DNA from: Candidatus Bathyarchaeota archaeon
Lineage (GTDB): Archaea > Thermoproteota > Bathyarchaeia > TCS64
DNA length: 64,000 nt
Direction: 5' to 3'
Assembly (NCBI GenBank): GCA_026014875.1
Contig: JAOZHO010000027.1
Span: 88,106-152,105 of the forward strand
This document shows, piece after piece, positions 1-64,000 of this stretch (within the stretch, counting starts at the first letter, position 1; every line of letters begins with the position of its first letter). The notes below the pieces were generated by a model that was not told where the DNA came from, ran no database searches, and was given only the letters and a program-made list of their open reading frames with translations. Made by a program: the position numbers and the translations under genes.

Positions 1-215
1 ATCTCGTTCATGTCGCGGAACTGGGGGAAGTTGGGGACGTCGATCCCGGCATTCACCTTATCCACGAAACCCTCCACAACCTCTCGTTCGAAGATCTCGG
101 CGGCATCCGATCCGCCGACCAGGGAGAGGAACGACCCGGACTTCCGGGCCCCCTCCCAGATAACAGACTCCTCCACCCTGAGGGGGAGGCTGCCGACGTC
201 GTACGAGAGAACCAT
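1..215 (-). CDS. MetE-like cobalamin-independent methionine synthase family protein, N-terminal part, cut by the window edge
   Basis: Only about 71 codons are in the window; the gene runs off the left edge. The translation begins MVLSYDVGSLPL and continues with a stretch ending VNAGIDVPNFPQFRDMNE. This GS-(F/L)-P opening followed by a 'GxDxPxxPQxRDM' segment is typical of the archaeal UROD/MetE-like methionine synthase family (COG0620), which moves a methyl group to homocysteine. Its start codon lies 6 bp after the metK stop on the same strand, so the two are probably one transcript that makes methionine and activates it to SAM. The ORF track missed it because it is incomplete. The family call is good; the methyl donor cannot be judged from this fragment. 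Confidence 0.7.
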   Translation of the reverse strand, partial: MVLSYDVGSLPLRVEESVIWEGARKSGSFLSLVGGSDAAEIFEREVVEGFVDKVNAGIDVPNFPQFRDMNE

Positions 216-221
216 GGGCAC

Positions 222-1427
222 TCAGCAGACGTTTATCTTCCCCGTGGCGAGGTCGTTGCAGAACTGGTCGAGATGCTCGAACTCGTAGGCCATGACCTCC
301 TCGATGCCTGGGGTGACATCACCGACTGTGAACCCCTCTGCGGGGACCACCTGAGCCGAGCAGACCGCAGGCACGTCGATGGACTGGCCTATGGCGCTCA
401 CGAGCCAGATATAAACTTCCTTCACCCCGGCGACGTTATCCGATACCCTGTTCGCGATCCTGTAGCTCAGGAGGTTGTAGATCTTGCCGACGTGGCTCAC
501 CGGGTTCTTCCCGGCTGCGGCCTCGGAGGACATGGGCCTGTTAAGGGGTATGACCCCGATGACGTTGTTGCCCCTACCCACCTGCCCCGAGTCCCCCGTG
601 TCGATTGAGCTTCCCAGCACCGTGAGGTGGAGGCCGTTGATGCCCCGGCCCTCCCGGTCAAGGACGTTCAACCCTACGTTCACCTCGTCAAAACCGTACT
701 TGGAGTCGATGAAGCCGATGATCGAGTCGTAGATCTCGGATTTCTTCCGGAAATAGTCGGCCTCGCTCTCGATGAAACGGTCGACGAAAGCCATCGCGAC
801 GGTGAGGTTCAGGTCGTTGTCGTTCCTGAACCCCATGATCTTGATGTCCTCCCCAGACTCCGGGTTCTGTTTCTTGAACCCAGGGGTGTTGAGGTATCCC
901 TCGAGGTCCAGGATCAGGCGCTCCATCCTGCTCAGGGGTGCGAAGCCCACGGCTGCGGAGGTATCGTTCGCGCCGAGGTACTTTCCCTTCCTCTGGAAGA
1001 TGTCTTGGAGGGAGTCCGCCCCGGGCTTGATGACGCTCTGGTGCTTCACGTGCTCGGGTTCTATGAATCGGAGATTCTCCTTGAACCATTTCTCCGTGCT
1101 TTCAATGGCGATCTCGTTGACGGGGACGTGCTCGCCCCCCGCATCGAATGTCGCCCGGTCCCCGTATACTATGAGGATCGGTTCCGTCATCTTCCCTCCT
1201 CCGAAGGCGACCTCGGAGCCCCCTGCACCGATCAACCCCTTGTCCAGGTTGTGGTGGAGGATGGTCCCGAACCGTTTCAGGTACTCCTTGGACAGCTCGA
1301 TGGAGACCTGATTCATAACGGAGTCGCAGATCGTGTCGGGGTGGCCTAGACCCTTCCTCTCGCAGACCTCCATGGGCTTGTCGTCAAGGGCTAACTGCTT
1401 GAGCTCTTTCACTAAAATATTATCCAT
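222..1427 (-). CDS. metK: S-adenosylmethionine synthetase, archaeal type
   Basis: This 401-residue protein makes S-adenosylmethionine from ATP and methionine in the cytoplasm. Length and motifs match the archaeal MAT family (PF01941, COG1812), which is very divergent from bacterial MetK: ERKGLGHPDTICD near residue 25, a glycine-rich GGGKMTEPILIVYGDRA block, ANDTSAAVGFAPLS near 155, and GRGNNVIGVIPLNRPMSSEA followed by AGKNPVSHVGKIYN in the C-terminal half. It is the first gene of a leftward transcript with a MetE-like gene 6 bp downstream. An AT-rich promoter and a short inverted repeat lie just upstream (see the promoter entry). The start at 1427 follows the TATA-like box by about 60 bp and fits the family N-terminus. 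Confidence 0.95.
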   Translation of the reverse strand: MDNILVKELKQLALDDKPMEVCERKGLGHPDTICDSVMNQVSIELSKEYLKRFGTILHHNLDKGLIGAGGSEVAFGGGKMTEPILIVYGDRATFDAGGEHVPVNEIAIESTEKWFKENLRFIEPEHVKHQSVIKPGADSLQDIFQRKGKYLGANDTSAAVGFAPLSRMERLILDLEGYLNTPGFKKQNPESGEDIKIMGFRNDNDLNLTVAMAFVDRFIESEADYFRKKSEIYDSIIGFIDSKYGFDEVNVGLNVLDREGRGINGLHLTVLGSSIDTGDSGQVGRGNNVIGVIPLNRPMSSEAAAGKNPVSHVGKIYNLLSYRIANRVSDNVAGVKEVYIWLVSAIGQSIDVPAVCSAQVVPAEGFTVGDVTPGIEEVMAYEFEHLDQFCNDLATGKINVC

Positions 1428-1452
1428 ATACGCATACCTACCGAAAACGATT

Positions 1453-1495
1453 ATTCCTTAGGGAATCATTGACATAGAGAGTGTGTCCTTTTAAA
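1453..1495 (-). promoter_or_regulatory. metK promoter with candidate operator
   Basis: On the minus strand a TATA-like TTTAAAAG (plus 1488-1495) lies about 60 bp before the metK start. About 25-30 bp downstream of it, where transcription would start, sits ATTCCTTAGGGAAT (1453-1466), an inverted repeat with perfect 5-bp arms around a 4-bp centre. A repressor bound there would block initiation. The operator role is inferred from position alone. Confidence 0.4.
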
Positions 1496-1538
1496 CTTAT
1501 GCCTGCAAGGGATTATATGAAAAACGTAAGATGTACTA

Positions 1539-1550
1539 ACGAATATTCGT
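1539..1550. promoter_or_regulatory. 12-bp perfect palindrome in the divergent metK/zinc-ribbon gene spacer
   Basis: ACGAATATTCGT reads the same on both strands. It lies in the AT-rich spacer between metK and the rightward zinc-ribbon gene, about 45 bp upstream of the metK TATA-like box. It could bind a dimeric regulator. No known archaeal operator is recognised and a chance palindrome in AT-rich DNA is possible. Confidence 0.3.
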
Positions 1551-1700
1551 AAAGGAATAATGTATTCTTGGATACTTTTTTCTCAACATATAGGTTACAC
1601 CAGATCATAGGGAGCATTGATCCGCGCATTTTTTCATCCAAAACAATTATCTGGACAGAGCCCATCATTCACACTGATCCTGACCAAGGTTAGCTTAACG

Positions 1701-2636
1701 ATGGACGAGGAATTCATCCTATGCAGCAAATGCGGAAAGCAGATCCCCAAATACCAGTTCTGCATCTACTGCGGCTACAACCTCCTCAAGGACAGGGGGA
1801 GAATCCTCCAGGCCAGTGAGAAGGAGCATCCAACATTCGAACCTCCCGAGCCCACAACAAGCTTTGCACCCGAGGACACTAATTTTTCCCGACCCCTCGC
1901 GGAAGGCATCATGCCTCCCTTTCCGATGGCCCCTATCATGGAACCCTCCAGCCATACCCCGTACACTCAGGCGAGGAGAGAGCTTCTGAAGTACCAGATC
2001 TGGAGGGTCAAACTCTGCGGCATCTTCAGCGAGCAGGGAATGCCGACCAGGGTGTTCACCAACATCTGGGAGGGCTACGGGGACGAGGTCGCGAGACTCC
2101 AGAGTAAGATAGATGAAAGTCTGAGAGCACGCAAGACCGGCTACGAAGATAAGAAGGCCGAGCTGGAGAACGCCAAGCTCAAGTTAGACGAGCTCAGAGT
2201 GAGGGTGGCCATCGGGGAGATCTCTGAGAGCGACCTGTTGATCAGGACCCCCAGCATCCGGGCCGACGTCGAAAGCCTGGAACGCGAGGTCTCACGCCTC
2301 GAGGAGCAACTGAAGGGAGAGGAGGCCATACACGTGGGCGGGTCACCGAGGGAGATGTTTGAACATGAACAGTCGGCGAGGGCATTCGTCTCCAAGATCG
2401 ATGACCTCGTCGCCGAGGGCAAACTCAGCATGGAACTCGGAAAAAAATTGGGATCTGAGATGGATGAGATCCGAGAATATTTCTCATCCATGGTGGGGGA
2501 CCAAGGCGAACAGGATCTCAGGAACGAGCTCGACACCCTCGAAGTCAGGTACAAGGTGGGGGAGATCACACTGGCCGAGTACGAGTCCCTGAAGCGGGAA
2601 ATTGTCGCCAAGCTCGAGCGTCATTGGGCGAATTAA
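1701..2636 (+). CDS. zinc-ribbon, coiled-coil protein with SHOCT-like C-terminus
   Basis: I place the start at the ATG giving MDEEFILCSKCGK (311 residues) rather than the longer ORF start, because the extra 28 residues are low-quality and the zinc ribbon normally opens such proteins. Residues 9-27 form a CxxC...CxxC ribbon (CSKCGK, CIYCGY). A proline-rich linker follows, then long charged helices likely to be coiled coil. Near the C-terminus, LEVRYKVGEITLAEYESLKR has the 'kkGxITeeEfexlK' pattern of SHOCT helices, and a weaker similar stretch (VAIGEISESDL) occurs earlier. No enzyme motif is visible. The function is unknown; such proteins often act as oligomerising or membrane-associated adaptors. 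Confidence 0.75.
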   Translation: MDEEFILCSKCGKQIPKYQFCIYCGYNLLKDRGRILQASEKEHPTFEPPEPTTSFAPEDTNFSRPLAEGIMPPFPMAPIMEPSSHTPYTQARRELLKYQIWRVKLCGIFSEQGMPTRVFTNIWEGYGDEVARLQSKIDESLRARKTGYEDKKAELENAKLKLDELRVRVAIGEISESDLLIRTPSIRADVESLEREVSRLEEQLKGEEAIHVGGSPREMFEHEQSARAFVSKIDDLVAEGKLSMELGKKLGSEMDEIREYFSSMVGDQGEQDLRNELDTLEVRYKVGEITLAEYESLKREIVAKLERHWAN

Positions 2637-2717
2637 GGCGCTACTTGTTCTCTCTGAGTCACATCCAGTTAGGCAATACTAAAATATCCTAGAGCCTATT
2701 TTCACGAGGGTTATAAA

Positions 2718-3023
2718 ATGAATGACAAGTCCCTCGGCAGCCTGATCGTGGGGGTAAGCGTCGTCATGATGGTTGGCTACTTCGTCTGGGCATTCGCACC
2801 CTTACTGGGGCCGGCCGTGACGAGCGTGATATCTCCAGAGATGAGCGAATGGGCCTACCGCCTGCCGGTGATCCTCGCGGTCTACATGATGCTGCTGATC
2901 GTCGCCTGGATAGGGTACACGATGGCGACGACGCCTCCGCCGATACCGCTCGAGAGCCCGCTGGAGATCGAGAGAGAGGAGTACGACAGCACCAAAACTG
3001 GGAAAGAAGACCCATCGAGCTGA
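2718..3023 (+). CDS. small membrane protein with two transmembrane helices
   Basis: A 101-residue ORF starting ATG just after a short A/T-rich spacer. Two hydrophobic segments are clear: residues about 8-35 (LIVGVSVVMMVGYFVWAF and on) and about 50-70 (VILAVYMMLLIVAWIGYTM). The C-terminal tail is acidic and hydrophilic. It follows the zinc-ribbon/SHOCT gene by about 80 bp on the same strand and precedes another zinc-ribbon membrane protein, so the three may be expressed together. I do not recognise the family. Confidence 0.6.
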   Translation: MNDKSLGSLIVGVSVVMMVGYFVWAFAPLLGPAVTSVISPEMSEWAYRLPVILAVYMMLLIVAWIGYTMATTPPPIPLESPLEIEREEYDSTKTGKEDPSS

Positions 3024-3228
3024 TGATGCCGAGCTTTTTAAATATAACACGAAATCCTGCGACATTGCATATTCCTATAATCTTTTTGGGTTCTTCCTTC
3101 AGAATTTAGCAATAATAGTTAAAGAGAGTCAATCTTGTGGGTTCTCAAACACGTAATTGTAGCCTTTCTTCATCTGTTTAGTTGTTGAAACAAGGAAAAT
3201 CAGGAGGGGTAATGGTAACAGCGGAGGA

Positions 3229-3978
3229 ATGGGTAGACATCCCCAGACCTTATTGGATATGTTGAACATGGTGGCGGTGACACGCTTCGACCTGGAATCG
3301 ACGGGAGTCTGGTCTTTCCCGTTCACATTCCTCGTCTTGCTCCTCATAGTGGCCGCCGCCGATGTGCTCTTCTCATTTATTCCCTTTGAGATTGGGAGCG
3401 GCGGATGGCTCTGGGCCATCTCCACCACGGCCACAGCAGTTATCGCAAGCTACGTCGCGGAGAGGCTATCCATGGACCGGAGGAAAGCCCTCATCTCCAT
3501 GGTCCTTGCGGCCGCTTTCTCGATCCTCTTCTACAGGGACCTCTCGGCCCTGGTTCAGAGAACCCCAGTGCAGGAGATGACAATGGCCGCCTCCAACCCG
3601 TTCATCGGGATGGCGGTCTACACCTCGGCCATCACGGTGGTGCCCAGCGCTCTAGTAGGCGTGATTCTAGGGGGCGTGATCAGCTCCTTCCACTTCTCGG
3701 AGAAGAAGTTCAAACCACAATTCGATTTCCCCTCCACGACAGCAGTAAAAGAAGAGATCATAGGTCACGAACTGGCATGCGTCTCATGCGGGAGGTCGCT
3801 GCCCTTCGATTCCAAGTTCTGCCCCTTCTGCGGTAGGGAGCCCGAGCATCGTTCCCTGCCCGCACCGAAGTTCTGCAGATTCTGCGGGGCACATCTCAAA
3901 TATAGGGGGATGTTCTGCCCCGAGTGCGGCGACGAGATCGAGATGATCTCGAAGCCCCACATCTTCTACGCTAATTAG
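3229..3978 (+). CDS. four-helix membrane protein with C-terminal double zinc ribbon
   Basis: The protein (249 residues) has hydrophobic segments at roughly residues 25-50, 57-75, 80-98 and 120-155, followed by a soluble tail. The tail carries two zinc-ribbon units with four CxxC knuckles: CVSCGR, CPFCGR, CRFCGA and CPECGD. The topology predicts a membrane anchor presenting zinc ribbons in the cytoplasm. The start is uncertain: a GGAGG lies only about 3 bases before the annotated ATG, so translation may begin at a later Met (for example MLNMVAV). Its stop overlaps the convergent Trm5-like gene by 4 bp. No specific function can be assigned. Confidence 0.7.
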   Translation: MGRHPQTLLDMLNMVAVTRFDLESTGVWSFPFTFLVLLLIVAAADVLFSFIPFEIGSGGWLWAISTTATAVIASYVAERLSMDRRKALISMVLAAAFSILFYRDLSALVQRTPVQEMTMAASNPFIGMAVYTSAITVVPSALVGVILGGVISSFHFSEKKFKPQFDFPSTTAVKEEIIGHELACVSCGRSLPFDSKFCPFCGREPEHRSLPAPKFCRFCGAHLKYRGMFCPECGDEIEMISKPHIFYAN

Positions 3979-4835
3979 GCGCTCCGGATTTTTGAGAGTC
4001 TCGCGTCCACCCTCACCTTCCAAGTCCCCGGGCTGTACTGAGAAACCCGGATGTGACCTAGGAACTCCGCAGACCGTCCGTAGTCAGCCGCCGCCTCTGC
4101 AATTAGTTTCTCTGCCTCCGAGAATGCATCTTCCTGGGGGGCCCAATGATAGAGGTGGACCACTCCCCCGTCTTTCAGGAGAGGAACGGCAACATCCAGA
4201 AACTTGTAGGCTCCCCGGGGGAGGGGCATCATGATCCTGTCGTAGGTCTTTCCTAGTCCGGGGCAGACCTCCCTGACGTCGCCCTCGATGGCTTGGACCC
4301 TGTCGGATACTCTGTTGAGGTGGATGTTCTCGATGCAGTAGTTGTGGGCTGCGGGGTTTAGCTCCACGGCGGTCACACTGACCGTGGGGCGCCCCTTGGC
4401 AATGCGGATCGGTAGGGGGCCGACGCCGCTGAACATCACCAGTATCTCATCGCCGTCGTTCACGGCCTCCGTCAGCCGATCCCTCTCCCGGCTCTCCCGG
4501 GGGGAAAAATAGACCGTTCCGGGGTCGAGCCTGAAGACGCACCCCGACTCCCTGTGGAGGACCTCGGTATCCGGGTCACCAGCGATGAACCTGAGCTCCC
4601 TGATCCTATAGTCACCTGTCCTGGCGGATTCCTTGGCGAGGACGCTGGAGACGTTCCTGTTCACCCTCATGAGGGCCTCGGCGACCTCCCGCTCCACGTC
4701 CCTCAGCTCATCGGGAATCTCAACCACGGCTACGGCCTTCTGCTTGGAGCCGTAGATGTCGAAGGACTTGGTAACCAAGTTGACCTTGTCGGGGGGGAGT
4801 ATCGTCCTCAGCTCCGCTCTGAGATCTGGGCTCAT
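3975..4835 (-). CDS. Trm5/Met10-family tRNA (guanine-N1)-methyltransferase-like protein
   Basis: The protein (286 residues) matches the Trm5/TYW2 class I SAM-dependent methyltransferases that modify G37 of tRNA next to the anticodon. Visible blocks are YFSPRESRERDRL (the substrate-contacting FxPR..ER region), a SAM motif DGDEILVMFSGVGPLPI, the acidic VTAVELNPAAHNYCIENIHLN segment, IEGDVREV and YDRIMMPLPRGAYKFLDVAV. In well-studied Trm5 enzymes the last block reads NLP; here it is MPLP. N-terminal residues 1-90 fit the D1/D2 region. The chemistry (m1G37 or the TYW2-type transfer) is not settled by sequence. It is transcribed leftward and convergent with the zinc-ribbon membrane protein. Confidence 0.8.
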   Translation of the reverse strand: MSPDLRAELRTILPPDKVNLVTKSFDIYGSKQKAVAVVEIPDELRDVEREVAEALMRVNRNVSSVLAKESARTGDYRIRELRFIAGDPDTEVLHRESGCVFRLDPGTVYFSPRESRERDRLTEAVNDGDEILVMFSGVGPLPIRIAKGRPTVSVTAVELNPAAHNYCIENIHLNRVSDRVQAIEGDVREVCPGLGKTYDRIMMPLPRGAYKFLDVAVPLLKDGGVVHLYHWAPQEDAFSEAEKLIAEAAADYGRSAEFLGHIRVSQYSPGTWKVRVDARLSKIRSA

Positions 4836-4891
4836 CTCGGGGATAGAGTGACAGCAGGGGTCTTATTTATCCAGTGGTTCCGTCGTTCGGA

Positions 4892-5182
4892 CTAGAAGAT
4901 GGTCCTCTCACCGGTTTTGCGCGCCAGCTTGCCCCTCACCTTGATCTCGTCCTGGAACAGGTCGTCGGGGTCATAGTCCTCCCGGGTCCTCCGCTTTATG
5001 GTCTTTCCGCAGACGCCGTTTTCGAGGAGCTGACGTTGGAAACAGGTGGCGTAGTTGCATCCCTTGGGGTTGCACTCTTCGCCGGTCCATTCGCACCAGG
5101 CTTCTCCGTCCCTGATGATCAGGGAGCGTTTGGTGCACTTGAAGTCGCGACAGTCTGGAAAACACTGTTTTACTCCTGACAA
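4892..5182 (-). CDS. small cysteine-rich protein of unknown function
   Basis: A 96-residue ORF with eight cysteines in the first 60 residues, arranged roughly C-x3-C-x4-C-x13-C-x6-C-x4-C-x4-C-x10-C (CFPDC, CEWTGEEC, GCNYATC are visible). Such density suggests metal or iron-sulfur binding. The C-terminal third is charged and lacks cysteine. It lies upstream of the Trm5-like gene on the same strand, separated by 56 bp, so co-transcription is possible. I do not recognise a named family. Confidence 0.65.
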   Translation of the reverse strand: MSGVKQCFPDCRDFKCTKRSLIIRDGEAWCEWTGEECNPKGCNYATCFQRQLLENGVCGKTIKRRTREDYDPDDLFQDEIKVRGKLARKTGERTIF

Positions 5183-5324
5183 AATAAATTACCTCGTCGC
5201 AGTGGGAGAGTATAAGCGCTATTTTCAGTATTAAGATAGCATTTAAACTTTATTCATATCCGGACCAGTATCTACTCTTCATAAATAGAAATGCAGATAA
5301 CGTGGAGATAGGAGGTCGAAACAC

Positions 5325-6344
5325 GTGGTGAAAGTCGCGGTCAGCGGAATACCCCGGGGCTACCAGATGCCCCGGGAGGACGGCAACTGGCTCCAAGAGA
5401 AGCACAGGCGACAGATCATGGCGGTCTCCCCTGATGTGGAGTTGGTCGAGACGCCTCAGGGGGAGGTGCACAGGGTCGATGGGATGGTTGAGGGTGTCGA
5501 GGTCCTCCTCGCCGAGGGGGGTAACACGATCCACTACGGAGAGGAGCTGGACCGGGAGGACTATCTCAAGTTCTTCACCCCGAGCCTGAGGTGGGTCCAG
5601 CTCTGCAGCACGGGGTTCGGCGACAACATCACCCCGGAGATCATCAGCGGGGAAGTTGTGCTCACCAACGCCCCCGGGATCCATACAATACCAATCGCGG
5701 AGAGCGTAATTGCTGCGATGCTCGACCACGCGAAGAGGCTGAAGCAGAGACGGATAGACCAGGGCGATCACGCGTGGGGAAACGTCAAGCTCAGTGAGCT
5801 CTACGGGAGCACGGTCCTGCTGCTGGGGCTCGGGAACATCGGGAGGCGGGTCGCCATGCTGTGCAAGTCGTTCGAGATGAGGGTCATCGGCACCAAGAGG
5901 CGCGTCGAGGAGGTGGAGAACGTGGACCTCGTTTTCCCCCCTGACGAATTGAAGCGATACCTCCGGGAGGCCGACTATGTCGTCATCGCTGCGCCCCTCA
6001 CCCCCCTCACGGAGAACATGATAGGCCCTGAGGAGTTCGAGGCGATGAAGGAGTCAGCCTACCTGATCAACGTGGGGAGGGGGAGGATCGTGGATGAGGC
6101 CGCGATGGTCGAGGCACTTGGAGCGGGGAGCATCGGGGGAGCGTATCTCGACTGCCACGTGGAGGAGCCCCTGCCCTCGGATCACCCGCTCTGGGGTATG
6201 GAGAATGTCCTCGTGATTCCTCACGACAGCCACTCCTCGCCCTTCATAGGGGACCGGATTGTGGACATCTTCTGCGAGAACCTCCGCCGATACATAAAGG
6301 GAGACCCGCTCCTCCACGTCTGCGACCCCGCCCGGGGCTACTGA
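5325..6344 (+). CDS. D-isomer-specific 2-hydroxyacid dehydrogenase, NAD-dependent
   Basis: This 339-residue protein has the two-domain fold of D-2-hydroxyacid dehydrogenases, which interconvert 2-keto and D-2-hydroxy acids with NAD(P)H. The Rossmann glycine motif GLGNIGRRVA is near residue 170, followed by VNVGRGRIVDEAAMVEAL, the EEPLPSDHPLW block, and IPHDSHSS, which supplies the catalytic His. An N-terminal catalytic-domain piece includes VVLTNAPGIHTIPIAESV. The start is GTG 9 bases after a good Shine-Dalgarno (GGAGGT), with a second GTG as the next codon. The true substrate (glycerate, phosphoglycerate, glyoxylate or another) cannot be read from these motifs. No ACT domain is present, so SerA is less likely. 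Confidence 0.88.
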   Translation: MVKVAVSGIPRGYQMPREDGNWLQEKHRRQIMAVSPDVELVETPQGEVHRVDGMVEGVEVLLAEGGNTIHYGEELDREDYLKFFTPSLRWVQLCSTGFGDNITPEIISGEVVLTNAPGIHTIPIAESVIAAMLDHAKRLKQRRIDQGDHAWGNVKLSELYGSTVLLLGLGNIGRRVAMLCKSFEMRVIGTKRRVEEVENVDLVFPPDELKRYLREADYVVIAAPLTPLTENMIGPEEFEAMKESAYLINVGRGRIVDEAAMVEALGAGSIGGAYLDCHVEEPLPSDHPLWGMENVLVIPHDSHSSPFIGDRIVDIFCENLRRYIKGDPLLHVCDPARGY

Positions 6345-6398
6345 CCAGAGACCAAGGGTTTCATATATTTCGTCCTCAGTAACCCGATTGATCGCACC

Positions 6399-6653
6399 GT
6401 GTCGGACATCAGGGTCGAGGACGCAGGGGGGGCCCAGGCTTCAGCTAAACGATTTTTGGCTGCCCAGTTCGGAGCCAACAAGGTGAAGGAGGTGAGCTTC
6501 TCCAAGGCCTGGTACTCAACGGGGGCTCAGAGGGACGTCTGGGAGGTGGAGGGGGACGTCGTGGTGAAGACGGGCTGGTTCAGCAAGGAGACGGTCCACT
6601 TCAGGTTCCAGGTGGACCCCACCTCGGGGAAGGTCATCGCCTTCGAGATCTGA
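6399..6653 (+). CDS. small PepSY-like protein of unknown function
   Basis: An 84-residue ORF with a GTG start and a helix (residues 8-25) followed by alternating polar/hydrophobic strands, VWEVEGDVVVKTGWF and VHFRFQVDPTSGKVIAFEI. The ending 'DPxTGKVxxxE' resembles PepSY-type domains, which are often extracellular or inhibitory, but no signal peptide is present here. It follows the dehydrogenase by about 55 bp and is convergent with thyX. The PepSY relation is a pattern impression only. Confidence 0.5.
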   Translation: MSDIRVEDAGGAQASAKRFLAAQFGANKVKEVSFSKAWYSTGAQRDVWEVEGDVVVKTGWFSKETVHFRFQVDPTSGKVIAFEI

Positions 6654-6671
6654 CCTGAAAAGGACTGGAAG

Positions 6672-7283
6672 CTAGCTCTTCTCCAGCAACACCCGGTAAT
6701 GCTCCTGGACCTCGTTAATCCTGCCACAGGTGAACCTCCCCTCGGGGCAATATCCCAGCTGGCAGCAGTAGGGGCCGGTCTCCTTGAAGAGGCCGGGGGC
6801 CACGGCTACGACCTTGAGGAGCATCTCGTCCGCCAGGTCCTTTATCTCCCACTGGGCCCGTTCACAGCATCGTAGCCCGAAAAAGTGGTTGAGAGATCCG
6901 CCGTCCATTGTCATGAGCAGACTGGTCGGGGCGGCATTTGGCAGGACGAACCGGGCGTCCTCCTTGGGGACGCCGGATTCCACCAGTTTCCTGTACGCTT
7001 CACCGGAGGCCTCCACGAGACCCTTGAATGTCTCAGATCCGTCTCCAATGGATCCGGGGGTGACGACCCTTTCGCTGAGCCTCTTCCCCGTGATGTATCT
7101 CTGGCTCTGCTGGGAGTAGGATGCCACCCGGTGCCGGACGAGTTGGTGGCTGCAGGCCCGGCTTATCCCCTCGATGGCGAATGTGAAAGCCGTGTGGGGA
7201 AGGAGGTCGTTATCCGTGAGGCCATCATTGGAGATGTTCTTTAACCCTTCAACGGGTGTGTGGCTCAGGAGCTCGACTCTCAT
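6672..7283 (-). CDS. thyX: FAD-dependent thymidylate synthase ThyX, catalytic subunit lacking the N-terminal segment
   Basis: The ThyX signature RHRxxSxxxxSxR is intact as RHRVASYSQQSQRY, and the C-terminal half has the family's RCCERAQWEIKDLADEML block plus a cysteine-rich end (GPYCCQLGYCPEGRFTCGR). ThyX makes dTMP from dUMP with FAD and methylene-tetrahydrofolate or an archaeal pterin. I start it at the ATG overlapping the upstream stop (ATGA) because MRVELLSHTP is the usual family opening; the longer ORF N-terminus is a frame shadow. Relative to the family, about 40-50 residues are missing between this opening and FTFAIEGISRACSHQ, including the helix pair and the H-G-S-x-LEH motif. Those pieces are present in the gene immediately upstream. 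Confidence 0.85.
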   Translation of the reverse strand: MRVELLSHTPVEGLKNISNDGLTDNDLLPHTAFTFAIEGISRACSHQLVRHRVASYSQQSQRYITGKRLSERVVTPGSIGDGSETFKGLVEASGEAYRKLVESGVPKEDARFVLPNAAPTSLLMTMDGGSLNHFFGLRCCERAQWEIKDLADEMLLKVVAVAPGLFKETGPYCCQLGYCPEGRFTCGRINEVQEHYRVLLEKS

Positions 7284-7693
7284 TCCTTTCTCCCCCTCAA
7301 TGCCTTCAGGGAGGGGGCGAGTTCCCTCACCGAGTCGACGAGGGCGTCCCCGAATCCGTCTCTCTTTTTCTCCGAGTATTCCAGGATGGTCCGGAGATTG
7401 GCGCTCATGAGCCATTTGCTTTCGCCGATGGGGGTGAAGGTGAAGAACCTGTTCTCGAGAATTATCCTGAGCACTTCGCCTTCGGTGGCCTCAAGGGTCC
7501 ATGTGAACCTGTTATGCTCCAGGATGCTCCCGTGCTGCAGCTCCAGTCTCCCCACGGCGGTCCTGGCCTTTTGGGGGTTATTCTTCAGTCGCTCGTAGAG
7601 GGTGGAGGGTTGGGCTCCGCTGGTCGTGGTGAGCATCGCAGTGGCGATCAGAGTCTCGACGTCTGGGGTGTGGCAGATGAGCTCCAGTTTCAC
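7280..7693 (-). CDS. ThyX paralogue without the RHR signature, translationally coupled to thyX
   Basis: This 137-residue protein opens MKLELICHTPDVETL, like ThyX, and has the N-terminal helices and the LQHGSILEHNRFTWTLEA block. The sequence then passes to FFTFTPIGESKWLMSANLRTILEYSE, resembling the later ThyX helix, without any RHRxxS catalytic motif. It therefore retains the part missing from the downstream thyX and lacks the part present there. Its TGA overlaps the downstream ATG (ATGA), so the two products should be made in equal amounts. I infer a heteromeric ThyX in which this subunit supplies the flavin/folate-contacting N-terminal region. An alternative is a regulatory or decaying paralogue. 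Confidence 0.75.
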   Translation of the reverse strand: MKLELICHTPDVETLIATAMLTTTSGAQPSTLYERLKNNPQKARTAVGRLELQHGSILEHNRFTWTLEATEGEVLRIILENRFFTFTPIGESKWLMSANLRTILEYSEKKRDGFGDALVDSVRELAPSLKALRGRKE

Positions 7694-7719
7694 GATATCT
7701 TCCCCCTGGAGGGATTAGG

Positions 7720-7989
7720 TTAGACCGGGGGCATCTCGGATTTCTTGGGCTTGGCCTTGAGTTCCGGGGGGATGTCGACGGCCCTCACGACGTTTATTGT
7801 GTTGATGACATAGATGGGTGAGCCGTCGGGCTCGTAGTTCTTCAGCCTCTTGACCCCTCGGAGGACGAGCTTCACCTTGAGGGTGGTGCCGTCGCTGAGG
7901 GTGTAGGTGTTCCAGTTCTCCTCGACCTCCTTGAAGTCGAGGTCGACGCTCCCTTCGAGGGCCCCCATGGGCAGCTTACGCATCGACAT
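7720..7989 (-). CDS. small archaeal beta-rich protein of unknown function
   Basis: An 89-residue protein located 26 bp upstream of the ThyX-like pair on the same strand. Its core follows the pattern Y-x-L-x-DG-x2-LK-x-K-x-VL...V, then DGSPIYVINTINVVRAVDIPPEL and a lysine-rich tail. The same pattern appears twice in the unrelated-looking 176-residue protein at 13.1-13.7 kb, so this is a recurring domain in the genome. It looks like a small all-beta fold. Position suggests co-expression with thyX, but no function is known to me. Confidence 0.65.
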   Translation of the reverse strand: MSMRKLPMGALEGSVDLDFKEVEENWNTYTLSDGTTLKVKLVLRGVKRLKNYEPDGSPIYVINTINVVRAVDIPPELKAKPKKSEMPPV

Positions 7990-8077
7990 ATCACCCTCCT
8001 GTATACGGGGGCGGGTATTTACTCTTTCTCACGGCGAACCTTTAAGACGGGCTGTTCAATAGATCTTTTGATAAAAA

Positions 8078-8668
8078 ATGTCAGCTTGGGACGATTGGTT
8101 CAAGAGGCTCAAGGAGCGGAAGGGATTCTTCTTCCCCGAGATCGACAGGATAATCGACGAGATGGAGAAGGCGATGGCGGATTCATTCAGGGACATGGAG
8201 GACCAGATGCCCCGGAACATGGTCAGGGTGAGGCGCCTACCGGACGGCTCCGTCCGCCGGGAGTACGGCCCCTTCGTCTACGGCTACTCAGTGAAGATCG
8301 GGCCGGACGGCAAGCCCATCGTCAGGGAGTTCGGGAACATGAAGCCCGGCTTAGGGGGTGAGGAGGGGCCACCTCTCAGCCTCCAGGATAGGAGGGAGCC
8401 CCTGGTGGATGTCATCGACGAGGAGGATCAGATCAGGGTGCTCGCCGAGCTTCCGGGCGTGGACAAGGCGGATATCCACCTCTACGTCGACGAGCACACC
8501 CTCACCATCAATGTGGAGACCCCGGAGCGGAGATACCACAAGGAGCTGTCGCTTCCCGACGAGATCGATGGCTCCTCCTCAAAGTCCACCTACAGGAACG
8601 GCGTCCTAGAGACGGTGCTCAAGAAGAGGAAGCATAGGGACACGGGCACCCGAATCAAAATCGAGTGA
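8078..8668 (+). CDS. Hsp20/alpha-crystallin family small heat-shock protein
   Basis: The C-terminal 90 residues are an alpha-crystallin domain: IRVLAELPGVDKADIHLYVDEHTLTINVE in pieces, then KELSLPDEID and a final NGVLETVLKKRK strand. The chaperone holds unfolding proteins in soluble oligomers. The N-terminal half (residues 1-100) is longer than usual and includes a helical WFKRLKERKGFFFPEIDRIIDEM segment and a YGPFVYGYSVKIGPDGKP block seen in archaeal members. The terminal IxI motif reads IKIE. An A/T-rich promoter (CTTTTGATAAAAAATG) directly precedes the start, so the transcript is probably leaderless or nearly so. Confidence 0.9.
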   Translation: MSAWDDWFKRLKERKGFFFPEIDRIIDEMEKAMADSFRDMEDQMPRNMVRVRRLPDGSVRREYGPFVYGYSVKIGPDGKPIVREFGNMKPGLGGEEGPPLSLQDRREPLVDVIDEEDQIRVLAELPGVDKADIHLYVDEHTLTINVETPERRYHKELSLPDEIDGSSSKSTYRNGVLETVLKKRKHRDTGTRIKIE

Positions 8669-8669
8669 G

Positions 8670-9695
8670 TCACTCGATCCAGGCGAGACCCATCTTAAGC
8701 GGGGATTCCATCTTCTTCCCTGCGCCGATGGCCCAGCGGAACCTCTCAAGGGGGCTGGGCTGGCTCCAGAACCACTCGAAGACATGGTACTCTATCCCGG
8801 ATGATTCCATGGTTTCGAGGCCGTACCCGTGAATCATCTCCAATCTGATCCCAAGACGCCTCGCCTCATCCACCAGGCTCGGATTGTCCCGCAGGGCCAT
8901 GGTGGGGTCCATGAACATGAGGCCCTTGACGGGGGTGAACAGGGTCCTGTTCTCTCCCCCGGGATGAGATGCTGTGCCGTCCGCGACCTTGAGGAGGGCC
9001 ATAATGTAGGCCGAGGGGTCCCCCGTCTGGTCGACGGCGTACCTGTCGCCCCAAGCGGAGGCTGGCCGGGTGGCGGTGACGTACTGGGACACCGTGAGGG
9101 CGAAGGGGATGTACCCCAGGGCGGCTAGGGCTTTGTCGAATAACCGTTCCCCTCCGTTGCCCACCCTGCTCGCGATGTATCTGCCCGCCAACCTGTAAGA
9201 GAGTATGAGGAGTCCTGTGAACATCGTAGCGGCGCCCAGGAAACCTGACTTCGAGGCGCCGATCATGTAGGCTATTACCGCCCTCATCTCACGGTAGCTG
9301 AGTCGGTGCATCAGGCCCCTCGTGAAGAGGAGGACTGGCCCCCCCGTCAGTGAGGCCACCGTCACCGCATTGGGGGACTCTGAATCGATTACTCCAACCC
9401 TAGTTATCTTGATCCCCGCCCTGCCCGCCTCCCCCTGGATCAGAGCCCACAGGACCGGGTCGGCTGCCTCGTCGAGCCACCGGGGGTCTAGATGGTTGAC
9501 AACCTGCCTGGTGCCCATCAGCAGCTCGAGGGCCAGCGAGGTGACCGTGACAAGGAATCCAGCCGCGGTCACGGTGACGGGGTCGAACCTCAGCAGCAGG
9601 GAGAGGAGGACCCATGAGAGGGTGAAGAAGAACGCGAAGTGGATCGCGAAGTGAATGGCTATGGCCGGGCGGAGCCTGGCTTTGAGTCTCCACAT
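8670..9695 (-). CDS. HtpX-like (M48) membrane protein without the zinc-protease motif
   Basis: The layout is that of HtpX: hydrophobic segments near the N-terminus, SESPNAVTVASLTGGPVLLFTRGLMHRLSYREMRAVIAYMIG, then two more membrane segments. In active HtpX the last block reads 'LRAVLAHELGHIKxxD'. Here the HExxH is replaced by YMIGA, and the third ligand region reads GDRYAVDQ instead of E-(Y/F)-xAD. No zinc ligand remains, so this is probably a pseudo-protease. I prefer the start at MWRLKARL (9695) over the track's 9770, as a TATA-like ATATTTACC lies about 30 bp before it. The stop is 2 bp from the convergent Hsp20 gene, a neighbour that also concerns protein quality. Confidence 0.75.
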   Translation of the reverse strand: MWRLKARLRPAIAIHFAIHFAFFFTLSWVLLSLLLRFDPVTVTAAGFLVTVTSLALELLMGTRQVVNHLDPRWLDEAADPVLWALIQGEAGRAGIKITRVGVIDSESPNAVTVASLTGGPVLLFTRGLMHRLSYREMRAVIAYMIGASKSGFLGAATMFTGLLILSYRLAGRYIASRVGNGGERLFDKALAALGYIPFALTVSQYVTATRPASAWGDRYAVDQTGDPSAYIMALLKVADGTASHPGGENRTLFTPVKGLMFMDPTMALRDNPSLVDEARRLGIRLEMIHGYGLETMESSGIEYHVFEWFWSQPSPLERFRWAIGAGKKMESPLKMGLAWIE

Positions 9696-10058
9696 GGGGC
9701 GTAGAGGAATAAGCCGGGGAAGGTAAATATCTGTTGTGAGACGCCCGACGAATACTGAGAATTCGAACACGGATTCGGGCAGTTCATCACAACAACCTAT
9801 TTAATGGGCTGCGAGTTGGTAGGGACTGGCCGATGATGTGAAGGCATTATAGAGATTTGTGATCGATCAGAGTTACACTGAGGCCACCTTTTCTCCCCGC
9901 AACCACATCGATCAGGCTTCTATCAGGTGGACGCCTCTATCAGGTTAGATGTAAAGCGCCCTCCAACCGAGGAAGAGGAAGGATGCCACCCCTCAAGGTC
10001 ACCTCCTCGCCCTCGAGAGCCTCGGAGTTCTGCTCTATCGGTCGAGACGGACGATGTG

Positions 10059-10232
10059 ATGATCGCCGTTGATCCCGCGGTATCCCTCGCCCCCAAATGG
10101 TTCGGCCTTCCACCGCACACGGTCGAGGAGGAGGCAGGGGTCTCGGTGGGGCTCGCCGCAGAGTTTTTAGATGTCAAGCCATCTCTGCTAGAGGCGAGAA
10201 GAAAGGAACTCTTCGGGAAAGCTGAGATCTGA
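10059..10232 (+). CDS. short ORF upstream of a coiled-coil gene
   Basis: A 57-residue reading from ATG (the ORF extends to 9927 but its N-terminal part is proline/arginine-rich and unconvincing). The sequence MIAVDPAVSLAPKWFGLPP and the helical tail LAAEFLDVKPSLLEARRKEL look protein-like. Its TGA is one base before the ATG of the coiled-coil gene, suggesting coupled translation. I do not recognise a family. A fragment of a larger lost gene is possible. Confidence 0.4.
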   Translation: MIAVDPAVSLAPKWFGLPPHTVEEEAGVSVGLAAEFLDVKPSLLEARRKELFGKAEI

Positions 10233-10233
10233 G

Positions 10234-11091
10234 ATGGCCACTGACGACATGGATTCCCTGGAGGAGCAGGGGTCTGCGCTCTTCGAGAAGCGGGACGGGT
10301 TCAACAAGGAGAGGGAGACGCGGAGGAAGGAGAGGGACCACTTCAACGAGTCCGTGAAAGAACTGCAGGCGAAGGCTAGGAACGCGAAGGCCGAGAGGGA
10401 CGGTGTGAACGCTAGGGTCGCTGAGCTCAAAGGGAGGCTCGGGGGTCTTCGGGAGCGCCTCGAGGCGAAGCGGGAGGCCGCGGGGGAGATCCATGACGAG
10501 AACGATGAGAGCAGGGGGCGGCTGAGGCCCCGATGGAGGCTTTTGGAGGAAATCAGGGAGATAGAGTGGGAGCTCTCCACCACGCCCACCCTGGAGATTA
10601 AGGATCGGGAGGCGGAGCTCATCGAGAGGGCGAAGCACCTGAAGGCCCAGGTAGAGGAGCACAGAAAGCTCGACACCCGGGACGACATGTACCTGATGTC
10701 CCTCGCCGACTCTAATGCAGTGGGGATGGAGATCCGGAAGATCAGGGAGGAGATGGACGGCATCCGGGAGACGGGTCAGGAGCATCACGAGAGGATGCTC
10801 GCCTTCTACAGGCAGGCAGACGAGGAGAGGAAGAGGTCCGACGAGGCCCACAAGAAGTTCGTGGAGGCCCTCAAGAGCCTCAGGGAGGTCAACGGGGAGC
10901 TCGACAAGATCATCCCCGAACTGAGAAAGATGAGGAAGCTCTCCCAGGATGAGATGCGTTTCATGCGGGAGAAGCAAGACAAGGTCATCGCGGAGAAGAA
11001 GAAGGAGCTCGCCGCTGAGGCTAAAAAGAAGCTGGATGCCGGGGAGAAGCTCAGCCTCGATGAGATGAAGCTCGTCTACGGCGAGGGTTAA
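10234..11091 (+). CDS. archaeal coiled-coil protein (COG1340-like)
   Basis: Nearly all of this 285-residue protein is charged heptad-like helix, with long runs such as RETRRKERDHFNESVKELQ and AELKGRLGGLRERLEAKRE. One conserved-looking centre is WRLLEEIREIEWELSTTPTL, which resembles the archaeal uncharacterised coiled-coil family COG1340. The C-terminus ends in a helix containing GEKLSLDEMKLVYGE. No nucleotide-binding or membrane segment is present. It is probably a cytoplasmic structural or scaffolding protein. The large antisense ORF over this gene is a composition shadow. Confidence 0.75.
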   Translation: MATDDMDSLEEQGSALFEKRDGFNKERETRRKERDHFNESVKELQAKARNAKAERDGVNARVAELKGRLGGLRERLEAKREAAGEIHDENDESRGRLRPRWRLLEEIREIEWELSTTPTLEIKDREAELIERAKHLKAQVEEHRKLDTRDDMYLMSLADSNAVGMEIRKIREEMDGIRETGQEHHERMLAFYRQADEERKRSDEAHKKFVEALKSLREVNGELDKIIPELRKMRKLSQDEMRFMREKQDKVIAEKKKELAAEAKKKLDAGEKLSLDEMKLVYGEG

Positions 11092-11169
11092 CCGTTTTTT
11101 ACCGCGCGAATTTAGATATCTTGCTGAGTTTAAGGTCATTAACAAGTGTCTAGCCTATGTGGAATGGGG

Positions 11170-11246
11170 TGTACGGGGTTCGACACGCAGGAGCGACTAA
11201 TGAAGAGAGGGGGTCTGCTCCTGCTATGAATGGTCTAGCCCGTACA
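11170..11246 (+). ncRNA. candidate structured RNA, two nested perfect helices
   Basis: The spacer after the coiled-coil gene holds two nested 8-bp perfect stems: outer TGTACGGG/CCCGTACA (11170-11177 with 11239-11246) and inner GCAGGAGC/GCTCCTGC (11187-11194 with 11217-11224). The inner stem can be extended by GAC/GTC across a one-base bulge, capped by a loop containing TGAAGAGA. Unpaired arms of 9 and 14 nt separate the helices, and ACA lies at the end of the outer stem. Stem, internal pocket, stem and 3' ACA resemble an archaeal H/ACA guide RNA, though pocket sizes are not ideal. Orientation on the plus strand is inferred from the ACA. No protein frame covers it. Confidence 0.45.
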
Positions 11247-11453
11247 ATAATTGCCATTAAAAACTAAATCATATAAGTGGAGACGGATTCACGTTTAGAA
11301 CTATACGTTCTGACATTGGATACTGTTTCCCTGCAGGGAGATTTTCCCGGGCGAGGGCACGACTTCCATAAACGGGAATTAATAACCAAAATCGTTAGAA
11401 AATCCTTTTATCAAAATAATATCCATAAAGAGTCGTGAAAAGGGGGAGAATTG

Positions 11454-11804
11454 ATGAAAGAACCTTATTTATCGGAGTACAAGAAGTATCTTCCGAGCGT
11501 CAACAACCTTCCTATCATCTATACTAGTCTCACGAGGATAAAGAAGAAGGTCAGCAAGTTCATCAGGGACGCCATTCCCAGCCGCCCGGTCTTCCTACAG
11601 GAAGTGAAGACAGAGGTCTGGAAGGAGCTCTCGCTGATCTACTACAAGTACGAGGACAGCTACCAGAAGAGGGCTTTCAGGGAGGTTATCTCGGAGATAT
11701 CTGAGAGCATCAACGACGGGAACTGGGGGACCGTCTACAACAAGCTGTACAGGTTCGAGCAGTTGAGCAGAAACGGCCCTTCGATGCCGTCCATCGGTTT
11801 CTGA
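11454..11804 (+). CDS. hypothetical helical protein
   Basis: A 116-residue ORF starting at the ATG right after a TTG, preceded by GGGGGAGAA as a ribosome-binding site. The sequence is basic and helical (KKKVSKFIRDAIPSR, YQKRAFREVISEISESIND) with no signal peptide, membrane segment or known motif. The AT-rich region upstream (TTTTATCAAAATAATATCC) could hold its promoter. Composition matches neighbouring genes. Function unknown. Confidence 0.6.
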   Translation: MKEPYLSEYKKYLPSVNNLPIIYTSLTRIKKKVSKFIRDAIPSRPVFLQEVKTEVWKELSLIYYKYEDSYQKRAFREVISEISESINDGNWGTVYNKLYRFEQLSRNGPSMPSIGF

Positions 11805-11866
11805 TCGCGTCCAAAATAGCGCAAGTCATCCGAGTGCGGACGCTGCAACGTAGAATGCGGCCACCA

Positions 11867-12703
11867 TCACCACATGGAGGCTCCGGCGCTGACATTGATG
11901 TCCTGCCCGGTGATGCTGCTCGCCTCATCCGATGCCAGGAACAGCGCCATCTGGGCCACGTCCATGTGGGATATGAGCGCCTCCACGTGGCCCTCGCCCG
12001 CCAGATACTTGCCCCCGAGCACCCCCCGCTCCCTCATCTCCGCGAATCGTTCCCTTGTGACGTCGGAGTCGAAGGGCTTCCCGAGGTAGGCTGCCAGGTC
12101 CCTCAGGACCTCGACGTTCCTCTCCCCCCCGGGGTTCCCGGGGCAGATCGCGTTCGCGGTGATATTGTATCTCCCCACCTCGAGGGCCAGTATCCGGGTG
12201 AAGCCGATGATCCCCATCTTGGTGGTCGCGTAGGGGGTCCTGTACGGGTAGGGGCTCTTCACTATGGTCGAGCTGAAGTTGATGATCCTTCCGTAGTTCT
12301 TCTTAATCATCTCGGGGATCACGGCCTTGGTGCAGAGGAATGTGCCGCCCAGGTTGACCTCCATGGTCCTGTTCCACTCGGGCAGCGTCAGCTCCCACGT
12401 CTTCTTGGTGGGCCCGCCTATCCCCACGTTGTTGACCAGGATGTCGATGGCGCCGAGCTCGTCGAGGGTTGTCTCGACCATGGAGTTCACCTGGGCCTCG
12501 TCCGAGACATCCGTCTGGGAACACAGAACGCTCCCTCCTTTTGCCTCGATCTTCGACCCCACCTCTCGCCTGAGTTCCTCCAGCGGGACGATGTCGCAGA
12601 TCGAGACCGCAGCCCCCTCGGATGCGAAGAGTTCGGCCATCGCCTTCCCGAAGCCTCTCCTGCACCCGGTTATCAGCGCGACCCTGCCGTCCAGTCTTCC
12701 CAT
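11867..12703 (-). CDS. short-chain dehydrogenase/reductase (SDR)
   Basis: A 278-residue classical SDR. The NAD(P)-binding TGxxxGxG motif is TGCRRGFG at residue about 12, the NNVG motif follows, and the catalytic Ser...YxxxK is present (FSSTIV, then YATTK). The family's closing 'SxxxTGQxixVxGG' appears as SSITGQDINVSAGAS, with the last Gly changed. Start chosen at MGRLDGRVALITG because the family begins just before the first strand; the 20 extra residues of the track ORF are unlikely. A 40-residue insertion with GGERNVEVLRDLAAYLGKPF in the substrate loop makes it larger than typical members. The substrate is unknown. Confidence 0.88.
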   Translation of the reverse strand: MGRLDGRVALITGCRRGFGKAMAELFASEGAAVSICDIVPLEELRREVGSKIEAKGGSVLCSQTDVSDEAQVNSMVETTLDELGAIDILVNNVGIGGPTKKTWELTLPEWNRTMEVNLGGTFLCTKAVIPEMIKKNYGRIINFSSTIVKSPYPYRTPYATTKMGIIGFTRILALEVGRYNITANAICPGNPGGERNVEVLRDLAAYLGKPFDSDVTRERFAEMRERGVLGGKYLAGEGHVEALISHMDVAQMALFLASDEASSITGQDINVSAGASMW

Positions 12704-12844
12704 GTGAACGCCTCGGGTAGCATATCCGGTGTAGGCTAAAGAAATGTTCGGGCTTCTAGGCACACGGAACTAAGGAAGTAACATGTTCAAGTCTATTCTT
12801 GAGCAGCCTTCTCATTCCTACCTCTACAAGATCCCTATGTTGGC

Positions 12845-12964
12845 ATGGCAGCCAACTGGAAGGAGAGGATGAAAATAGCAGCGGAAGCCCTCGAGATCCT
12901 GAAGGGAGTCAACGATATAGAAGAACGAGAGGATTATTTTTCTGATAGGGATACCTCGGAGTGA
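12845..12964 (+). CDS. 39-residue helical ORF in a 350-bp spacer
   Basis: Below the ORF-track cutoff. It begins ATG-GCA and reads MAANWKERMKIAAEALEIL followed by KGVNDIEEREDYFSDRD, an amphipathic helix with an acidic tail. The rest of the spacer between the SDR gene and the AT-rich insert shows no longer frame. It may be a small protein or the residue of a larger gene. No homologue comes to mind. Confidence 0.3.
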   Translation: MAANWKERMKIAAEALEILKGVNDIEEREDYFSDRDTSE

Positions 12965-13120
12965 TGCAGGAGAATGACGAAAGATAGACTCTAACACCAT
13001 TCAACAGGGAGTCAGTAGAGGAGTTATAAGTAAGCAGAAGGTCAGGGCATTCTCAACATGAACGAAAAGGACGTTATACGACCGATTAACCTCTCGAAAT
13101 GATCAGATACTGCACGGGGA

Positions 13121-13651
13121 TTACGTTTTTTTCTTTGGAATTTTCTTTTGGAGTTTTTTTGGAATTGTGATTTTCATCTCAACAGTATTATCAATGAGAT
13201 AAACGGGAATGCCCATTTTATCGAATCGATCAGTTTTATCAACATTCATCAGAACAATCTTACCCTTAAGTCTAAACCCATTAGCTAACTTATATTCAAA
13301 GAAAGGTTCATGCGGTTCAATAATGTCGACGTCTTCTTCAATTACTCGCTCTCTTAGATTTTCACCTTTTATTCGATTAGGAACCCCTTTCATTTCATCA
13401 GGACAATCAATTCCCATAGTAATATGGTGCTTCATATTAATCCCCGTTCCTAATGAGCTCGTATTTTCCTTTTGTTCCTCAAGCATTTCATCCAGATTTT
13501 TTTCAAAATGGACCATTATTAATGTATATTTACTATGTAAAATCCCGCCATCAGCAAATTTGTATTTATAAATTGGCTCTTTGATTACTTTAAAAGGAAC
13601 CATTTTGTGCCCTAGTAAGGGGATATTATTTTTAGTCTGTGAAACAATCAT
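13121..13651 (-). CDS. protein with two copies of a small beta domain, in an AT-rich insert
   Basis: The 176-residue protein has two related halves: YKYKFADGGILHSKYTLIMV near residue 28 and FEYKLANGFRLKGKIVLMNV near residue 118, the second followed by MGIPVYLIDNTVEMKITIPKKL and a lysine-rich tail. Both match the pattern of the 89-residue protein beside thyX. It is two bp downstream of the winged-helix regulator gene on the same strand, so they are probably one transcript. Base composition is clearly more AT-rich than surrounding genes, suggesting acquisition. The function is unknown; a regulator partner or its target is possible. Confidence 0.65.
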   Translation of the reverse strand: MIVSQTKNNIPLLGHKMVPFKVIKEPIYKYKFADGGILHSKYTLIMVHFEKNLDEMLEEQKENTSSLGTGINMKHHITMGIDCPDEMKGVPNRIKGENLRERVIEEDVDIIEPHEPFFEYKLANGFRLKGKIVLMNVDKTDRFDKMGIPVYLIDNTVEMKITIPKKLQKKIPKKKT

Positions 13652-13653
13652 TT

Positions 13654-14424
13654 CTATCCTACCTCCTCATTGGTTTGATGAATTGTCGCTCCTTTCAGTA
13701 AATCCTCTAGGGATAGTAGTACAGTAGGTTCTGAAGTTGGTGGAGAGTGGCCTGGACGAACTTTACATTGAATAAACTCATATGCTGCATCAAAAGTGAA
13801 TCTAAGATTACCTCTTAGATAATTTAATTCAGCCTGTGGTTCATAATTATATGGCAATTCAACGGGTATTACTGTTGAATCAATGGTTACCAATATTTCA
13901 TCGCCAAAACCTGATACATCAAGCTCTGAGTTGGGAATTTCGTAGAAATCGACAAATTTATCGGGTAATCTAAAATTCACAATATTTTCGTCTCTGATTA
14001 GATCCGATTTCTGAATAAGAATACCTCTCTCTTTCCATTTGTCCTTTATTATTGGGGATATTCCAATAGCACTGCGTGACAGAGCACAAATAAATATTTC
14101 ATCCTTCCAAATGTCATTATCTAATCCAATGAGCGGAAATGATATCTCATTAAAAGGCATGATCTCTGTGTCAACAACACGGACTTTTTTTACTAATCCT
14201 CTTTTACGCCTGAAAAAAGTTACATCAACTAACCCTTGTTCTTTTAATCTGTTTATACTGTGATCAACTCGACCATTTGAAAGGTTATAATGTGCTGAAA
14301 TTTCTTTAATAGTTGAGTTTGGGTTTTCTTTGATGTATGAAAGTACGAGTTCATCTGTCGCCCTCCCTCGTTCTTTCATGACCGCTGGAGCGTCTCTTTT
14401 TCGTCTGTTCTCATTTAAAACCAT
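13654..14424 (-). CDS. winged-helix transcriptional regulator with unknown C-terminal domain
   Basis: Residues about 22-70 form a winged helix: ELVLSYIKENPNSTIKEISA, then the recognition helix NLSNGRVDHSINRLKEQGLV and a basic wing (FFRRKRGLVKK). The remaining 180 residues are a mixed alpha/beta domain rich in isoleucine and acidic residues (GDEILVTIDSTVIPVELPYN) that I cannot name; it may sense a ligand or protein. It heads an AT-rich two-gene transcript and is divergent from the 98-residue ORF, whose promoter it may control. Confidence 0.75.
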   Translation of the reverse strand: MVLNENRRKRDAPAVMKERGRATDELVLSYIKENPNSTIKEISAHYNLSNGRVDHSINRLKEQGLVDVTFFRRKRGLVKKVRVVDTEIMPFNEISFPLIGLDNDIWKDEIFICALSRSAIGISPIIKDKWKERGILIQKSDLIRDENIVNFRLPDKFVDFYEIPNSELDVSGFGDEILVTIDSTVIPVELPYNYEPQAELNYLRGNLRFTFDAAYEFIQCKVRPGHSPPTSEPTVLLSLEDLLKGATIHQTNEEVG

Positions 14425-14503
14425 GTTTATCTCATCTCAAGTCTCTCGTTATAAGGGTTTGGAAGCTTCCGAATCAATGTCTGAACCAAGGCATAAATAG
14501 ATT

Positions 14504-14800
14504 ATGGATTACATAACAGTAATGCCTTACATACAAGTCCGATTTTCGGAAACAGTTCACGAATGGTTGGAGAGACACAAAGATATCTCGGACTTGAAAA
14601 TTATGAACATAGCTAGATACAAATCTGGAGAAATTATTCAAAATAAGGATGGCACCCAAACCATCAAGACTGGAATAGTTTATCATGGAAAACCCACCGA
14701 TTTATGGCTTAAGATCAGAGAAAGAGATAGAGAAATACTCATTGAGGTTATTGTAATAAAGATACATCTGGGATATGTTCAAGACCCAAATCATTTCTGA
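14504..14800 (+). CDS. hypothetical protein divergent from the winged-helix regulator
   Basis: A 98-residue AT-rich ORF. Translation may start at the first ATG or at MPYIQV six codons later; a TATA-like GGCATAAATAG lies just upstream, favouring a leaderless message. The sequence VRFSETVHEWLERHKDISDL then shifts to strands with GEIIQNKDGTQTIKTGIVYH. No known motif. Its head-to-head arrangement with the regulator suggests it is the regulator's target or part of the same acquired unit. Confidence 0.5.
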   Translation: MDYITVMPYIQVRFSETVHEWLERHKDISDLKIMNIARYKSGEIIQNKDGTQTIKTGIVYHGKPTDLWLKIRERDREILIEVIVIKIHLGYVQDPNHF

Positions 14801-14949
14801 GCCATCTAATTGCTAAATGGTTAAGGGAAGCCCTAGCACGATAACACCAACACACACACTCCTACATAGTGGTAGTAATTTACATGAGGAAAATAGTTTG
14901 AGAATACATAATTCGCAATATAAAGTGTGTTTTAGTGTAACAGGTTCCT

Positions 14950-15891
14950 CTAAGTTCTGAGGATGGGACAGGTCATGCAGTGGATGCCCCCGTTCCCCTT
15001 CCTCATCTCCTCCCCCGGGATCTGGATGACGTCTATCCCCCGTCTCCTCGCCTCCTCCATCACCCGGGGGTTCCCGGTGTAGTGGATGGCCAGATCCCTG
15101 TCGAGGGTGAGGAAGTTTGCGGCCATATCGTGCCTCTCCTGGTCGCTGATCTCCAGGAGGTCCCATCCCTCGTCCTTGAGCCACCGGATGTATGACCCCT
15201 CCCATGTCTCCCCCCGGGTATGGAACACCGCCGGCGCATACTCAAGGGTCTCAGTGTGAACCAGGGCGATCTTCCCGGGGAGCTCGGCGAAGTCGCCGTC
15301 GATGTGGATGTCGTCGGGGGGGACGTTCAGGACGATGAAAGTGTCCGCAACCCCCTTCTCGAACAGGAAATCCCTGATTCCGTCGAGGGCGCCCCGGGTC
15401 GTCCTCTGGCAGAGACCCGCCACCGCCACACGGTCATCCAGGAGGGCGAAGCCTCCCCCCTCGAAGGTCTCGGGTTCTCTGACCCGGTGGCCGATGGGGA
15501 CTCCGATGGCCTCGTGGGCCGCCTCGACGACGGGGGTCTCCCGGCGCCTCGAGGGAAGCCCCATCCGCATCAGGACTGCGCCGGCGTCGGTGACGAAACT
15601 GCTGTCCCTGGTGAAGACGAGGTTGGGGCAGTTCTCCACCTGGGCCGAGAGCCCGGGGTCGTCCCCGAGCAGTGAGCCGATGTCCAGGACCTCGATCCCC
15701 GCCTCCTCGAGGGCGTCCATCAGGCTCCTGTGGTCTGAGATGAATCGCTGGATGTCTACGGGCTGGTCGAAGTGGTGCTCTACGGGGTTGGAGTTCGCCA
15801 GTTCCAGCTCTTTGCCGGGGTGGTGGACCAGGACCCGTTTCATGGGTCCGCTCTCGGATGTGATTCCGTATCCGGGCATGGAGAGAAACAC
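14950..15891 (-). CDS. arginine deiminase/dimethylarginine dimethylaminohydrolase-like amidinohydrolase
   Basis: Guanidino-group-modifying superfamily motifs are all visible: VFTRDSSFV (Asp that grips the guanidinium), FEGGGF (Glu), HIDGDFAEL (His-x-Asp) and the C-terminal GGIHCMTCP with the catalytic Cys. Such enzymes hydrolyse arginine or methylarginines to citrulline, or move amidino groups. The 313-residue length lies between DDAH (about 280) and ADI (about 410), so the substrate is uncertain. The start may be the internal MPGYG (15879). It is divergent from the creatinase-like hydrolase gene about 110 bp away, which hints at shared guanidino-compound metabolism. Confidence 0.85.
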   Translation of the reverse strand: MFLSMPGYGITSESGPMKRVLVHHPGKELELANSNPVEHHFDQPVDIQRFISDHRSLMDALEEAGIEVLDIGSLLGDDPGLSAQVENCPNLVFTRDSSFVTDAGAVLMRMGLPSRRRETPVVEAAHEAIGVPIGHRVREPETFEGGGFALLDDRVAVAGLCQRTTRGALDGIRDFLFEKGVADTFIVLNVPPDDIHIDGDFAELPGKIALVHTETLEYAPAVFHTRGETWEGSYIRWLKDEGWDLLEISDQERHDMAANFLTLDRDLAIHYTGNPRVMEEARRRGIDVIQIPGEEMRKGNGGIHCMTCPILRT

Positions 15892-16000
15892 CGTGGTCTT
15901 TGCTCTTATGGGTTATGCAGGGGATGGTTCCGGCTCGGCTGTGCGACTGTACGATAATTCTAAATCGTGATCGGATAGATGGAGGTGCGAGAGTGCGTGA

Positions 16001-17197
16001 ATGGTGAAGCTCAGGATCAGCTGGGGCGAGTATCGGAGGAGGATCGCGAGGGTCAGGGAGGTCATGGTGGAGAGGGGGCTCGACGCCCTCCTGCTCACGA
16101 GCGGGAAGAGCATGTTCTACGTCTCCCATTTCACCCACATAACCACCGAGCGCCCCGCCATCCTCCTGATCCCCCCGGACGGGGACCTGATCTTCCTGGG
16201 GCCCCTCCTGGAGGCGGATCACCTGAAGCACCAGACCGGCCTCGTGGGGGAGGTGAGGACCTACCTCGACTACCCGGGGGAGACGCACCCGATAGACAAG
16301 TTCGCCGAGTGGCTCATCGACCTAGGCTACGGGAAGGCCACGATAGGCGCTGACAACCCCGCCGGGGCCACCGGGGCCATGGGTTACACGGGCCCCCCGC
16401 TCCCCGAGAAGATGCCGGACGCCGAGTTCGAGAGGGCGGGGGACATCATCTGGGCGATGAGGCTCTGCAAGTCGGAGGAGGAGATCGCCCTCATCAGGGA
16501 GAGCGCCAAGTGGGGGAACCTCGCCCACCAGCACCTCCAGGACTATACTGCGCCGGGGACGTGGGACGTCGAGGTGAGCCTCATGGCCAGCCTCGAAGCG
16601 TCATCAGTCATGAAGAAGACCCTAGGCCCCGAGTACGAAACCCTGAAAGGAAGGGCCCCCGCCTCCGCCGGGTTCCGGGGCCAGGTGGGCTGGAAATCCG
16701 CTATGCCCCACAGCATAGGAATACCCAAGATGATAGCGGAGGGGGACGTCCTGGTCACCGGGGCTGGCTCCGACGTGGGGGGCTACGGGAGCGAGCTGGA
16801 GAGGACCATGATCGTTGGGGAGCCCACGCCCAAGATGGAGAAGTACTTCAAGGTGATGGTGGAGTCCCAGGACGCCGCTATCGAGGCCCTGGGGCCTGGG
16901 GTGAAGTGCAGCGATGTGGACAAGGCGTCGGGGAAGGTGATCCGGGACGCCGGGTACGCGGCCCTCATGAGGCATCACACGGGCCACGGCATCGGCCTCG
17001 AGGGGCACGAGCCCCCCTGGCTGGACATCGGGAACGACGACGAGCTGAAGCCGGGGATGGTGGTGAGCCTCGAGCCCGGGATCTACGAGCTGGGGTACGC
17101 AGGGTTCCGGCACTCCGACACCGCGGTTATCACCGAGGACGGATACGAGCTGGTGACTTACTACCCGAGGGACATCGAGTCCCTCACGATCCTATAG
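16001..17197 (+). CDS. M24 'pita-bread' hydrolase, creatinase/Xaa-Pro peptidase-like
   Basis: A 398-residue protein with the creatinase N-terminal domain (residues 1-130) and a C-terminal pita-bread domain. In metal-dependent M24 peptidases the first ligands lie in 'DxG...GYxSDxTRT'. Here the segment is TGAGSDVGGYGSELERT, so the first Asp is Gly and the second is Glu. HTGHGIGLEGHEPPWL keeps the catalytic His, SLEPGIYE keeps one Glu, and the last ligand region reads FRHSDTAVITEDG. This pattern is closer to metal-free creatinase-like members than to true proline peptidases. Creatinase cleaves creatine to sarcosine and urea. Its neighbour is a guanidino-modifying enzyme. Confidence 0.8.
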   Translation: MVKLRISWGEYRRRIARVREVMVERGLDALLLTSGKSMFYVSHFTHITTERPAILLIPPDGDLIFLGPLLEADHLKHQTGLVGEVRTYLDYPGETHPIDKFAEWLIDLGYGKATIGADNPAGATGAMGYTGPPLPEKMPDAEFERAGDIIWAMRLCKSEEEIALIRESAKWGNLAHQHLQDYTAPGTWDVEVSLMASLEASSVMKKTLGPEYETLKGRAPASAGFRGQVGWKSAMPHSIGIPKMIAEGDVLVTGAGSDVGGYGSELERTMIVGEPTPKMEKYFKVMVESQDAAIEALGPGVKCSDVDKASGKVIRDAGYAALMRHHTGHGIGLEGHEPPWLDIGNDDELKPGMVVSLEPGIYELGYAGFRHSDTAVITEDGYELVTYYPRDIESLTIL

Positions 17198-17866
17198 ATC
17201 TCTCTCGCCCTTCAGGAGCTTCGCCAGCTCGCTGATGTCGAGTTGTTCGGTGTCTTTAGAGTATCCCCCCAGCTTGAACGCGAGCTGCACGGAGTATCCC
17301 ACGGTCACCGCGGAGATTATGGTCCCAATTCCCACGGGTCCCCCGAGGAGGTAGCCGATGACTAAGACGGTTATCTCGATGGCTCCCCGGATATTGGATA
17401 CGGGCCTGCCGGTCATCTTTACCAACCCCATCATAAGCCCGTCCCTGGGGCCAGCCCCCAGCCCCACCCGGATGTAGAGAAGGGTGCCCATCCCGAGGAA
17501 CGCGACGCTGAGGAATAGCAACCCGAGCTGCCAGGGCAGGGCCTCCGGTAGGGGGATCAGCCCAGAGGCGATGATCCAGTCGATAGATGCCCCGACGACG
17601 TACATGTTCGCGAAGGTACCGAATCCCGGGGGGAACCCGAGGAGCCACCCCAGGATGAGAACGGCGAGGCCCACAACCTGAGAGACCTCCCCAAGAGTGA
17701 AGGAAGTCATCGCCTCAAGGCCAACGTTGAGCACGCCCCAGGGCATCATCCCCAGCCCGGCGTGGAGGTTGGCGACGATCCCCGCGGAAAATAAGAAGAG
17801 ACCCACGAAGAGGGAGGGCATCCGGGCTAGGAAAGCCACCCAGTTCCTCGTGAGATTGCTCGCCAT
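17192..17866 (-). CDS. YczE/YitT-like integral membrane protein
   Basis: The 224-residue protein has about five hydrophobic segments with glycine-rich pairs. Two internally similar halves are evident: GLFLFSAGIVANLHAGLGMMPW and AFLGMGTLLYIRVGLGAGPRDGL, the 'aGLGxxPwd' repeat typical of the YczE/YitT (COG2364) family. Family members are proposed transporters or membrane regulators, with no firm substrate. The C-terminal tail is soluble. It overlaps the end of the convergent M24 gene by 6 bp. Confidence 0.8.
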   Translation of the reverse strand: MASNLTRNWVAFLARMPSLFVGLFLFSAGIVANLHAGLGMMPWGVLNVGLEAMTSFTLGEVSQVVGLAVLILGWLLGFPPGFGTFANMYVVGASIDWIIASGLIPLPEALPWQLGLLFLSVAFLGMGTLLYIRVGLGAGPRDGLMMGLVKMTGRPVSNIRGAIEITVLVIGYLLGGPVGIGTIISAVTVGYSVQLAFKLGGYSKDTEQLDISELAKLLKGERDL

Positions 17867-18034
17867 CGACCCGCCTCCCGGTAATGGCGTAGAATATCAT
17901 CCAGCCCTATTAAAGACCGGCTGAATCATGCCACCGCCTGCGTTTAACATTTCATAGTAGCCATTTTCACCCAGGTCCCTCCCCCAATCCCCACCTCAAT
18001 CTATTTAACAGCCCTACCCAGAGCATTCACCGAA

Positions 18035-19384
18035 TTGGGTAAGAGGATCGCGAAGCGGGTCCAGAAGCCCAAGAACGTCTGGATCCGGGAAATGTTCTCA
18101 GGGGACCCCAGGATGGGGTCGGGTCTAGATTACACCAACGACTACCTCAAGATGCAGGCCCCCCCGGGAAGCATCTGCGCAGTATGCAAGGGCTCCAAGC
18201 TCCTCTGCGGGAAGACGAGCTGCCCCGTGGTGGCCCGGGCCGCCTCCCACTTCAACATCTGGAGGAGCATCAAGGGCACCGAGGTCAGCGGCTCCTCGCC
18301 CCCCAGCGTCTTCGTGGGCCGCGTCGGCTACCCCTATGTCAACATCGGGCCCCTGGCGCCCAACCGCTTCGGGGACACATCCATCCTCGACTCCCCGGAG
18401 CGGTGGATGGGCAAATCCATAGATGAGATCATCGACTACCGGAGCCAGCTCGTCAGAGGAATGACCAGGGTCAACGTGCGGAAGCCCGAGAAGGCGGGGC
18501 GCATCCTCGACAGGACCCGGGAGCTCAGCCTCGCGGAGCACTACGTGGAGACCGAGATGAAGCTCAAGAAGCGGCCCCGCCGAAGCTTCAGGGTCGACGC
18601 CGACGTGCAGCCCATCGGGCCCACCGCCCCCCTGGAGCGGATGGAGATAGGCTACATCCGATGGAACAGGGAGATGGAGAAGGCCCATTACGACACCGAC
18701 TTCAAGGCCGCCCCCGCCACCAAGGCCCTCTACCAGGAGGGGGTCCCGGTGACCCAGATCATGAAGGCCTTCAGCATGGGGAGCTTCGGGGTCGGGAAGA
18801 ATCGGCGCCTCGTCCCCACACGGTGGAGCATCACCGCAGTCGACGACATCCTGGGGAAGGACATGGCCCGCCAGACCAAGAACTTCCCCCTCATCAACAA
18901 CTACGAGATCTACGAGTCCGAATACCTGGGGAACAGGTTCGAGGTCCTCCTGGTCCCCGACGCCTGGAGCTACGAGGCCTACGAGGCGTGGTACCCGGGC
19001 ACCGTCTGGAACCCCAGCACCAGCCACGTCGCGATCGTCACTGACTGGGAGGGCTACAACGGCCGGAGTAAGTACGCCTCCATGGGGGGCTGCTACTACT
19101 CGGGGAGGCTCGCCGTGATGGAGCACCTCACGAAGGTGAGGCGCCAGGCCCGGGTCTTCATCCTCCGGGAGGCCTACCCCGACTACATCCTCCCGGTGGG
19201 GGTCTGGCAGGTCCGGGAGAACGTCAGGAACGCGATGAGGCAGCCGCCCCTGGTCTACGCCACCCTGGACGAGGCCCTGGCGAGGCTCCAGAGCAGACTC
19301 AGCATCCCCCTGGAGCAGTGGATGGACGCCGGTTTCCTGCTGAGGCAGACCATCTCCCAGAGGAAGATCACTGATTACCTCTGA
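18035..19384 (+). CDS. nreA: archaeal DNA repair protein NreA
   Basis: At 449 residues this matches the Nre family, which in haloarchaea protects against DNA damage with PCNA. An N-terminal zinc-finger-like segment has CAVCKGSKLLCGKTSCPV. Conserved-looking blocks follow: FVGRVGYPYVNIGPL near residue 88, NNYEIYESEYLGNRFEVLL near residue 288, and GGCYYSGRLAVMEHL. The last eight residues QRKITDYL form a good PIP box (Q-x-x-I-x-x-Y-L), the signature for docking on the PCNA clamp. The start codon is TTG, about 30 bp after a TATA-like CTATTTAAC, consistent with a short or absent leader. The long antisense ORF over it is a shadow. Confidence 0.92.
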   Translation: MGKRIAKRVQKPKNVWIREMFSGDPRMGSGLDYTNDYLKMQAPPGSICAVCKGSKLLCGKTSCPVVARAASHFNIWRSIKGTEVSGSSPPSVFVGRVGYPYVNIGPLAPNRFGDTSILDSPERWMGKSIDEIIDYRSQLVRGMTRVNVRKPEKAGRILDRTRELSLAEHYVETEMKLKKRPRRSFRVDADVQPIGPTAPLERMEIGYIRWNREMEKAHYDTDFKAAPATKALYQEGVPVTQIMKAFSMGSFGVGKNRRLVPTRWSITAVDDILGKDMARQTKNFPLINNYEIYESEYLGNRFEVLLVPDAWSYEAYEAWYPGTVWNPSTSHVAIVTDWEGYNGRSKYASMGGCYYSGRLAVMEHLTKVRRQARVFILREAYPDYILPVGVWQVRENVRNAMRQPPLVYATLDEALARLQSRLSIPLEQWMDAGFLLRQTISQRKITDYL

Positions 19385-19450
19385 TCCGCTGGATTTTATG
19401 ATCAATCCATGAATTATTTACTGGATATGTTAATAGGACCCAGATAAACT

Positions 19451-19513
19451 TTATAAATTTAACACATTCATACATATCATGGGATCGCAGGGAGCCCCCA
19501 ACATGATTTATAC
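19451..19513 (+). promoter_or_regulatory. candidate promoter region of the purSLQ operon
   Basis: Two TATA-like sequences lie upstream of purS: TTATAAATTT (19451-19460) and ATTTATAC (19506-19513), the latter about 38 bp before the ATG. Either gives a leader of 15-75 nt. A GTGAGGTCCAGG stretch next to the start could serve as ribosome-binding site. I see no recognisable purine-responsive operator. Confidence 0.4.
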
Positions 19514-19549
19514 AAGAAATCAACGAGATATCCCCGTGAGGTCCAGGAA

Positions 19550-19801
19550 ATGAAGTTCAACGCGAAGGTCTATGTCAGCCTAAAGAAGGGTTACTCCGAC
19601 CCCGAGGGGGAGACCACCGCCAACGCCCTCAGGGGACTCGGCTACACCGTCGACGATGTGAGGGCCAGCAAGGCCTACGAGGTGTCATTCCAGGCTGAGG
19701 ATGAGGAGACCGCGGAGGCGGTCCTCGACGAGATGTGCCGGAGGCTCCTCACCAACCCCACCAAGGACGACTACAGCTTCGAGATCAGGGAAGTTCGATG
19801 A
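19550..19801 (+). CDS. purS: phosphoribosylformylglycinamidine synthase subunit PurS
   Basis: An 83-residue protein of exactly the PurS size, reading KVYVSLKKGYSDPEGETTANAL, LGYTVDDVRASKAYEV and a final YSFEIREV. PurS bridges PurL and PurQ in the three-part FGAM synthase that turns FGAR into FGAM with ATP and glutamine. Its TGA overlaps the purL ATG (ATGA), so the subunits are translationally coupled and probably made in balanced amounts. Confidence 0.95.
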   Translation: MKFNAKVYVSLKKGYSDPEGETTANALRGLGYTVDDVRASKAYEVSFQAEDEETAEAVLDEMCRRLLTNPTKDDYSFEIREVR

Positions 19802-22170
19802 CCCGCATCACGAGAAGCCCCCACCCCTTCGAGCACCACGAGGTCGACCTCCTCAACGCGAGCGACGACGACCTCAAAGAGATCGCCTCCACCCTGAGCC
19901 TGGGGCTCAGCCTCGACGAACTCCGCCACATCCGGGACGGCTACGTGGTTAGGGAGAGGAAGGCGACGGATCTGGAGCTCCAGACCTACGACCAGACTTG
20001 GAGCGAGCACTGCAGCCACAAGACCTTCGCGGGGATCATCCACACCCCGCAGGGCACAGTGGACGGCCTCCTCAAGACCTTCTTCATGAGCCTCATCGAC
20101 GAACTCCAGCCCGAGTGGTGCTACAGCGTCTTCGAGGACAACGCCGGGATCGTGGACTTCACCGATGAGGTGGGGATCGCAATCAAGGTGGAGACCCACA
20201 ACCACCCCTCCGCCATAGAGCCCTTCGGGGGAGCCGCCACGGGCCTCGGAGGAGTCATCAGGGATATTCTCGGGGTCTGGGCCGACCCCATCGCCTGCAC
20301 CGATGTCCTATGCTTCGGACCTTTGAACTATCCTTATGAGAAGCTCCCTGAGGGGGTGAAGCATCCCCGGTACATCTTCGGTGGCGTGGTGGACGGCATA
20401 GGGAGCTACGGTAACAGCATCGGCATCCCCACGGTGAACGGGGCCACGGTCTTCCACGAGAAATACACCGGGAACGTCGTGGTCTACGCAGGATGCGTCG
20501 GGGTCATACCCAAGGATCAGTACATCCGGGACGTGAAGCCCGGGGACTGCGTGCTCCTCGTCGGGGGCAGGACAGGCAGGGACGGAATCCACGGGGTCAC
20601 ATTCGCCTCCGCGGAGCTCACCGAGGAGTCCGAGGAGGTCTCCCGGCCAGCGATCCAGATCGCGAACCCCATCGAGGAGGAGAAGATCAAGAGGGCCCTC
20701 AAGGAGGTCAGCGACCGCAAGCTGGGCTCCGGTATCACCGACATCGGGGGTGGGGGGCTCAGCTGCGGGGTCTGCGAGACCGCGGACACGTATGGGCTCG
20801 GGGTCGAGGCCCACCTGGATCGGGTGCCCCTTAAGGCGACGGACATGGCCCCCTGGGAGATCTGGGTCTCCGAGAGCCAGGAGAGGATGCTCCTCGCCGT
20901 CCCCCCGGGGAATCTGGACGAGGTCGTCTCCATCTTTCATGGCGAGCAGGTGGAGACCACTGTCCTAGGTACATACACCGAGACGGGGCAGGCAGACATC
21001 TACTACGAGGGAGTCATACTCGCCGAGTTGGAGCTGGGATCCCTATTCGACCCTCCGAAGCTCGAGCGCACCACGAACTGGGTTCCACCTGTGCTCGAGG
21101 AACCGGACATCCCGGAGCCAGACGACCTAGGTTCAGTCCTCTTGAGCCTCCTGAGATCGTACAACATCGCGAGCAAGGAGAAGGTGATCCGCCGCTACGA
21201 CCAGGAGGTGAAGGGCCAGACCGTGGTGAAGCCCCTCCAGGGCTGGAACGCGGGGCCCAACGACGCCGCCGTATTGAAGCCCCTCGACGACACCTGGAAG
21301 GGTATTGCGATCAGCAGCGGTATCAACCCCCGGTACGGGCTCATAGACCCCTACTGGATGGCGGCCTCCGTCATCGACGAGGCGATCAGGAACAACGTCT
21401 CCGTGGGGGGGCGCAGGATCTCCCTCCTTGATAATTTCACCTGGGGGAACCCCGAGTACGAGGACCGACTCGGGGGCCTCGTCCTCGCCTCCCGGGCCTG
21501 CTATGACGTTGGGAAGGCCTACGGGACCCCCTTCGTCTCGGGGAAGGACAGCCTCTACAACGAGTCCCCCCTGGGCCCCGTGACCCCGACACTCCTCATC
21601 ACGGCCCTGGGGATCGTCCCGGACATCCGGAAGGCGGTGACCATGGACCTCAAGGAGGCCGGGGACGCCCTCTACATCGTCGGGACCACCAAGCCCGAGC
21701 TGGGGGGCTCCGAGTACTATGCACTCCACGGCGAGCTGGGAGCCTCGGTGCCCAAGCTGGAGCCCGAGAAGAACGCCAAGGTCTACGCCCGCCTGAACGA
21801 GGCGATGGACCGGGGCATCGTGAGGGCCTGCCACGACCTCTCCGACGGGGGGTTGGGAGTCGCCTCCGCAGAGATGGCGTTCACCGGAGACCTCGGCCTC
21901 AAAGTCGACCTGTCCAGGGTGCCTGTGTCGGAGGAGATGAGAGACGACTTCATGCTCTACTCCGAGTCCAACGGGAGGCTGCTGGTAGAGGTGTCAGAGA
22001 AGGATTGCGGAGAGTTCGAAGCTCTCATGGGTGACTCGGTATTCGCCCGGATCGGATCAGTGAAGGAGGATAAAACCCTGAGGCTGGAGAAGAAAGGGGA
22101 ACTCCTTTTCGAGCTGCCACTAACTAAGCTTATCGGAGCATGGAAGACCCCCCTGGAGGACCCGAGATGA
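19798..22170 (+). CDS. purL: phosphoribosylformylglycinamidine synthase subunit PurL
   Basis: The 790-residue small-type PurL carries out the ATP-dependent amination of FGAR. I choose the ATG overlapping the purS stop, since MTRITRSPHPFEHH leads straight into the domain and the track's longer start is in the purS frame region. Family blocks: QTWSEHCSHKTF near residue 65, VETHNHPSAIEPFGGAATGLGG, GGRTGRDGIHG, and the second-half repeat with GNPEYEDRLGGLVLASRACYD in pieces, plus FVSGKDSLYNE. No glutaminase domain is fused; PurQ supplies it and overlaps the end of this gene by an ATGA. Confidence 0.96.
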   Translation: MTRITRSPHPFEHHEVDLLNASDDDLKEIASTLSLGLSLDELRHIRDGYVVRERKATDLELQTYDQTWSEHCSHKTFAGIIHTPQGTVDGLLKTFFMSLIDELQPEWCYSVFEDNAGIVDFTDEVGIAIKVETHNHPSAIEPFGGAATGLGGVIRDILGVWADPIACTDVLCFGPLNYPYEKLPEGVKHPRYIFGGVVDGIGSYGNSIGIPTVNGATVFHEKYTGNVVVYAGCVGVIPKDQYIRDVKPGDCVLLVGGRTGRDGIHGVTFASAELTEESEEVSRPAIQIANPIEEEKIKRALKEVSDRKLGSGITDIGGGGLSCGVCETADTYGLGVEAHLDRVPLKATDMAPWEIWVSESQERMLLAVPPGNLDEVVSIFHGEQVETTVLGTYTETGQADIYYEGVILAELELGSLFDPPKLERTTNWVPPVLEEPDIPEPDDLGSVLLSLLRSYNIASKEKVIRRYDQEVKGQTVVKPLQGWNAGPNDAAVLKPLDDTWKGIAISSGINPRYGLIDPYWMAASVIDEAIRNNVSVGGRRISLLDNFTWGNPEYEDRLGGLVLASRACYDVGKAYGTPFVSGKDSLYNESPLGPVTPTLLITALGIVPDIRKAVTMDLKEAGDALYIVGTTKPELGGSEYYALHGELGASVPKLEPEKNAKVYARLNEAMDRGIVRACHDLSDGGLGVASAEMAFTGDLGLKVDLSRVPVSEEMRDDFMLYSESNGRLLVEVSEKDCGEFEALMGDSVFARIGSVKEDKTLRLEKKGELLFELPLTKLIGAWKTPLEDPR

Positions 22171-22982
22171 AGCGGGAAGAGATAGACGTCCTCCTCATGA
22201 GGGCTCCGGGGACCAACTGCGACCTCGAGACCGTCCGGGCATTCAGGGACCTCGGGGTCCGGGCCCACCTCGTCCACAGTCAGAGGGTCTTCAAGGCCAA
22301 GAACCTCCTCGACTACGATATTCTCGTCTTCCCCGGGGGCTTCAGCTACGGGGACTATGTCAGGAGCGGCGCCATCTGGGCCAAGGAGATGGAGTACCGC
22401 ATCGGGAAGGAGATAGCGGAGTTCGTGGACACGGGGCGCCCAGTCATCGGCATCTGCAACGGGTTCCAGGTCCTCGTGGAAACAGGGTTCCTCCCCGGCT
22501 TCGAGGGCAGGAGCCCCGAGCCCCAGGTCGCCCTAGCGAACAACAGCCACGGCTACCAGAACCGCTGGATTCGGATGAAGAATATCGGGAAGGGGAACTG
22601 CGAGATGCTCAGGGGGGTCCCCGAGGGCCAGGTCATCGCGTGCCCCGTCGCCCACGGGGAGGGCCGGTTCATCATGCCCCAGGACAAGACCGAGGAATGG
22701 CTGGAGAGGCTCTACGACCAGGATCAGCTCGTCTTCAGGTACGTCAAGGGGGACGGTGGCTACGCTGAGGGCTCCTGGCCCGAGAACCCCAACGGGGCGT
22801 ACCATGACATTGCTGGTATCTGCAATCCCGAGGGGAATGTCCTGGGGTTCATGCCCCACCCTGAGAGGGCTTACTTCGGCTACCTGATGCCCGAGTGGAC
22901 CAAGAAGGGGAGGCCCGACGAGTACGGGGACGGCAGGGTATTCTTCGAGTCCATCGTCCGGTACGTGGAGGCTAGGTTCTAG
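22167..22982 (+). CDS. purQ: phosphoribosylformylglycinamidine synthase glutaminase subunit PurQ
   Basis: A class I glutamine amidotransferase of 271 residues from the ATG that overlaps the purL stop. The nucleophile elbow is GICNGFQVL, the oxyanion region FPGGFSYGDYVRSGA, and the His-x-Glu pair is in FMPHPERAYFG. It releases ammonia from glutamine and passes it to PurL. The ORF-track start nine codons upstream lies inside purL and is less likely. The 3' end overlaps the convergent purE by 11 bp. Confidence 0.95.
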   Translation: MKREEIDVLLMRAPGTNCDLETVRAFRDLGVRAHLVHSQRVFKAKNLLDYDILVFPGGFSYGDYVRSGAIWAKEMEYRIGKEIAEFVDTGRPVIGICNGFQVLVETGFLPGFEGRSPEPQVALANNSHGYQNRWIRMKNIGKGNCEMLRGVPEGQVIACPVAHGEGRFIMPQDKTEEWLERLYDQDQLVFRYVKGDGGYAEGSWPENPNGAYHDIAGICNPEGNVLGFMPHPERAYFGYLMPEWTKKGRPDEYGDGRVFFESIVRYVEARF

Positions 22983-23415
22983 CCGCCCTCTTCCGGCGGT
23001 ACTCCACCAGTTTTTCGCTTAAACCCTCGTCGGAGAGGGCTAGAATCTCGATGGCCAGCAGCGCCCCGTTCCTGGAGTTGTCGATCCCGACGCAGGCCAC
23101 GGGGACCCCTGGGGGCATCTGGGCGATGGATAGGAGGGAGTCGATTCCCCCGAGCTTTGCGTCCTTGGGGACGCCGATCACAGGCTTGAGGGTGTGGGCC
23201 GCGATGAAACCGGGAAGAGCCGCCGATAGCCCCGCGACGGCGATGTAGACCGAAGCTTCCGACGCCTCGATGTACTCCCGGAGGGCTTTCGGGCTCCTGT
23301 GGGCCGAGTAGACCTGGTAGTCGTAGTCGACCCCGAACTCTTTGAGGACTGCCTCGGCCTTGTCTCCGATCTCTTGGTCGGAGGTGCTCCCGATGATAAG
23401 CGAGACCCTGGACAT
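22972..23415 (-). CDS. purE: N5-CAIR mutase / AIR carboxylase PurE
   Basis: The start at MSRVSLIIGSTSDQE (147 residues) is preferred over the ten-residue longer ORF. PurE motifs include GSTSDQ, YSAHRSPKAL, and VAGLSAALPGFIAAHTLKPV followed by GVPKDAKLGGIDSLLSIAQM. The usual class I motif AGAGGAAHLPG is replaced by AVAGLSAALPG, a form seen in several archaea. Whether it uses N5-CAIR or free CO2 with AIR is therefore open, and no purK is present in the window. It faces the purSLQ operon and is divergent from the cDPG synthetase-like gene. Confidence 0.92.
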   Translation of the reverse strand: MSRVSLIIGSTSDQEIGDKAEAVLKEFGVDYDYQVYSAHRSPKALREYIEASEASVYIAVAGLSAALPGFIAAHTLKPVIGVPKDAKLGGIDSLLSIAQMPPGVPVACVGIDNSRNGALLAIEILALSDEGLSEKLVEYRRKRAART

Positions 23416-23519
23416 TTTCGAACTCCTAGTTGCATGAGGAGACATAATAAGACTGCCCCATGGGCTTTGGTCTTATGTTTATATGTGGAGTGATTCAAAG
23501 TCTTCATTGTGTGACCGGA

Positions 23520-24860
23520 TTGGTAAAGAGAGTCATTATCATGGGTGCCGCGGGGCGGGACTTCCACAATTTTAACACCCACTTCAGGGGTAACCCCGAG
23601 TACGAGGTGGTGGCCTTCACAGCCGCCCAGATCTCAGAACTCGACGCCGGAGCCGGGGTGGAGAACCGGGTCTACCCTCCGGAGCTCGCTGGATTAGGGT
23701 ATCCGATGGGGATCAAGATCTACCCGGAGTCGATGCTTGAGAAGCTCATCGTGGAGCGCCGGGTGGACGAGGTCTTCTTCGCCTACAGCGACGTCTCCCA
23801 CGGCTATCTCATGGACGAGGCGTCCAGGGTTCTCGCCGCGGGGGCCAGCTTCACCCTCCTGGGGCCCGACGCGACGATGATCGAGCCCACGAAGCCGGTG
23901 ATCTCCGTGTGCGCCTCGAGGACCGGGAGCGGGAAGAGCCCCACGAGCCGCTGGCTCCTCACGAGGCTCACCGATAGGGGGCACAGGGTCGTGGTTATCA
24001 GGCACCCTATGCCCTACGGGGACCTCAACAAGCAGAGGGTGCAGAGGTTCGAGACCCTGGAGGACCTGGACAGGCACAACTGCACCATCGAAGAGAGGGA
24101 GGACTATGAGCCCCACATCGAGATGGGGGCGGTGGTCTTCGCGGGGGTGGACTACAAGGAGATCCTGAGGGATGCTGAGAGGGAGGCCGATGTCATCCTG
24201 TGGGACGGTGGTAACAACGACTTCCCCTTCTACAGGCCCACGATCCACATCGTCCTGGTGGACCCCCACAGGGTCGGGGACGAGCTGTCCTACTACCCGG
24301 GGGAGACCAACGTGAGGATGGCGGATGTGGTCATCGTGAGCAAGGTGAACACTGCGGACCCCGAGAAGGTGGAAGAGATTATCGCGAACGTGAAGGGGAT
24401 CAACGGGACCGCCCGAATACTCAAGGCTAACATCACGATAACCGCGGAGGACGACGAGGCGATCCTGGGGAAGAAGGTGCTCGTGGTGGAGGACGGCCCC
24501 ACGGTGACCCACGGGGGGATGGCCTTCGGAGCCGCCACCATCAAGGCCCGGGCCCTGGAGGCGGAGCTGGTGGACCCCAGGCCCTACGCGAAGGGATCCA
24601 TACGGGCGATCTACGAGATGTACCCCCACCTGGAACGGGTGCTGCCGGCGGTGGGTTACAGCGAGCACCAGATGGAGGAGCTGAGCCAGATCATCAACGA
24701 CACCCCGTGCGACCTCGTCCTCCTGGGCACCCCCACGGACATCAGCAGGTACCTGAAAGTGGACAAGCCGGTTCAAAGAGTGCGCTACGAGCTCGAGGAG
24801 ATCAACCCCGGGGAGATCGAGGAAGTCATCTTCGACCTCCTCGAGAAGCGCCTAGGATAG
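23520..24860 (+). CDS. cyclic 2,3-diphosphoglycerate synthetase-like P-loop protein
   Basis: After the TTG start I favour, the protein (about 446 residues) begins VKRVIIMGAAGRDFHNFNTHFR, an N-terminal Rossmann-like domain. A P-loop ASRTGSGKS follows near residue 140, then DVILWDGGNNDFPFYRP and VIVSKVNTADP, a G4-like segment. This is the family of cyclic 2,3-diphosphoglycerate synthetase (COG2403), which uses ATP to cyclise 2,3-DPG, a solute and phosphate store in some methanogens and thermophiles. Many members occur outside cDPG makers, so the activity is not certain. A TATA-like TTTATATG lies about 40 bp upstream. A GTG three codons earlier is an alternative start. Confidence 0.8.
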   Translation: MVKRVIIMGAAGRDFHNFNTHFRGNPEYEVVAFTAAQISELDAGAGVENRVYPPELAGLGYPMGIKIYPESMLEKLIVERRVDEVFFAYSDVSHGYLMDEASRVLAAGASFTLLGPDATMIEPTKPVISVCASRTGSGKSPTSRWLLTRLTDRGHRVVVIRHPMPYGDLNKQRVQRFETLEDLDRHNCTIEEREDYEPHIEMGAVVFAGVDYKEILRDAEREADVILWDGGNNDFPFYRPTIHIVLVDPHRVGDELSYYPGETNVRMADVVIVSKVNTADPEKVEEIIANVKGINGTARILKANITITAEDDEAILGKKVLVVEDGPTVTHGGMAFGAATIKARALEAELVDPRPYAKGSIRAIYEMYPHLERVLPAVGYSEHQMEELSQIINDTPCDLVLLGTPTDISRYLKVDKPVQRVRYELEEINPGEIEEVIFDLLEKRLG

Positions 24861-24871
24861 AGCGTACCCAC

Positions 24872-25097
24872 TCAGAAAAAGACGAGGGCGACCGAGCATG
24901 CGGCGATCAGAGCTACCCCCACCAGCTCCTTCCGGGTGTACTGCTCCCTGAATAATCATGTCGAGACCAGCATCGCAAATATGAACTCGATCTGCCCGAA
25001 GGCCCTGACATAGGAGGCCTGCTCCAGGGTCATCGCGGTGAACCAGCCCACCGAGCCCAGCATGCTGGTGGCCCCGGTGGTTCTGGGAGAGCCTCCT
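24872..25097 (-). pseudogene. EamA/DMT-family transporter remnant, C-terminal part with in-frame stop
   Basis: The spacer between the cDPG synthetase-like gene and purC has no ORF in the track. On the minus strand it reads MLGSVGWFTAMTLEQASYV, then RAFGQIEFIFAMLVST, an in-frame TGA (24956-24958), then LFREQYTRKELVGVALIAAC and SVALVFF before a final stop. This is the last helix pair of a drug/metabolite (EamA) transporter, including the 'F.E.(L/Y)TR.ELiGi.LI..G' pattern. The beginning of the gene is missing and a frame break occurs upstream, so this is a decayed gene. Confidence 0.7.
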
Positions 25098-25142
25098 CGG
25101 ATCCCGTCTGGATGCCGTAGACGCCGCAGCTCTCCCTGAGGC

Positions 25143-26120
25143 TCAGGCCCCCAGCTCCTCCATAACCTCGTCCACTGTCTTCAGGTCAAAGTCCTTGAGG
25201 GTGGCCTGGCCGCTGATCACCTTGTAGGAGGCGATGCACCGCTTCGAGACCTCCCGAACCACGGGAGAGGGTATGACTGGGGGCGGCCCGTCCCCGGTGT
25301 AGCCTATCCGCCTGAGGCACTCCCTGAGGAACTCCTTGTCGAGGCAGGTCGCCTCCTGGCCCTTCCCGGGCTCGTAGAACTCCTGGGCCCAGTAGCGGGC
25401 GGAGTCGTGGGTGGGGGGCTCGTCGATCTGGATGAGTCCCCCGTCGAGGCGGCCGAACTCGAGCTTAAAGTCTGGGATGATGAATCCCCGGTTCTTCGCG
25501 GTCTCCCTGTAGAAGGCGAATAGTTTGTGGGTGGCTTCCTCGAGCGGGTCCCACTCGTCCCGCGTGATGAGTCCCTGCTCGATGGCCTGATCCCTGCTGA
25601 TCTCAAGGTCGTGGCCCACCTCGCTCTTGGTGGTGGGAGTTATGATGACCTCGGGGAGTTCCTCCGCCATCACGAGGCCGTCGGGGAGATCCACGCCGCT
25701 CACCGTCCTAGCCCCGTCCCTGTAGGCCCTCCAGGCCGAGCCGTAGAGGTAGGCCCTGCAGACCCACTCCACGTCGATGCGCTCCGCCTTGGTGACCCGC
25801 ATGCTGCGGTCGTCCACCACCTCCTTGAAGTGGTTGGGGAAGACGTCGCCCGTGTTCTGGAACCAGTATTCGCTGAGGGCGTGGAGGCTTCTCCCTTTGT
25901 GGGGGATGACGTTGGGGAAGACCACGTCGAAGGCGGAGATCCGGTCGCTGGTGACGATGAGCAGCTCCTCGCCCAGGTCGTAGACGTCCCTGATCTTGCC
26001 CCTCCTCGGGGGGTTCGCGTCCCCGAAGACGTCTGAGGACTGGAGCACCTCGACCATGCCGTCGCCCAGGGGGTCTGGGACCATGTATGAGCCTTTTTTC
26101 GGGTTTCCGTCGTTCTTCAA
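25143..26120 (-). CDS. purC: phosphoribosylaminoimidazole-succinocarboxamide synthase PurC
   Basis: PurC couples CAIR and aspartate with ATP to give SAICAR. Motifs: RRGKIRDVYDLG near residue 30, LLIVTSDRISAFDVVFPNVI, VEWVCRAYLYGSAWRAY and DFKLEFGRLDGGLIQIDEPP, then TLDS-like THDSARYW. The length of 325 fits the larger archaeal/fungal-type variant rather than the 240-residue bacterial form. Translation may instead begin at MVPDPLG (26084). It lies close to purSLQ and purE, but is separated from them by the cDPG synthetase-like gene and a transporter remnant. Confidence 0.94.
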   Translation of the reverse strand: MKNDGNPKKGSYMVPDPLGDGMVEVLQSSDVFGDANPPRRGKIRDVYDLGEELLIVTSDRISAFDVVFPNVIPHKGRSLHALSEYWFQNTGDVFPNHFKEVVDDRSMRVTKAERIDVEWVCRAYLYGSAWRAYRDGARTVSGVDLPDGLVMAEELPEVIITPTTKSEVGHDLEISRDQAIEQGLITRDEWDPLEEATHKLFAFYRETAKNRGFIIPDFKLEFGRLDGGLIQIDEPPTHDSARYWAQEFYEPGKGQEATCLDKEFLRECLRRIGYTGDGPPPVIPSPVVREVSKRCIASYKVISGQATLKDFDLKTVDEVMEELGA

Positions 26121-26306
26121 TGTGTCACAGACTCCTTGAATTGAACGCTTTATGTAATATGTCGGCGTATTTCAAGTTTCTTTTAACAGGAAGACAAAAG
26201 TTTTAACGGAAACGGCAAAAAACGGGGGATCTCCGGACACCCGAGCCCGGTAACTGGGTTACTACAACCATGAGATTTAAGCGAGGCACCTCCATATAGG
26301 GAGGCG

Positions 26307-26912
26307 GTGACCTTGGTCTCCAGCAGGCTCAAGAAAAAGTTCGAGGAGATAGTCAGCCGGGGAGTAGACCCTCTAGTCTCCCTGGGATTGACTCCCAACG
26401 CTCTCACAGTGCTGGGCCTGCTGGCGTCGACATGCTCGGCCTGGGCGTATCTCAACTGGAGGACGGATCGCCTCTATCTGGTGACCGCTGCCTGTCTTAT
26501 TCTGTTATCAGGGCTCTTGGATGCCTTCGACGGTATCCTGGCCCGGAAGACTGGGGCGGTCACGAGGTTCGGGGGGTTCTTCGATTCCGTGGCGGACAGG
26601 TACTCCGACGCGGTGGTCCTCGGAGCCATCATCGTTTCGGGTCTCTGCGACCCCCTCTGGGGGATGGCGGCCCTCATCGGCTCCCTCATGGTCAGCTACG
26701 CGAGGGCCCGGGCCGAGGCTGCGGGGGTCGCGATGATCGCGGTGGGTTTCGCGGAAAGGGCTGAGAGAATGATATTGCTCGTGGCCGTGACCCTGGGAGC
26801 TTATTATCGGATCGAACTGCTGGGCTATGGGATGATTGTTCTGGCTCTGATTGCGAACCTGACCGTCGTCCAGAGGGTGGCTCACTTCATGGGCGAAGTG
26901 AGAGAGGGCTAG
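26307..26912 (+). CDS. CDP-alcohol phosphatidyltransferase, probable archaetidylinositol-phosphate synthase
   Basis: The CDP-alcohol phosphotransferase signature D-x2-D-G-x2-A-R-x8-G-x3-D-x3-D is complete: DAFDGILARKTGAVTRFGGF followed by FDSVADRYSD near residue 80. The protein (201 residues) has about six hydrophobic helices and acts in the membrane, joining CDP-archaeol to a polar head group. In archaea, genes of this form often encode archaetidylinositol-phosphate synthase, but glycerol-phosphate is also possible. The start is GTG preceded by GGGAGGC. The stop overlaps the convergent S26e gene by 4 bp. Confidence 0.85.
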   Translation: MTLVSSRLKKKFEEIVSRGVDPLVSLGLTPNALTVLGLLASTCSAWAYLNWRTDRLYLVTAACLILLSGLLDAFDGILARKTGAVTRFGGFFDSVADRYSDAVVLGAIIVSGLCDPLWGMAALIGSLMVSYARARAEAAGVAMIAVGFAERAERMILLVAVTLGAYYRIELLGYGMIVLALIANLTVVQRVAHFMGEVREG

Positions 26913-27217
26913 TAGTTCCTTCTCCTTCTCCCCGCTCGCCGGGGGACGGTCTTCCTCTCGTTCTTGTTTCTGATCTTGACGACTCCCCTGTGGACGGCGC
27001 AGCTGATGCAATAGAACTTGGTGGTCCTGTACCGGGCGATCTGGGTTCCACTGGCCCTGAGCTCTTTGAGCAGCCTCGGTTCGACGAGGGATGTGTACTT
27101 GGTCACCCTCTTCGCCTTGTCTTTCGGGACCTGGGCCCCGCAGAGACTGCACTGCACCGTGCCCGATCGACCCTTGCCTCCCTTGGAGCGTCCCCCGCTG
27201 CTTCTCTTCTTGGGCAT
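26909..27217 (-). CDS. rps26e: 30S ribosomal protein S26e
   Basis: A basic 102-residue protein with the S26e pattern: MPKKRSSGGRSKGGKGR, the zinc pair CSLCG and later FYCISCAVHRGVVKIR, and a C-terminal RRAGRRRRNY. It sits on the small subunit near the mRNA exit channel. Eukaryotes and TACK/Asgard-related archaea have it, most Euryarchaeota do not, which makes it the best taxonomic marker here. It is encoded convergent to the archaetidyl-transferase gene. Confidence 0.95.
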   Translation of the reverse strand: MPKKRSSGGRSKGGKGRSGTVQCSLCGAQVPKDKAKRVTKYTSLVEPRLLKELRASGTQIARYRTTKFYCISCAVHRGVVKIRNKNERKTVPRRAGRRRRNY

Positions 27218-27290
27218 TCGAATCTCGTGGGATTAGAGCGGAGCCTACTATTAAAGGCTTAGAAAACAACTTTCCCCCGGATGCGTGCCC

Positions 27291-27926
27291 TCAGATGAAC
27301 AGGGAGTCAATCAGGCCCTCGACGACATCCCCGTAGACGGCTTGAGCGACCCTCTCGTTCCCCGCAGCTGTGAGGTGAACACCGTCGCTGGAGTATCGCT
27401 CCTCAAGCCTCCCCTCATCGTCGGAGGTCGTAGCATAGAGATCGGCGAAGAGGATAGAGTTCTCGGAGCAGTGCTCCCGGATCAACTCGTTGAGGTGCCT
27501 GATCAAAGGGATCGCAGCGTCGAAACCCGTCACAGATGTGAGGGTGCAGGCGATGGGTTGGGCCCGGATCTCGGAGGTCTTGACGTAGAGGGCTTTCAGG
27601 TTCTCCATGACGTCCTCAGGGGGGAAGCCACCGTAGAGGTCGTTGGTCCCCCCCCAGAGGATGACGTAGTCGGGGTTGAGGGAGGCTACTCGGGATTTGA
27701 GCCTTCCAAGCATTCCCCTCGTCGTGTCCCCGTTCACCCCGAAGTTCACGAACTGCACCGAGACATCTTCGATGCCCCGTCTCGACAGCTCCGTGACGAC
27801 GATGTTGTCGAGGTAGGATGTGTAGGGTATGCCGGGGCCCATGGGTCGTAGGGGGTCGTAGGGCACGAATCCCGCGGTGAGGCTGTCCCCGAGGGCGGCG
27901 AAGACGAGGCTGACGGTCCCGGCCAT
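27291..27926 (-). CDS. SGNH/GDSL-type esterase or lipase
   Basis: The four SGNH blocks are present in 211 residues: ALGDSLTAGF (nucleophile Ser), VNFGVNGDTTRGML (Gly), ILWGGTNDLYGG (Asn) and SSDGVHLTAAGNERVA with the Asp-x2-His pair. Such enzymes cleave esters of lipids, sugars or acyl carriers. There is no signal peptide, so a cytoplasmic role is likely. The natural substrate is unknown. Confidence 0.88.
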   Translation of the reverse strand: MAGTVSLVFAALGDSLTAGFVPYDPLRPMGPGIPYTSYLDNIVVTELSRRGIEDVSVQFVNFGVNGDTTRGMLGRLKSRVASLNPDYVILWGGTNDLYGGFPPEDVMENLKALYVKTSEIRAQPIACTLTSVTGFDAAIPLIRHLNELIREHCSENSILFADLYATTSDDEGRLEERYSSDGVHLTAAGNERVAQAVYGDVVEGLIDSLFI

Positions 27927-28013
27927 ACCTCTGGATATCCTCGAGGGGTTATGGGGGTTTCGCCTCGACGGTGTTAAATAACCAAGTGTGAAGATTTTGA
28001 TCGGTGTTTTGAG

Positions 28014-29735
28014 ATGTCGAAGAGTTGGGTCGTCGAGGAGCTGGGAGCGGATCTCATCCTAGTGAACGGCAAGGTCGTGACCGTGGACTCAGAGGGGACC
28101 GTCGCCGAGGCGGTCGCCGTCAGGGATGGGAGGATTCTCAGGGTAGGCTCCAACGGGGAGATCAAAGCGCTCGCAATGAGCGACGCAAGGGTCATCGACC
28201 TCGGGGGGCGGACCCTGCTCCCCGGGTTCGTGGACAGCCACGAGCACGTCATCAGGCGGGGGCTGAGAATGGACTGGGTCAACTGCAGGTCGCCCCCCAT
28301 GGAGACATTACGAGACATCATCGATGCATTGGCTGCGAAGGCATCTGAAAAACCCGAGGGAGACTGGGTTGTGGGGACATGGTTTGACGAGACGAAGCTC
28401 TCCGACGGGAGGTGGCCTAACAGGTATGACCTCGACGAGGCCAGCGACAGGCACCCTATCTACATGGGTCGGGCGGGAGGTCACAACGGGGTGGCGAACA
28501 GCTTCGCATTGGAGATCGCCGGTATCACCAAGGATACTCCTCAGCCGGAGGGGGGGCACATCGGGATGGATGAGTCGGGGGAGCCTACGGGGCGCCTCGA
28601 CGAGATCGCTGCTATGAACATGGTCCGGGACAGGATTCCCCAGCCTGGTTCAGAGGCGAAGACGAGGCTCCTGATAGATAACTGGGACGCCATCGAGGAG
28701 ACTCTGCAGAGCGGCCATGAGGGGACGGTGAGGCTCCTAGTGGATAACTGGGCAACATTCGAGGAGATGCTGCTGAGCTGGGGGATCACCACGGTTCACG
28801 AGGCTCACATCAAGGCCCCGGAGGCCTTAGCCTACCAAGAGCTCGACCGCGCCGGGAGGATGCGACTCCGGGTAGGGCTCATGCTCGACGGTATGTCACC
28901 CTATGAGGGCTCCGCGACCAGCGACCTCGCCCGCCAGGGGCTGAGGACGGGCTTCGGTTGGAGCGACAGGCTTTATGTCGTAGGGATCAAGATCGGCGTC
29001 GATGGTGCCATGGGGTCTCTTACGGCGTCGCTCAGGGAACCCTATGCGAACGACCCCGAGAATTATGGGATAAACAGGGTGACCCAAGAGGAGCTCACTC
29101 GGGAGACTGTGGCGCTCCACAGAGCCGGAAACCGTGCATGCATCCATGCCATCGGGGACTGGGCCATCGACATCGCGCTCAACGCCATCGAGGAGGCGGT
29201 GGAGAGCGCCCCCTGGACTGACCACCGCCACAGGATAGAGCACGCCGGCTATGTGAGACTCGATCAGCTGGAGAGGATGGCGAGGCTGGGGGTCGCAATC
29301 TCGGCTTCCATCGGTTTCTGCCACCCCATCGGGGACAGCCACATCGTGGCTTTAGGGGAGAATAGGCTCTGCGGCTACTACCCCATGAAGAGTTTCCTGG
29401 AGCACGGGATCGTGACTGGAGGGAACAGCGACAGCTTCGGTGAGAACTGGCCCATCACTGGAATTGCAGGATGCGTCACCCGGAGGTCCTCCGGCGGGGA
29501 CTACCTCTGCAGGGAGCAGGCCATCTCAGTCATGGACGCCATCAGAGCCTACACGGTGAACGGGGCTTTCCTCGAGGGGACCGAGGACGAGAAAGGCTCC
29601 CTGGAGCCGGGGAAGATCGCGGACATGGTGGTCCTTGACAGGGACATCCTCACCGTCGACCCCCTGGACATCGTCAACACCAGGGTGCTGATGACCATCG
29701 TGGGGGGCGAGGTCGTCTACGAGAGGGACTCGTAG
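28014..29735 (+). CDS. YtcJ-like metal-dependent amidohydrolase
   Basis: A 573-residue amidohydrolase of the COG1574 type. The first metal motif HxH is altered to HEH in GFVDSHEHVIRRGL. A barrel follows with GIKIGVDGAMGSLTA, HAIGDWAID (His ligand), HRIEHAGYV and NSDSFGENWPITG near the end, then the composite beta-sandwich EKGSLEPGKIADMVVLDRD. An in-frame tandem duplication of 22 codons occurs near residue 220 (see repeat). The likely reaction is hydrolysis of an amide or related bond; the substrate is unknown. A TATA-like GTTAAATAACC lies about 40 bp upstream. Confidence 0.85.
   Translation: MSKSWVVEELGADLILVNGKVVTVDSEGTVAEAVAVRDGRILRVGSNGEIKALAMSDARVIDLGGRTLLPGFVDSHEHVIRRGLRMDWVNCRSPPMETLRDIIDALAAKASEKPEGDWVVGTWFDETKLSDGRWPNRYDLDEASDRHPIYMGRAGGHNGVANSFALEIAGITKDTPQPEGGHIGMDESGEPTGRLDEIAAMNMVRDRIPQPGSEAKTRLLIDNWDAIEETLQSGHEGTVRLLVDNWATFEEMLLSWGITTVHEAHIKAPEALAYQELDRAGRMRLRVGLMLDGMSPYEGSATSDLARQGLRTGFGWSDRLYVVGIKIGVDGAMGSLTASLREPYANDPENYGINRVTQEELTRETVALHRAGNRACIHAIGDWAIDIALNAIEEAVESAPWTDHRHRIEHAGYVRLDQLERMARLGVAISASIGFCHPIGDSHIVALGENRLCGYYPMKSFLEHGIVTGGNSDSFGENWPITGIAGCVTRRSSGGDYLCREQAISVMDAIRAYTVNGAFLEGTEDEKGSLEPGKIADMVVLDRDILTVDPLDIVNTRVLMTIVGGEVVYERDS
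28665..28796 (+). repeat. 66-bp tandem duplication inside the amidohydrolase gene
   Basis: Two adjacent 66-bp units share AGGCTCCT(G/A)(A/G)T and GATAACTGGG plus CGAGGAGA, and give LLIDNWDAIEETLQSG then LLVDNWATFEEMLLSW. The frame is preserved. The second unit leads into the conserved GITTVHEAH, so the first is probably the extra copy. Confidence 0.75.
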
Positions 29736-29742
29736 AGCCGCC

Positions 29743-30354
29743 TCAGCTCTCGAGGAGCTTCAAAGCGGCTGACTTGGCCGCCATCTCGGCGAGGATGGGA
29801 TCGTCGGAGGAGCCGATGATTATCGCGTCCCCCGGGCTGGGCCCCAGCTCCTCCATGATGAGGCTGCGGACCGACTCGTCGAGGGGCTCCTCCATGCCGG
29901 GCATCCTGAGTCCCTGATCGTCGAGGACGAGGGTGGTGGCCCCCGAGGCCCCCGCTATGATCGCTGCGTCCCGCTGCTCGATGCCGCCTCTGACTTTCGA
30001 GGCCGCCCCCCTGATGAGCACCGCGTAGTTGATGGGGCCGACGGTGATGGGGAGGGCCGGGAGGCCGCACCCCCAGAGCAGATCCCCCAGAGCTTCCAGG
30101 GCCGCCTCCCCGTTTTTGGTTAGGCTCATCCCTCCCCGGCTGGTCTCGATGAGGCCTAGGGCTTTCATCCTGCCCACGAGGGTCCTGATGGTCCCCTCCC
30201 CGAGCCCCAGCTCCCTGGAAAGCTTCTGGCGCCCTATGCCCAGGCCCGAGCCTATGGATTCTAGCCCCATGAGGGCGTGGGCCTCGGTGTAGGCGGGAGG
30301 GCGCCCGGGAGCCACCTTCCCAGCGATCTCCCTGAGGATGATGAGGGCGTCCAA
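29743..30354 (-). CDS. DUF4443-like winged-helix regulator
   Basis: Residues about 35-85 form a winged helix: GIGRQKLSRELGLGEGTIRT, then LVGRMKALGLIETSRGGMSL. The C-terminal 100 residues (ITVGPINYAVLIRGAASKVR, AGASGATTLVLDDQGLRMPG) resemble the ligand-binding DUF4443 domain found attached to such archaeal regulators. The stop lies 8 bp from the convergent amidohydrolase stop. Its target is unknown. Confidence 0.7.
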   Translation of the reverse strand: MDALIILREIAGKVAPGRPPAYTEAHALMGLESIGSGLGIGRQKLSRELGLGEGTIRTLVGRMKALGLIETSRGGMSLTKNGEAALEALGDLLWGCGLPALPITVGPINYAVLIRGAASKVRGGIEQRDAAIIAGASGATTLVLDDQGLRMPGMEEPLDESVRSLIMEELGPSPGDAIIIGSSDDPILAEMAAKSAALKLLES

Positions 30355-30413
30355 TACGGTTCTCTCTTAGGTTGTCCTCGGATGTCTATAACGGTTCCCG
30401 GTAGAACAAAGGG

Positions 30414-30533
30414 TTAGGCGGAGGTGTGCTCCCATGTCACCTCGTCGCCGTCGTGGAGGACCCAGAAATCCGCGGCGCTCGGTCCGTAGGCCCAGCTCTC
30501 CGCCTCGGCGTCGTAGTAGAACCGGAGCCATTT
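30414..30533 (-). pseudogene. C-terminal remnant of a DUF4430-like protein
   Basis: On the minus strand 39 codons read KWLRFYYDAEAESWAYGPSA followed by ADFWVLHDGDEVTWEH and a stop. 'VxDGDxIxW' is the typical ending of DUF4430/transcobalamin-like domains. There is a stop upstream in the same frame and no start, so only the end of the gene survives. The AT-rich methyltransferase gene begins its 3' end right at the break, suggesting that its arrival truncated this gene. Confidence 0.5.
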
Positions 30534-30535
30534 AT

Positions 30536-31357
30536 CTATTTACGTACGCGAAAAAGGGCTCTGTTCCCAATTGTTGAAACCACCGCAGTCGACCTGAAAC
30601 CACACAGTTTACACTGTTTCACAATCTCCTCAACGCTAAACAGATACCTGCTATGATTATGCCCTTCATCGGGGGGGAGTTTCCTGACACGACCGCCGTC
30701 GATCAAAACATGTCCCTCGATGATTAACAAACCACCCGGTCTGAGTTTTGAAAATATTTTCTTTAAGGTTTGTATGGGATCACGGAGATGGTAGTAATTA
30801 CCCATCCAGTTGATTACATCAAAATCCATCCTGATACAATTTACATCATGGGCGTCTAAAATGATGTAATCGACCTCAGAGTTGATTATCCGTTTTCCAA
30901 CCTTGAAGCCCCTTGCATTATTTGGGTTGAATTCGAGGGCAACTACTTTGTCTGCTCCTCTCCGTTCAATCTCAAAACTGTAGTATCCATCCCAGGCACC
31001 AATATCCAGCACACGTTTTCCAGTCAGCGAGATAGGCAACGCCATTGTTTTCCATGTGTGCGTCCGCTCCGCGGTCTCACCGGGAGTTATTGTATCACCG
31101 AATCTAATGGTATGCCACCAAAACGGCACAGAGTTGATCATTTCGATAATTGTAGAAGTGTTGTAGAGGGTAGGAAACGGATGCTCAACGCGCTGCTTAA
31201 CTAGAATTGCATATTTACCACGGCCTCTCATCAACTCGTAGATGAACCAAAAGAATCGGTATAATATTCTGGGAATAGCTTTCTTGATTTGTTCTCGTTT
31301 ACCACTACTCATTTTGGGTAAGATTGCTCTTGTTTCCGAAATGTTTCGGTCTCCCAT
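30536..31357 (-). CDS. class I SAM-dependent methyltransferase, CmoB/DUF1698-like
   Basis: Residues about 110-130 hold the SAM motif VLDIGAWDGYYSFEIERRGA, followed by VVALEFNP, the acidic ribose contact, and a later FDVINWMGNYYHLRDPIQTL like that in CmoB-type enzymes, which act on tRNA wobble uridine in bacteria. Here no tRNA-specific domain is obvious, so a small-molecule or lipid/glycan substrate is possible. Hydrophobic aromatic residues precede the fold (ILYRFFWFIYELM), perhaps a membrane contact. The gene is AT-richer than both neighbours and is probably horizontally acquired. Confidence 0.75.
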   Translation of the reverse strand: MGDRNISETRAILPKMSSGKREQIKKAIPRILYRFFWFIYELMRGRGKYAILVKQRVEHPFPTLYNTSTIIEMINSVPFWWHTIRFGDTITPGETAERTHTWKTMALPISLTGKRVLDIGAWDGYYSFEIERRGADKVVALEFNPNNARGFKVGKRIINSEVDYIILDAHDVNCIRMDFDVINWMGNYYHLRDPIQTLKKIFSKLRPGGLLIIEGHVLIDGGRVRKLPPDEGHNHSRYLFSVEEIVKQCKLCGFRSTAVVSTIGNRALFRVRK

Positions 31358-31469
31358 CCGTTATCCACTCGGAATATGCTAATTTCTACTTTTTGATTAC
31401 TTGAGTTTTTACCGTGCGCGCTGCCTAGAAAGCCTCATATCCAATCGCCAAGTGAGAGCTTCATAGAGC

Positions 31470-32399
31470 ATGGGCACTAACGTATCTTTTCTGATGGGAG
31501 GGATGGCCGTCCAAGCGGTCCCCCGGCTGGCAGAGAAACGGGGTATAGTACTTGGCCTCCCCCCGGAGCGAATGCTCTACGGTATGGGACTCGCCGATCT
31601 GGTGGGCGTCCTCAGCAGCTACGATGAGAGTCTGAGGAGGATGGTGGCGGAGCACGACATCTCCTGGAAGGAGGTCTACGAGGAATCCGATGTGGGGCGC
31701 GAGAGGATGGCCCTCATCGAGGAAATAGGGCCAACGCGTGAAGACATAATCCTCGACGTAGGATGCGGCAAGGGCTTCACCACCATCGCCCTGGCGTTCG
31801 ATTCCTCGATGGTCTGCGGCTTGGACCTGATGAACGGCTTCGGAAGGCTGGGCTGGTGGGACAACTTCAGGCTGGAGATGGCCTCCCTCGGGCTCCAAGA
31901 ACACGTTTCAGGTGTGAGGGGGAGCGCGGCCGAGATCCCATATAGAGACGGGGGATTCACCCTCGCTGTCTCAGCTCACGCCCTGAGGAACTTCGATAGC
32001 AGATCCACCATCGTGTCCGCGCTCAGAGAGATGGGGAGGGCCACCCGGAGAGGGGGTCGAGTGGTGGTTGCCGAGAATCTTCCGGTGGCCAACTCGAAAG
32101 CCCAAGAGGCTCACCTCAGATACTTCGAGTTGAAGACCCGGGTCGTGAAGACGGACAGCCCCTACTGCTCCGAGGACGAGTTGACGGGGATGTTCGAGGA
32201 GGCAGGCCTGGAGGTGGCGAGACGGGAAGTGCTGGACTTCGACCTGTCGGCGGCGCCTCCGTTCTTCGTGTTGGATCCAGAAAAGGTGCCATCACAGGAA
32301 AGGAAGGACATCGTAGAGGAGTACCGCCTGGCCTGCGAGATGATCAGGGAGCACGGGGAGGCGTCTCCCCCGGTGCTGCTGTTAGAGGCTTATATCTGA
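31470..32399 (+). CDS. class I SAM-dependent methyltransferase
   Basis: The 309-residue protein has an 85-residue N-terminal extension, then motif I IILDVGCGKGFTTIALAF, a GLDLMNGFG acidic loop, GSAAEIPYRDGGFTLAVSAH and the post-IV RATRRGGRVVVAENLP. This is the Methyltransf_11 arrangement of ubiquinone/menaquinone-type and many unrelated methyltransferases. The C-terminal part has no recognisable target domain. No pathway neighbour defines its substrate. Confidence 0.8.
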   Translation: MGTNVSFLMGGMAVQAVPRLAEKRGIVLGLPPERMLYGMGLADLVGVLSSYDESLRRMVAEHDISWKEVYEESDVGRERMALIEEIGPTREDIILDVGCGKGFTTIALAFDSSMVCGLDLMNGFGRLGWWDNFRLEMASLGLQEHVSGVRGSAAEIPYRDGGFTLAVSAHALRNFDSRSTIVSALREMGRATRRGGRVVVAENLPVANSKAQEAHLRYFELKTRVVKTDSPYCSEDELTGMFEEAGLEVARREVLDFDLSAAPPFFVLDPEKVPSQERKDIVEEYRLACEMIREHGEASPPVLLLEAYI

Positions 32400-32443
32400 T
32401 TAGAGATCGAATATAGTTCATATCGAGTGGAGGAGGGTTCCCG

Positions 32444-32821
32444 TTGATCGATTATTTTACGGCCCCCGACGTGAGGAATAGGATCGAGGAGATCGTGGAG
32501 CTCCTCAGGTTCGAGCACGTCAACCTCGACAACCTCCACTGCGTCAGGAGCAGGGGCTCCAAGGCGAAGAGGACCATCGCCAGGATCCACGGCAGGAGCA
32601 GGATCTGGCAGGCGGTGGGCCTAGAGCCCGCGTACGTGATCGAGGTCATCGCGGAGCGGTTCGACAGGCTCTCCCCGGAGGATCAGGACAGGACACTAAT
32701 CCATGAGCTTCTCCACATCCCCCACGGGTTCAAGGGGGGGTTCCGGCATCACAGGGGCTACGTCAACGACGAGACCGTGGAGACCTGGTACAGGCGGTAC
32801 TGCGAGAAGAAGGGCGATTAA
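32444..32821 (+). CDS. putative zinc metallopeptidase with HExxH (COG4900-like)
   Basis: A 125-residue protein from a TTG start. The centre has the zinc motif in LIHELLHIPHGF, followed by a glycine/histidine-rich FRHHRGYV that may supply the third ligand. This matches the small archaeal/phage metallopeptidase family (COG4900, PhageMetallopep). No signal peptide or partner is visible. It follows the methyltransferase by about 45 bp and may share its transcript. Confidence 0.8.
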   Translation: MIDYFTAPDVRNRIEEIVELLRFEHVNLDNLHCVRSRGSKAKRTIARIHGRSRIWQAVGLEPAYVIEVIAERFDRLSPEDQDRTLIHELLHIPHGFKGGFRHHRGYVNDETVETWYRRYCEKKGD

Positions 32822-32856
32822 AAACGCTGTTAAACCAGACTATGCATGTAGCGGGT

Positions 32857-33750
32857 CTATGTGGATGATTCTTCCCTGATCCGCTTCCTGGCGAGCTCCA
32901 CGTACTCCTCGCTGTTATCCACGCCGATGTAATGCCGTTTGGTCTTCAGGGCGGCGACGCATGTGGTGCCGCTTCCGCAGAAGGGGTCGAGGACCACGTC
33001 CCCTTGGAAGGTGTAGAGCTGGATGAGGCGGTAGGGGAGCTCCACGGGGAAGGGGGCGGGGTGGCCCACTCTCTTCGCGGACGCGGTGGGGAAGCTCCAG
33101 ATGCTCTTGGTGTACTCTAGGAACTCGTCCCGGGCGATGGTGCTCTCCCTGTCCCCCCTCTCCCGCTTCATGGAGCCCTTGGAGAAGACGAGGATGTACT
33201 CGTGGACGTCCCGGAGGGTGGGGTTGGAGGCGCTGAGCCAGCTCCCCCACGCCGTGCTGGACCCCGCGCTCGCGGCCTTGGACCAGATGATCTCCCCCCG
33301 CATCAGGAAGCCGATCTCGGCCATCTCTTCGATGATGTAGCTGTGGAGGGGGATGTAGGGACGCCTCCCCAGGTTCGCAACGTTGACGCAGGCCCGGCCC
33401 CCCACCACCAGCTTTCTGTGGACCTCCCCGAAGACATCCCGGAGGAGCCCCCGGTACTCCTCAAGGCCCAGGTCCTCGTCGTAGTCCTTCCCGACGTTGT
33501 AGGGGGGCGAGGTCACCATGAGGTGGACGCTCTCGTCGGGGATCATCGACAGGTCTCGGCTGTCGCCGCAGATCACGGTGTCTAAGATGGCTTCGGGGAT
33601 GCTCCGCTCGATGAGTTCCCCGGGGTTCTCCGGGGTTTCACCGTATATTTTTCGGGAGTAGAACTTAGAGGAGTCGTGGCTCTCCCGTTTGGAGACCCCG
33701 AAAGAGCTCGTCTTCGTTCCCCGTTTACCCTCGGAACCCATGCTCATCAC
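32857..33750 (-). CDS. site-specific DNA methyltransferase (N4-cytosine or N6-adenine), orphan
   Basis: Motif order is IV first (VTSPPYNVGKDYD near residue 85), a target-recognition stretch, then motif I (DVVLDPFCGSGTTCVAALKT near residue 255) and GVDNSEEYVELARKRI. This is the permuted beta class. TSPPY is typical of N4-cytosine enzymes but also occurs in some N6-adenine enzymes. The block GSWLSASNPTLRDVHEYILV resembles archaeal methylases of short palindromes; I cannot fix the site. No restriction endonuclease gene adjoins, so it is orphan and may protect or regulate. The start could be one of three Met codons. Confidence 0.85.
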   Translation of the reverse strand: MMSMGSEGKRGTKTSSFGVSKRESHDSSKFYSRKIYGETPENPGELIERSIPEAILDTVICGDSRDLSMIPDESVHLMVTSPPYNVGKDYDEDLGLEEYRGLLRDVFGEVHRKLVVGGRACVNVANLGRRPYIPLHSYIIEEMAEIGFLMRGEIIWSKAASAGSSTAWGSWLSASNPTLRDVHEYILVFSKGSMKRERGDRESTIARDEFLEYTKSIWSFPTASAKRVGHPAPFPVELPYRLIQLYTFQGDVVLDPFCGSGTTCVAALKTKRHYIGVDNSEEYVELARKRIREESST

Positions 33751-33898
33751 CTGAAATATGTCGGAACTTTGTTTCTCGGGAGCGCTGCATCCAATGGAGG
33801 GCCTCGCTCCAACCCCTCATGGCGCCCGATGTATTGAAGCTTTTCCGGTGGGAGCTCTGCGTGCGTACGTGACGAAGCGGTCAACATCTGGCGCCCGC

Positions 33899-34267
33899 TC
33901 ATGGGGCGATAGGTGTCTCCCGGGGTTCCGTGCCCCCTATGATTGAGAGCTGGGTCATCCCCTCCTCCTCGGATGCCCCGTGCTGGTGCATCATATTCGC
34001 GGGGACGAAGACGAGCTGTCCCTGGTGGAGTTCGATCTCCCCGTCCTCGGAAGCGATTATCCCTTTGCCCGAGACTATCCATGCGTACTGGTCCTGGGCG
34101 TGGGCGCTCCAGGGCCTCCGGATCCCCGGGGGGAACCTCACGACCGTGATGCTTAGGCCGAGGGTGCCGGTGGAGGCGTTCGAGATCCTATCAATGATTG
34201 CCTCACCGGGGGCTCCTGGAGCCAGGTCCGTCTCTGGCTCTATGACTTGGATTCCTATAGGCGTCAT
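33899..34267 (-). CDS. cupin-domain protein
   Basis: The 122-residue single cupin has the motif 1 region IRRPWSAHAQDQYAWIVSGKG and the motif 2 region GQLVFVPANMMHQHG. Histidines in HAQDQY and MMHQH could bind metal, although the usual GxHxH is not complete. Such proteins range from isomerases to small-molecule sensors. It is 51 bp downstream of the Ldh-type dehydrogenase on the same strand, so a shared metabolic role is possible. Confidence 0.8.
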   Translation of the reverse strand: MTPIGIQVIEPETDLAPGAPGEAIIDRISNASTGTLGLSITVVRFPPGIRRPWSAHAQDQYAWIVSGKGIIASEDGEIELHQGQLVFVPANMMHQHGASEEEGMTQLSIIGGTEPRETPIAP

Positions 34268-34318
34268 GCATGAGATACCGGGAGATGGGGGATAAATCGT
34301 TTCCGAGGGAGCGGGGGC

Positions 34319-35311
34319 TCAGGCGGGCTCCCCGATTACGCCCCGGAGCCCCTTCTCGCCGATGATCGCCTCGATCCTCGACCAGGTCTCGTCTTCGATG
34401 TAGATCCCCTCCTCCCGGAGCTTCAGCTTTTTCAGGTACTCGGGCTCCCCGGGATGCTGGACGCCCACGGCGCCGGAGGGCGGCGAGGTCTTCACGAACT
34501 CGGCGAAGCTGGACACCTCCTCCTTGAACTCGTCGAGGGGGCGGAAGGCCTCCACGTTGAAGACGGCGATGAAGCATCCGTCGTTGTGGCGGTGCTCGAT
34601 GCCGTGGCGGGCCTCGAAGGCGGCGGGGTCGGTGCCGTAGCCGATGCCCGTGAGTATCCCCGAGAACATCTCCACCATGAAGCTGAGACCGAAGCCCTTG
34701 TGGCCCTGGTCGCCCCCCAGGGGCAGTATTCCGCCTCCTCGGGGCAGGTCGAAGGGGTCCGTGGAGGGGTTCCCCTCGGCGTCCAGTATCCATCCCTCCG
34801 GGACCTCCTCCTTTCGGGCCCTGGCGACGCCCACCTTCCCGGCTGCGACGACGCTGGTGGCCATGTCGAGGAAGACGGGGGCCTGTTGGTTGCTGGGGAC
34901 TGCGATGGAGAGGGGGTTGGTCCCCAGGCGCACCTCCCTCCCCCCGAAGGGGACCACGCTCTTCCTCCCGGCCCCCGAGTCCGCAGTGATGAGCCCTATC
35001 ATTCCCTCCTCCGCGGCCATCATGGAGTAGTCGGCGAGCCTCCCGATGTGGCCCTGGTAATGGACGGTGACCGCGGCGACGTTGTGCTTCTTCGCCTTCT
35101 CGATGGCGAGGCGCATAGCCCTCTCGGTGACCACGAAGCCGAAGCCCCAGTTGCCGTTGATCCGGGCGGTGGTGGGGGTCTCGTGCTCCACCTCGAAGGG
35201 GGCACCGGGGACGATCTGGCCCAGCTTGATCCGGTTGACGTAGGTGGGGACCTGGATGACGCCGTGGGAGTCGTGGCCCGCGAGGTTAGCCCCGACGAGG
35301 TGCCTCGCCAC
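34319..35311 (-). CDS. Ldh/YiaK-family malate/lactate-type dehydrogenase, with apparent frameshift at the 5' end
   Basis: The 330-residue frame matches the LDH2 family: NLAGHDSHGVIQVPTYV (active-site His), INGNWGFGFVV, HIGRLADYSM, GTNPLSIAVP and GDQGHKGFGLSFMVEM. These NAD(P) enzymes reduce 2-keto acids. In the family about 30 further residues precede RHLVGANL. They are present upstream in the same frame (IPTFSPEYLEKTCYHIFRAY) but lack a start codon. A GTG with a good GGAGG ribosome-binding site lies just before, one base out of frame (35401-35403). One base seems to be missing after the start codon, through mutation or a sequencing error. If translated as it stands, initiation would be at the internal GTG. 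Confidence 0.8.
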   Translation of the reverse strand: MARHLVGANLAGHDSHGVIQVPTYVNRIKLGQIVPGAPFEVEHETPTTARINGNWGFGFVVTERAMRLAIEKAKKHNVAAVTVHYQGHIGRLADYSMMAAEEGMIGLITADSGAGRKSVVPFGGREVRLGTNPLSIAVPSNQQAPVFLDMATSVVAAGKVGVARARKEEVPEGWILDAEGNPSTDPFDLPRGGGILPLGGDQGHKGFGLSFMVEMFSGILTGIGYGTDPAAFEARHGIEHRHNDGCFIAVFNVEAFRPLDEFKEEVSSFAEFVKTSPPSGAVGVQHPGEPEYLKKLKLREEGIYIEDETWSRIEAIIGEKGLRGVIGEPA

Positions 35312-35497
35312 GGTCCCGGCCTCGTGCTCTGATGCTCCGTAGGCCCGGAATATGTGGTAGCATGTTTTCTCCAGGTATTCGGGTGAGAATGTTGGGATGT
35401 CACAAACCTCCGATTCTTAGCGATATCATCAATCGTAGGTGGTATTAGACTGCTGGGGTCTCGAATCGCCAGGGAGAATCTTGATGGCCCGGGGCGT

Positions 35498-35869
35498 TCA
35501 AGTGATCTCCAGGGGCATACGCTCTCCCCTTTTGTTGTAGACGGCCACCCGGTCCCGGGTGTAGGGATACGCGACGATGACCATGATCCTCCCGTATATG
35601 TGGTTGAGGTCTGTGGGGGAGGGCCGGGGGCTCCCGGAGGGGTGGGAGTGGAGTGTGCCCACGATGGAGAAGTCGATGGGGAGCATGTGAGGGCGGAACT
35701 GGGCGAAGCCCCTCCCCGTGCTCGCGAAGGGGGGGAAGAGGTGTTCCTCGAGGGTTATCTCGCCTTTGCTCACTTTCCCTCTGAGGAGTAGCAGGGCCTC
35801 CCGGGGGTGCTGCATCTTTGCGAAGAGAAGCAGGGAGTCCAAGAGCTCCCCGGGAATGGCGACGTTCAT
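35498..35869 (-). CDS. JAMM/MPN+ metalloprotease domain protein
   Basis: The 123-residue protein consists of one JAB/MPN domain with the full JAMM zinc site: an upstream Glu in HPREALLLLRG and HSHPSGSPRPSPTDL, which fits H-x-H-x7-S-x2-D. Archaeal members can cleave ubiquitin-like modifiers (SAMPs) or act in sulfur-carrier processing. No ubiquitin-like gene is adjacent, although sulfur-carrier genes occur far to the right. The activity is expected from the intact motif; the substrate is inferred only from the family. Confidence 0.88.
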   Translation of the reverse strand: MNVAIPGELLDSLLLFAKMQHPREALLLLRGKVSKGEITLEEHLFPPFASTGRGFAQFRPHMLPIDFSIVGTLHSHPSGSPRPSPTDLNHIYGRIMVIVAYPYTRDRVAVYNKRGERMPLEIT

Positions 35870-35899
35870 GGCCAGGTTAGTATTTGGGGGGCCTCTCCT

Positions 35900-37321
35900 T
35901 TAAGAGACTCTTCTCTCCGGTGACCCGGACGCACCCGCCATATTCACCCAGTCGTTCAGCCCTATGCTGCTCCAGACGAACCTCGTGGGAGCCAGCGCCC
36001 CCCTGCATCCGAGGGCCCTATCGCCTCTCGCAGTCATCATCCAGGCCTCGTTCCAGAGCCCTTTGGAGGCCAGCGAGTGCCCCCGCCTCAGGAGTCGCCA
36101 GCCCTCCAGTGCATCCACCTCGATCGATCCGCCGTCCATGTATTCGCATAGGTCGTCGAGGGGCTCGTTGGCCGCCATCCTGATCCTTGATAGGTTCTCG
36201 AGCACTGCGACGAGGAGCTCTTTCTCGTGCTCCGCTTGGGGCTCCAGGTCATCGGTTGACTCCAGCGCCCTCTCGAAGCCTTTCACCGCATCCGCCTTGT
36301 TCCCCATGAGGCTGTCTATCACGCCGCAGTTGTTCAGGGACGCAGCGATGACGTATCTGTCTCCTGTCGTGCTGCTGGACTTTAAGGACTCCCTGATGAG
36401 CGTCTGGGCGTCTCTGCGTCTGGCTCTGCTCCCCAGAACCACCCCGAGGTTGCAGTTGGTGTGGGCTCTCCCGTTCTCGTCCCCTATCGCATTGTAGGTC
36501 TCAAGGGCTTCGGAGAACGCCTCCTCCGCTTCCTCGAACCTCTTCAGTCTCCCGGCCACCACGCCCAGGTTGTTCAGCGTGTCGGCGAGGGCTTTCTTGT
36601 TGTCGGCCCTCCGGAAATGGAGTATCGCTTCCGAGTGGAGCGTCTCCGCTTCGCCCCGATCGCCGGCTCTGTCGGAGAGCTGCCCGAGCCTCAGCAGGGT
36701 ATCGGCAAGCATCCCGCAGGAGCCTTTTTCCCTCAGCAGGTCTGCCGCCTCTCCCAGCCGTGAGGCCGCTTTCTCCCCTTTTCCCAGGAGCAGCCATACC
36801 TTGGCGAGGGTTCTCAATACGTCCGCTGTCCCCTGGGTGTCGCCCAGTCCCCTGGATATCTGGAGGGCCTCGTAGAGGTGGATGCCGGCCTTCCCGTGTT
36901 CCCCCTGCTCCATGTGGATCGCCGCCAAGTCGGATAGGGTCTCGAGGAGGGGCTCTGATTCGCCTCGCTCTCTGAGATAAGGGAGGATCTGGGTGAGACC
37001 GCGTCCTGCGCCCTTCGGGTCACCCATCTCCATGAGGGCCACGCTCAGGAGCTTGGAGACCTGGACCGATGAGGCTTCGTCCCCGAGCCCTCGGTACACC
37101 CCTTGGGCTTCCTCGAGGAGGGGGCGGGCGACATGAGGACGCCCGAGGTCCAGATTCAGTGAACCCAGGGAGTGGAGGGATTCGGCCAGCCTTTCAGATT
37201 CGTCGCTGCGCCTCAGGGTATCGATGGCATCCTCCAGGTGGGCCTTGGCCCTGATTATTTCGCGATTCTCGGAGGGGGTGTTAGACGCCTCGTCCTTGTC
37301 GCTGAGGTCGGATGCTTTCAT
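35900..37321 (-). CDS. tetratricopeptide-repeat protein
   Basis: A 473-residue all-helical protein with about nine TPR units of 40 residues (ADTLNNLGVVAGRLKRFEEA and NCNLGVVLGSRARRRDAQ are two examples). The pattern of 'A..L..LG.l....g....A....eAl' runs throughout, resembling the MalT/LGN-like helical scaffolds. A C-terminal 70-residue region (DALEGWRLLRRGHSLASKG, ALAPTRFVWSSIG) is not TPR-like. There is no signal peptide or enzyme domain. It probably mediates protein contacts; partners are unknown. Confidence 0.85.
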   Translation of the reverse strand: MKASDLSDKDEASNTPSENREIIRAKAHLEDAIDTLRRSDESERLAESLHSLGSLNLDLGRPHVARPLLEEAQGVYRGLGDEASSVQVSKLLSVALMEMGDPKGAGRGLTQILPYLRERGESEPLLETLSDLAAIHMEQGEHGKAGIHLYEALQISRGLGDTQGTADVLRTLAKVWLLLGKGEKAASRLGEAADLLREKGSCGMLADTLLRLGQLSDRAGDRGEAETLHSEAILHFRRADNKKALADTLNNLGVVAGRLKRFEEAEEAFSEALETYNAIGDENGRAHTNCNLGVVLGSRARRRDAQTLIRESLKSSSTTGDRYVIAASLNNCGVIDSLMGNKADAVKGFERALESTDDLEPQAEHEKELLVAVLENLSRIRMAANEPLDDLCEYMDGGSIEVDALEGWRLLRRGHSLASKGLWNEAWMMTARGDRALGCRGALAPTRFVWSSIGLNDWVNMAGASGSPERRVS

Positions 37322-37370
37322 TTGCGCCCTCCCGAGTCTGCGCCCTAGAACCTCCGGGTTTGGAGCGGGA

Positions 37371-37520
37371 TTACATTACCGAGAGTGAGAAGCTGTGAAT
37401 GAGATCGAGGAAAACTTTGGTGAGGAAGCTCATTGTGAGATACACGGAGGCTGCGGAGAGGAGATACCCGAGGACCATACGCTTCATGTCTTCCACCTTT
37501 CCTATGACGTTAACGAACAT
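37371..37520 (-). CDS. 49-residue small membrane protein
   Basis: Below the ORF-track cutoff. The sequence from ATG is MFVNVIGKVEDMKRMVLGYL followed by LSAASVYLTMSFLTKVFLDL and a short tail, giving one clear hydrophobic helix. An alternative start is the internal Met of MKRMVLGYL. It lies 49 bp upstream of the TPR gene on the same strand, so it may lead that transcript. No family is recognised. Confidence 0.45.
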   Translation of the reverse strand: MFVNVIGKVEDMKRMVLGYLLSAASVYLTMSFLTKVFLDLIHSFSLSVM

Positions 37521-37648
37521 AATTCAGATATAAGGCTTCTCTGACGAAAAGAGCCATAATAATCCTTGTTTTGACAATTTTAGTCGATATTTCCCACTTT
37601 CTGCACTCACTTCCAGAACCGGGAAAAACTAAAAAATAATTCACGTCA

Positions 37649-38167
37649 ATGTATTCGGCCCCCATAGGTACATGGAAAGAGTTCCGTTTCAGAACCATCA
37701 TCACTAAACTGTTATTAATAGAGGAAACTTTACCATCTTGGCCGGATTTCATAGTCACGGGCTCCGGAGGTTCCCGATTGGAGAAAAAAGTCAGATTGAC
37801 CCCCCAGATGATAGCCAGGCTATTTGGCGTACCAGTGGGCGAGGGGCCCGAGCGGGGAGAGTCGATAGAGGATTCCGGAGACGGGACCAGAGGCGTAGGG
37901 CATCCAGTCGGAGACCCTCCAGCAGAGCTTGAGGAGCGGACCAGGGAGAAGGGGTCAAAGATGATGCCCTCCGTCACAATCGGGTTGGCGGTGATAGGGA
38001 TGATGATGGTGGGCGTGGGCGCTCTCCTGATCCTGCCCATAAGCTTGTCCCTGGAGCACGCACGCATAATTTGGGGCCTCGGGTTCTTCGCGGTCGGGGT
38101 ATCGGTGATATTCAGCGTTGCAACGAGATCCCGTTCATCAGACGAGGGAACGCAGCACTCGATCTAA
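37649..38167 (+). CDS. two-helix membrane protein with uncertain N-terminus
   Basis: The convincing part is the last 65 residues: MPSVTIGLAVIGMMMVGVG, then a second helix IIWGLGFFAVGVSVIFSVAT and a polar tail. The preceding 100 residues are acidic and low-complexity (GEGPERGESIEDSGDGTRG). True translation may start at the first ATG, at MIARLFGVPVG, or near MMPSVTIG. No function is recognised. Confidence 0.5.
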   Translation: MYSAPIGTWKEFRFRTIITKLLLIEETLPSWPDFIVTGSGGSRLEKKVRLTPQMIARLFGVPVGEGPERGESIEDSGDGTRGVGHPVGDPPAELEERTREKGSKMMPSVTIGLAVIGMMMVGVGALLILPISLSLEHARIIWGLGFFAVGVSVIFSVATRSRSSDEGTQHSI

Positions 38168-38506
38168 GCATGCGAGCCCCCGGAGCACCTTCAGGGTCCC
38201 CGGCTCCTGTGTTACCCTGCGACCTTGGGGATATTATCGGTGCATGTAACAGCTTATATCTCGACGCGGGGTTGTATGGGGTGGCGGTGGGAGAGCCTTA
38301 GATCAACGAATCTATCCTGAATCCGCACTCGCCACCTACCGGGAGTGCGCATAGCACCCCATTTTTCTCAACTGTCGCGTCTCGCCAGTCGATGAACCGT
38401 TTCAGCGCCTCCTTGAATAGCTTGAGCTTCGAGGGCGTCGTCGTTGAGGGGCTCGAACAATTGTTATAACTAAGTGTAACTTGGTTTGATCGGGGTAGGT
38501 TCTGCA
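38168..38506. other. 340-bp spacer with no convincing gene
   Basis: A minus-strand ORF (38298-38507) has a plausible end, FKEALKRFIDWRDATVEKNG then GGECGFRIDSLI, but its only start is a TTG overlapping the next gene's ATG. It may be the tail of a lost gene. A TATA-like stretch (TTGTTATAACTAAG) lies about 40 bp before the zinc-ribbon gene. Nothing else is supported. Confidence 0.35.
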
Positions 38507-38908
38507 ATGTATTGTCCCAAGTGCGGTTCCGAGAATCGGGACGATGCGAGATTCTGCGCCGGCTGCGGGGCCGCTCTGGAGGGGGCGTATGATGACCGAA
38601 GACCCGTCACAAGGGATCGGTCTGATCAGATGTGCTTCGGGCCCTCCGGTGGGGCTCTCCCGGGTCTGGTGATAGGGGCCATCATCATAATCGTGGGTGT
38701 GACCTCTGTCTTCGGGCGGGACTTTGGCGAGATGATGGGGATGTGGGGTGAGAGCTTCGGCGAGGGCATGGGCGAATGGGGGATGGGCGTCGGCAGGTTC
38801 TTCGCCGAGTGGGGGACGAGCTGGGGGAGTACGATCGGTGCCTATGTTTCGATCATCGTCGGTCTTGCCATCGTGTACTTTGTTTTGTATGGGCGTGGCA
38901 GGCGGTAG
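38507..38908 (+). CDS. zinc-ribbon membrane protein with two transmembrane segments
   Basis: Start at the ATG giving MYCPKCGSENRDDARFCAGC, the zinc-ribbon (zinc_ribbon_2) that normally opens these proteins; this makes 133 residues. A linker leads to one hydrophobic helix (LPGLVIGAIIIIVGVTSVFG), a Met/Gly/Trp-rich amphipathic section (GEMMGMWGESFGEGMGEWG), and a second helix (IGAYVSIIVGLAIVYFVLY). The same general plan of zinc ribbon plus membrane helices occurs in two other genes near 1.7-4 kb. Function unknown. Confidence 0.75.
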   Translation: MYCPKCGSENRDDARFCAGCGAALEGAYDDRRPVTRDRSDQMCFGPSGGALPGLVIGAIIIIVGVTSVFGRDFGEMMGMWGESFGEGMGEWGMGVGRFFAEWGTSWGSTIGAYVSIIVGLAIVYFVLYGRGRR

Positions 38909-39025
38909 GGCCTAGGGCCAGCGCGCGTTTATCCAGACACGTCAACCGTTCGGTGACTTTTGGTTCTTGAGCCACACATTTCCTGATCGTAGCTCTTTGG
39001 GTATTTCGTCACCAAATTTTATCTT

Positions 39026-39349
39026 ATGGAATTCGGAGCTGCAGGGCTGGCCCAAGTACTGGTACGCGAAAAGAAGGCTTTGCTCATTTCTAAGGAGAAG
39101 AGGCACTTTAAACAAAACGAGAGATTTCTAGGTATGACGGGGATAACCATTCAAGAGAAGTCATTTCACAACATGATCGATTTCAACAAACATGAGCTGC
39201 TGAAAATCCTTAAATCTAAAGATCAGCATGCTGCGATCAGCAAACTCCCTAAAAGCATCAGAAAAACTTTGAAAAAATATGGAATCATCACAGATAGATG
39301 GCACAATAGCGAAATTACGTTAAAAACCCTTGACTACCTAGTCGGATGA
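39026..39349 (+). CDS. hypothetical basic protein
   Basis: A 107-residue lysine-rich ORF more AT-rich than the left-hand genes. It includes REKKALLISKEKRHFKQNER and a helical C-terminal half (ELLKILKSKDQHAAISKLPK, SIRKTLKKYGI). Nothing identifies a family; the last half could be a small DNA-binding helix bundle. It lies at the junction where the accessory right-hand region begins. Confidence 0.45.
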   Translation: MEFGAAGLAQVLVREKKALLISKEKRHFKQNERFLGMTGITIQEKSFHNMIDFNKHELLKILKSKDQHAAISKLPKSIRKTLKKYGIITDRWHNSEITLKTLDYLVG

Positions 39350-39494
39350 CAATCAAACGACACTTTTTACTTGCGCGCAGTTCAACTCATCGATATTATC
39401 TCTAAAAAAATAATCGACTGTTTTGATAATAAAATTGCGCGCGCGGCGCATACGGTAATGTTAAAAGACGGCTATAAGATGTGTTAGGAACATC

Positions 39495-40670
39495 TTGCCC
39501 TTGCTTAGCACTCTCCGAAAGCCTGCTTTCTTAAAAATCTATACCCTTCCGTTACTACAAGTTGCCATAGGTTCTATGAGTAACTCGGTTTCCATTCTAT
39601 TCGCCTTAGATCTCGGAGCCAACATCTTCCAAATCAACTTAATAAATACGGTACGGAGCACAATGAGTATCTTACTTCTGATCCCTTTTGGCATCCTCTC
39701 CGATCGATATGGACGAAAACCAATGATCATCTATCCGAGAGCCATAATGCTCCTTGGAACCATAATACGTGCATTTGCGACACATCCGAACCACCTCATC
39801 ATTGCTTCGTTGGTCGGTGGATTTGCAGGAGGAAGCTACTTTCCCGTCCTCCTCTCAATGATTGCTGACATCTCTACTGCAGAAGAAAGACAAGAAAGCA
39901 TCAGCACCCTATTTTTGTTCTCAAGTATAGGTATGGTGATTGGCCCCTCAATTTCCGCTTTCCTCTTACTACTCCCTCAGATTAATTTGCGGAGCATGTA
40001 CCAAATAACGGCAATCGGAGAAATCGGCGTATTGATCTACATGGTCATAATAATTGGAGAAACGAAACCACAGGTTGGGATCCGTGATAAAATTAAGCCC
40101 CTACCCCAAATCAAACATTTGATAAGTCAACCAAAATTCCAAGGGCTGCTCATCGTAGTATTCCTCTATAACTTCTATCACTCGATATTCCGAACCTATA
40201 CTCCAATATATGGTAGAGTGAACCTGAACCTTACGAATGCTGAGATCGTATCATTTGATACATATCGGAACCTTGGCGTGCTGCTCATTCGCTTTTCAAC
40301 CGCCACCTTCCTTACACGAGTCCCGATCAATCCATTCCTGCTAACAGTACTCGCATTAGGTGGATTAACCGGTTTCCTAACACCCTTCGCCACTAACTAT
40401 GCGTCAATAGTGCCGATTCTTTTCCTAATAGGAATCAGCTTTGGCGCATATAGAATTCTTAGCACCATTCTTGCTGCGAATAATTCAGTACCTGAAAATC
40501 GAGGCGTAGCTAATAGCCTGCTTGACTTCAGTGGATCAGCCGGCAACTTAACAAACATATTTACTACATCAATAGCTGAAAATTTCGGGATCGTTCCAGT
40601 CTTCATCTTGGGAAGTCTCACTTGCTTTAGCGCGATCATCCCGACGCTCTGGCGAAAAATAGGAAGATAA
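39495..40670 (+). CDS. major facilitator superfamily (MFS) transporter
   Basis: A 391-residue protein with about 12 hydrophobic helices. The loop 2-3 signature reads GILSDRYGRKPMIIYPR, which is the MFS 'GxxxDRxGRR' motif, and SLVGGFAGGSYFPVLLSMIA follows. Start codon TTG at PLLSTLRKPAFLKIYTL. The family is a proton-linked permease for drugs, sugars or other small molecules; the substrate is not evident. The gene is richer in A/T than the left-hand genes. The upstream spacer has GCGCGCGCGGCGC. Confidence 0.88.
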   Translation: MPLLSTLRKPAFLKIYTLPLLQVAIGSMSNSVSILFALDLGANIFQINLINTVRSTMSILLLIPFGILSDRYGRKPMIIYPRAIMLLGTIIRAFATHPNHLIIASLVGGFAGGSYFPVLLSMIADISTAEERQESISTLFLFSSIGMVIGPSISAFLLLLPQINLRSMYQITAIGEIGVLIYMVIIIGETKPQVGIRDKIKPLPQIKHLISQPKFQGLLIVVFLYNFYHSIFRTYTPIYGRVNLNLTNAEIVSFDTYRNLGVLLIRFSTATFLTRVPINPFLLTVLALGGLTGFLTPFATNYASIVPILFLIGISFGAYRILSTILAANNSVPENRGVANSLLDFSGSAGNLTNIFTTSIAENFGIVPVFILGSLTCFSAIIPTLWRKIGR

Positions 40671-40877
40671 GTCGTTTCGTCCGCGCGTGTCGGCAGGGGT
40701 TGATCCAACGTCTTCTCTTAGCCGTATTCTTGATTTGAATGGGGCGAGAGCGATGCACGCGTGTGGGTGCATAGAGTGTGTATGTGTAGGTAGGGAGGGA
40801 AGGGAGATGGAAGAAAGATTGAAAGTAGATATGGGTTTGGGGGTGAATAGTATCCCCTTCGAGATGGACCGAGGGGG

Positions 40878-41597
40878 TTAGAGCACCCTCTTTTTCGGTC
40901 TGGGCTTGGGATACATGAGCTTGCTATGGCTTAGCCCCAGACGGACCAGGCTTTCAGCAGTCTTCAGGGCGGCCCGGATGGGCTCCACCAGAGGGGCTTT
41001 GACCCTTTCCGCCGCCTTTTCATAGTACTCCACCATGAAGCCGCACATCTGGATCACCACCTGGGCTCCATCCTCCTTGACGGCCCTGTTGGCCTCCTCC
41101 ACCACGAGGTCTATGACCTTCTCCGGGTGCTTCGAGACCTCTGAGACGGGCACATCGATGGAGCGTACCGAGGCAAGGCGGTCAGCGTATCCGTAAACGT
41201 AGACCTGACGTTCCTTCCTGGGCTTCATGCACTTGGCGGGGGTGATTATCGAAAACTTGTGTCCGAGCATTGATGCAACCTGGAGTGAGGACTCCATGGG
41301 CCCTATGACGGGGATATCCAGATATTCTCTGATGCCGGGCACGAAGGGGTCGCCCGTGTCCCCGATTACAACCGCGTCGAAGCCCTCGCCGGCAGCCTCC
41401 ACGATGGCCCTGACGACCTCGCTCCCACCAGCGTAGTCGTCGAAGTCCCCCTCGGAGTTCTCGGAGCCCCTCCTCAAGCCCCTGCCGACCAGCGTAGTAT
41501 CCTCCCCGAGGAGCCCGGGAACCCAGCTCCACCCGTCAATCCGCTCTTGAACCGAACCCGGCTCACGGAGGCCGGGAGATAGGTAAAGAATCTTCAT
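40878..41597 (-). CDS. aspartate/glutamate/hydantoin racemase-superfamily protein with one catalytic Cys
   Basis: From the ATG at MKILYLSPG (the longer ORF adds 43 doubtful residues) this 239-residue protein has the racemase fold. In the N-terminal site, where cysteine-pair racemases have 'GCFGDP', it has IGDTGDPFVPGIREYL, so the first Cys is Asp. The second site keeps Cys in VVIQMCGFMVEYY. A single Cys is also found in arylmalonate decarboxylase-like enzymes of this superfamily. Racemisation by two cysteines therefore looks unlikely. Substrate unknown. Confidence 0.75.
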   Translation of the reverse strand: MKILYLSPGLREPGSVQERIDGWSWVPGLLGEDTTLVGRGLRRGSENSEGDFDDYAGGSEVVRAIVEAAGEGFDAVVIGDTGDPFVPGIREYLDIPVIGPMESSLQVASMLGHKFSIITPAKCMKPRKERQVYVYGYADRLASVRSIDVPVSEVSKHPEKVIDLVVEEANRAVKEDGAQVVIQMCGFMVEYYEKAAERVKAPLVEPIRAALKTAESLVRLGLSHSKLMYPKPRPKKRVL

Positions 41598-41790
41598 GCT
41601 CACAGCTATGGGCTTCAATTTAATAAATTGAGCCGCCCCCCTCCCACAAGTACGGGTGGAGCTAGGCGAGGATGACCCCGCGCACAGCTCCGCCCAATGC
41701 CCTGGCATCAAGCAGGGAATCCCCATTAATGTGAGGGTGCGCAGGCGACTCTCTGAGCCGAATTTATTGGGATAACATTCATACCCTGCT

Positions 41791-41895
41791 CACTAGTAGA
41801 GGGGTCGAGTCTTCCCCACTACCTTCAAGAACCGCGACCTGTACTTTTCGGAGCCGCCGATCGCCTCATGGATATCATCGTACTCTCGCTTCAGG
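41791..41895 (-). pseudogene. 3'-end fragment of a tRNA-dihydrouridine synthase gene (direct repeat of the dus 3' end)
   Basis: This 105-bp stretch matches the last 105 bp of the intact dus (48822-48926) with about five differences, same strand, and includes the stop codon. It reads KREYDDIHEAIGGSEKYRSR then FLKVVGKTRPLY. The similarity ends sharply at CTTCAGG. A second, 5' dus fragment lies at 50.6 kb. These fragments enclose the accessory segment discussed in the findings. Confidence 0.85.
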
Positions 41896-41898
41896 CCA

Positions 41899-42060
41899 TC
41901 AGTCGATGCATTGTTTAAGCTCCTTCGTGAGCCTGCGGATCTGTTCCATGGTGAGCATCACCTAGTAGAATAGGTCTTTCCTAGAGTTGATGCCCTGAGC
42001 GATGAAGAAAGCCACATGTGCGTAATCACAGTGGCCGAAATCGTTCCTATCAGTCCTAGC
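41899..42060 (-). pseudogene. unidentified gene remnant with internal stop
   Basis: Immediately next to the dus fragment, the minus strand reads ARTDRNDFGHCDYAHVAFFI and AQGINSRKDLFY, an in-frame TAG (41962-41964), then VMLTMEQIRRLTKELKQCID and a stop. The residue pattern looks like real protein that has decayed. I cannot name the family. The rest of the spacer from 41598 to 42104 shows no intact frame. Confidence 0.4.
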
Positions 42061-42104
42061 GATCACGAAAAAACACTGGAAAAAAAGGGGGAAAGGTGTG
42101 GCCG

Positions 42105-42380
42105 TCACTTGGTCCGCTTTGTTATCTTACGGATTTTTCTTCCCTTGAAGTTCACGCCTCCGACGAGCGCCACTGAAGGCAGGCTCCTCACGTTCTCGGC
42201 CAGCGAACGGTCCAAGACTCCTATCACCACAGATCTATCCTTGAGCAAGGCCTCGACCCGCCCACCGTGGACCTGCACGTAGTTGATCACCCTGTCCGTG
42301 TCCCTCCGGGTGGCGCCGTCTCTCAGCCGGATCAGGAACGTTTCCACGGCCATCCTTAGCCTCTCGCTGACTCGACCCAT
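42105..42380 (-). CDS. small protein, possibly of the inhibitor-I9/propeptide-like fold, last gene of the four-gene operon
   Basis: A 91-residue protein whose start overlaps the end of the PASTA-like gene by 25 bp, so they are coupled. After a helix (RLRMAVETFLIRLRDGATRR), the section VINYVQVHGGRVEALLKDRS followed by VVIGVLDRSLAENVRSLPSV and ALVGGVNF looks like the ferredoxin-like beta-alpha-beta of subtilisin propeptides and I9 inhibitors ('hG..v......v.v.l......l..l..V..V'). The C-terminus is strongly basic. If correct, it may bind a protease, and a trypsin-like gene lies 5 kb away. This is a pattern-based suggestion. Confidence 0.6.
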   Translation of the reverse strand: MGRVSERLRMAVETFLIRLRDGATRRDTDRVINYVQVHGGRVEALLKDRSVVIGVLDRSLAENVRSLPSVALVGGVNFKGRKIRKITKRTK

Positions 42381-44008
42381 CTCTTTATCTTGTCTTCCGA
42401 CAGCACGTACCCCTCGGGAAGCTCGATGTCGCCTTTCTCGATCGATGCGGCTATCTCGCCGTGCAGCTTCTCCGGCTCCGCTTCAGCGAGAGTCCTCCGG
42501 TTATAGACACCGCTCCAGACCAACGCGTCTATCGACTCCGAATCCACGGTGTCAATCAAAGTCTCGGAGGCGACTACCCTCCGTACATCCGTGAGGATCC
42601 TCTCCGCGGTCTCTCCCCCGAGGGCCCTGCGAAGGCTCGCCAGGGGCGCGTCGACGAGCTCGGTAACATCGCCGATGTTTATCCTTCTCAGCCTCGCCCC
42701 GAGCCTCGGGCCGATGCCGGTGACGCTCTCGATCCTTCTCGTAGCGTGCACAACGTCGACGGCCGTCCCGGTCGCTACGTCTCGTCCCGGCTCTGGGGTT
42801 TGATCGATGACTGTGCCTTCCTCTTTCGTGCTCGGTCTAACTGTTCTCCTGCCCCGGCTCAGCCCAGCTTCTCTCAACAGCTGCTCCGCCTCGTTCCCCG
42901 CCTTCCCGGTCAGGTCGGGGACCCTGACCGTCCGCGGTTTTGAGATGGTGACATCTACTGGGGTGCCGGCAGGCACTACCAGGTTGGGTTTAGGGTCCTG
43001 CCTTAGGACTATCCCGGGGCTCTGCCTGCTCACGCTGTACGACATAACCCCCAAGACCAGCCCCGACCCCGCCAGAGTCTTCTCCACCTCCGACTCCGGT
43101 CTGCCGATGAGATCGGGGGTCGCCACCTCCTCGGGCTTCGCTATCACCAGATCGACGGGGGAGCCCTTCTCTATCAAAGCTTCAGGCTCTGGGTTCTGAC
43201 CGATCACCGTGCCTGGTTTCGAGCGACTCTGCTTCTCGGATATCTGCCCTTTCACAAGGCCCACGCTGAGGATGGCGGAAGTAGCGGTGTCGAGGTCGAG
43301 GCCGATCAGGTTGGGCGTCTTCGTCGACGCAACTCTCGAGACGATCAGGTCGACTTTCGTGCCCGCTGGCGCCCTAGCGTACGCCTCAGGGCTCTGACCG
43401 ACAACCAAGCCCGGCCTAGTGAGGGACGTTATCTCCTTCACATCTCCTACCGAGAGGCCCGCCGCTTTGATAAGCTCCTCTGCCAGCTCTTTCTCCACGC
43501 CGATGAGGTTGGGCACCTCCACCCTGTCGTCGGGCTCAGCCGGGATCACGGGGATGGGCCTAAGGTTGAAGGACAGCACGCTGAGGCTCTCGATCGTCGG
43601 CTTCTCGCCGATCCTGGGGAGCTGGAAAGTTATCTCTCCTTCGTCGTCCACTCCCACGTTTGCCTTGAGCTGGACGTCGAGGTTGCTTATGGTGTAACCC
43701 ACCCGTTGGCCCGGTGCCTTCAGTCCCTCCTGCATCTTTTCGATGCTCTTCTGGAAGACATGTATCAATGTGTCTGATTTCAAGCTGGGCCTCTCCAGCT
43801 GAATCTGGTCGAGCCGCTGCTTCAGCTCCTGGTTCTCCCCGAGCAGCTTCGTCACTTCGAATTGGAGCGCCGTGCTTCTTTGTGTGAGCGACTTTATGGA
43901 TTCTCTCGTCCCCGCAATCTCTAACCTGAGAGAAGCTATGCTCTGGTCTCTTACCTTGATGTCTTCTCTAAGTTTTTCTACATCAATATCGACTGTGCGT
44001 CTTGACAT
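42356..44008 (-). CDS. coiled-coil, shared beta-domain, PASTA-like repeats and helix-hairpin-helix protein
   Basis: A 550-residue protein with four parts. Residues 1-75 are coiled coil. Residues about 80-160 (FQKSIEKMQEGLKAPGQRVG, then YTISNLDVQLKANV and SLSVLSFNLRPIPVIP) resemble the beta-domains of the two upstream products. Residues about 165-440 contain four PASTA-like repeats of about 70 residues, each opening 'V/TPdLIG....A...L...GL..G' and closing 'pGtVi.Q.PepG..v..Gt.VdlvvS'. Residues about 445-550 hold a helix-hairpin-helix region (VTGIGPRLGARLRRINIGDV). PASTA domains are usually extracellular peptidoglycan sensors in bacteria, but here there is no signal or membrane segment. Probably a cytoplasmic scaffold. 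Confidence 0.8.
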   Translation of the reverse strand: MSRRTVDIDVEKLREDIKVRDQSIASLRLEIAGTRESIKSLTQRSTALQFEVTKLLGENQELKQRLDQIQLERPSLKSDTLIHVFQKSIEKMQEGLKAPGQRVGYTISNLDVQLKANVGVDDEGEITFQLPRIGEKPTIESLSVLSFNLRPIPVIPAEPDDRVEVPNLIGVEKELAEELIKAAGLSVGDVKEITSLTRPGLVVGQSPEAYARAPAGTKVDLIVSRVASTKTPNLIGLDLDTATSAILSVGLVKGQISEKQSRSKPGTVIGQNPEPEALIEKGSPVDLVIAKPEEVATPDLIGRPESEVEKTLAGSGLVLGVMSYSVSRQSPGIVLRQDPKPNLVVPAGTPVDVTISKPRTVRVPDLTGKAGNEAEQLLREAGLSRGRRTVRPSTKEEGTVIDQTPEPGRDVATGTAVDVVHATRRIESVTGIGPRLGARLRRINIGDVTELVDAPLASLRRALGGETAERILTDVRRVVASETLIDTVDSESIDALVWSGVYNRRTLAEAEPEKLHGEIAASIEKGDIELPEGYVLSEDKIKRWVESARG

Positions 44009-44048
44009 CGCTCATCCTCTCTCTTTAAACAAAATGGATGGAGACATG

Positions 44049-44435
44049 TTAGGTCTCCACTGAGGAGGGGGGAGGAATAGAGACAATCTTCACCTTGATC
44101 TGGCTCGAGCCTTCAACATCGTAGTCATACTTCTTGGCGTAGGATGCGTCGAGGGTCGCCCCGAATATCTGGGGCACAGAGATCTGTGTATCCAAGTCGA
44201 TCTCCTCATGCATAGATAACGAAATCTTGAGATCTAGATCTATCTCGGGCATGTGATACCAGGTGGATCTCAGGTCGTACTGGCTCAGGATTTGGTCGTT
44301 CTCGATGAAGATCTGGGTGTCGGCCGAGTTTCTGTCCAGCTCGCGCTGAGCCTCAGCCACGGATCTCCCCACGTGCACCAGCACATCGCCCAGCGGCTTG
44401 ATCAGGGCTTCTGAGACTATTTTTCCTTCTGGCAT
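44049..44435 (-). CDS. unknown beta-rich protein, paralogue of the upstream gene product
   Basis: The 128-residue protein has an N-terminal helix (IKPLGDVLVHVGRSVAEAQR), a middle strand section (STWYHMPEIDLDLKISLSMH) and the C-terminal motif YAKKYDYDVEGSSQIKVKIV ending in PPP. The 205-residue neighbour has the same order: helix, FYEFTESIIEVRIAITI, then YSSKYSFKAEGSSLLRTTLR and PPPP. These correspondences indicate homology by eye. It lies 40 bp from each flanking gene in the leftward operon. Function unknown; co-assembly with the neighbours is plausible. Confidence 0.7.
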   Translation of the reverse strand: MPEGKIVSEALIKPLGDVLVHVGRSVAEAQRELDRNSADTQIFIENDQILSQYDLRSTWYHMPEIDLDLKISLSMHEEIDLDTQISVPQIFGATLDASYAKKYDYDVEGSSQIKVKIVSIPPPSSVET

Positions 44436-44475
44436 GTCTCCTCACTCCTCAGTTTCTGGTTGTTCAGGTTCCGGC

Positions 44476-45093
44476 TTACGGTGATGGCGCCTTCACCGTT
44501 ATCTTGGGTATCGCTCTTGGGGGCGGGGGGACGGGTCTCAGGGTTGTCCTGAGCAGGCTGCTTCCTTCCGCTTTGAAGCTGTATTTGCTGGAATACTTGG
44601 CGTTGAAGGTCGAAGCGAACGCCACCGTGGTCGTGGTTTTTGCGTTAATCGACGCTTTTCCAAAGAGCAGACTTGACCACCAAGGAGTTCTGTACTTGCC
44701 TTCGATCATGGTCTTGTTTTTCACTTCGAATTTAGTTTGGAAACTCGTCTCGAAGGCTCTTTCGTATCTTATCGTTATTGCGATTCTTACCTCGATGATG
44801 GACTCTGTGAATTCGTAGAACCTGGGCTCCATCCCATACGCGAGGAGCGAGATGGGGTTCGAGTTCCACACCAGGTTGCTGCTAGTCACGTTTCCATCGT
44901 CGTCCACTGTCTCCTCTATGGCCATCACAACGGTGTCCGCATCCAGTTCGGTCTCAGCAAGCGCTTGTGCTACCTGGATCGAGTTCATGTCTAGGGCTAG
45001 TTGTCCGTCTGCTATTGCCAAAGATAGGCTCCGCACCATATCCGCGAAGGGCACGTTCAGTAGTTCCTGTCCAACGCTCATACTAACTGACAT
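44476..45093 (-). CDS. unknown beta-rich protein, first gene of the four-gene operon
   Basis: A 205-residue protein: N-terminal helix (FADMVRSLSLAIADGQLALD), central strands with RFYEFTESIIEVRIAITI, a threonine-rich insert (INAKTTTTVAFASTFNAK), and the C-terminal YSSKYSFKAEGSSLLRTTLR followed by PVPPPPRAIP. The ending is shared with the 128-residue paralogue and, more weakly, with the beta-domain of the PASTA-like protein. There is no signal peptide. A ribosome-binding site (GTGGAG) is placed 8 bases before the ATG and a promoter about 45 bp upstream. Proteins with 'helix, strands, xLRPxP' resemble the trypsin-co-occurring domains described in bacterial conflict systems. Confidence 0.7.
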   Translation of the reverse strand: MSVSMSVGQELLNVPFADMVRSLSLAIADGQLALDMNSIQVAQALAETELDADTVVMAIEETVDDDGNVTSSNLVWNSNPISLLAYGMEPRFYEFTESIIEVRIAITIRYERAFETSFQTKFEVKNKTMIEGKYRTPWWSSLLFGKASINAKTTTTVAFASTFNAKYSSKYSFKAEGSSLLRTTLRPVPPPPRAIPKITVKAPSP

Positions 45094-45135
45094 TCTTTCA
45101 ACTCCACATAATGCGAGAGATCATCTCAGCCTAAG

Positions 45136-45144
45136 ATTATAAAC
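45136..45144 (-). promoter_or_regulatory. TATA-like box of the four-gene operon
   Basis: On the minus strand TTTATAATC is centred about 47 bp before the ATG of the first gene, leaving a leader of roughly 20 nt if transcription begins 25 bp downstream. The spacer beyond it contains GCACGCGCGTCAA, one of the recurrent CG-alternating runs. Confidence 0.45.
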
Positions 45145-45291
45145 ATTTATCTTCAGCGCAATCTTAATGCACGCGCGTCAATTATCTTTTTTTAGTCTAG
45201 CCAAAATATATATGATGACTCCGGATTAATTCAGTCAAGCACGCATATGAGGGAGTGAAGCAATACGAGTGGCGGTAAACACCTGGGTTTC

Positions 45292-45801
45292 TTGAGGCAT
45301 CTGGGTCAGTTCCGCTTCAAATTAATGCTGGACAGGAACGCCTCCAAAATGCTCTCAGAAGCGGGGATTGGCGAGGGCCAGAGCGTCCTTGACTTCGGAT
45401 GCGGGTCAGGAACATACTCCATTCCAGCCGCTGAACTAGTGGGAAAGAATGGTAGGGTTCACTCATTAGACGTGAGCCAAGGAGCCTTAGAGAAATTATC
45501 GAATAAGGCCGAGAAGGAGGGACTGGATAACATAGTCACATTACTCTCGTCAGGGAATGTTGACATCCCAATCGATAATGAAACGCTAAACCATGTGCTC
45601 CTGATCGATGTGCTCCAAGAGATATCCGACAAGGAAACCCTCCTGGAAGAGATCCATCGAATCCTCAAGCCCGATGGTCAGATGACGGTCTATCCCATGC
45701 ATATAGACGCCGAAGAGGTCATCCGGATGGCATCCAAAACGAAGCTAAGACTGAAGGGAAGAAAATTCCAAGATCGAATACTGGTATTCGAGAAATCGTG
45801 A
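45292..45801 (+). CDS. class I SAM-dependent methyltransferase, compact
   Basis: At 169 residues it is barely more than the Rossmann-like core: SVLDFGCGSGTYSIPAAELV (motif I), GRVHSLDVSQGALEKL (acidic loop), NHVLLIDVLQEI (motif IV) and HRILKPDGQMTVYPMH (motif VI). The final segment ends QDRILVFEK. Start codon TTG. No target-recognition domain is attached, so the substrate may be small. It is followed 31 bp later by the CPBP protease gene, probably in one transcript. Confidence 0.82.
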   Translation: MRHLGQFRFKLMLDRNASKMLSEAGIGEGQSVLDFGCGSGTYSIPAAELVGKNGRVHSLDVSQGALEKLSNKAEKEGLDNIVTLLSSGNVDIPIDNETLNHVLLIDVLQEISDKETLLEEIHRILKPDGQMTVYPMHIDAEEVIRMASKTKLRLKGRKFQDRILVFEKS

Positions 45802-45832
45802 AACGATGATCTTTTCGTGGAATCGATGAAAA

Positions 45833-46573
45833 ATGGGCATGAAACTGAGGCTCACGCCGATTCTGAAAATGTTGGCCGTGACAGTCACGGTAATGATATC
45901 AATTTATTGCATAAACGCCGTGCTGCTGGATCTTCCGAACTATGAAACACTGAGGAGGGAGTCTTCCTGGATATTCGCCGACCTCGTTCATGTCCCCCAA
46001 TTCCTGATACCCTTCCTCATAATCCTCTACACCTCAAAAGGAAGACCGGGCCACTATGGATTCAATCTCAGAGAGGACCCGCCCGAGTTCAGTCATAGAC
46101 GGATGCTGCTAATCGGATTATGCTCCGGGCTCTTCATGTCAATAAAATATGTCATCCAGATAGTCAACGGTTCACCAGTGGGTGTTCCCCAACCTGTAAC
46201 CCCGATCAACATCCTTGGCTATATGACATTTCAATGGATAATCGTGGGCCTCTCTGAGGAGACAATGTTCAGGGGATTGATCCAGACATACCTCATGGAG
46301 AACCTTGAAGGGGAAATCAAATTAGCCGGACACGAATTTCACATAGGAACGGTGATCGCAGCCCTCTTTTGGGGAGGCTTTCACATCATCAATGCGCTTA
46401 ACATGCCCCTGAGCTCTGCGGTGTTCACAGTCGTGATCACGACCCCCATCGGTCTGCTGATGGGATATGCGTATCAGAGAACGGGCAGTCTTTTGACCAC
46501 GACATTGGTGCACAATATGCTTTTTGGAGTGCCTCTTACGATCGGGTACATTCTCCATTTCATGGGATTTTAA
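45833..46573 (+). CDS. CPBP-family (Rce1/ABI) intramembrane metalloprotease
   Basis: A 246-residue membrane protein with about seven hydrophobic segments. The CPBP motifs are present: EETMFRGLIQTYL (motif 1, the Glu-Glu-x3-Arg pair), FWGGFHI (motif 2, F-x3-H) and LVHNMLFG (motif 3 His). In eukaryotes such proteases cleave CAAX proteins; in prokaryotes they often give immunity to peptides or act in membrane-protein processing. The catalytic set is intact. Confidence 0.85.
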   Translation: MGMKLRLTPILKMLAVTVTVMISIYCINAVLLDLPNYETLRRESSWIFADLVHVPQFLIPFLIILYTSKGRPGHYGFNLREDPPEFSHRRMLLIGLCSGLFMSIKYVIQIVNGSPVGVPQPVTPINILGYMTFQWIIVGLSEETMFRGLIQTYLMENLEGEIKLAGHEFHIGTVIAALFWGGFHIINALNMPLSSAVFTVVITTPIGLLMGYAYQRTGSLLTTTLVHNMLFGVPLTIGYILHFMGF

Positions 46574-46751
46574 TCTAGGATGAACATTCACGGAAACAGC
46601 GTCATCTTCATCTTGACAAATACCTTTCCCACTTTCCTGAGGAATCCCTTCAGGGGATTCATTCCCGATACTCAGCGCGCGCATATGGGCCCCCAACTGT
46701 CAGATGAACATGATTTATAAATCGAAAAGTCGAACGTCTTTCTGGATAACA

Positions 46752-47327
46752 ATGGCCAGTCTAAAGGGAAGCGAGACCGAAAAGAACTTGCTCAAATCAT
46801 TCGCGGGAGAGAGTCAGGCACGTAACAGGTATACTTTCTTCGCCAGCGTCGCCAGGAAGGAGGGCTATGTTCAGATACAGCGCATCTTCGAGGAGACAGC
46901 GGCAAACGAGAAGGAGCACGCCGAGGTCTTCTTCAAGCATCTCGAAGGGGGAGAAGTAGAGATCACTGCAGCCTACCCCGCCGGAAAGATCGGGACCACC
47001 GAAGAGAACCTCCTCGCGGCCGCCGAGGGGGAGCTCATGGAGTGGGGGACACTCTACCCTGACTTCGCGAAGGTGGCCCGTGAGGAGGGTTTCCTTGACG
47101 TCGAAGAGAGCTTCACGGAGATCGCCGAGGTCGAGGAGGAGCACGAGAAGCGCTACAGAAAGCTCCTTGAGAACGTCAAGAACAGCACCGTCTTCAAGCG
47201 GGACGAGAAAGTTGAATGGCACTGCCTGAACTGCGGATACATCCACCACGGCAAGGAGGCCCCCGAGATCTGCCCCGCCTGTGACCATCCGCAATCCTAC
47301 TACGAACTGCATATGCCCAACTACTAA
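46752..47327 (+). CDS. rbr: rubrerythrin
   Basis: The ATG at MASLKGSETEKNLLKSFAGE (191 residues) is chosen because the 16 preceding codons of the track ORF are not family-like. The diiron four-helix bundle has ESQARNRYTFFASVARKEGY and EETAANEKEHAEVFF in the first half and FTEIAEVEEEHEKRY in the second (ExxH ligands). A C-terminal rubredoxin domain supplies CLNCGYIHHG and CPACDHPQSYY. It reduces hydrogen peroxide in anaerobes. A catalase remnant lies 235 bp downstream, so oxidative-stress genes have come and gone here. Confidence 0.95.
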   Translation: MASLKGSETEKNLLKSFAGESQARNRYTFFASVARKEGYVQIQRIFEETAANEKEHAEVFFKHLEGGEVEITAAYPAGKIGTTEENLLAAAEGELMEWGTLYPDFAKVAREEGFLDVEESFTEIAEVEEEHEKRYRKLLENVKNSTVFKRDEKVEWHCLNCGYIHHGKEAPEICPACDHPQSYYELHMPNY

Positions 47328-47561
47328 CCAGAAATATCCTCTTTTCTTTTTTGCATGAGCCCAAGCGCGACGCATGCGTACGGGGGGTCAAATATTATCC
47401 CCTATCCACACTGGGGGCACGGCAGAGGTATGGGTACACGAGCGCGCTGGCTTGTCCCGAAATTCATCCCCAAAAAACCCCCATTAACCTAACAAGTGAA
47501 CCCATAGAACGCCCAATGCCACACTCCACCACTCCAAGCACACCATCTCAGAGGAAACATC

Positions 47562-47705
47562 GTTGACCATCTTGGTGGGGCGAAAAAGGAATTTCAACTG
47601 CGTCAGACAGCAGTCTTCTACAATGGACATGAGGAATTTGGCGCTAATGTAGCCGAAGGGCTAGGGTTAGATGTCGAAGAAGCGAAGCGACTTGCTCAAG
47701 GGTGA
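47562..47705 (+). pseudogene. catalase C-terminal remnant
   Basis: The only protein-like frame in the 378-bp spacer after rubrerythrin reads VDHLGGAKKEFQLRQTAVFY, then NGHEEFGANVAEGLGLDVEE and AKRLAQG before TGA. This fits the ending of heme catalases, 'vdHL..A...iq.Rq...F.k.dp.yG.rvaegLgl'. No start or catalytic part is present. It directly abuts the end of the trypsin-like gene, whose own C-terminus is missing, so the junction was rearranged. Confidence 0.6.
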
Positions 47706-48746
47706 TTAATTACCGGTATTCCTTTTTTTGTGCGCACGTGCATGTGGAAGGGGGCTTCGGTTCATTATGGTTATGGACTTCCAAGCGGAGTCGCCGCTAT
47801 CGCCGCCCTCAAGCATCGCCGTCGTGAGGATGACATCATCGAACTCCACATAGTTCATACCCCCATAGTTGACCCGGCCGTAAGCCGAGTCGTCGACGAC
47901 CTGACCGGACGTATATTCGGTTGTGCGCCCAATTTTGTGAATGGTCTCACCCACAGTGACGGGCATGATCGTCTTGCTGATTGGCGTCCAGCCGACGTCT
48001 CTTATGTGCTGGGCTTTGCAGAAGAAGCTCGCTTGGTTGCTCCCTGCGAAGCCGAGCCCTATGAATCCCTCGCACTCATCAGCGGCGTAGAGCTGGAGTT
48101 CGTAGTCTGTGGTTGGCTCCGCCACCGCAAAATCGATCTTGGCCTTCTCGGCCAGTGTCAGTTCAAAACGGGTTTTCCTGCTGAGAAGAGCGCTTGCCCC
48201 GTTTAGCAGGCCTGTGATTGCGTTTGAGAGAGCGCATTCACTTCCACCGAGAGGCTGATGCCAGATGTAGGTTCCGACGATATCTTGTGGGACGTTGCCC
48301 TGATCGTATCGCCCGGGCTGGACGATTCGCTTCTCAGGAGAAGACGGCTTGAGGGGGTCCTCTGCGAAGACGTGCGCGTTGCTGCCCAGCATCTCCCTCC
48401 CTCTCCCGTCCTTGAAGAACCATCCCAGGGTTCCCGCTGTTATCGCCCAGTTACCGATGCTTACCCCCGCGACGAGTGGGCGAACTCTCGTCACGTGGGC
48501 CTGAGGGTGGAGGTTCAGGGCTTTCATCTCGCCGATCTCGACGACGTCGGTTGGGACTCCTTCGATCTCTTGGGGTATCAGGTTCTTCAGGTCTAGGAGG
48601 GCGGGATCTACTTTTGTGGAGACGTAGATTCTGATAACCTCTTCCTCGACCTCTCTGCCGGCTTTGATGCGTTTCCGCAGTTTCTTGGAGTAGCCTACGA
48701 CATTCTTCTTGTCCTTGATCTTTTCCCAGATTTCTTCAAAGGGCAT
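47706..48746 (-). CDS. trypsin-like serine protease, apparently shortened at the C-terminus
   Basis: The 346-residue protein matches prokaryotic chymotrypsin-fold proteases of the NAL1-like kind. It opens with a 'vvGy..k' region and GVPTDVVEIGEMKAL, then AGVSIGNWAITAGTLGWFF, catalytic His in SNAHVFAED, catalytic Asp in AKIDFAVAEP and nucleophile Ser in EGGDSGDSAW. In relatives the sequence after GDSG continues with two more strands and a helix that shape the substrate pocket. Here only about 25 unrelated residues (RSPLPHARAHKKRNTGN) follow. The triad is intact but folding or activity may be lost. The nearby beta-domain operon makes it relevant to a protease-linked system. Confidence 0.75.
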   Translation of the reverse strand: MPFEEIWEKIKDKKNVVGYSKKLRKRIKAGREVEEEVIRIYVSTKVDPALLDLKNLIPQEIEGVPTDVVEIGEMKALNLHPQAHVTRVRPLVAGVSIGNWAITAGTLGWFFKDGRGREMLGSNAHVFAEDPLKPSSPEKRIVQPGRYDQGNVPQDIVGTYIWHQPLGGSECALSNAITGLLNGASALLSRKTRFELTLAEKAKIDFAVAEPTTDYELQLYAADECEGFIGLGFAGSNQASFFCKAQHIRDVGWTPISKTIMPVTVGETIHKIGRTTEYTSGQVVDDSAYGRVNYGGMNYVEFDDVILTTAMLEGGDSGDSAWKSITIMNRSPLPHARAHKKRNTGN

Positions 48747-48821
48747 TTCAATTTATTGTATAGTGGGGATCCCAAAATTCTTTGTGGTACACACGCGGGG
48801 AAAATTATGACCCTTCACACA

Positions 48822-48926
48822 CACTAGTAGTGGGGTCGAGTCTTCCCCACTACCTTCAGGAACCGTGACCTGTACTCTTCGGAGCCGCCGATCGCCTCAT
48901 AGATATCATCGTACTCTCGCTTCAGG
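48822..48926 (-). repeat. direct repeat copy overlapping the intact dus 3' end
   Basis: This is the partner of 41791-41895, 105 bp long with about 95% identity by eye. The two copies are in the same orientation and about 7 kb apart. They could mark the ends of an inserted element or be the outcome of a recombination between dus copies. Confidence 0.85.
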
Positions 48927-49651
48927 TCCTCTGTCGTCGGGACTGGTTTGGGCGGATCATTGACGCCCAGCTCGTTTTTTATGTAATCGAATATCGCGGG
49001 GTTCCCCATTGCGGGGCGCCCCATCATCACCCCGCCGACGCCCATCTCCACCAGTGATCGAACCGTCTCCGGGGTCTCGATCCCCCCGTTGGCGATGACG
49101 GGGATTCCCCGTGCAGCCTCGACGCACTCCGGGTAAACCGAGTTATCCTCCTTCTCACCCGAGCTCTGAGCAGCATGCATGGCGTGGACCACGAAGAAGT
49201 CCGGGTCTACTCCGCCCAGGTTGTTGAGGTAGAGCTTCTTGTCCTTCTCGGATTGGTTCAACCCTAGTCGGATCTTGACGGAGACGGGGTGCCCGTGGTC
49301 CCTTATCGTTGACACGAGCCTCGCGGTCTTCGCACCCCTCTTGACCATGGCGGCGCCCTTACCCTGCCTGATGACGTCCTTGCTGGGACAGCTCAGGTTC
49401 AGGTTGAACCCCATGAAACCGTCGAACGGCTTAAAACCTGAAAGGAAACGGTTGAGCCTGCCCTCGTTGCCAGACAAAATCTGGATCTGAACAGGGGATG
49501 CGTCCCTCGGCTCAATCTTCTGAAGCGACACCTTGTTCCTGTTCAGGAAGCTCTCCACGTGGGCCATCTCGGTGAAAGTCAGATCCGCGCCGTGGTTATA
49601 GCACACGGTGCGGAGCACGCTGTCCGAGTAACGTTCCAGCGATGCGAGCAT
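48824..49651 (-). CDS. dus: tRNA-dihydrouridine synthase
   Basis: I start at MLASLERYSDSVLRTVCYNH (275 residues); the 37 codons upstream in the track ORF overlap a region repeated at 50.6 kb and look like leader. Dus motifs: HGADLTFTEMAHVE, GFNLNLSCPSKDVIRQGKGA with the catalytic Cys, VSVKIRLGLNQSE, IPVIANGGIETPET and VGGVMMGRPAMGNPAIFDY. The enzyme is an FMN flavoprotein that reduces uridine to dihydrouridine in tRNA. It is the only intact dus in the window, with fragments on both sides. It is divergent from the ZIP transporter gene. Confidence 0.9.
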   Translation of the reverse strand: MLASLERYSDSVLRTVCYNHGADLTFTEMAHVESFLNRNKVSLQKIEPRDASPVQIQILSGNEGRLNRFLSGFKPFDGFMGFNLNLSCPSKDVIRQGKGAAMVKRGAKTARLVSTIRDHGHPVSVKIRLGLNQSEKDKKLYLNNLGGVDPDFFVVHAMHAAQSSGEKEDNSVYPECVEAARGIPVIANGGIETPETVRSLVEMGVGGVMMGRPAMGNPAIFDYIKNELGVNDPPKPVPTTEDLKREYDDIYEAIGGSEEYRSRFLKVVGKTRPHY

Positions 49652-49794
49652 GAATCTTAGCAAGGCGTGAGATAGAACGATTTGCTGAATAAAAAGATGG
49701 GTTAGAGGACCTCGTCCCAGCCACCCGAGCTCCGCTATAAGCGCGCGAGGAATGTATCCCAATGTTATTCAAGTAATGTGATTACGTTATTAGC

Positions 49795-50547
49795 GTGTTC
49801 GAGGTTTGGCTATATTCACTTCTCAGCGTTGCCGTAGTCAGCGCGCTGTCTTTAGCGGGGATAGTAACCCTGCTTTTTAACAAGGAGCTGAACAAGAACA
49901 TCCTCCTGTACATGGTAAGCCTCTCAGTGGGAGGTTTACTCGGCGGCGCGTTCTTCCACCTCATCCCCGAGGCCACGCAGTCCTCAGGCTTCACTCTTAC
50001 AGTATCCAGTTTCATTCTGGTGGGCATCCTCTCTTCGTTCTTGGTTGAGCAGGTGCTGAAGTGGAGGCACTGCCACGTGCCGACGTCGGAGGATCACCCC
50101 CACAGCTTCGCCTACATGAATCTGATAGGTGACGCGGTTCACAACATGATCGACGGAATAATCATCGGCGGCGCCTACCTAGTCTCCACTCCCATGGGGA
50201 TCATGACGACGTTAGCGGTCTGCCTACACGAGCTGCCGCAGGAGATAGGGGACTTTGGCGTACTCGTCTACGCGGGCTTCACGAGGCGGAAGGCGCTGAA
50301 GTATAACTTCCTCACCGCTCTGACGGCCTTCATCGGCGTCATAATAGCTCTCACCCTAAGCGTCTATGTCGAGGGCTTGACGAAGTATCTGATACCCTTC
50401 GCAGCGGGTAATTTCATTTATATCGCCGGGTCGGACCTGATTCCAGAGCTTCACGCCGAAGGGGAGCTCAGTCATATCATTATTCAATTAGCCGCGATGC
50501 TCTTGGGCGTTATTCTGTTGTACGGCATCGGGCTATTATTCGAGTGA
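49795..50547 (+). CDS. ZIP-family divalent metal transporter
   Basis: The 250-residue protein from a GTG start has about eight hydrophobic helices. The ZIP metal site is clear: GDAVHNMIDGIIIGGAYLV in helix 4 and CLHELPQEIGDFGVLV in helix 5. A histidine-containing loop (WRHCHVPTSEDHPHSF) lies between helices 3 and 4. It most likely brings zinc, iron or manganese into the cytoplasm. It is transcribed away from dus. Confidence 0.92.
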   Translation: MFEVWLYSLLSVAVVSALSLAGIVTLLFNKELNKNILLYMVSLSVGGLLGGAFFHLIPEATQSSGFTLTVSSFILVGILSSFLVEQVLKWRHCHVPTSEDHPHSFAYMNLIGDAVHNMIDGIIIGGAYLVSTPMGIMTTLAVCLHELPQEIGDFGVLVYAGFTRRKALKYNFLTALTAFIGVIIALTLSVYVEGLTKYLIPFAAGNFIYIAGSDLIPELHAEGELSHIIIQLAAMLLGVILLYGIGLLFE

Positions 50548-50594
50548 CGCGCTGCCCTCGCGACCGAGCTGATGAATAGTTAAATCGCGCGTGT

Positions 50595-50749
50595 CGTGGT
50601 TATAGAGCAGGGTGCGGAACACGCTGTCTGAGTGGCGTTTCAGCGATGCGAGCATGAACCTGAGCAAGGCGTGAGATAGAACGATATGTCGAAACGGATG
50701 GGTTAGAGGACCTCGTCTCAGCCGCCTGAGACCCGCTCGCGCGCGACAC
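50595..50749 (-). pseudogene. 5'-end fragment of a dus gene with its upstream region
   Basis: The sequence corresponds to 49591-49749 of the intact dus locus: about 60 bp of coding DNA (MLASLKRHSDSVFRTLLYNH) and about 95 bp upstream, including GGCGTGAGATAGAACGAT and GATGGGTTAGAGGACCTCGTC. It then diverges and no dus body follows. Similarity in the leader as well as the coding part shows a duplicated locus rather than a conserved motif. Confidence 0.8.
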
Positions 50750-50783
50750 AATATAAAACACCAGACACAAACACACACCATAG

Positions 50784-51926
50784 ATGAGGATCGCTGTAAT
50801 CGCCGACGACCTTACGGGGGCACTCGACACAGGCGTCCAATTCACTCAATGGGGCTTCACAGCCCAACTGACAGACACTCCAGAACACAGCGTCGCGGAA
50901 GTAACTATCGTCAACACAGACACTCGAAACAAGACCCCTGAGATCGCCTATCACATCGCCTATAATGTAGCTGAGAAACTCGATCAGCACGACATCATTT
51001 ACAAGAAAATCGACAGCACCCTCAGGGGGAACCCCGGACCAGAGCTCCAAGCCATTCTGGACGCTACAGGTGAAACCAACGCAATACTCACACCCGCACA
51101 CCCACCAACTCAGCGAAGAGTCAAAGACGGACATCTCTATATCGCGGATAGACCCATCACGGAGACCGATTATATCCACGAATACCGCAAAAAAACCAGT
51201 TACATTCCCGAAATACTAGACTTGGAACAAATAGTCCATACCCTAAAAACACCTGAAAACATTCCACCAAAAGGCATCGCCATCGTCGACTCTGAGACCG
51301 AGAGAGACCTGCTGCAAATAGCCGCTCAACGCACACGAGTGATGGCAGGATCAGCGGGGCTTGCTAATGCCCTTTGCCAGACCCTTAGAAATCCCCCGCC
51401 GGTCCTAACCATCATCGGAAGCATGCGAACCGAAACTAGAACCCAAGCGGAACAACTCCAAAGAAGGCTGGGCGTCGCAACGATATCCCTGGATACAATC
51501 AAAGCCCTCAACCAAGCCCCCCAACATGAAACGCTCCGTAGAGCAAAAGACGCGCTAAATCATGGACAGGACATTATACTTACGTCAGCTCCCTCCACGG
51601 ATATTATTGAGAAGACTAGACAGGAAGCAGAACGACTAAACATGCCCCCAGAGGAACTCGAAACAATGATCACATCAGCCCTAGCAGAAATGACTGAGGC
51701 CCTATTGGACTACACCCTATCGGGTATAATCATCACAGGTGGGGCAACAGCGCGGGCCATCACTGAAAGACTCGGAATCGAAAACATTCAGATCCTAGAC
51801 GAGGTCCAACCGGGGGTACCCGTGCTAAAACTAGACTGCCTGACAGCTGTGACAAAAGCAGGAGGATTCGGTCAAGCTGACACGCTTATCCAAGCCACAC
51901 AGTATCTTAAGAGGAAACACGGATGA
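50784..51926 (+). CDS. four-carbon acid sugar kinase (DUF1537 family)
   Basis: A 380-residue kinase with the family's N-terminal sugar-acid domain (MRIAVIADDLTGALDTGVQF, KIDSTLRGNPGPEL) and C-terminal nucleotide-binding domain (VMAGSAGLANAL, GIIITGGATARAITERLG, VPVLKLDCLTAVTKAGGFG). In bacteria it phosphorylates D-threonate, D-erythronate or related four-carbon acids at C4. The next gene overlaps it by an ATGA and encodes the matching PdxA2-like dehydrogenase. The coding strand is A/C-rich, unlike left-hand genes, suggesting acquisition. Confidence 0.9.
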   Translation: MRIAVIADDLTGALDTGVQFTQWGFTAQLTDTPEHSVAEVTIVNTDTRNKTPEIAYHIAYNVAEKLDQHDIIYKKIDSTLRGNPGPELQAILDATGETNAILTPAHPPTQRRVKDGHLYIADRPITETDYIHEYRKKTSYIPEILDLEQIVHTLKTPENIPPKGIAIVDSETERDLLQIAAQRTRVMAGSAGLANALCQTLRNPPPVLTIIGSMRTETRTQAEQLQRRLGVATISLDTIKALNQAPQHETLRRAKDALNHGQDIILTSAPSTDIIEKTRQEAERLNMPPEELETMITSALAEMTEALLDYTLSGIIITGGATARAITERLGIENIQILDEVQPGVPVLKLDCLTAVTKAGGFGQADTLIQATQYLKRKHG

Positions 51927-52960
51927 AACCAACGATAGCCATAACCATCGGAGACCCCGCGGGCATAGGGCCTGAGATCACTGCAAAAGCCCTTGCAGAC
52001 CCAGAAACCTACAGGCTCTGCAACCCAGTTGTAGTCGGCGATAGCCACGCCATGCAGATGGGCATAGAAGTAGCCGGAAAGAACCTCAAGATCAACATCA
52101 TAGAAAAACCAATGCAGGCAAAATTCAGTCATGGGACCATCGACCTCATAGACCTGAACAATATTGACCCAACAAAGATCAAGATGGGCGAACCCGCAGC
52201 CATGACCGGAGCAGCCAGCGCCCAGTACGTCATCCACGCAGCAGACCTGGCGCTGAATGGAGCAGTGGACGCCATCGTGACCGCTCCCTTGAACAAAGAA
52301 GCACTGCACATGGGGGGATACCACTACCCGGGACACACCGAGTTACTGGCCGAGAAATCAGGCACCAGTAACTACGCAATGATGCTAGCCACGGGGAATC
52401 TCAGAGTGGTGCACGCCACCACGCACATACCCTTCAGAGAAATCGTGAATCACCTCACCACTGAACGAATATACACCACCATACTGATCGCACAAGACGC
52501 ATGCCTCAGCCTAGGCATCGAAAATCCCCGCATAGCCGTAGCCGGGCTCAACCCCCACAGCGGCGACGGAGGCTTATTCGGAGACGAGGAAGAACGCATT
52601 ATCACGCCGGCCATCGAAAAAGCGAGAAAAGAGGGTTTAGACGTAGAGGGACCAGTTCCACCTGACACGGTATTCGGGAAAGCAGCGGGAGGCCAATACG
52701 ACATCGTAGTTGCCCTGTACCACGACCAAGGGCACATACCGGTCAAGCTCCTCGGCATGAAATTCGATGAAGCGGCCGGTGAATGGACGAGCATCCGTGG
52801 AGTAAACATCACTCTCGGCCTCAAATTCATAAGAACCTCAGTGGATCATGGCACAGCCTATGGCAAAGCGGGTAGGAAAGAGGGTACAGCGAACCCGGAT
52901 AGCCTGAAAGAAGCCATCCAATACGCCGTCCAGATGGCTGAAGCCCAAAAAAAACAATAA
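51923..52960 (+). CDS. pdxA2: PdxA/PdxA2-family 4-phosphate dehydrogenase
   Basis: The 345-residue protein matches the PdxA family: ITIGDPAGIGPEITAKAL at the start, VTAPLNKEALHMGGYHYPGH with metal-site His, CLSLGIENPRIAVAGLNPHS, and YHDQGHIPVKLLGM with the His of the active site, then GTAYGKAGRKEGTANPDSL. With an adjacent DUF1537 kinase, this form usually oxidises D-threonate or D-erythronate 4-phosphate to dihydroxyacetone phosphate and CO2, rather than making vitamin B6. The start overlaps the kinase stop. Confidence 0.88.
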   Translation: MKPTIAITIGDPAGIGPEITAKALADPETYRLCNPVVVGDSHAMQMGIEVAGKNLKINIIEKPMQAKFSHGTIDLIDLNNIDPTKIKMGEPAAMTGAASAQYVIHAADLALNGAVDAIVTAPLNKEALHMGGYHYPGHTELLAEKSGTSNYAMMLATGNLRVVHATTHIPFREIVNHLTTERIYTTILIAQDACLSLGIENPRIAVAGLNPHSGDGGLFGDEEERIITPAIEKARKEGLDVEGPVPPDTVFGKAAGGQYDIVVALYHDQGHIPVKLLGMKFDEAAGEWTSIRGVNITLGLKFIRTSVDHGTAYGKAGRKEGTANPDSLKEAIQYAVQMAEAQKKQ

Positions 52961-52982
52961 GCCCATAGGACTACTTCAAGCC

Positions 52983-54242
52983 ATGAAGCTCCCAAGGATG
53001 GCTAAAGCCAAGCAGATATTTCATCAACCAGAGATCACCGACATCCCCGCCAAGATAAAATATGAATTGGAGAAGAAGGACCTCAAAAATCGGGTGAAGC
53101 AGGAACAGCGAATCGCGGTGACCGCTGGGAGCCGGGGAATAGCAAACATACCCTTGATTCTCAAGACCATCGTAGCCGAGCTCAAGGCGCTTGGGGCCGA
53201 GCCATTCATCCTACCCGCCATGGGGAGCCACGGAGGCGCCACACCCGAAGGACAGATCGAGGTGCTTCGCAGCCTAGGCATCAGTGAGGAATCAGTGGGA
53301 GCCCCCATCGAGGCCAGCATGGAGGTAAAAGTGATCGGGACCCTACCGGATGGAGTAAACATCTACCTCAGTCGCATAGCTCTGGAGGCGGACGGGATAT
53401 TCGTCGTGGGCAGGGTCAAGCCCCACACCGACTTCAAGGGAGAGATCGAGTCGGGCCTGCTGAAGATGCTGGCGATAGGCCTCGGAAACCAGAAGGGAGC
53501 CGAGATGATCCACTGGCACCAGTACGATGGCTACCACCGCATACTCCCGGAGGCCGGGACGCTCATCGCCGAGAAAACCAACATAGTACTGGGCTTAGCG
53601 TTGCTGGAGAACGCCCACCACGAGACGGCGGAGATCCACGCATTGTTCCCGGAGGAGTTCTATGAACGGGAGATGGGGCTGCTGGAGACCGCGAAAGGTC
53701 TGCTCCCCCGGCTGCCCTTCAAAGACTTTGATGTGCTGGTGGTCGAGGAGATCGGGAAAAACATCAGCGGTGTGGGCATGGACACCAATGTCACGGGGAA
53801 ATTCTGGATGCCCGGGGAACACGATCCGAGCGCCCCGGAGATCAAGAAGATAGCTGTCCTCGATCTTTCGGAGGAGACCCATGGAAACGCCATCGGCATC
53901 GGGCTCGCAGACGTGACCACCAGGAGGGCGTACGAGAAGATCGACCACCACCAGACCTATGTGAACTGCCTCACGCAGGGGAGCGGCGAGACGGGAAAAA
54001 TCCCGCCCTACCTGGCGAACGACCGCGACGCCATAGCCACGGCCATCAGGATCAGCGGGCCCATACAACCCGAGGAGTCCCGTGTGATCCGCATCAAGAA
54101 TACTCAGGAACTCGAGACACTGTACATCTCGGAGGCACTCGTGGAAGAGCTGTCGACGAGCCCCGAGCTCCAGAAGCACCTGGCGCTCCTGGAAGAGCCT
54201 AGGGAGATGCAGTTCGACGTGATGGGCTACCTAGCAAGATGA
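52983..54242 (+). CDS. LarA-like (DUF2088) nickel-dependent racemase-family protein
   Basis: A 419-residue protein whose N-terminal domain fits LarA_N/DUF2088: IAVTAGSRGIANIPLILKTI, then GAEPFILPAMGSHGGATPEG, and the His-rich GRVKPHTDFKGEIESGLLKM and IHWHQYDGYHRILPEAG. Such proteins bind a nickel-pincer cofactor (or relatives) and epimerise alpha-hydroxy acids. Its start is 22 bp after the PdxA2-like gene, so it probably belongs to the same operon. Epimerisation of the C2 hydroxyl of a four-carbon sugar acid is an appealing role. No LarB/C/E genes are in the window, so cofactor supply is unproven. Confidence 0.8.
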   Translation: MKLPRMAKAKQIFHQPEITDIPAKIKYELEKKDLKNRVKQEQRIAVTAGSRGIANIPLILKTIVAELKALGAEPFILPAMGSHGGATPEGQIEVLRSLGISEESVGAPIEASMEVKVIGTLPDGVNIYLSRIALEADGIFVVGRVKPHTDFKGEIESGLLKMLAIGLGNQKGAEMIHWHQYDGYHRILPEAGTLIAEKTNIVLGLALLENAHHETAEIHALFPEEFYEREMGLLETAKGLLPRLPFKDFDVLVVEEIGKNISGVGMDTNVTGKFWMPGEHDPSAPEIKKIAVLDLSEETHGNAIGIGLADVTTRRAYEKIDHHQTYVNCLTQGSGETGKIPPYLANDRDAIATAIRISGPIQPEESRVIRIKNTQELETLYISEALVEELSTSPELQKHLALLEEPREMQFDVMGYLAR

Positions 54243-54831
54243 AAGGGAGACTGGCCGACAACAAGGCGCGTGCTTGGGCCTCTTCCGGAGCAGCCCCCGG
54301 CCCGTCTCGGTGAGCTCGTATCGGGATCCGAATCTCCTGGGGATGCGGGATTCGGTTACGTGTTTTCCCGGGGTTGATGGGTTTGTGGGAGAATGCTCCC
54401 GGTTCGGCTGAAGAGGTGGGGGTTTCTTCTAGCGTGGCGGGAGCGTTCTCTGGTGGGTTGTTGGGTATTTATTTTTTTCAGTTGTTATGCAATTTTATGT
54501 CAGTTTCATCGATTTTTTCCATGAAAATAGCGGAGGCAGGGGGCGTGGATTATGAGAGGAACGGGCTCACGGCGACCCTCCGCTCAGTAAGTCGATATGT
54601 GCCTCAGGCGTTCGTGGCCCGTCAGGCTCGATGGCAGGAGTCGCCTCAGGTCCGCGGAGTCCCGGATCCTGGCCAGGGTGACGTCACCAAATATCTCCAT
54701 AGGGGTTCCCGTTTGGGGGGGTTTGGCGGCTGGTAGCGTTGGATGGGGGGGTTTATCTCTGTCGCGGGGGTGGGGTGGGCAATCGCAAGGTATTTTATTA
54801 AGGTTCCCGTCTCTATGGAGCGTGTTTACAC
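54243..54831. other. 590-bp spacer with a possible winged-helix remnant
   Basis: On the minus strand near 54250-54370 one frame reads KHVTESRIPRRFGSRYELTE and TGRGLLRKRP, like the wing and closing helix of a small HTH regulator, but without the remainder. The plus-strand ORF 54374-54736 is low-complexity and has no plausible domain. A TATA-like TATTTTATT lies about 40 bp before the cold-shock gene. Nothing else is supported. Confidence 0.35.
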
Positions 54832-55449
54832 ATGAACGGTAAGATTGTCAAGTATTTCTCGCGCAGAGGATTTGGATTCATAACTCCAGTGGATAGTCAG
54901 GAAGAGATCTTTTTCCATGTCTCGAGTTACCCGGAGCAGATGGAGCCCGAGATCGGGAAGGATGTGGAATTCGAGTTAATCGAGACTCCCAAGGGGAAGG
55001 AAGCCAAGAATGTCAAGGTTCTGGCCGATGCGTCGGAGGAGGAGGACGTTGAGGCTGAGAGCCCAGAGGAAGATGAGGCTCCCGAGGAGGAGGACGTTGA
55101 GGCTGAGAGCCCAGAGGAAGACGAGGCTCCCGAGGAGGAGGACGTTGAGGCTGAGAGCCCAGAGGAAGACGAGGCTCCCGAGGAGGAGGACGTTGAGGCT
55201 GAGAGCCCTGAGGAAGATGAGGCTCCCGAGGAGGAGGCCCCTGAAGAGGAGGTTTCCGAGGCTTCGGGTCTGGGGGTCGGGGATATCAAGGGCGTGGGCA
55301 AGGCGACCGAGGAGAAGCTGGTGGGTGCCGGGTTCGAGACCGTGGAGTCCATAGCCGCCGTTGATGGGGATGCTTTGTCCGAGAAGGCGGGTGTCTCCGC
55401 GAAGGTTGCGGCCAAGATCGTCGCTGCGGCCAAAGAGCTTCTCGAGTAG
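54832..55449 (+). CDS. cold-shock domain, acidic repeat and helix-hairpin-helix fusion protein
   Basis: Residues 1-65 are a cold-shock domain with both RNA-binding motifs, RRGFGFITP and EEIFFHVSSY. Residues 68-132 consist of four copies of the 16-residue unit EEEDVEAESPEEDEAP. Residues about 145-205 are a helix-hairpin-helix/DUF4332-like domain (VGDIKGVGKATEEKLVGAGF) of the kind that binds DNA or caps DNA-repair proteins. The 205-residue chain therefore joins two nucleic-acid-binding folds by a flexible, highly negative linker. A probable role is RNA/DNA chaperoning under stress, inferred only from the domains. Confidence 0.85.
   Translation: MNGKIVKYFSRRGFGFITPVDSQEEIFFHVSSYPEQMEPEIGKDVEFELIETPKGKEAKNVKVLADASEEEDVEAESPEEDEAPEEEDVEAESPEEDEAPEEEDVEAESPEEDEAPEEEDVEAESPEEDEAPEEEAPEEEVSEASGLGVGDIKGVGKATEEKLVGAGFETVESIAAVDGDALSEKAGVSAKVAAKIVAAAKELLE
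55036..55227 (+). repeat. four tandem 48-bp units encoding an acidic linker
   Basis: Each unit encodes EEEDVEAESPEEDEAP. The copies differ only by occasional synonymous changes, such as GAT/GAC and CCA/CCT, which indicates recent expansion or slippage. The copy number may vary between strains. Confidence 0.9.
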
Positions 55450-55492
55450 TTTCAAGGACTGACTGTGCGCGCGGGGCGCGCGGGTTATTTTT

Positions 55493-56002
55493 CTAGTATT
55501 TTAGTTCCAGGTCGAAGAGTTTGAGTCCTTTTTTCCATTGGCGGTCGGTCAGGTCGATGAAGAGTTCTATGTGGCCGACGTTGGTGAAGCCCTGCTGGGT
55601 GAAGAAGCTGAGGGCTTCCGCGTTGCGGGCCACGGGTCGTACGCTGAGGGTTTTGATGCCTCTGTTCTTGGCTTCGGCGATGACTGTCTCCATGAGGGTT
55701 TTGCCGATGCCTCTTCGTCTGTGGGGTTGGCTGACGATGGCGGGTTCCACTTCGGCTTCTGTGCCTGTTCCCAGGAGGCCGGTGAGGGCGATGACTGTGT
55801 CTTGGTGGGTTGCCACCCATAGGTTGTCTGGTCCGACTTTGGCGAGGTGTTTGTCGAAGTGTTTTCCGGGGTCTGGTCCGCCTATGTCTGGGCTCTGGTA
55901 GATGTTGCGGGGGTGTTGTGTGAGTTCTGCCCAGAGGGTTCTGCATGTGTGGAGGTCTTGGGGCTGGTATTTGCGGATGGTGGGGGTCATGTGTGTTTTC
56001 AT
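55493..56002 (-). CDS. GNAT-family N-acetyltransferase
   Basis: The 169-residue protein has the acetyl-CoA-binding R/Q-x2-G-x-G/A motif in VSQPHRRRGIGKTLMETVIA, an N-terminal 'IRKYQPQDLHTCRTLW' strand-helix and a closing FFTQQGFTNVG. It transfers an acetyl group to an unknown amine or protein. The start overlaps the upstream HTH gene's stop region by 4 bp, so the pair is coupled. The coding strand is A/C-rich. Confidence 0.85.
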   Translation of the reverse strand: MKTHMTPTIRKYQPQDLHTCRTLWAELTQHPRNIYQSPDIGGPDPGKHFDKHLAKVGPDNLWVATHQDTVIALTGLLGTGTEAEVEPAIVSQPHRRRGIGKTLMETVIAEAKNRGIKTLSVRPVARNAEALSFFTQQGFTNVGHIELFIDLTDRQWKKGLKLFDLELKY

Positions 56003-56316
56003 GGGGTTGGGGGTTTATAGTTTAGGGGGGGTGGCTGGGTTTTGAGGTTGATTTTGACGTTCATGCCTTTCTTGAATGTGACTGTGAGTGTGTCGAATGC
56101 GGGTTTGATCATGAGGATGGCTCCGTATCGTTGTTCTGTTACGAGTCCTTTGCGGGTGAGTTTTTTGACGTGGTTGTCTACGCTGGTGTAGTTTAGCCCG
56201 GTTTTTCTTGAGATGTGGCTGATGTTTATGGGGCCGTGGTGGGTGATTGTGGTGAGTGTGCGGAGTATTCCGATGGAGCCGAGGTCCTCGATGTGGATGG
56301 ACTGGGGTTGGAGCAT
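55999..56316 (-). CDS. winged-helix regulator, small
   Basis: A 105-residue protein with a single winged helix: LRTLTTITHHGPINISHISR, then the recognition helix GLNYTSVDNHVKKLTRKGLV and a wing TEQRYGAILMI. The tail is strand and proline-rich. It overlaps the GNAT gene by 4 bp and probably controls that operon. The 228-bp upstream spacer contains a plausible AT-poor promoter only. Confidence 0.75.
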   Translation of the reverse strand: MLQPQSIHIEDLGSIGILRTLTTITHHGPINISHISRKTGLNYTSVDNHVKKLTRKGLVTEQRYGAILMIKPAFDTLTVTFKKGMNVKINLKTQPPPLNYKPPTP

Positions 56317-56544
56317 CGGTGGTTCTGGGTCTGTTTTGCACTTAAGGGGAACGGGTCCCGGGGAGGGGGGGAGAGGGCGGTGAAAATGTCCACGAGTTCG
56401 TCTAGGCGGAGCTGGATGGCGACGCGGGATTTCTTTCGCCGGTGTTTCATGGTTTGGGTGTTTTGTGGTGGTGGGATAAGGTGGAGGCAGGTTTGGAGGG
56501 GGGGGATGGGTGATTGTGATGTCGTGTGTGTTTCATCGTGGGCG

Positions 56545-57126
56545 TTATGTGTAGTCTTTCCACTGGTTTTTCAGGATGGGCCATTTTAGGACTGCTTGGT
56601 GTATGATGTCTGCTTCGATTATGGCGTCTTGGATTGCCCTGTGGGTTTGTTGGAATATTTTGTCGGGGTTAAAGTATTTGTGGGCCTCTTGGACGCTGGG
56701 CCATTTGTGTCCTTGTCCGGAGGGGTGATGGATTTCTAGGAAGTGTTTCAGCGTGGTTTTGGGGTCCCAGAATATTGAGGGTATTTTCAGTCCTCGTGAT
56801 TCCAGGATTGCGAGGTCGAAGTCGTGGTTCCATGAGGTTACGGGTTTGGAGTCGTCCAGCAGTTCTTGGATGGGGTCTTTCAGGTCGTGGAAGTGCGGGG
56901 AGTCTGTGACCTCGTCGAGGGTCAGTGATGTGTGTTTGAAGACCCAGGAGGAGGGGTGGGCGCCGGGTTTTTCTTGGCATATCTGGTCGTAGATGACCCT
57001 GCTTTCTCCCGTCTCCAGGTCGAGATTCACTATGCCGATCTCGCAGATTTGACAGTTGTCTGTATCATAGTTATTCAGTGTAGGCTCGATTACCCCGGTT
57101 TCTATGTCCACTACTATAATTTCCAT
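56545..57126 (-). CDS. DnaQ-like DEDDh 3'-5' exonuclease
   Basis: The 193-residue protein has ExoI MEIIVVDIETGVIEP (Asp-x-Glu), ExoII SWNHDFDLAILES (Asp) and ExoIII HRAIQDAIIEADI (His-x4-Asp), the full DEDDh set. Such enzymes remove nucleotides from 3' ends of DNA or RNA. No polymerase or helicase domain is fused. It is divergent from the PD-(D/E)XK-like gene 95 bp away, and may belong to an accessory nuclease group. Confidence 0.85.
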   Translation of the reverse strand: MEIIVVDIETGVIEPTLNNYDTDNCQICEIGIVNLDLETGESRVIYDQICQEKPGAHPSSWVFKHTSLTLDEVTDSPHFHDLKDPIQELLDDSKPVTSWNHDFDLAILESRGLKIPSIFWDPKTTLKHFLEIHHPSGQGHKWPSVQEAHKYFNPDKIFQQTHRAIQDAIIEADIIHQAVLKWPILKNQWKDYT

Positions 57127-57220
57127 TGTAAACAGTAAGTATTATCCAATTTTATATGTCCTCGTGTATGCGTGCGCAACGATGAGAAGATTCTAAAGGT
57201 AAGAATCGGAATATCAAATT

Positions 57221-57607
57221 ATGGCATACTCCGAAAATATGACTGGCCCAGAGAGAGAAGTTGGTGAGTTCCTCTCCTCACTTGGTGTCTGGTGGAAGTA
57301 TGAGCATCCCCTATTTGTCTATGATGATAATGAAAGGCCACGTATCTGGGCTCCGGACTTTTTCCTACCAAAATTAGGGATATATATTGAGGTTTGTGGA
57401 ACATATCGGACTGATTACGATTACCGTGAGAGAATCTATGACAAGAATGTCAGCAAGATTATCTTTGTTCATTACTATAAAGAGGAGGAAAAATGGCGCA
57501 CTTTTCTCGTTCAGAGGCTTCTGGATATCCAGTTAAAGAGACTACAAGACACAAAATATGTGATTGACTTAGCAGTACAAATGGGGATTAAGGTTCAAAT
57601 CGTATGA
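57221..57607 (+). CDS. PD-(D/E)XK-like endonuclease-fold protein (DUF559/Vsr-like)
   Basis: A 128-residue AT-rich ORF. After the opening helix TGPEREVGEFLSSLGVWWKY the core reads IWAPDFFLPKLGIYIEVCGT, which fits PD...(D/E)xG/K of the restriction-like fold with the last Lys replaced by Cys/Gly, as seen in some DUF559/Vsr relatives. A KIIFVHYYKEEEKW segment could be the next strand. It is probably a DNA-cleaving or DNA-binding protein. The small downstream genes are on the other strand. Confidence 0.65.
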   Translation: MAYSENMTGPEREVGEFLSSLGVWWKYEHPLFVYDDNERPRIWAPDFFLPKLGIYIEVCGTYRTDYDYRERIYDKNVSKIIFVHYYKEEEKWRTFLVQRLLDIQLKRLQDTKYVIDLAVQMGIKVQIV

Positions 57608-57608
57608 T

Positions 57609-57797
57609 TTACCAGTGTGTGAGAGCGCGCACTTCTGTCCACTTTCCCTCCATATCCACTGCAAAAAGTATTAATTTGGAATAACCAACGTCAAGAGTCT
57701 CTGAACAGATACTATGATAGTACTCTGCGTTGAAATGCACTGAAGACGATTCAACAAAAAAGGCATAATGTAAAAAGCAGTGGGAAGTGAAGGTCAC
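57609..57797 (-). CDS. 62-residue ORF coupled to an upstream small gene
   Basis: Starts with a GTG that overlaps the stop of the preceding gene (GTGA). The sequence includes SSVHFNAEYYHSICSETLDV and YSKLILFAVDMEGKWTEV. It is protein-like, but short, and no family is recognised. The overlap with the upstream ORF supports that both are translated. It ends 2 bp from the convergent PD-(D/E)XK-like gene. Confidence 0.4.
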   Translation of the reverse strand: MTFTSHCFLHYAFFVESSSVHFNAEYYHSICSETLDVGYSKLILFAVDMEGKWTEVRALTHW

Positions 57798-57973
57798 AAA
57801 TTTCGTAGCTTGTCAGAAAGCACCCGATCCACAGCCTCGGCCACATGGCTACGTAAACCCCAATCAGACGATAGCGTTTGTCCAATCAAAGAAGCGAATG
57901 CGCTACTTAACTCAGGGTCATCACTGAACATATCGAGGAGCTCTCGAGCGCGCTTATTCTTACTTTTTGGCAT
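57794..57973 (-). CDS. 59-residue helical protein
   Basis: Below the ORF-track cutoff. From ATG it reads MPKSKNKRARELLDMFSDDP, ELSSAFASLIGQTLSSDWGL and RSHVAEAVDRVLSDKLRNL. It is a basic N-terminus followed by two amphipathic helices. Its stop overlaps the next GTG, and its start lies 14 bp after the stop of the membrane-protein gene, suggesting one transcript of three genes. Unknown function; antitoxin-like or a phage-type small regulator are possibilities. Confidence 0.5.
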   Translation of the reverse strand: MPKSKNKRARELLDMFSDDPELSSAFASLIGQTLSSDWGLRSHVAEAVDRVLSDKLRNL

Positions 57974-57987
57974 TTCTATCCCCTTTC

Positions 57988-58548
57988 CTATGATAATTCT
58001 GCAATTAGCTCTTCCAACGCAGTTTCAAGTTCTTCCACAACGTCTTTCTGAAAATGCGTTCCATTAATCACTCTTCTTCGAGTTCTATTAAAGAAGTCAA
58101 TGTTTCGATATACTTTTTGTAGTTTGGATAATTGTACAGTTATGAAAGTTTTAGCTAAGGACTCAACTGTTACATCGTCGTAATAGGGCGTATCAAAAGG
58201 GATTTCTCCCTGAATTACCTCATTATTTACGTAATAGAAGTCATTATTTACTGCGCCCTGTTTTCTTATTTTTTCGATTATTTGTGCTATAATCTCAAGT
58301 TCAGCCTTAAGCGCAGATTTTATATTCGTTTTTATCGTTCGTTCTTCATTCCAATCTCTAATAAAGAACATGAGAATTGGTGTTGATGCTCCAAGAAATG
58401 AACCAAGTAATGTGGCTTGGACATTATTTAGAGAAAAACTGATGACATTGAACATAACGCTTTCTTGGAATAAGATGGTTAAAAAATACCCAATTAAAAA
58501 GCCTATACTAAAATGACCAACTTTATTTAGATTATCGTTATAGTTCAT
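57988..58548 (-). CDS. membrane protein with two N-terminal helices and cytoplasmic domain
   Basis: A 186-residue AT-rich gene. Hydrophobic helices lie at residues about 12-30 (FSIGFLIGYFLTILFQES) and 42-63 (VQATLLGSFLGASTPILMFF). The remaining 120 residues are soluble and helical (ALKAELEIIAQIIEKIRKQG, EELETALEELIAEL). The composition is far from the GC-rich core genes. Possible roles include a membrane effector or sensor of a small acquired locus; no named family. Confidence 0.6.
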   Translation of the reverse strand: MNYNDNLNKVGHFSIGFLIGYFLTILFQESVMFNVISFSLNNVQATLLGSFLGASTPILMFFIRDWNEERTIKTNIKSALKAELEIIAQIIEKIRKQGAVNNDFYYVNNEVIQGEIPFDTPYYDDVTVESLAKTFITVQLSKLQKVYRNIDFFNRTRRRVINGTHFQKDVVEELETALEELIAELS

Positions 58549-58768
58549 TTAATTTAAAGTGTAATTATATTCTTAAATAATATTCCGAAATAAAAGAAGG
58601 GAGTTTATCGTTTTCTCCACGCGCAAGAAATGGAAAGAAATTTAATTTCTCGATTGGTAGTTGACCATTCAAGATTTTCCTAAGGAGAAGGCGCGAGCGG
58701 TTGAAGTTTGAACCAAAACACTCACATCTCCACTAACATTATCAACCACCTATCCCAACCACACCAAT

Positions 58769-59458
58769 ATGATCACCGTACTGATGGACTACGACGGGAC
58801 TCTCCACGACCACGACGCCGTCATCACCCGGAGCATCGACGGCATCCTCGGCCAACCCGGCACCCAGCTCTACCATACTTGGAGGTACCGCATCCACAGA
58901 GACATAATCCACACCCGGCACCTAGACCGCCACGACGACATGCTGTTCCACGCCCAGCTCCTGTTCCAGCACCTGGGCAAACCATACCACCACCCCACAG
59001 CCCAAACCCTCGTCCAAAAATTCCACGAAGCAGACCAGACCGCCAAAGACACCCCCATCTACTTCCCAGACGCCATACCCACCCTCGACACCCTCAAAGA
59101 CCACGGCATCACCCTCTGCCTCAGCACAGGCAGAAACGCCGAAGAGAAAGCAGAGACCCTCCACAAACACACCGGCACACGCCACTTCACCTACATATTC
59201 AGCGAACCCGCCCTAGGATGCCTCAAAACAGAACCCGAATACTACGCCCAAGCCCTGAGCCTCGCAGGCGCAGACCCCCGCACCACATTCAGCGTCGGGG
59301 ACACCCCCCTCAGCGACATCCGCCCCGCCAACCTCACAGGCATCACCACCATCTGGCTCAACAGAGTCAACGAACCCACACCCACAGGCGACTCCACGCC
59401 CCACCACACAGCCACAACCCTCACCCAAGCCACGGAGATCATCCTGAAACACACATAG
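58769..59458 (+). CDS. HAD-superfamily phosphatase
   Basis: A 229-residue HAD hydrolase with the nucleophile motif MDYDGTLHD near the start (DxDGT), motif II CLSTGRNAEEKAET, a Lys motif region CLKTEPEYYAQALSLAG, and motif IV SVGDTPLSDIRPANLTG. The cap region (residues 20-90) is helical, as in C1-cap phosphoglycolate phosphatase-like enzymes. The coding strand is A/C-rich. The substrate is unknown. Confidence 0.88.
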   Translation: MITVLMDYDGTLHDHDAVITRSIDGILGQPGTQLYHTWRYRIHRDIIHTRHLDRHDDMLFHAQLLFQHLGKPYHHPTAQTLVQKFHEADQTAKDTPIYFPDAIPTLDTLKDHGITLCLSTGRNAEEKAETLHKHTGTRHFTYIFSEPALGCLKTEPEYYAQALSLAGADPRTTFSVGDTPLSDIRPANLTGITTIWLNRVNEPTPTGDSTPHHTATTLTQATEIILKHT

Positions 59459-59618
59459 AAGAGAGCCACATCCACCACCCGTAAAAACACCAGAAGCAAC
59501 CATAACCACAGATCACAATAGCAAATGACAAGCCGGAACACCGCCACTTAGCTATACAAGACTCCATGCGCGTGAAGTCTTATCTATAAGATAACAAGAC
59601 TCTAAATTGTGTAACAAA

Positions 59619-60326
59619 ATGAAATACGAGATAAAATATGACCCCAGCTACTCCATGCTGGTGGTAGACCTAGAAGACGGAGAAAGAATCACGGGAGAAG
59701 CAGGCGCCCTCACCTACATGACCCCAAACATCAGCGTAAAAACCCGCACAAGAGAAAAAAGCCTACTGGGAACACTGAAAACAAGCCTCCTAGGCGGCCA
59801 AAGCCTCTTCGTAACAGATTTCACCTCCAGGGGAGGCGCAGGCCAAATAGCCCTCGGAGCCGCCCCCATCGGAGACATCATGAAGCTGGAAGTAGACTCA
59901 AACCAGGGCTGGATCATCGAGAGATCCTCATACTTGGCATCAACACACCAAGTCGACCTAGACATCAGATGGGAAGGATTCAGCCGAGGCCTCTTCGGAC
60001 AAGGCCTCTTCATGATCAAAACAAGCGGAACAGGAGACCTGTTCATCAACACATTCGGAGCCATCGACGAACACCAACTCGGACCCGGAGAACAACTGGT
60101 GGTCGACAACTTTCACCTAGTGGGCTTCAGCGACACATGTGAATACGAAGTAAGGAAATTCGGCGACTGGAAAGAGACAATACTGAGCGGAGAAGGCCTA
60201 GTCACCCACATCGAAGGCCCCGGAACAGTCTACCTCCAAACAAAAAACCTCCGAGAATTCGTCGACTGGCTATGGGTCCTACTCGGACCGAGGGTCGCCC
60301 GCCGCGCGACTATGCGCACAAGATAA
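59619..60326 (+). CDS. AIM24/TIGR00266-family protein
   Basis: Start at the ATG of MKYEIKYDPSYSMLVVDLED; the TTG four codons upstream is an alternative. The protein (235 residues) has the repeated beta pattern of the AIM24 family: LEDGERITGEAGALTYMTPN, LLGGQSLFVTDFTSRGGAGQ, WEGFSRGLFGQGLFMIKTSG and LGPGEQLVVDNFHLVGFSDT. The biochemical role of AIM24-like proteins in prokaryotes is unknown. The coding strand is A/C-rich. Confidence 0.88.
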   Translation: MKYEIKYDPSYSMLVVDLEDGERITGEAGALTYMTPNISVKTRTREKSLLGTLKTSLLGGQSLFVTDFTSRGGAGQIALGAAPIGDIMKLEVDSNQGWIIERSSYLASTHQVDLDIRWEGFSRGLFGQGLFMIKTSGTGDLFINTFGAIDEHQLGPGEQLVVDNFHLVGFSDTCEYEVRKFGDWKETILSGEGLVTHIEGPGTVYLQTKNLREFVDWLWVLLGPRVARRATMRTR

Positions 60327-60360
60327 ACCCTCGCGTCGCGCACTCGTCATAGCGACGGGT

Positions 60361-60419
60361 GAGCTTCGTCGTCAGCCCGCCCTAGAAGTTAATAATCGAT
60401 GAATCGAGGTTATCAATGT
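60361..60419 (+). repeat. conserved upstream block of the first rhodanese copy
   Basis: GAGCTTCGTCGT-n2-GCCCGCCCT and AATCGAGGTTnTCnnTGTATGTC are repeated, with the same spacing to the ATG, before the second rhodanese copy (60855-60913). This shows the duplication included the promoter/leader. The GC-rich block may be a terminator stem or regulatory element. Confidence 0.6.
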
Positions 60420-60839
60420 ATGTCAGAATCGGAATATGTTTTTACGGTTTTCAAAAAATATTGGAAAACCCTCATAAAGTGGCTATTGCGCATACATAAT
60501 TTACCTGAAATCACCGTCGATGAATTATATGATCGCTTCAACTCGGACCAGCCTCCACTATTGATCGATATTAGAGATGCTGCGGATTTTAATGGAACGG
60601 GATATTCAACCTACGGTCATATACCAAATGCCCGGTCAATCGATATTCTGGCATTAGAATCGAATATAGAGGAGCTTCAATCATTCAAAGACAAGGAGAT
60701 AGTGACCATGTGCCCTGGAGGCGGATTGTCTTTGGCCGCCGTTGAAATATTAACCGAGGCAGGTTTCAAGGATGTCAAGAGCCTGAAGGGGGGCATGGGT
60801 TTGTGGCACAAGAAAGGGTATCCCACCACCACATCTTAG
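60420..60839 (+). CDS. rhodanese-domain sulfurtransferase, first tandem copy
   Basis: Start at the ATG of MSESEYVFTVF, in register with the second copy (both about 59 bp after a conserved GAGCTTCGTCGT block). After a hydrophobic N-terminal segment (FKKYWKTLIKWLLRIHNL) comes a rhodanese domain with EITVDELYDRFNSDQPPLLI, IDIRDAADFNG, GHIPNARSIDI and the catalytic Cys in VTMCPGGGLSLAA. It carries persulfide sulfur. A TusA-type protein follows, so sulfur relay to tRNA or cofactors is probable. Confidence 0.88.
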   Translation: MSESEYVFTVFKKYWKTLIKWLLRIHNLPEITVDELYDRFNSDQPPLLIDIRDAADFNGTGYSTYGHIPNARSIDILALESNIEELQSFKDKEIVTMCPGGGLSLAAVEILTEAGFKDVKSLKGGMGLWHKKGYPTTTS

Positions 60840-60913
60840 AATCTAATGGCAGGAGAGCTTCGTCGTTGGCCCGCCCTTAAATTATATTATCGCTGAATCT
60901 AGGTTGTCTGTGT

Positions 60914-61353
60914 ATGTCATTTATCAGATATTATCTCATACCCATGATTAAACATTGGAGAGCCACTCTGAAGCTATTTTCTTCATTAGCAAAGTCTGAA
61001 GAGAGTGTTTGGTCTGAGATAACCGTCGATGAATTATTTGAACGCGTAAACTCCGACCAGCCTCCACTATTAATCGATGTCCGATCCCCTGCGGAATTCA
61101 ATGGGGGCTATGGGCATATCCCGAATGCCAGATCGATCCCCGTATTGAAAATAGAATCAAATTTCGAGAACCTTGACTCATTTAAAGAAAAGGAGATCGT
61201 GACCATGTGCCCCGGCGGTGGAATGTCCCTAGTTGCCGTCGATATACTAGAAAAGCGGGTTTCAAAGACGTCAAAAGCCTGAAAGGGGGCACGGATCTGT
61301 GGCATACAAGCGGATACCCTACCACTGTTTCTAAAGTTGATGAAGGAGAATGA
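60914..61353 (+). pseudogene. rhodanese-domain protein, second tandem copy, frameshifted near the 3' end
   Basis: The ORF to 61282 has the rhodanese core with catalytic Cys (VTMCPGGGMSLVAVDILEK), but its last residues RVSKTSKA do not fit. One base out of frame the DNA continues AGFKDVKSLKGGTDLWHTSG and YPTTVSKVDEGE, ending at 61351-61353 and matching the first copy (AGFKDVKSLKGGMGLWHKKG). A single A appears to be missing from the run at 61250-61254. The gene is either recently inactivated, with the catalytic loop retained, or a sequencing error. The upstream block is duplicated too. Confidence 0.8.
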
Positions 61354-61423
61354 TTCAATATGACGGGATGTATGTTTATGGCAGCCCTCGCGGGTGCCAG
61401 TAGATGATGAGGGGTTATGCTGA

Positions 61424-61660
61424 ATGACTAAGATTCACAGAAGAGTGGATGCGCGGGGCCTCGCCTGCCCCATGCCCATCTTGAAATCCATGCAGGCGAT
61501 AAAGAAGATGCGTATCAACCGTGTGCTGGAAATCCTCACCACCGATCCCGGTAGCATAGCCGACATTCCCACATGGGCAAAAGCTACAGGCCAAGAGTTG
61601 ATTTCCTATGAGGAACGGGGTCCAAACGACTACCGATTCCTGGTCAAGAAACTGAAATAG
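61424..61660 (+). CDS. TusA/SirA-family sulfur-carrier protein
   Basis: A 78-residue protein with the TusA signature: VDARGLACPMPILKSMQAIK (CPxP), then LEILTTDPGSIADIPTWAKA and LISYEERGPNDYRFLVKK. The Cys carries a persulfide. With the two rhodanese genes upstream it forms a sulfur-transfer unit: the rhodanese may load this carrier. The last 70 bp before it hold no gene beyond a trivial 15-codon frame. Confidence 0.92.
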   Translation: MTKIHRRVDARGLACPMPILKSMQAIKKMRINRVLEILTTDPGSIADIPTWAKATGQELISYEERGPNDYRFLVKKLK

Positions 61661-61772
61661 ATTTCACTGGTGTATTGAGCTAAGATAAACCAAATCAGAT
61701 GGCTGAAGTTCCGTTCAATAGTTCGACAGTCTTATTACTCTAAATAATATTTTAAGGAAGATTGTGTTGCCG

Positions 61773-62234
61773 ATGAAACCTCTGCTGGTTCTGTTCTCAT
61801 ATCATCACAATAATACCGAGAAGATCGCCAACGTCTTCGCAAAAGTTCTTGATGCAGAGATAAAGACGCCACAGCAGTTAGATCCTGAAGAGCTTCAAGA
61901 GTGTAGTCTAGTAGGCTTCGGCTCAGGGATATATGGCGCAGAACACCATAAACTTCTGCTTGACCTCGCCGATAATCTACCGCAGGTCACCGACAGGAAA
62001 GCATTCATTTTCTCAACCAGTACAAATCTCGAGCCGCTCTCCAAAACTCACTCGCCGCTCAGGGAAAAACTGCGGTCTAAAGGTTACATGATTGTTGATG
62101 AGTTTACTTGTGCGGGTTTAAACACGAATAGTTTCCTAAGATTTTTCGGGGGAATAAACAAGGGCAGACCTAACGCTGAAGACCTCAAACACGCGGAAGA
62201 GTTTGCTCAGAATCTGAAGCAGAACCTGCAATAG
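61773..62234 (+). CDS. flavodoxin-family protein
   Basis: Start at the ATG of MKPLLVLFSYHHNNTEKIAN; GTG and TTG codons three codons upstream are alternatives. The FMN phosphate-binding loop is SYHHNNTEK, in place of the usual T/SxTGNT. LVGFGSGIYGAEHHKLLLDL is the flavin-contacting '50s' loop. At 153 residues it is flavodoxin-sized. It probably transfers electrons; its partner is unknown. Confidence 0.8.
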   Translation: MKPLLVLFSYHHNNTEKIANVFAKVLDAEIKTPQQLDPEELQECSLVGFGSGIYGAEHHKLLLDLADNLPQVTDRKAFIFSTSTNLEPLSKTHSPLREKLRSKGYMIVDEFTCAGLNTNSFLRFFGGINKGRPNAEDLKHAEEFAQNLKQNLQ

Positions 62235-62448
62235 AGGTGAAACTTGGACACTTTACGCGCGCTCAAGTCTTCAATTTTTAAGCGTCAGATGACCCCGCCC
62301 CTGATCCGGTCCATTGCTCAATAGAGTCCGTTCACCGGCCACATCGGGTACGGGGAAATTTCAAACGCGTTAAAATTCATCTATTTTTTTTTAGAATTGT
62401 TAAAATACAGGCCATCACGTCCAATGAAGGAACGGAGAGAGAGCGAAA

Positions 62449-63156
62449 ATGGATCCAAGGAAGACCGCGAGAATCGTGGGAGTATTATTCATAATTGCGA
62501 CGGCTGCACCTATACTGAGTGTTGCTTTTGTGCCCTTAATGTTTGGTCCGGCTGATCTGGCCAATGTCTGGCTTTTAGCAGCGAATGAAAACCAGATTAG
62601 GATAGGAGCGCTCCTCGAGTTTACCATGGCTGCCGCAATTTCAGCTATACCAATTTGCATGTATCCGATCCTACGAAAGTATAATGAGAGCATGGCCCTC
62701 GGGTACGTCGTTGGCAGGCTCGTTGAGGGCTTAATGTTCATCATTGGCACCATCAGCCTCCTAGCACTATTGGCACTAAGCAAGGAATTTGCATTAGCAG
62801 GGGCTCCAAGCGCCGCCTATTATCAAACCATAGGCACTGCAGTACTAGCAGTACGTTCGGGGCAGAGTATATTTGCACAATTCGGTTTCAGCCTAGGGTC
62901 TCTGATGTTCTATTACATATTGTATAAATCAAGACTCATTCCTCGATGGTTATCAGGTTGGAGTCTAATCGGAGCCGTCTTGTTTTTAGCATCGGCCTTT
63001 TTAGCTATGTTCGGCTATGGTTCGGAATCGACGATCTATCTCCTTTTTAATGCTCCGGGTGGTGTGGGTGAAATGGTTTTTGCGGTATGGCTGATAGTTA
63101 AAGGATTCAACTCAACCGCGATCGCCTCCCTGAATGCTAAAATAGACACAAACTAG
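62449..63156 (+). CDS. DUF4386 membrane protein
   Basis: A 235-residue integral membrane protein with about six hydrophobic helices. The opening DPRKTARIVGVLFIIATAAP, YNESMALGYVVGRLVEGLMF and later LIPRWLSGWSLIGAVLFLAS match the DUF4386 pattern ('r.ar..G.lfl...', 'lp.wl..wg..g'). The function of the family is unknown. The following spacer holds the MITE-like repeat. Confidence 0.88.
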   Translation: MDPRKTARIVGVLFIIATAAPILSVAFVPLMFGPADLANVWLLAANENQIRIGALLEFTMAAAISAIPICMYPILRKYNESMALGYVVGRLVEGLMFIIGTISLLALLALSKEFALAGAPSAAYYQTIGTAVLAVRSGQSIFAQFGFSLGSLMFYYILYKSRLIPRWLSGWSLIGAVLFLASAFLAMFGYGSESTIYLLFNAPGGVGEMVFAVWLIVKGFNSTAIASLNAKIDTN

Positions 63157-63167
63157 CGCGCTTGGTT

Positions 63168-63315
63168 GTTTAGAAATTCATTTGATGATAATAGATAGAC
63201 TGGTTTATAGCTGATTTCTGTGTTAACTTGATTGATAAATAGATATAATGAGAAGACTAGAGTGCTTAAAATAGAAAAAACCTAAAATTAATACCCGGTC
63301 ATATAATTTCTAAAC
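63168..63315 (+). mobile_element. MITE-like repeat, complete copy
   Basis: A 148-bp AT-rich unit with terminal inverted repeats GTTTAGAAATT (63168-63178) and AATTTCTAAAC (63305-63315). The first 125 bp are repeated at about 96% identity at 63876-64000. It has no protein frame. Short length, terminal repeats and multiple copies fit a miniature inverted-repeat transposable element moved by a transposase elsewhere. Confidence 0.6.
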
Positions 63316-63354
63316 ACTCTAGCGCGTGTAAATAGAGATTTAAGGATGAAATAA

Positions 63355-63825
63355 ATGGGAGAAAAAGTCAAGGTGGAAAGACCCCGCGAGCGCGTATACG
63401 AGAAGTATGGTTGGGTGGTGTACCTCTTTCTGGGGCTGCTGTGGTTGGTGGTTGGCCTCGTACAAGTATACGGTCCGGGCGAATTGCTCAGGACTGACGC
63501 TGAACTTATCACGGGCATGTCCTGGATTGAGCTCCAGGCCTCGACCCCTGTGGCTGCTGAATTGATTCGCTTCCATTACGGGCATATGGGCATGCTCAAG
63601 ACGAGCTGGTCCTTACTGGTCTTAGCCATTACACTGACGGGCTACCGGAGGGGAGAAAAGTGGGCTTGGTACACCATGTGGCTCGCGCCTGCCCTCTTGG
63701 TGTGGATTGCAGTCAACAACGTTATCTTTCTTGGTGACATCAACCAGGCGCTGCCGTGGATCCCGATTACGACCATATCGCTGCTGGGGCTCCTCCTTCC
63801 ATACAGGAAGTTCTTCCCAAAATAG
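63355..63825 (+). CDS. membrane protein with four helices
   Basis: A 156-residue protein with hydrophobic helices at about 20-40 (WVVYLFLGLLWLVVGLVQVY), 82-98, 105-123 (MWLAPALLVWIAVNNVIFLG) and 130-148. Loops include a FHYGHMGMLKTSW segment with His residues. The N-terminal region is charged (GEKVKVERPRERVYEKYG). I do not recognise a family. It lies between the two MITE-like copies. Confidence 0.75.
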   Translation: MGEKVKVERPRERVYEKYGWVVYLFLGLLWLVVGLVQVYGPGELLRTDAELITGMSWIELQASTPVAAELIRFHYGHMGMLKTSWSLLVLAITLTGYRRGEKWAWYTMWLAPALLVWIAVNNVIFLGDINQALPWIPITTISLLGLLLPYRKFFPK

Positions 63826-63875
63826 CCACGATCGCGCACGCTTTCTAAAAATTCTGATTTACTGCGCGCTAGGCT

Positions 63876-64000
63876 GTTTAGAAATTCATTTGATGAGGAT
63901 AGATAGACTGGTTTATAGCTGATTTCTGTGTTAACTTGATTGATAAATAGGTATAATGAGAAGACTAGAGTGCTTAAAATAGAAAAAAACCTAAAATCAA
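63876..64000 (+). mobile_element. MITE-like repeat, second copy, cut by the window edge
   Basis: Starts with the same GTTTAGAAATT and follows the first copy with only a few substitutions and one A-run length change. The right inverted repeat would be beyond the window. The block upstream of both copies also contains a similar CG-alternating run (CTAGCGCGC and CTGCGCGC). Confidence 0.6.

Follow-up and report, generated by a model that had tools for sequence, protein, structure and literature searches.

Two adjacent bathyarchaeotal genes divide the active-site residues of thymidylate synthase ThyX and probably encode a heteromeric enzyme

Two ThyX-like genes at one locus

Two adjacent genes on the reverse strand of the window, i.e. 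the whole stretch of 64,000 nucleotides that was analysed, resemble ThyX, an enzyme that makes dTMP (the letter T of DNA) and is normally composed of four copies of one protein. The upstream gene (7280-7693, minus strand) has a GTG start and encodes a reduced ThyX paralog of 137 residues, denoted subunit B. The downstream gene (6672-7283, minus strand) has an ATG start and encodes a ThyX protein of 203 residues with the RHRxxS motif, denoted subunit A. The ORFs are in different reading frames. They share an ATGA stop/start overlap (7280-7283, minus strand), as reported in the first-pass annotation. Neighbours of the pair are a D-2-hydroxyacid dehydrogenase-like protein (5325-6344, plus strand) and an Hsp20-family protein (8078-8668, plus strand), and an 89-residue ORF just upstream of B (7720-7989, minus strand) gave no Pfam match.

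Subunit A matched the Pfam Thy1 profile (PF02511) over profile positions 54-190 with E=6.6e-49 (166.7 bits), and B matched positions 1-83 with E=1e-5 (25.9 bits, cut-off 24.8). Against NCBIfam thyX (TIGR02170, cut-off 87.9 bits) A scored 141.9 and B 13 bits; in these archaea, annotation by this cut-off picks up only one gene of the pair. With a full-length ThyX profile B reached 39.6 bits, the best of 2000 shuffled versions of B reaching 5.9, and judged by its sequence B is a real ThyX homolog despite the NCBIfam score. No Thy1 match besides the pair was found in the genome to which the window belongs (2.5 Mb, 96% complete).

The predicted models of A (pLDDT 86, pTM 0.80) and B (pLDDT 91.5, pTM 0.82) both contain all four core strands and conform to the ThyX fold, a four-stranded antiparallel sheet with helices. 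The 50 best matches listed by Foldseek against the PDB were ThyX chains only, for A (top E 3e-11) as well as for B (top E 9e-5, TMq 0.57-0.70). The ThyX-like fold of B is not fully independent evidence, because the alignment used by the predictor for B included ThyX fragments. Two structure-prediction alignments were left out, one (A1) since it misplaced the tail of B against the RHR loop, and one with C-terminal fragments (A3) since it was also misaligned.

The locus had been annotated as a split thymidylate synthase, with a downstream ORF in which RHRxxS is present but the N-terminal helices and HGSxLEH are missing, and an upstream ORF with HGSILEH but no RHR. The motifs are as described, but the term split is wrong as to origin. 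A homologous beta-1 strand opens both proteins (KLELICHTP and RVELLSHTP), and this shared start, together with the four core strands in each model, means that they are not halves of one gene. Subunit A lacks helices H1-H3 between beta-1 and beta-2 (including S30, H53 and T55), and B lacks a helical insert of about 60 residues between beta-3 and beta-4. From the alignments and predicted models, A and B are therefore taken to be ThyX paralogs that arose by duplication with reciprocal loss and not by fission.

Active-site residues and the subunit boundary of ThyX

The distribution of active-site residues was tabulated for 38 aligned A/B pairs in T. maritima numbering. The T. maritima ThyX sequence used for numbering is one that we take to be correct, and over residues 56-205 it matches the PDB alignment (chain numbering offset 12). 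Subunit A of the window carries RHR (R78-H79-R80; A residues 50-52; 7128-7136, minus strand), Arg111 (R147, dUMP phosphate; 6951-6953, minus strand) and Arg138 (R174, dUMP activation; 6870-6872, minus strand). Q75, R78, H79, R80, S83, S88, R90, R147, R174, Q180 and E182 are present in A in 38 of 38 pairs, and E144 is invariant too. The combination of RHRxxS with the downstream dUMP-binding residues S88/R90, R147 and R174 is consequently complete in A of all 38 pairs and absent from B, in which RHR, the active-site loop, R147 and R174 are not conserved.

Subunit B, on the other hand, carries HGSILEH (7514-7534, minus strand; B residues 54-60, corresponding to H53 to H59). H53, E58 and R165 are found in B in all 38 pairs and N163 in 37; H59 is invariant, and position 55 is S, D or N. 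In A, H53 and E58 are lost in every pair. The FAD-binding N163/R165 motif, missed by the first-pass annotation, is intact in B of the window (SANLRT, with NLR at 7391-7399, minus strand; B residues 99-101, N99 = N163 and R101 = R165) and degraded in A (TMDGGS), where both residues are gone. The assignment of the B tail (residues 93-135, aligned to T. maritima 157-207 with N99/R101 on N163/R165) is a putative one, supported by a multiple alignment, by the model and, weakly, by a second alignment with a profile (E=0.019). The FAD/folate-face residues H53, T/S55, E58 and N163/R165 are thus met by the pair and not by A alone. Neither protein alone has the complete residue set, so that, judged by residues alone, the pair does not correspond to a homotetramer from one gene; this division over two genes recurs in 45 class genomes, and we therefore file the pair as a variant of ThyX rather than an ordinary member. 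The partition varies in some families, since B of the pairs in families f80 and f71 has lost H53 (keeping E58 and NxR) and A of family f19 keeps R165.

Flavin-dependent thymidylate synthases (FDTS) have been described as homotetramers of four identical subunits (PMC6514825). The FAD of subunit A in the M. tuberculosis enzyme is held by three subunits, through RHR of A, Ser71 and Arg190 of B, and Gln103 (equivalent to E86) of C; the stacked dUMP is likewise carried by C (PMC6514825). The equation of Ser71/Arg190 with T55/R165 is our own, derived from RHR = 95-97 and the nine-residue spacing to the dUMP arginine. H53 sits on "monomer-3" (PMC11940539). In PBCV-1 ThyX, one monomer contributes Q75 and Arg182 and a second one S88/Q89 (PMC3498832), and PolB shows the same division (PMC5003785). 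The partition between A and B thus follows the known subunit boundary, because H53, T55 and R165 come from another subunit than RHR in solved tetramers (PMC6514825, PMC11940539), which bears out the earlier suggestion that two partners are structurally reasonable. From these published origins we infer that our A has kept the parts played in the M. tuberculosis enzyme by subunits A and C, and our B the part of its subunit B.

A possible assembly can be formulated on this basis. Each active site of homotetrameric ThyX is built from pieces of three subunits, with Q75, RHR and R174 from X, H53, T55 and R165 from Y, and the 86-91 loop plus R147 from Z. A pair of A subunits would take the places of X and Z, providing the dUMP pocket together with the phosphate/flavin contacts made by RHR. 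Each B would take that of Y, providing the contacts to the flavin phosphate as well as the histidine that stacks on folate and the folate loop. An A2B2 tetramer would then have two complete and two dead active sites, which we infer from the D2 symmetry of ThyX. The pair resembles ThyX as exemplified by T. maritima TM0449 and the M. tuberculosis enzyme in its fold, in its RHR, dUMP-site and FAD-site residues (for A and B jointly), and in a predicted tetramer with active sites where three subunits meet. In contrast to known ThyX, with one gene, a homotetramer and four identical sites, it has the residues divided over two genes and two sites predicted per tetramer.

Conservation of the pair and competing explanations

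The adjacent pair was found in 45 of 201 genomes drawn from the class (25 in f1, the family of the window, 3 in f2, 1 in f9 and 16 in f19), among them close relatives of the window (Candidatus Bathyarchaeota MAGs L003, L004 and L006). The f1 genomes without it are two fragmented ones (G098, 260 contigs, 58% complete; G104, 370 contigs, 85% complete). In a second class of the same phylum the pair occurs in five genomes, i.e. G479, a single contig that is 100% complete, and the f80 genomes G526, G538, G542 and G544. The co-occurrence that the first-pass annotation proposed to examine is hence observed in both classes. In each of the 47 pairs whose spacing was examined, the gene for B directly precedes that for A (a start codon at the 4-base stop/start overlap being possible in about 30), and every A with intact flanks has B immediately upstream. 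Distances among A and among B proteins are correlated in a mirror-tree comparison (r=0.97 for 36 pairs, 0.76 within f1 and f2), the maximum in 2000 permutations being about 0.3. Both genes are under purifying selection, with dN/dS of 0.05-0.33 in 13 pairwise comparisons.

In two f81 genomes (G529 and G532) B and A are fused in one ORF of 419 and 397 residues, respectively, with a B-like first half (H53, E58, R165) and an A-like second half (RHR, R147, R174). These fusions have the same partition as the pair in the window and are strong evidence that both parts work together, but they differ in being one chain and in their A half, which groups with L208, an undivided ThyX from the same class.

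Some further variants were observed. One genome carries, beside its f19-type pair, a second, divergent A/B pair (L156, G103:C33) that is closest to the f71/f80 pairs of the other class, and its sequence suggests acquisition by transfer; B of this pair, too, lacks H53 but has E58 and NxR. In a genome with an intact pair, a further A-like ThyX match is interrupted by two in-frame stop codons, one TGA and one TAA (L180, G092:C526). In four f19 genomes (L148:1625-3595, L158, L159 and L160, in G082, G091, G106 and G030) the active-site loop of A is interrupted by an insert of about 350 residues (SFSQQ|C...HN/GNS|QRY) with a LAGLIDADG_3 domain in L148, very likely an intein to judge from these features. 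An undivided ThyX in another genome (L184:826-2118, G396) has an intein-like insert before RHR (SRVAC...GNSHQLVRHR) with a weak Intein_splicing match.

The overlap of the two genes in different frames might be explained by a single full-length gene broken by a frameshift or an assembly error. However, the two N-termini are duplicated and homologous, each protein having its own beta-1, the two cover overlapping parts of the ThyX fold, and the arrangement is repeated in more than 45 independent assemblies including the single-contig genomes G059, G077 and G479, which leaves practically no room for such an artefact. Alternatively, A could be a self-sufficient divergent ThyX, accompanied by a decaying duplicate or an incidental neighbour, given that most catalytic residues are in A, that A alone exceeds the NCBIfam cut-off, and that B is short and divergent. 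This is very improbable in our judgement, since A has lost H53 and E58 in all 38 pairs, since pairing is kept across families and fusions exist, and since B is intact in every pair; its dN/dS and the invariance of H53, E58 and R165 led us to reject the pseudogene. The case named at the outset as a refutation, a complete ThyX beside a pseudogene, was accordingly not encountered, with no undivided ThyX in relatives carrying the pair among the matches listed.

It is also conceivable, albeit unlikely, that the pair forms a heteromer serving a different purpose, be it as a nucleotide or one-carbon methylase of another kind or as a regulator that binds dUMP/FAD, and that dTMP is made by ThyA where present. 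A ThyA-type homolog was indeed found in 9 of 27 f1 genomes and not in the other 18; the window's own genome is one of the nine, with a 241-residue protein on contig 8 (L179:987-1709, minus strand) that has PPC and SWDAYAGLPANIAG motifs, so that the pair need not be the only source of dTMP there. Functional drift is moreover known in the ThyX family, PolB accepting UMP in addition to dUMP as a substrate for methylation (PMC5003785). Against this, all dUMP-contact residues of A are invariant, and ThyA (PF00303) is absent in 21 of 21 pair genomes of f2, f9, f19 and f71, G479 among them; 8 of the 21 are near-complete. No undivided ThyX was seen beside the pair among the Thy1 matches listed for pair genomes, and the pair is therefore the sole recognisable candidate in many carriers.

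The comparative evidence thus supports two partners of one enzyme, and we think it quite probable that A and B are the subunits of a single, obligately heteromeric ThyX, most simply A2B2. The physical complex, its stoichiometry, the mutual dependence of the subunits and the conversion of dUMP to dTMP, which in ThyX depends on FAD, NADPH and CH2-folate, are inferred only.

Evolutionary origin and significance

In trees of A, the f19 proteins are placed beside an undivided ThyX (L169) and the f81 A half beside another (L208). A single clade of all A proteins was rejected (p=0.002); for a clade of the f1, f2, f9 and f19 A proteins, one data set gave rejection (p=0.002) and a second a borderline result (p=0.052). 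Trees of B place all B proteins together (98/99). This could mean either that B had one origin and its A partners changed, or that the reduction was repeated and the B proteins are joined by a shared loss of constraint, and we leave this open. A viral or mobile origin was rejected, as no relative of B was found in viral contigs or phages. It is possible, though we hold it only tentatively, that ThyX became heteromeric on more than one occasion, every time through a duplication followed by an identical reciprocal loss that respected the FAD/dUMP subunit boundary. The two-gene and the fused forms, with only half of the sites left, would be the outcome.

Single-chain tandem Thy1-Thy1 proteins of about 430-560 residues (L163, L164, L166, L186-L193, L226 and L227) occur in other archaea of the phylum (f14, f27, f29, f35, f39, f50, f58, f61, f63 and f79). 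Like the A/B pair they imply the joint action of two diverged ThyX-like units with unequally divided residues. Unlike the pair they form one chain, in which the first half, in our reading, keeps the active-site loop and the second the RHR region and R174, and they probably have a separate history.

No description of a heteromeric, heterotetrameric, paralogous or Bathyarchaeotal ThyX was found in the open-licence literature, in agreement with the first-pass remark that a characterised heteromeric ThyX is not known; this absence is weak evidence, because only open-licence papers were searchable.

ThyX is under study as a target for antimicrobials. A heteromer in which the site residues are cleanly divided over two chains would be a natural dissection of the subunit roles and would allow single-site mutants without symmetry, and the prediction of an obligate two-protein enzyme is directly testable. 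It would also be a clear example of complementary degeneration after duplication and, if its repeated origin is true, of natural convergent subfunctionalisation of an active site common to several subunits.
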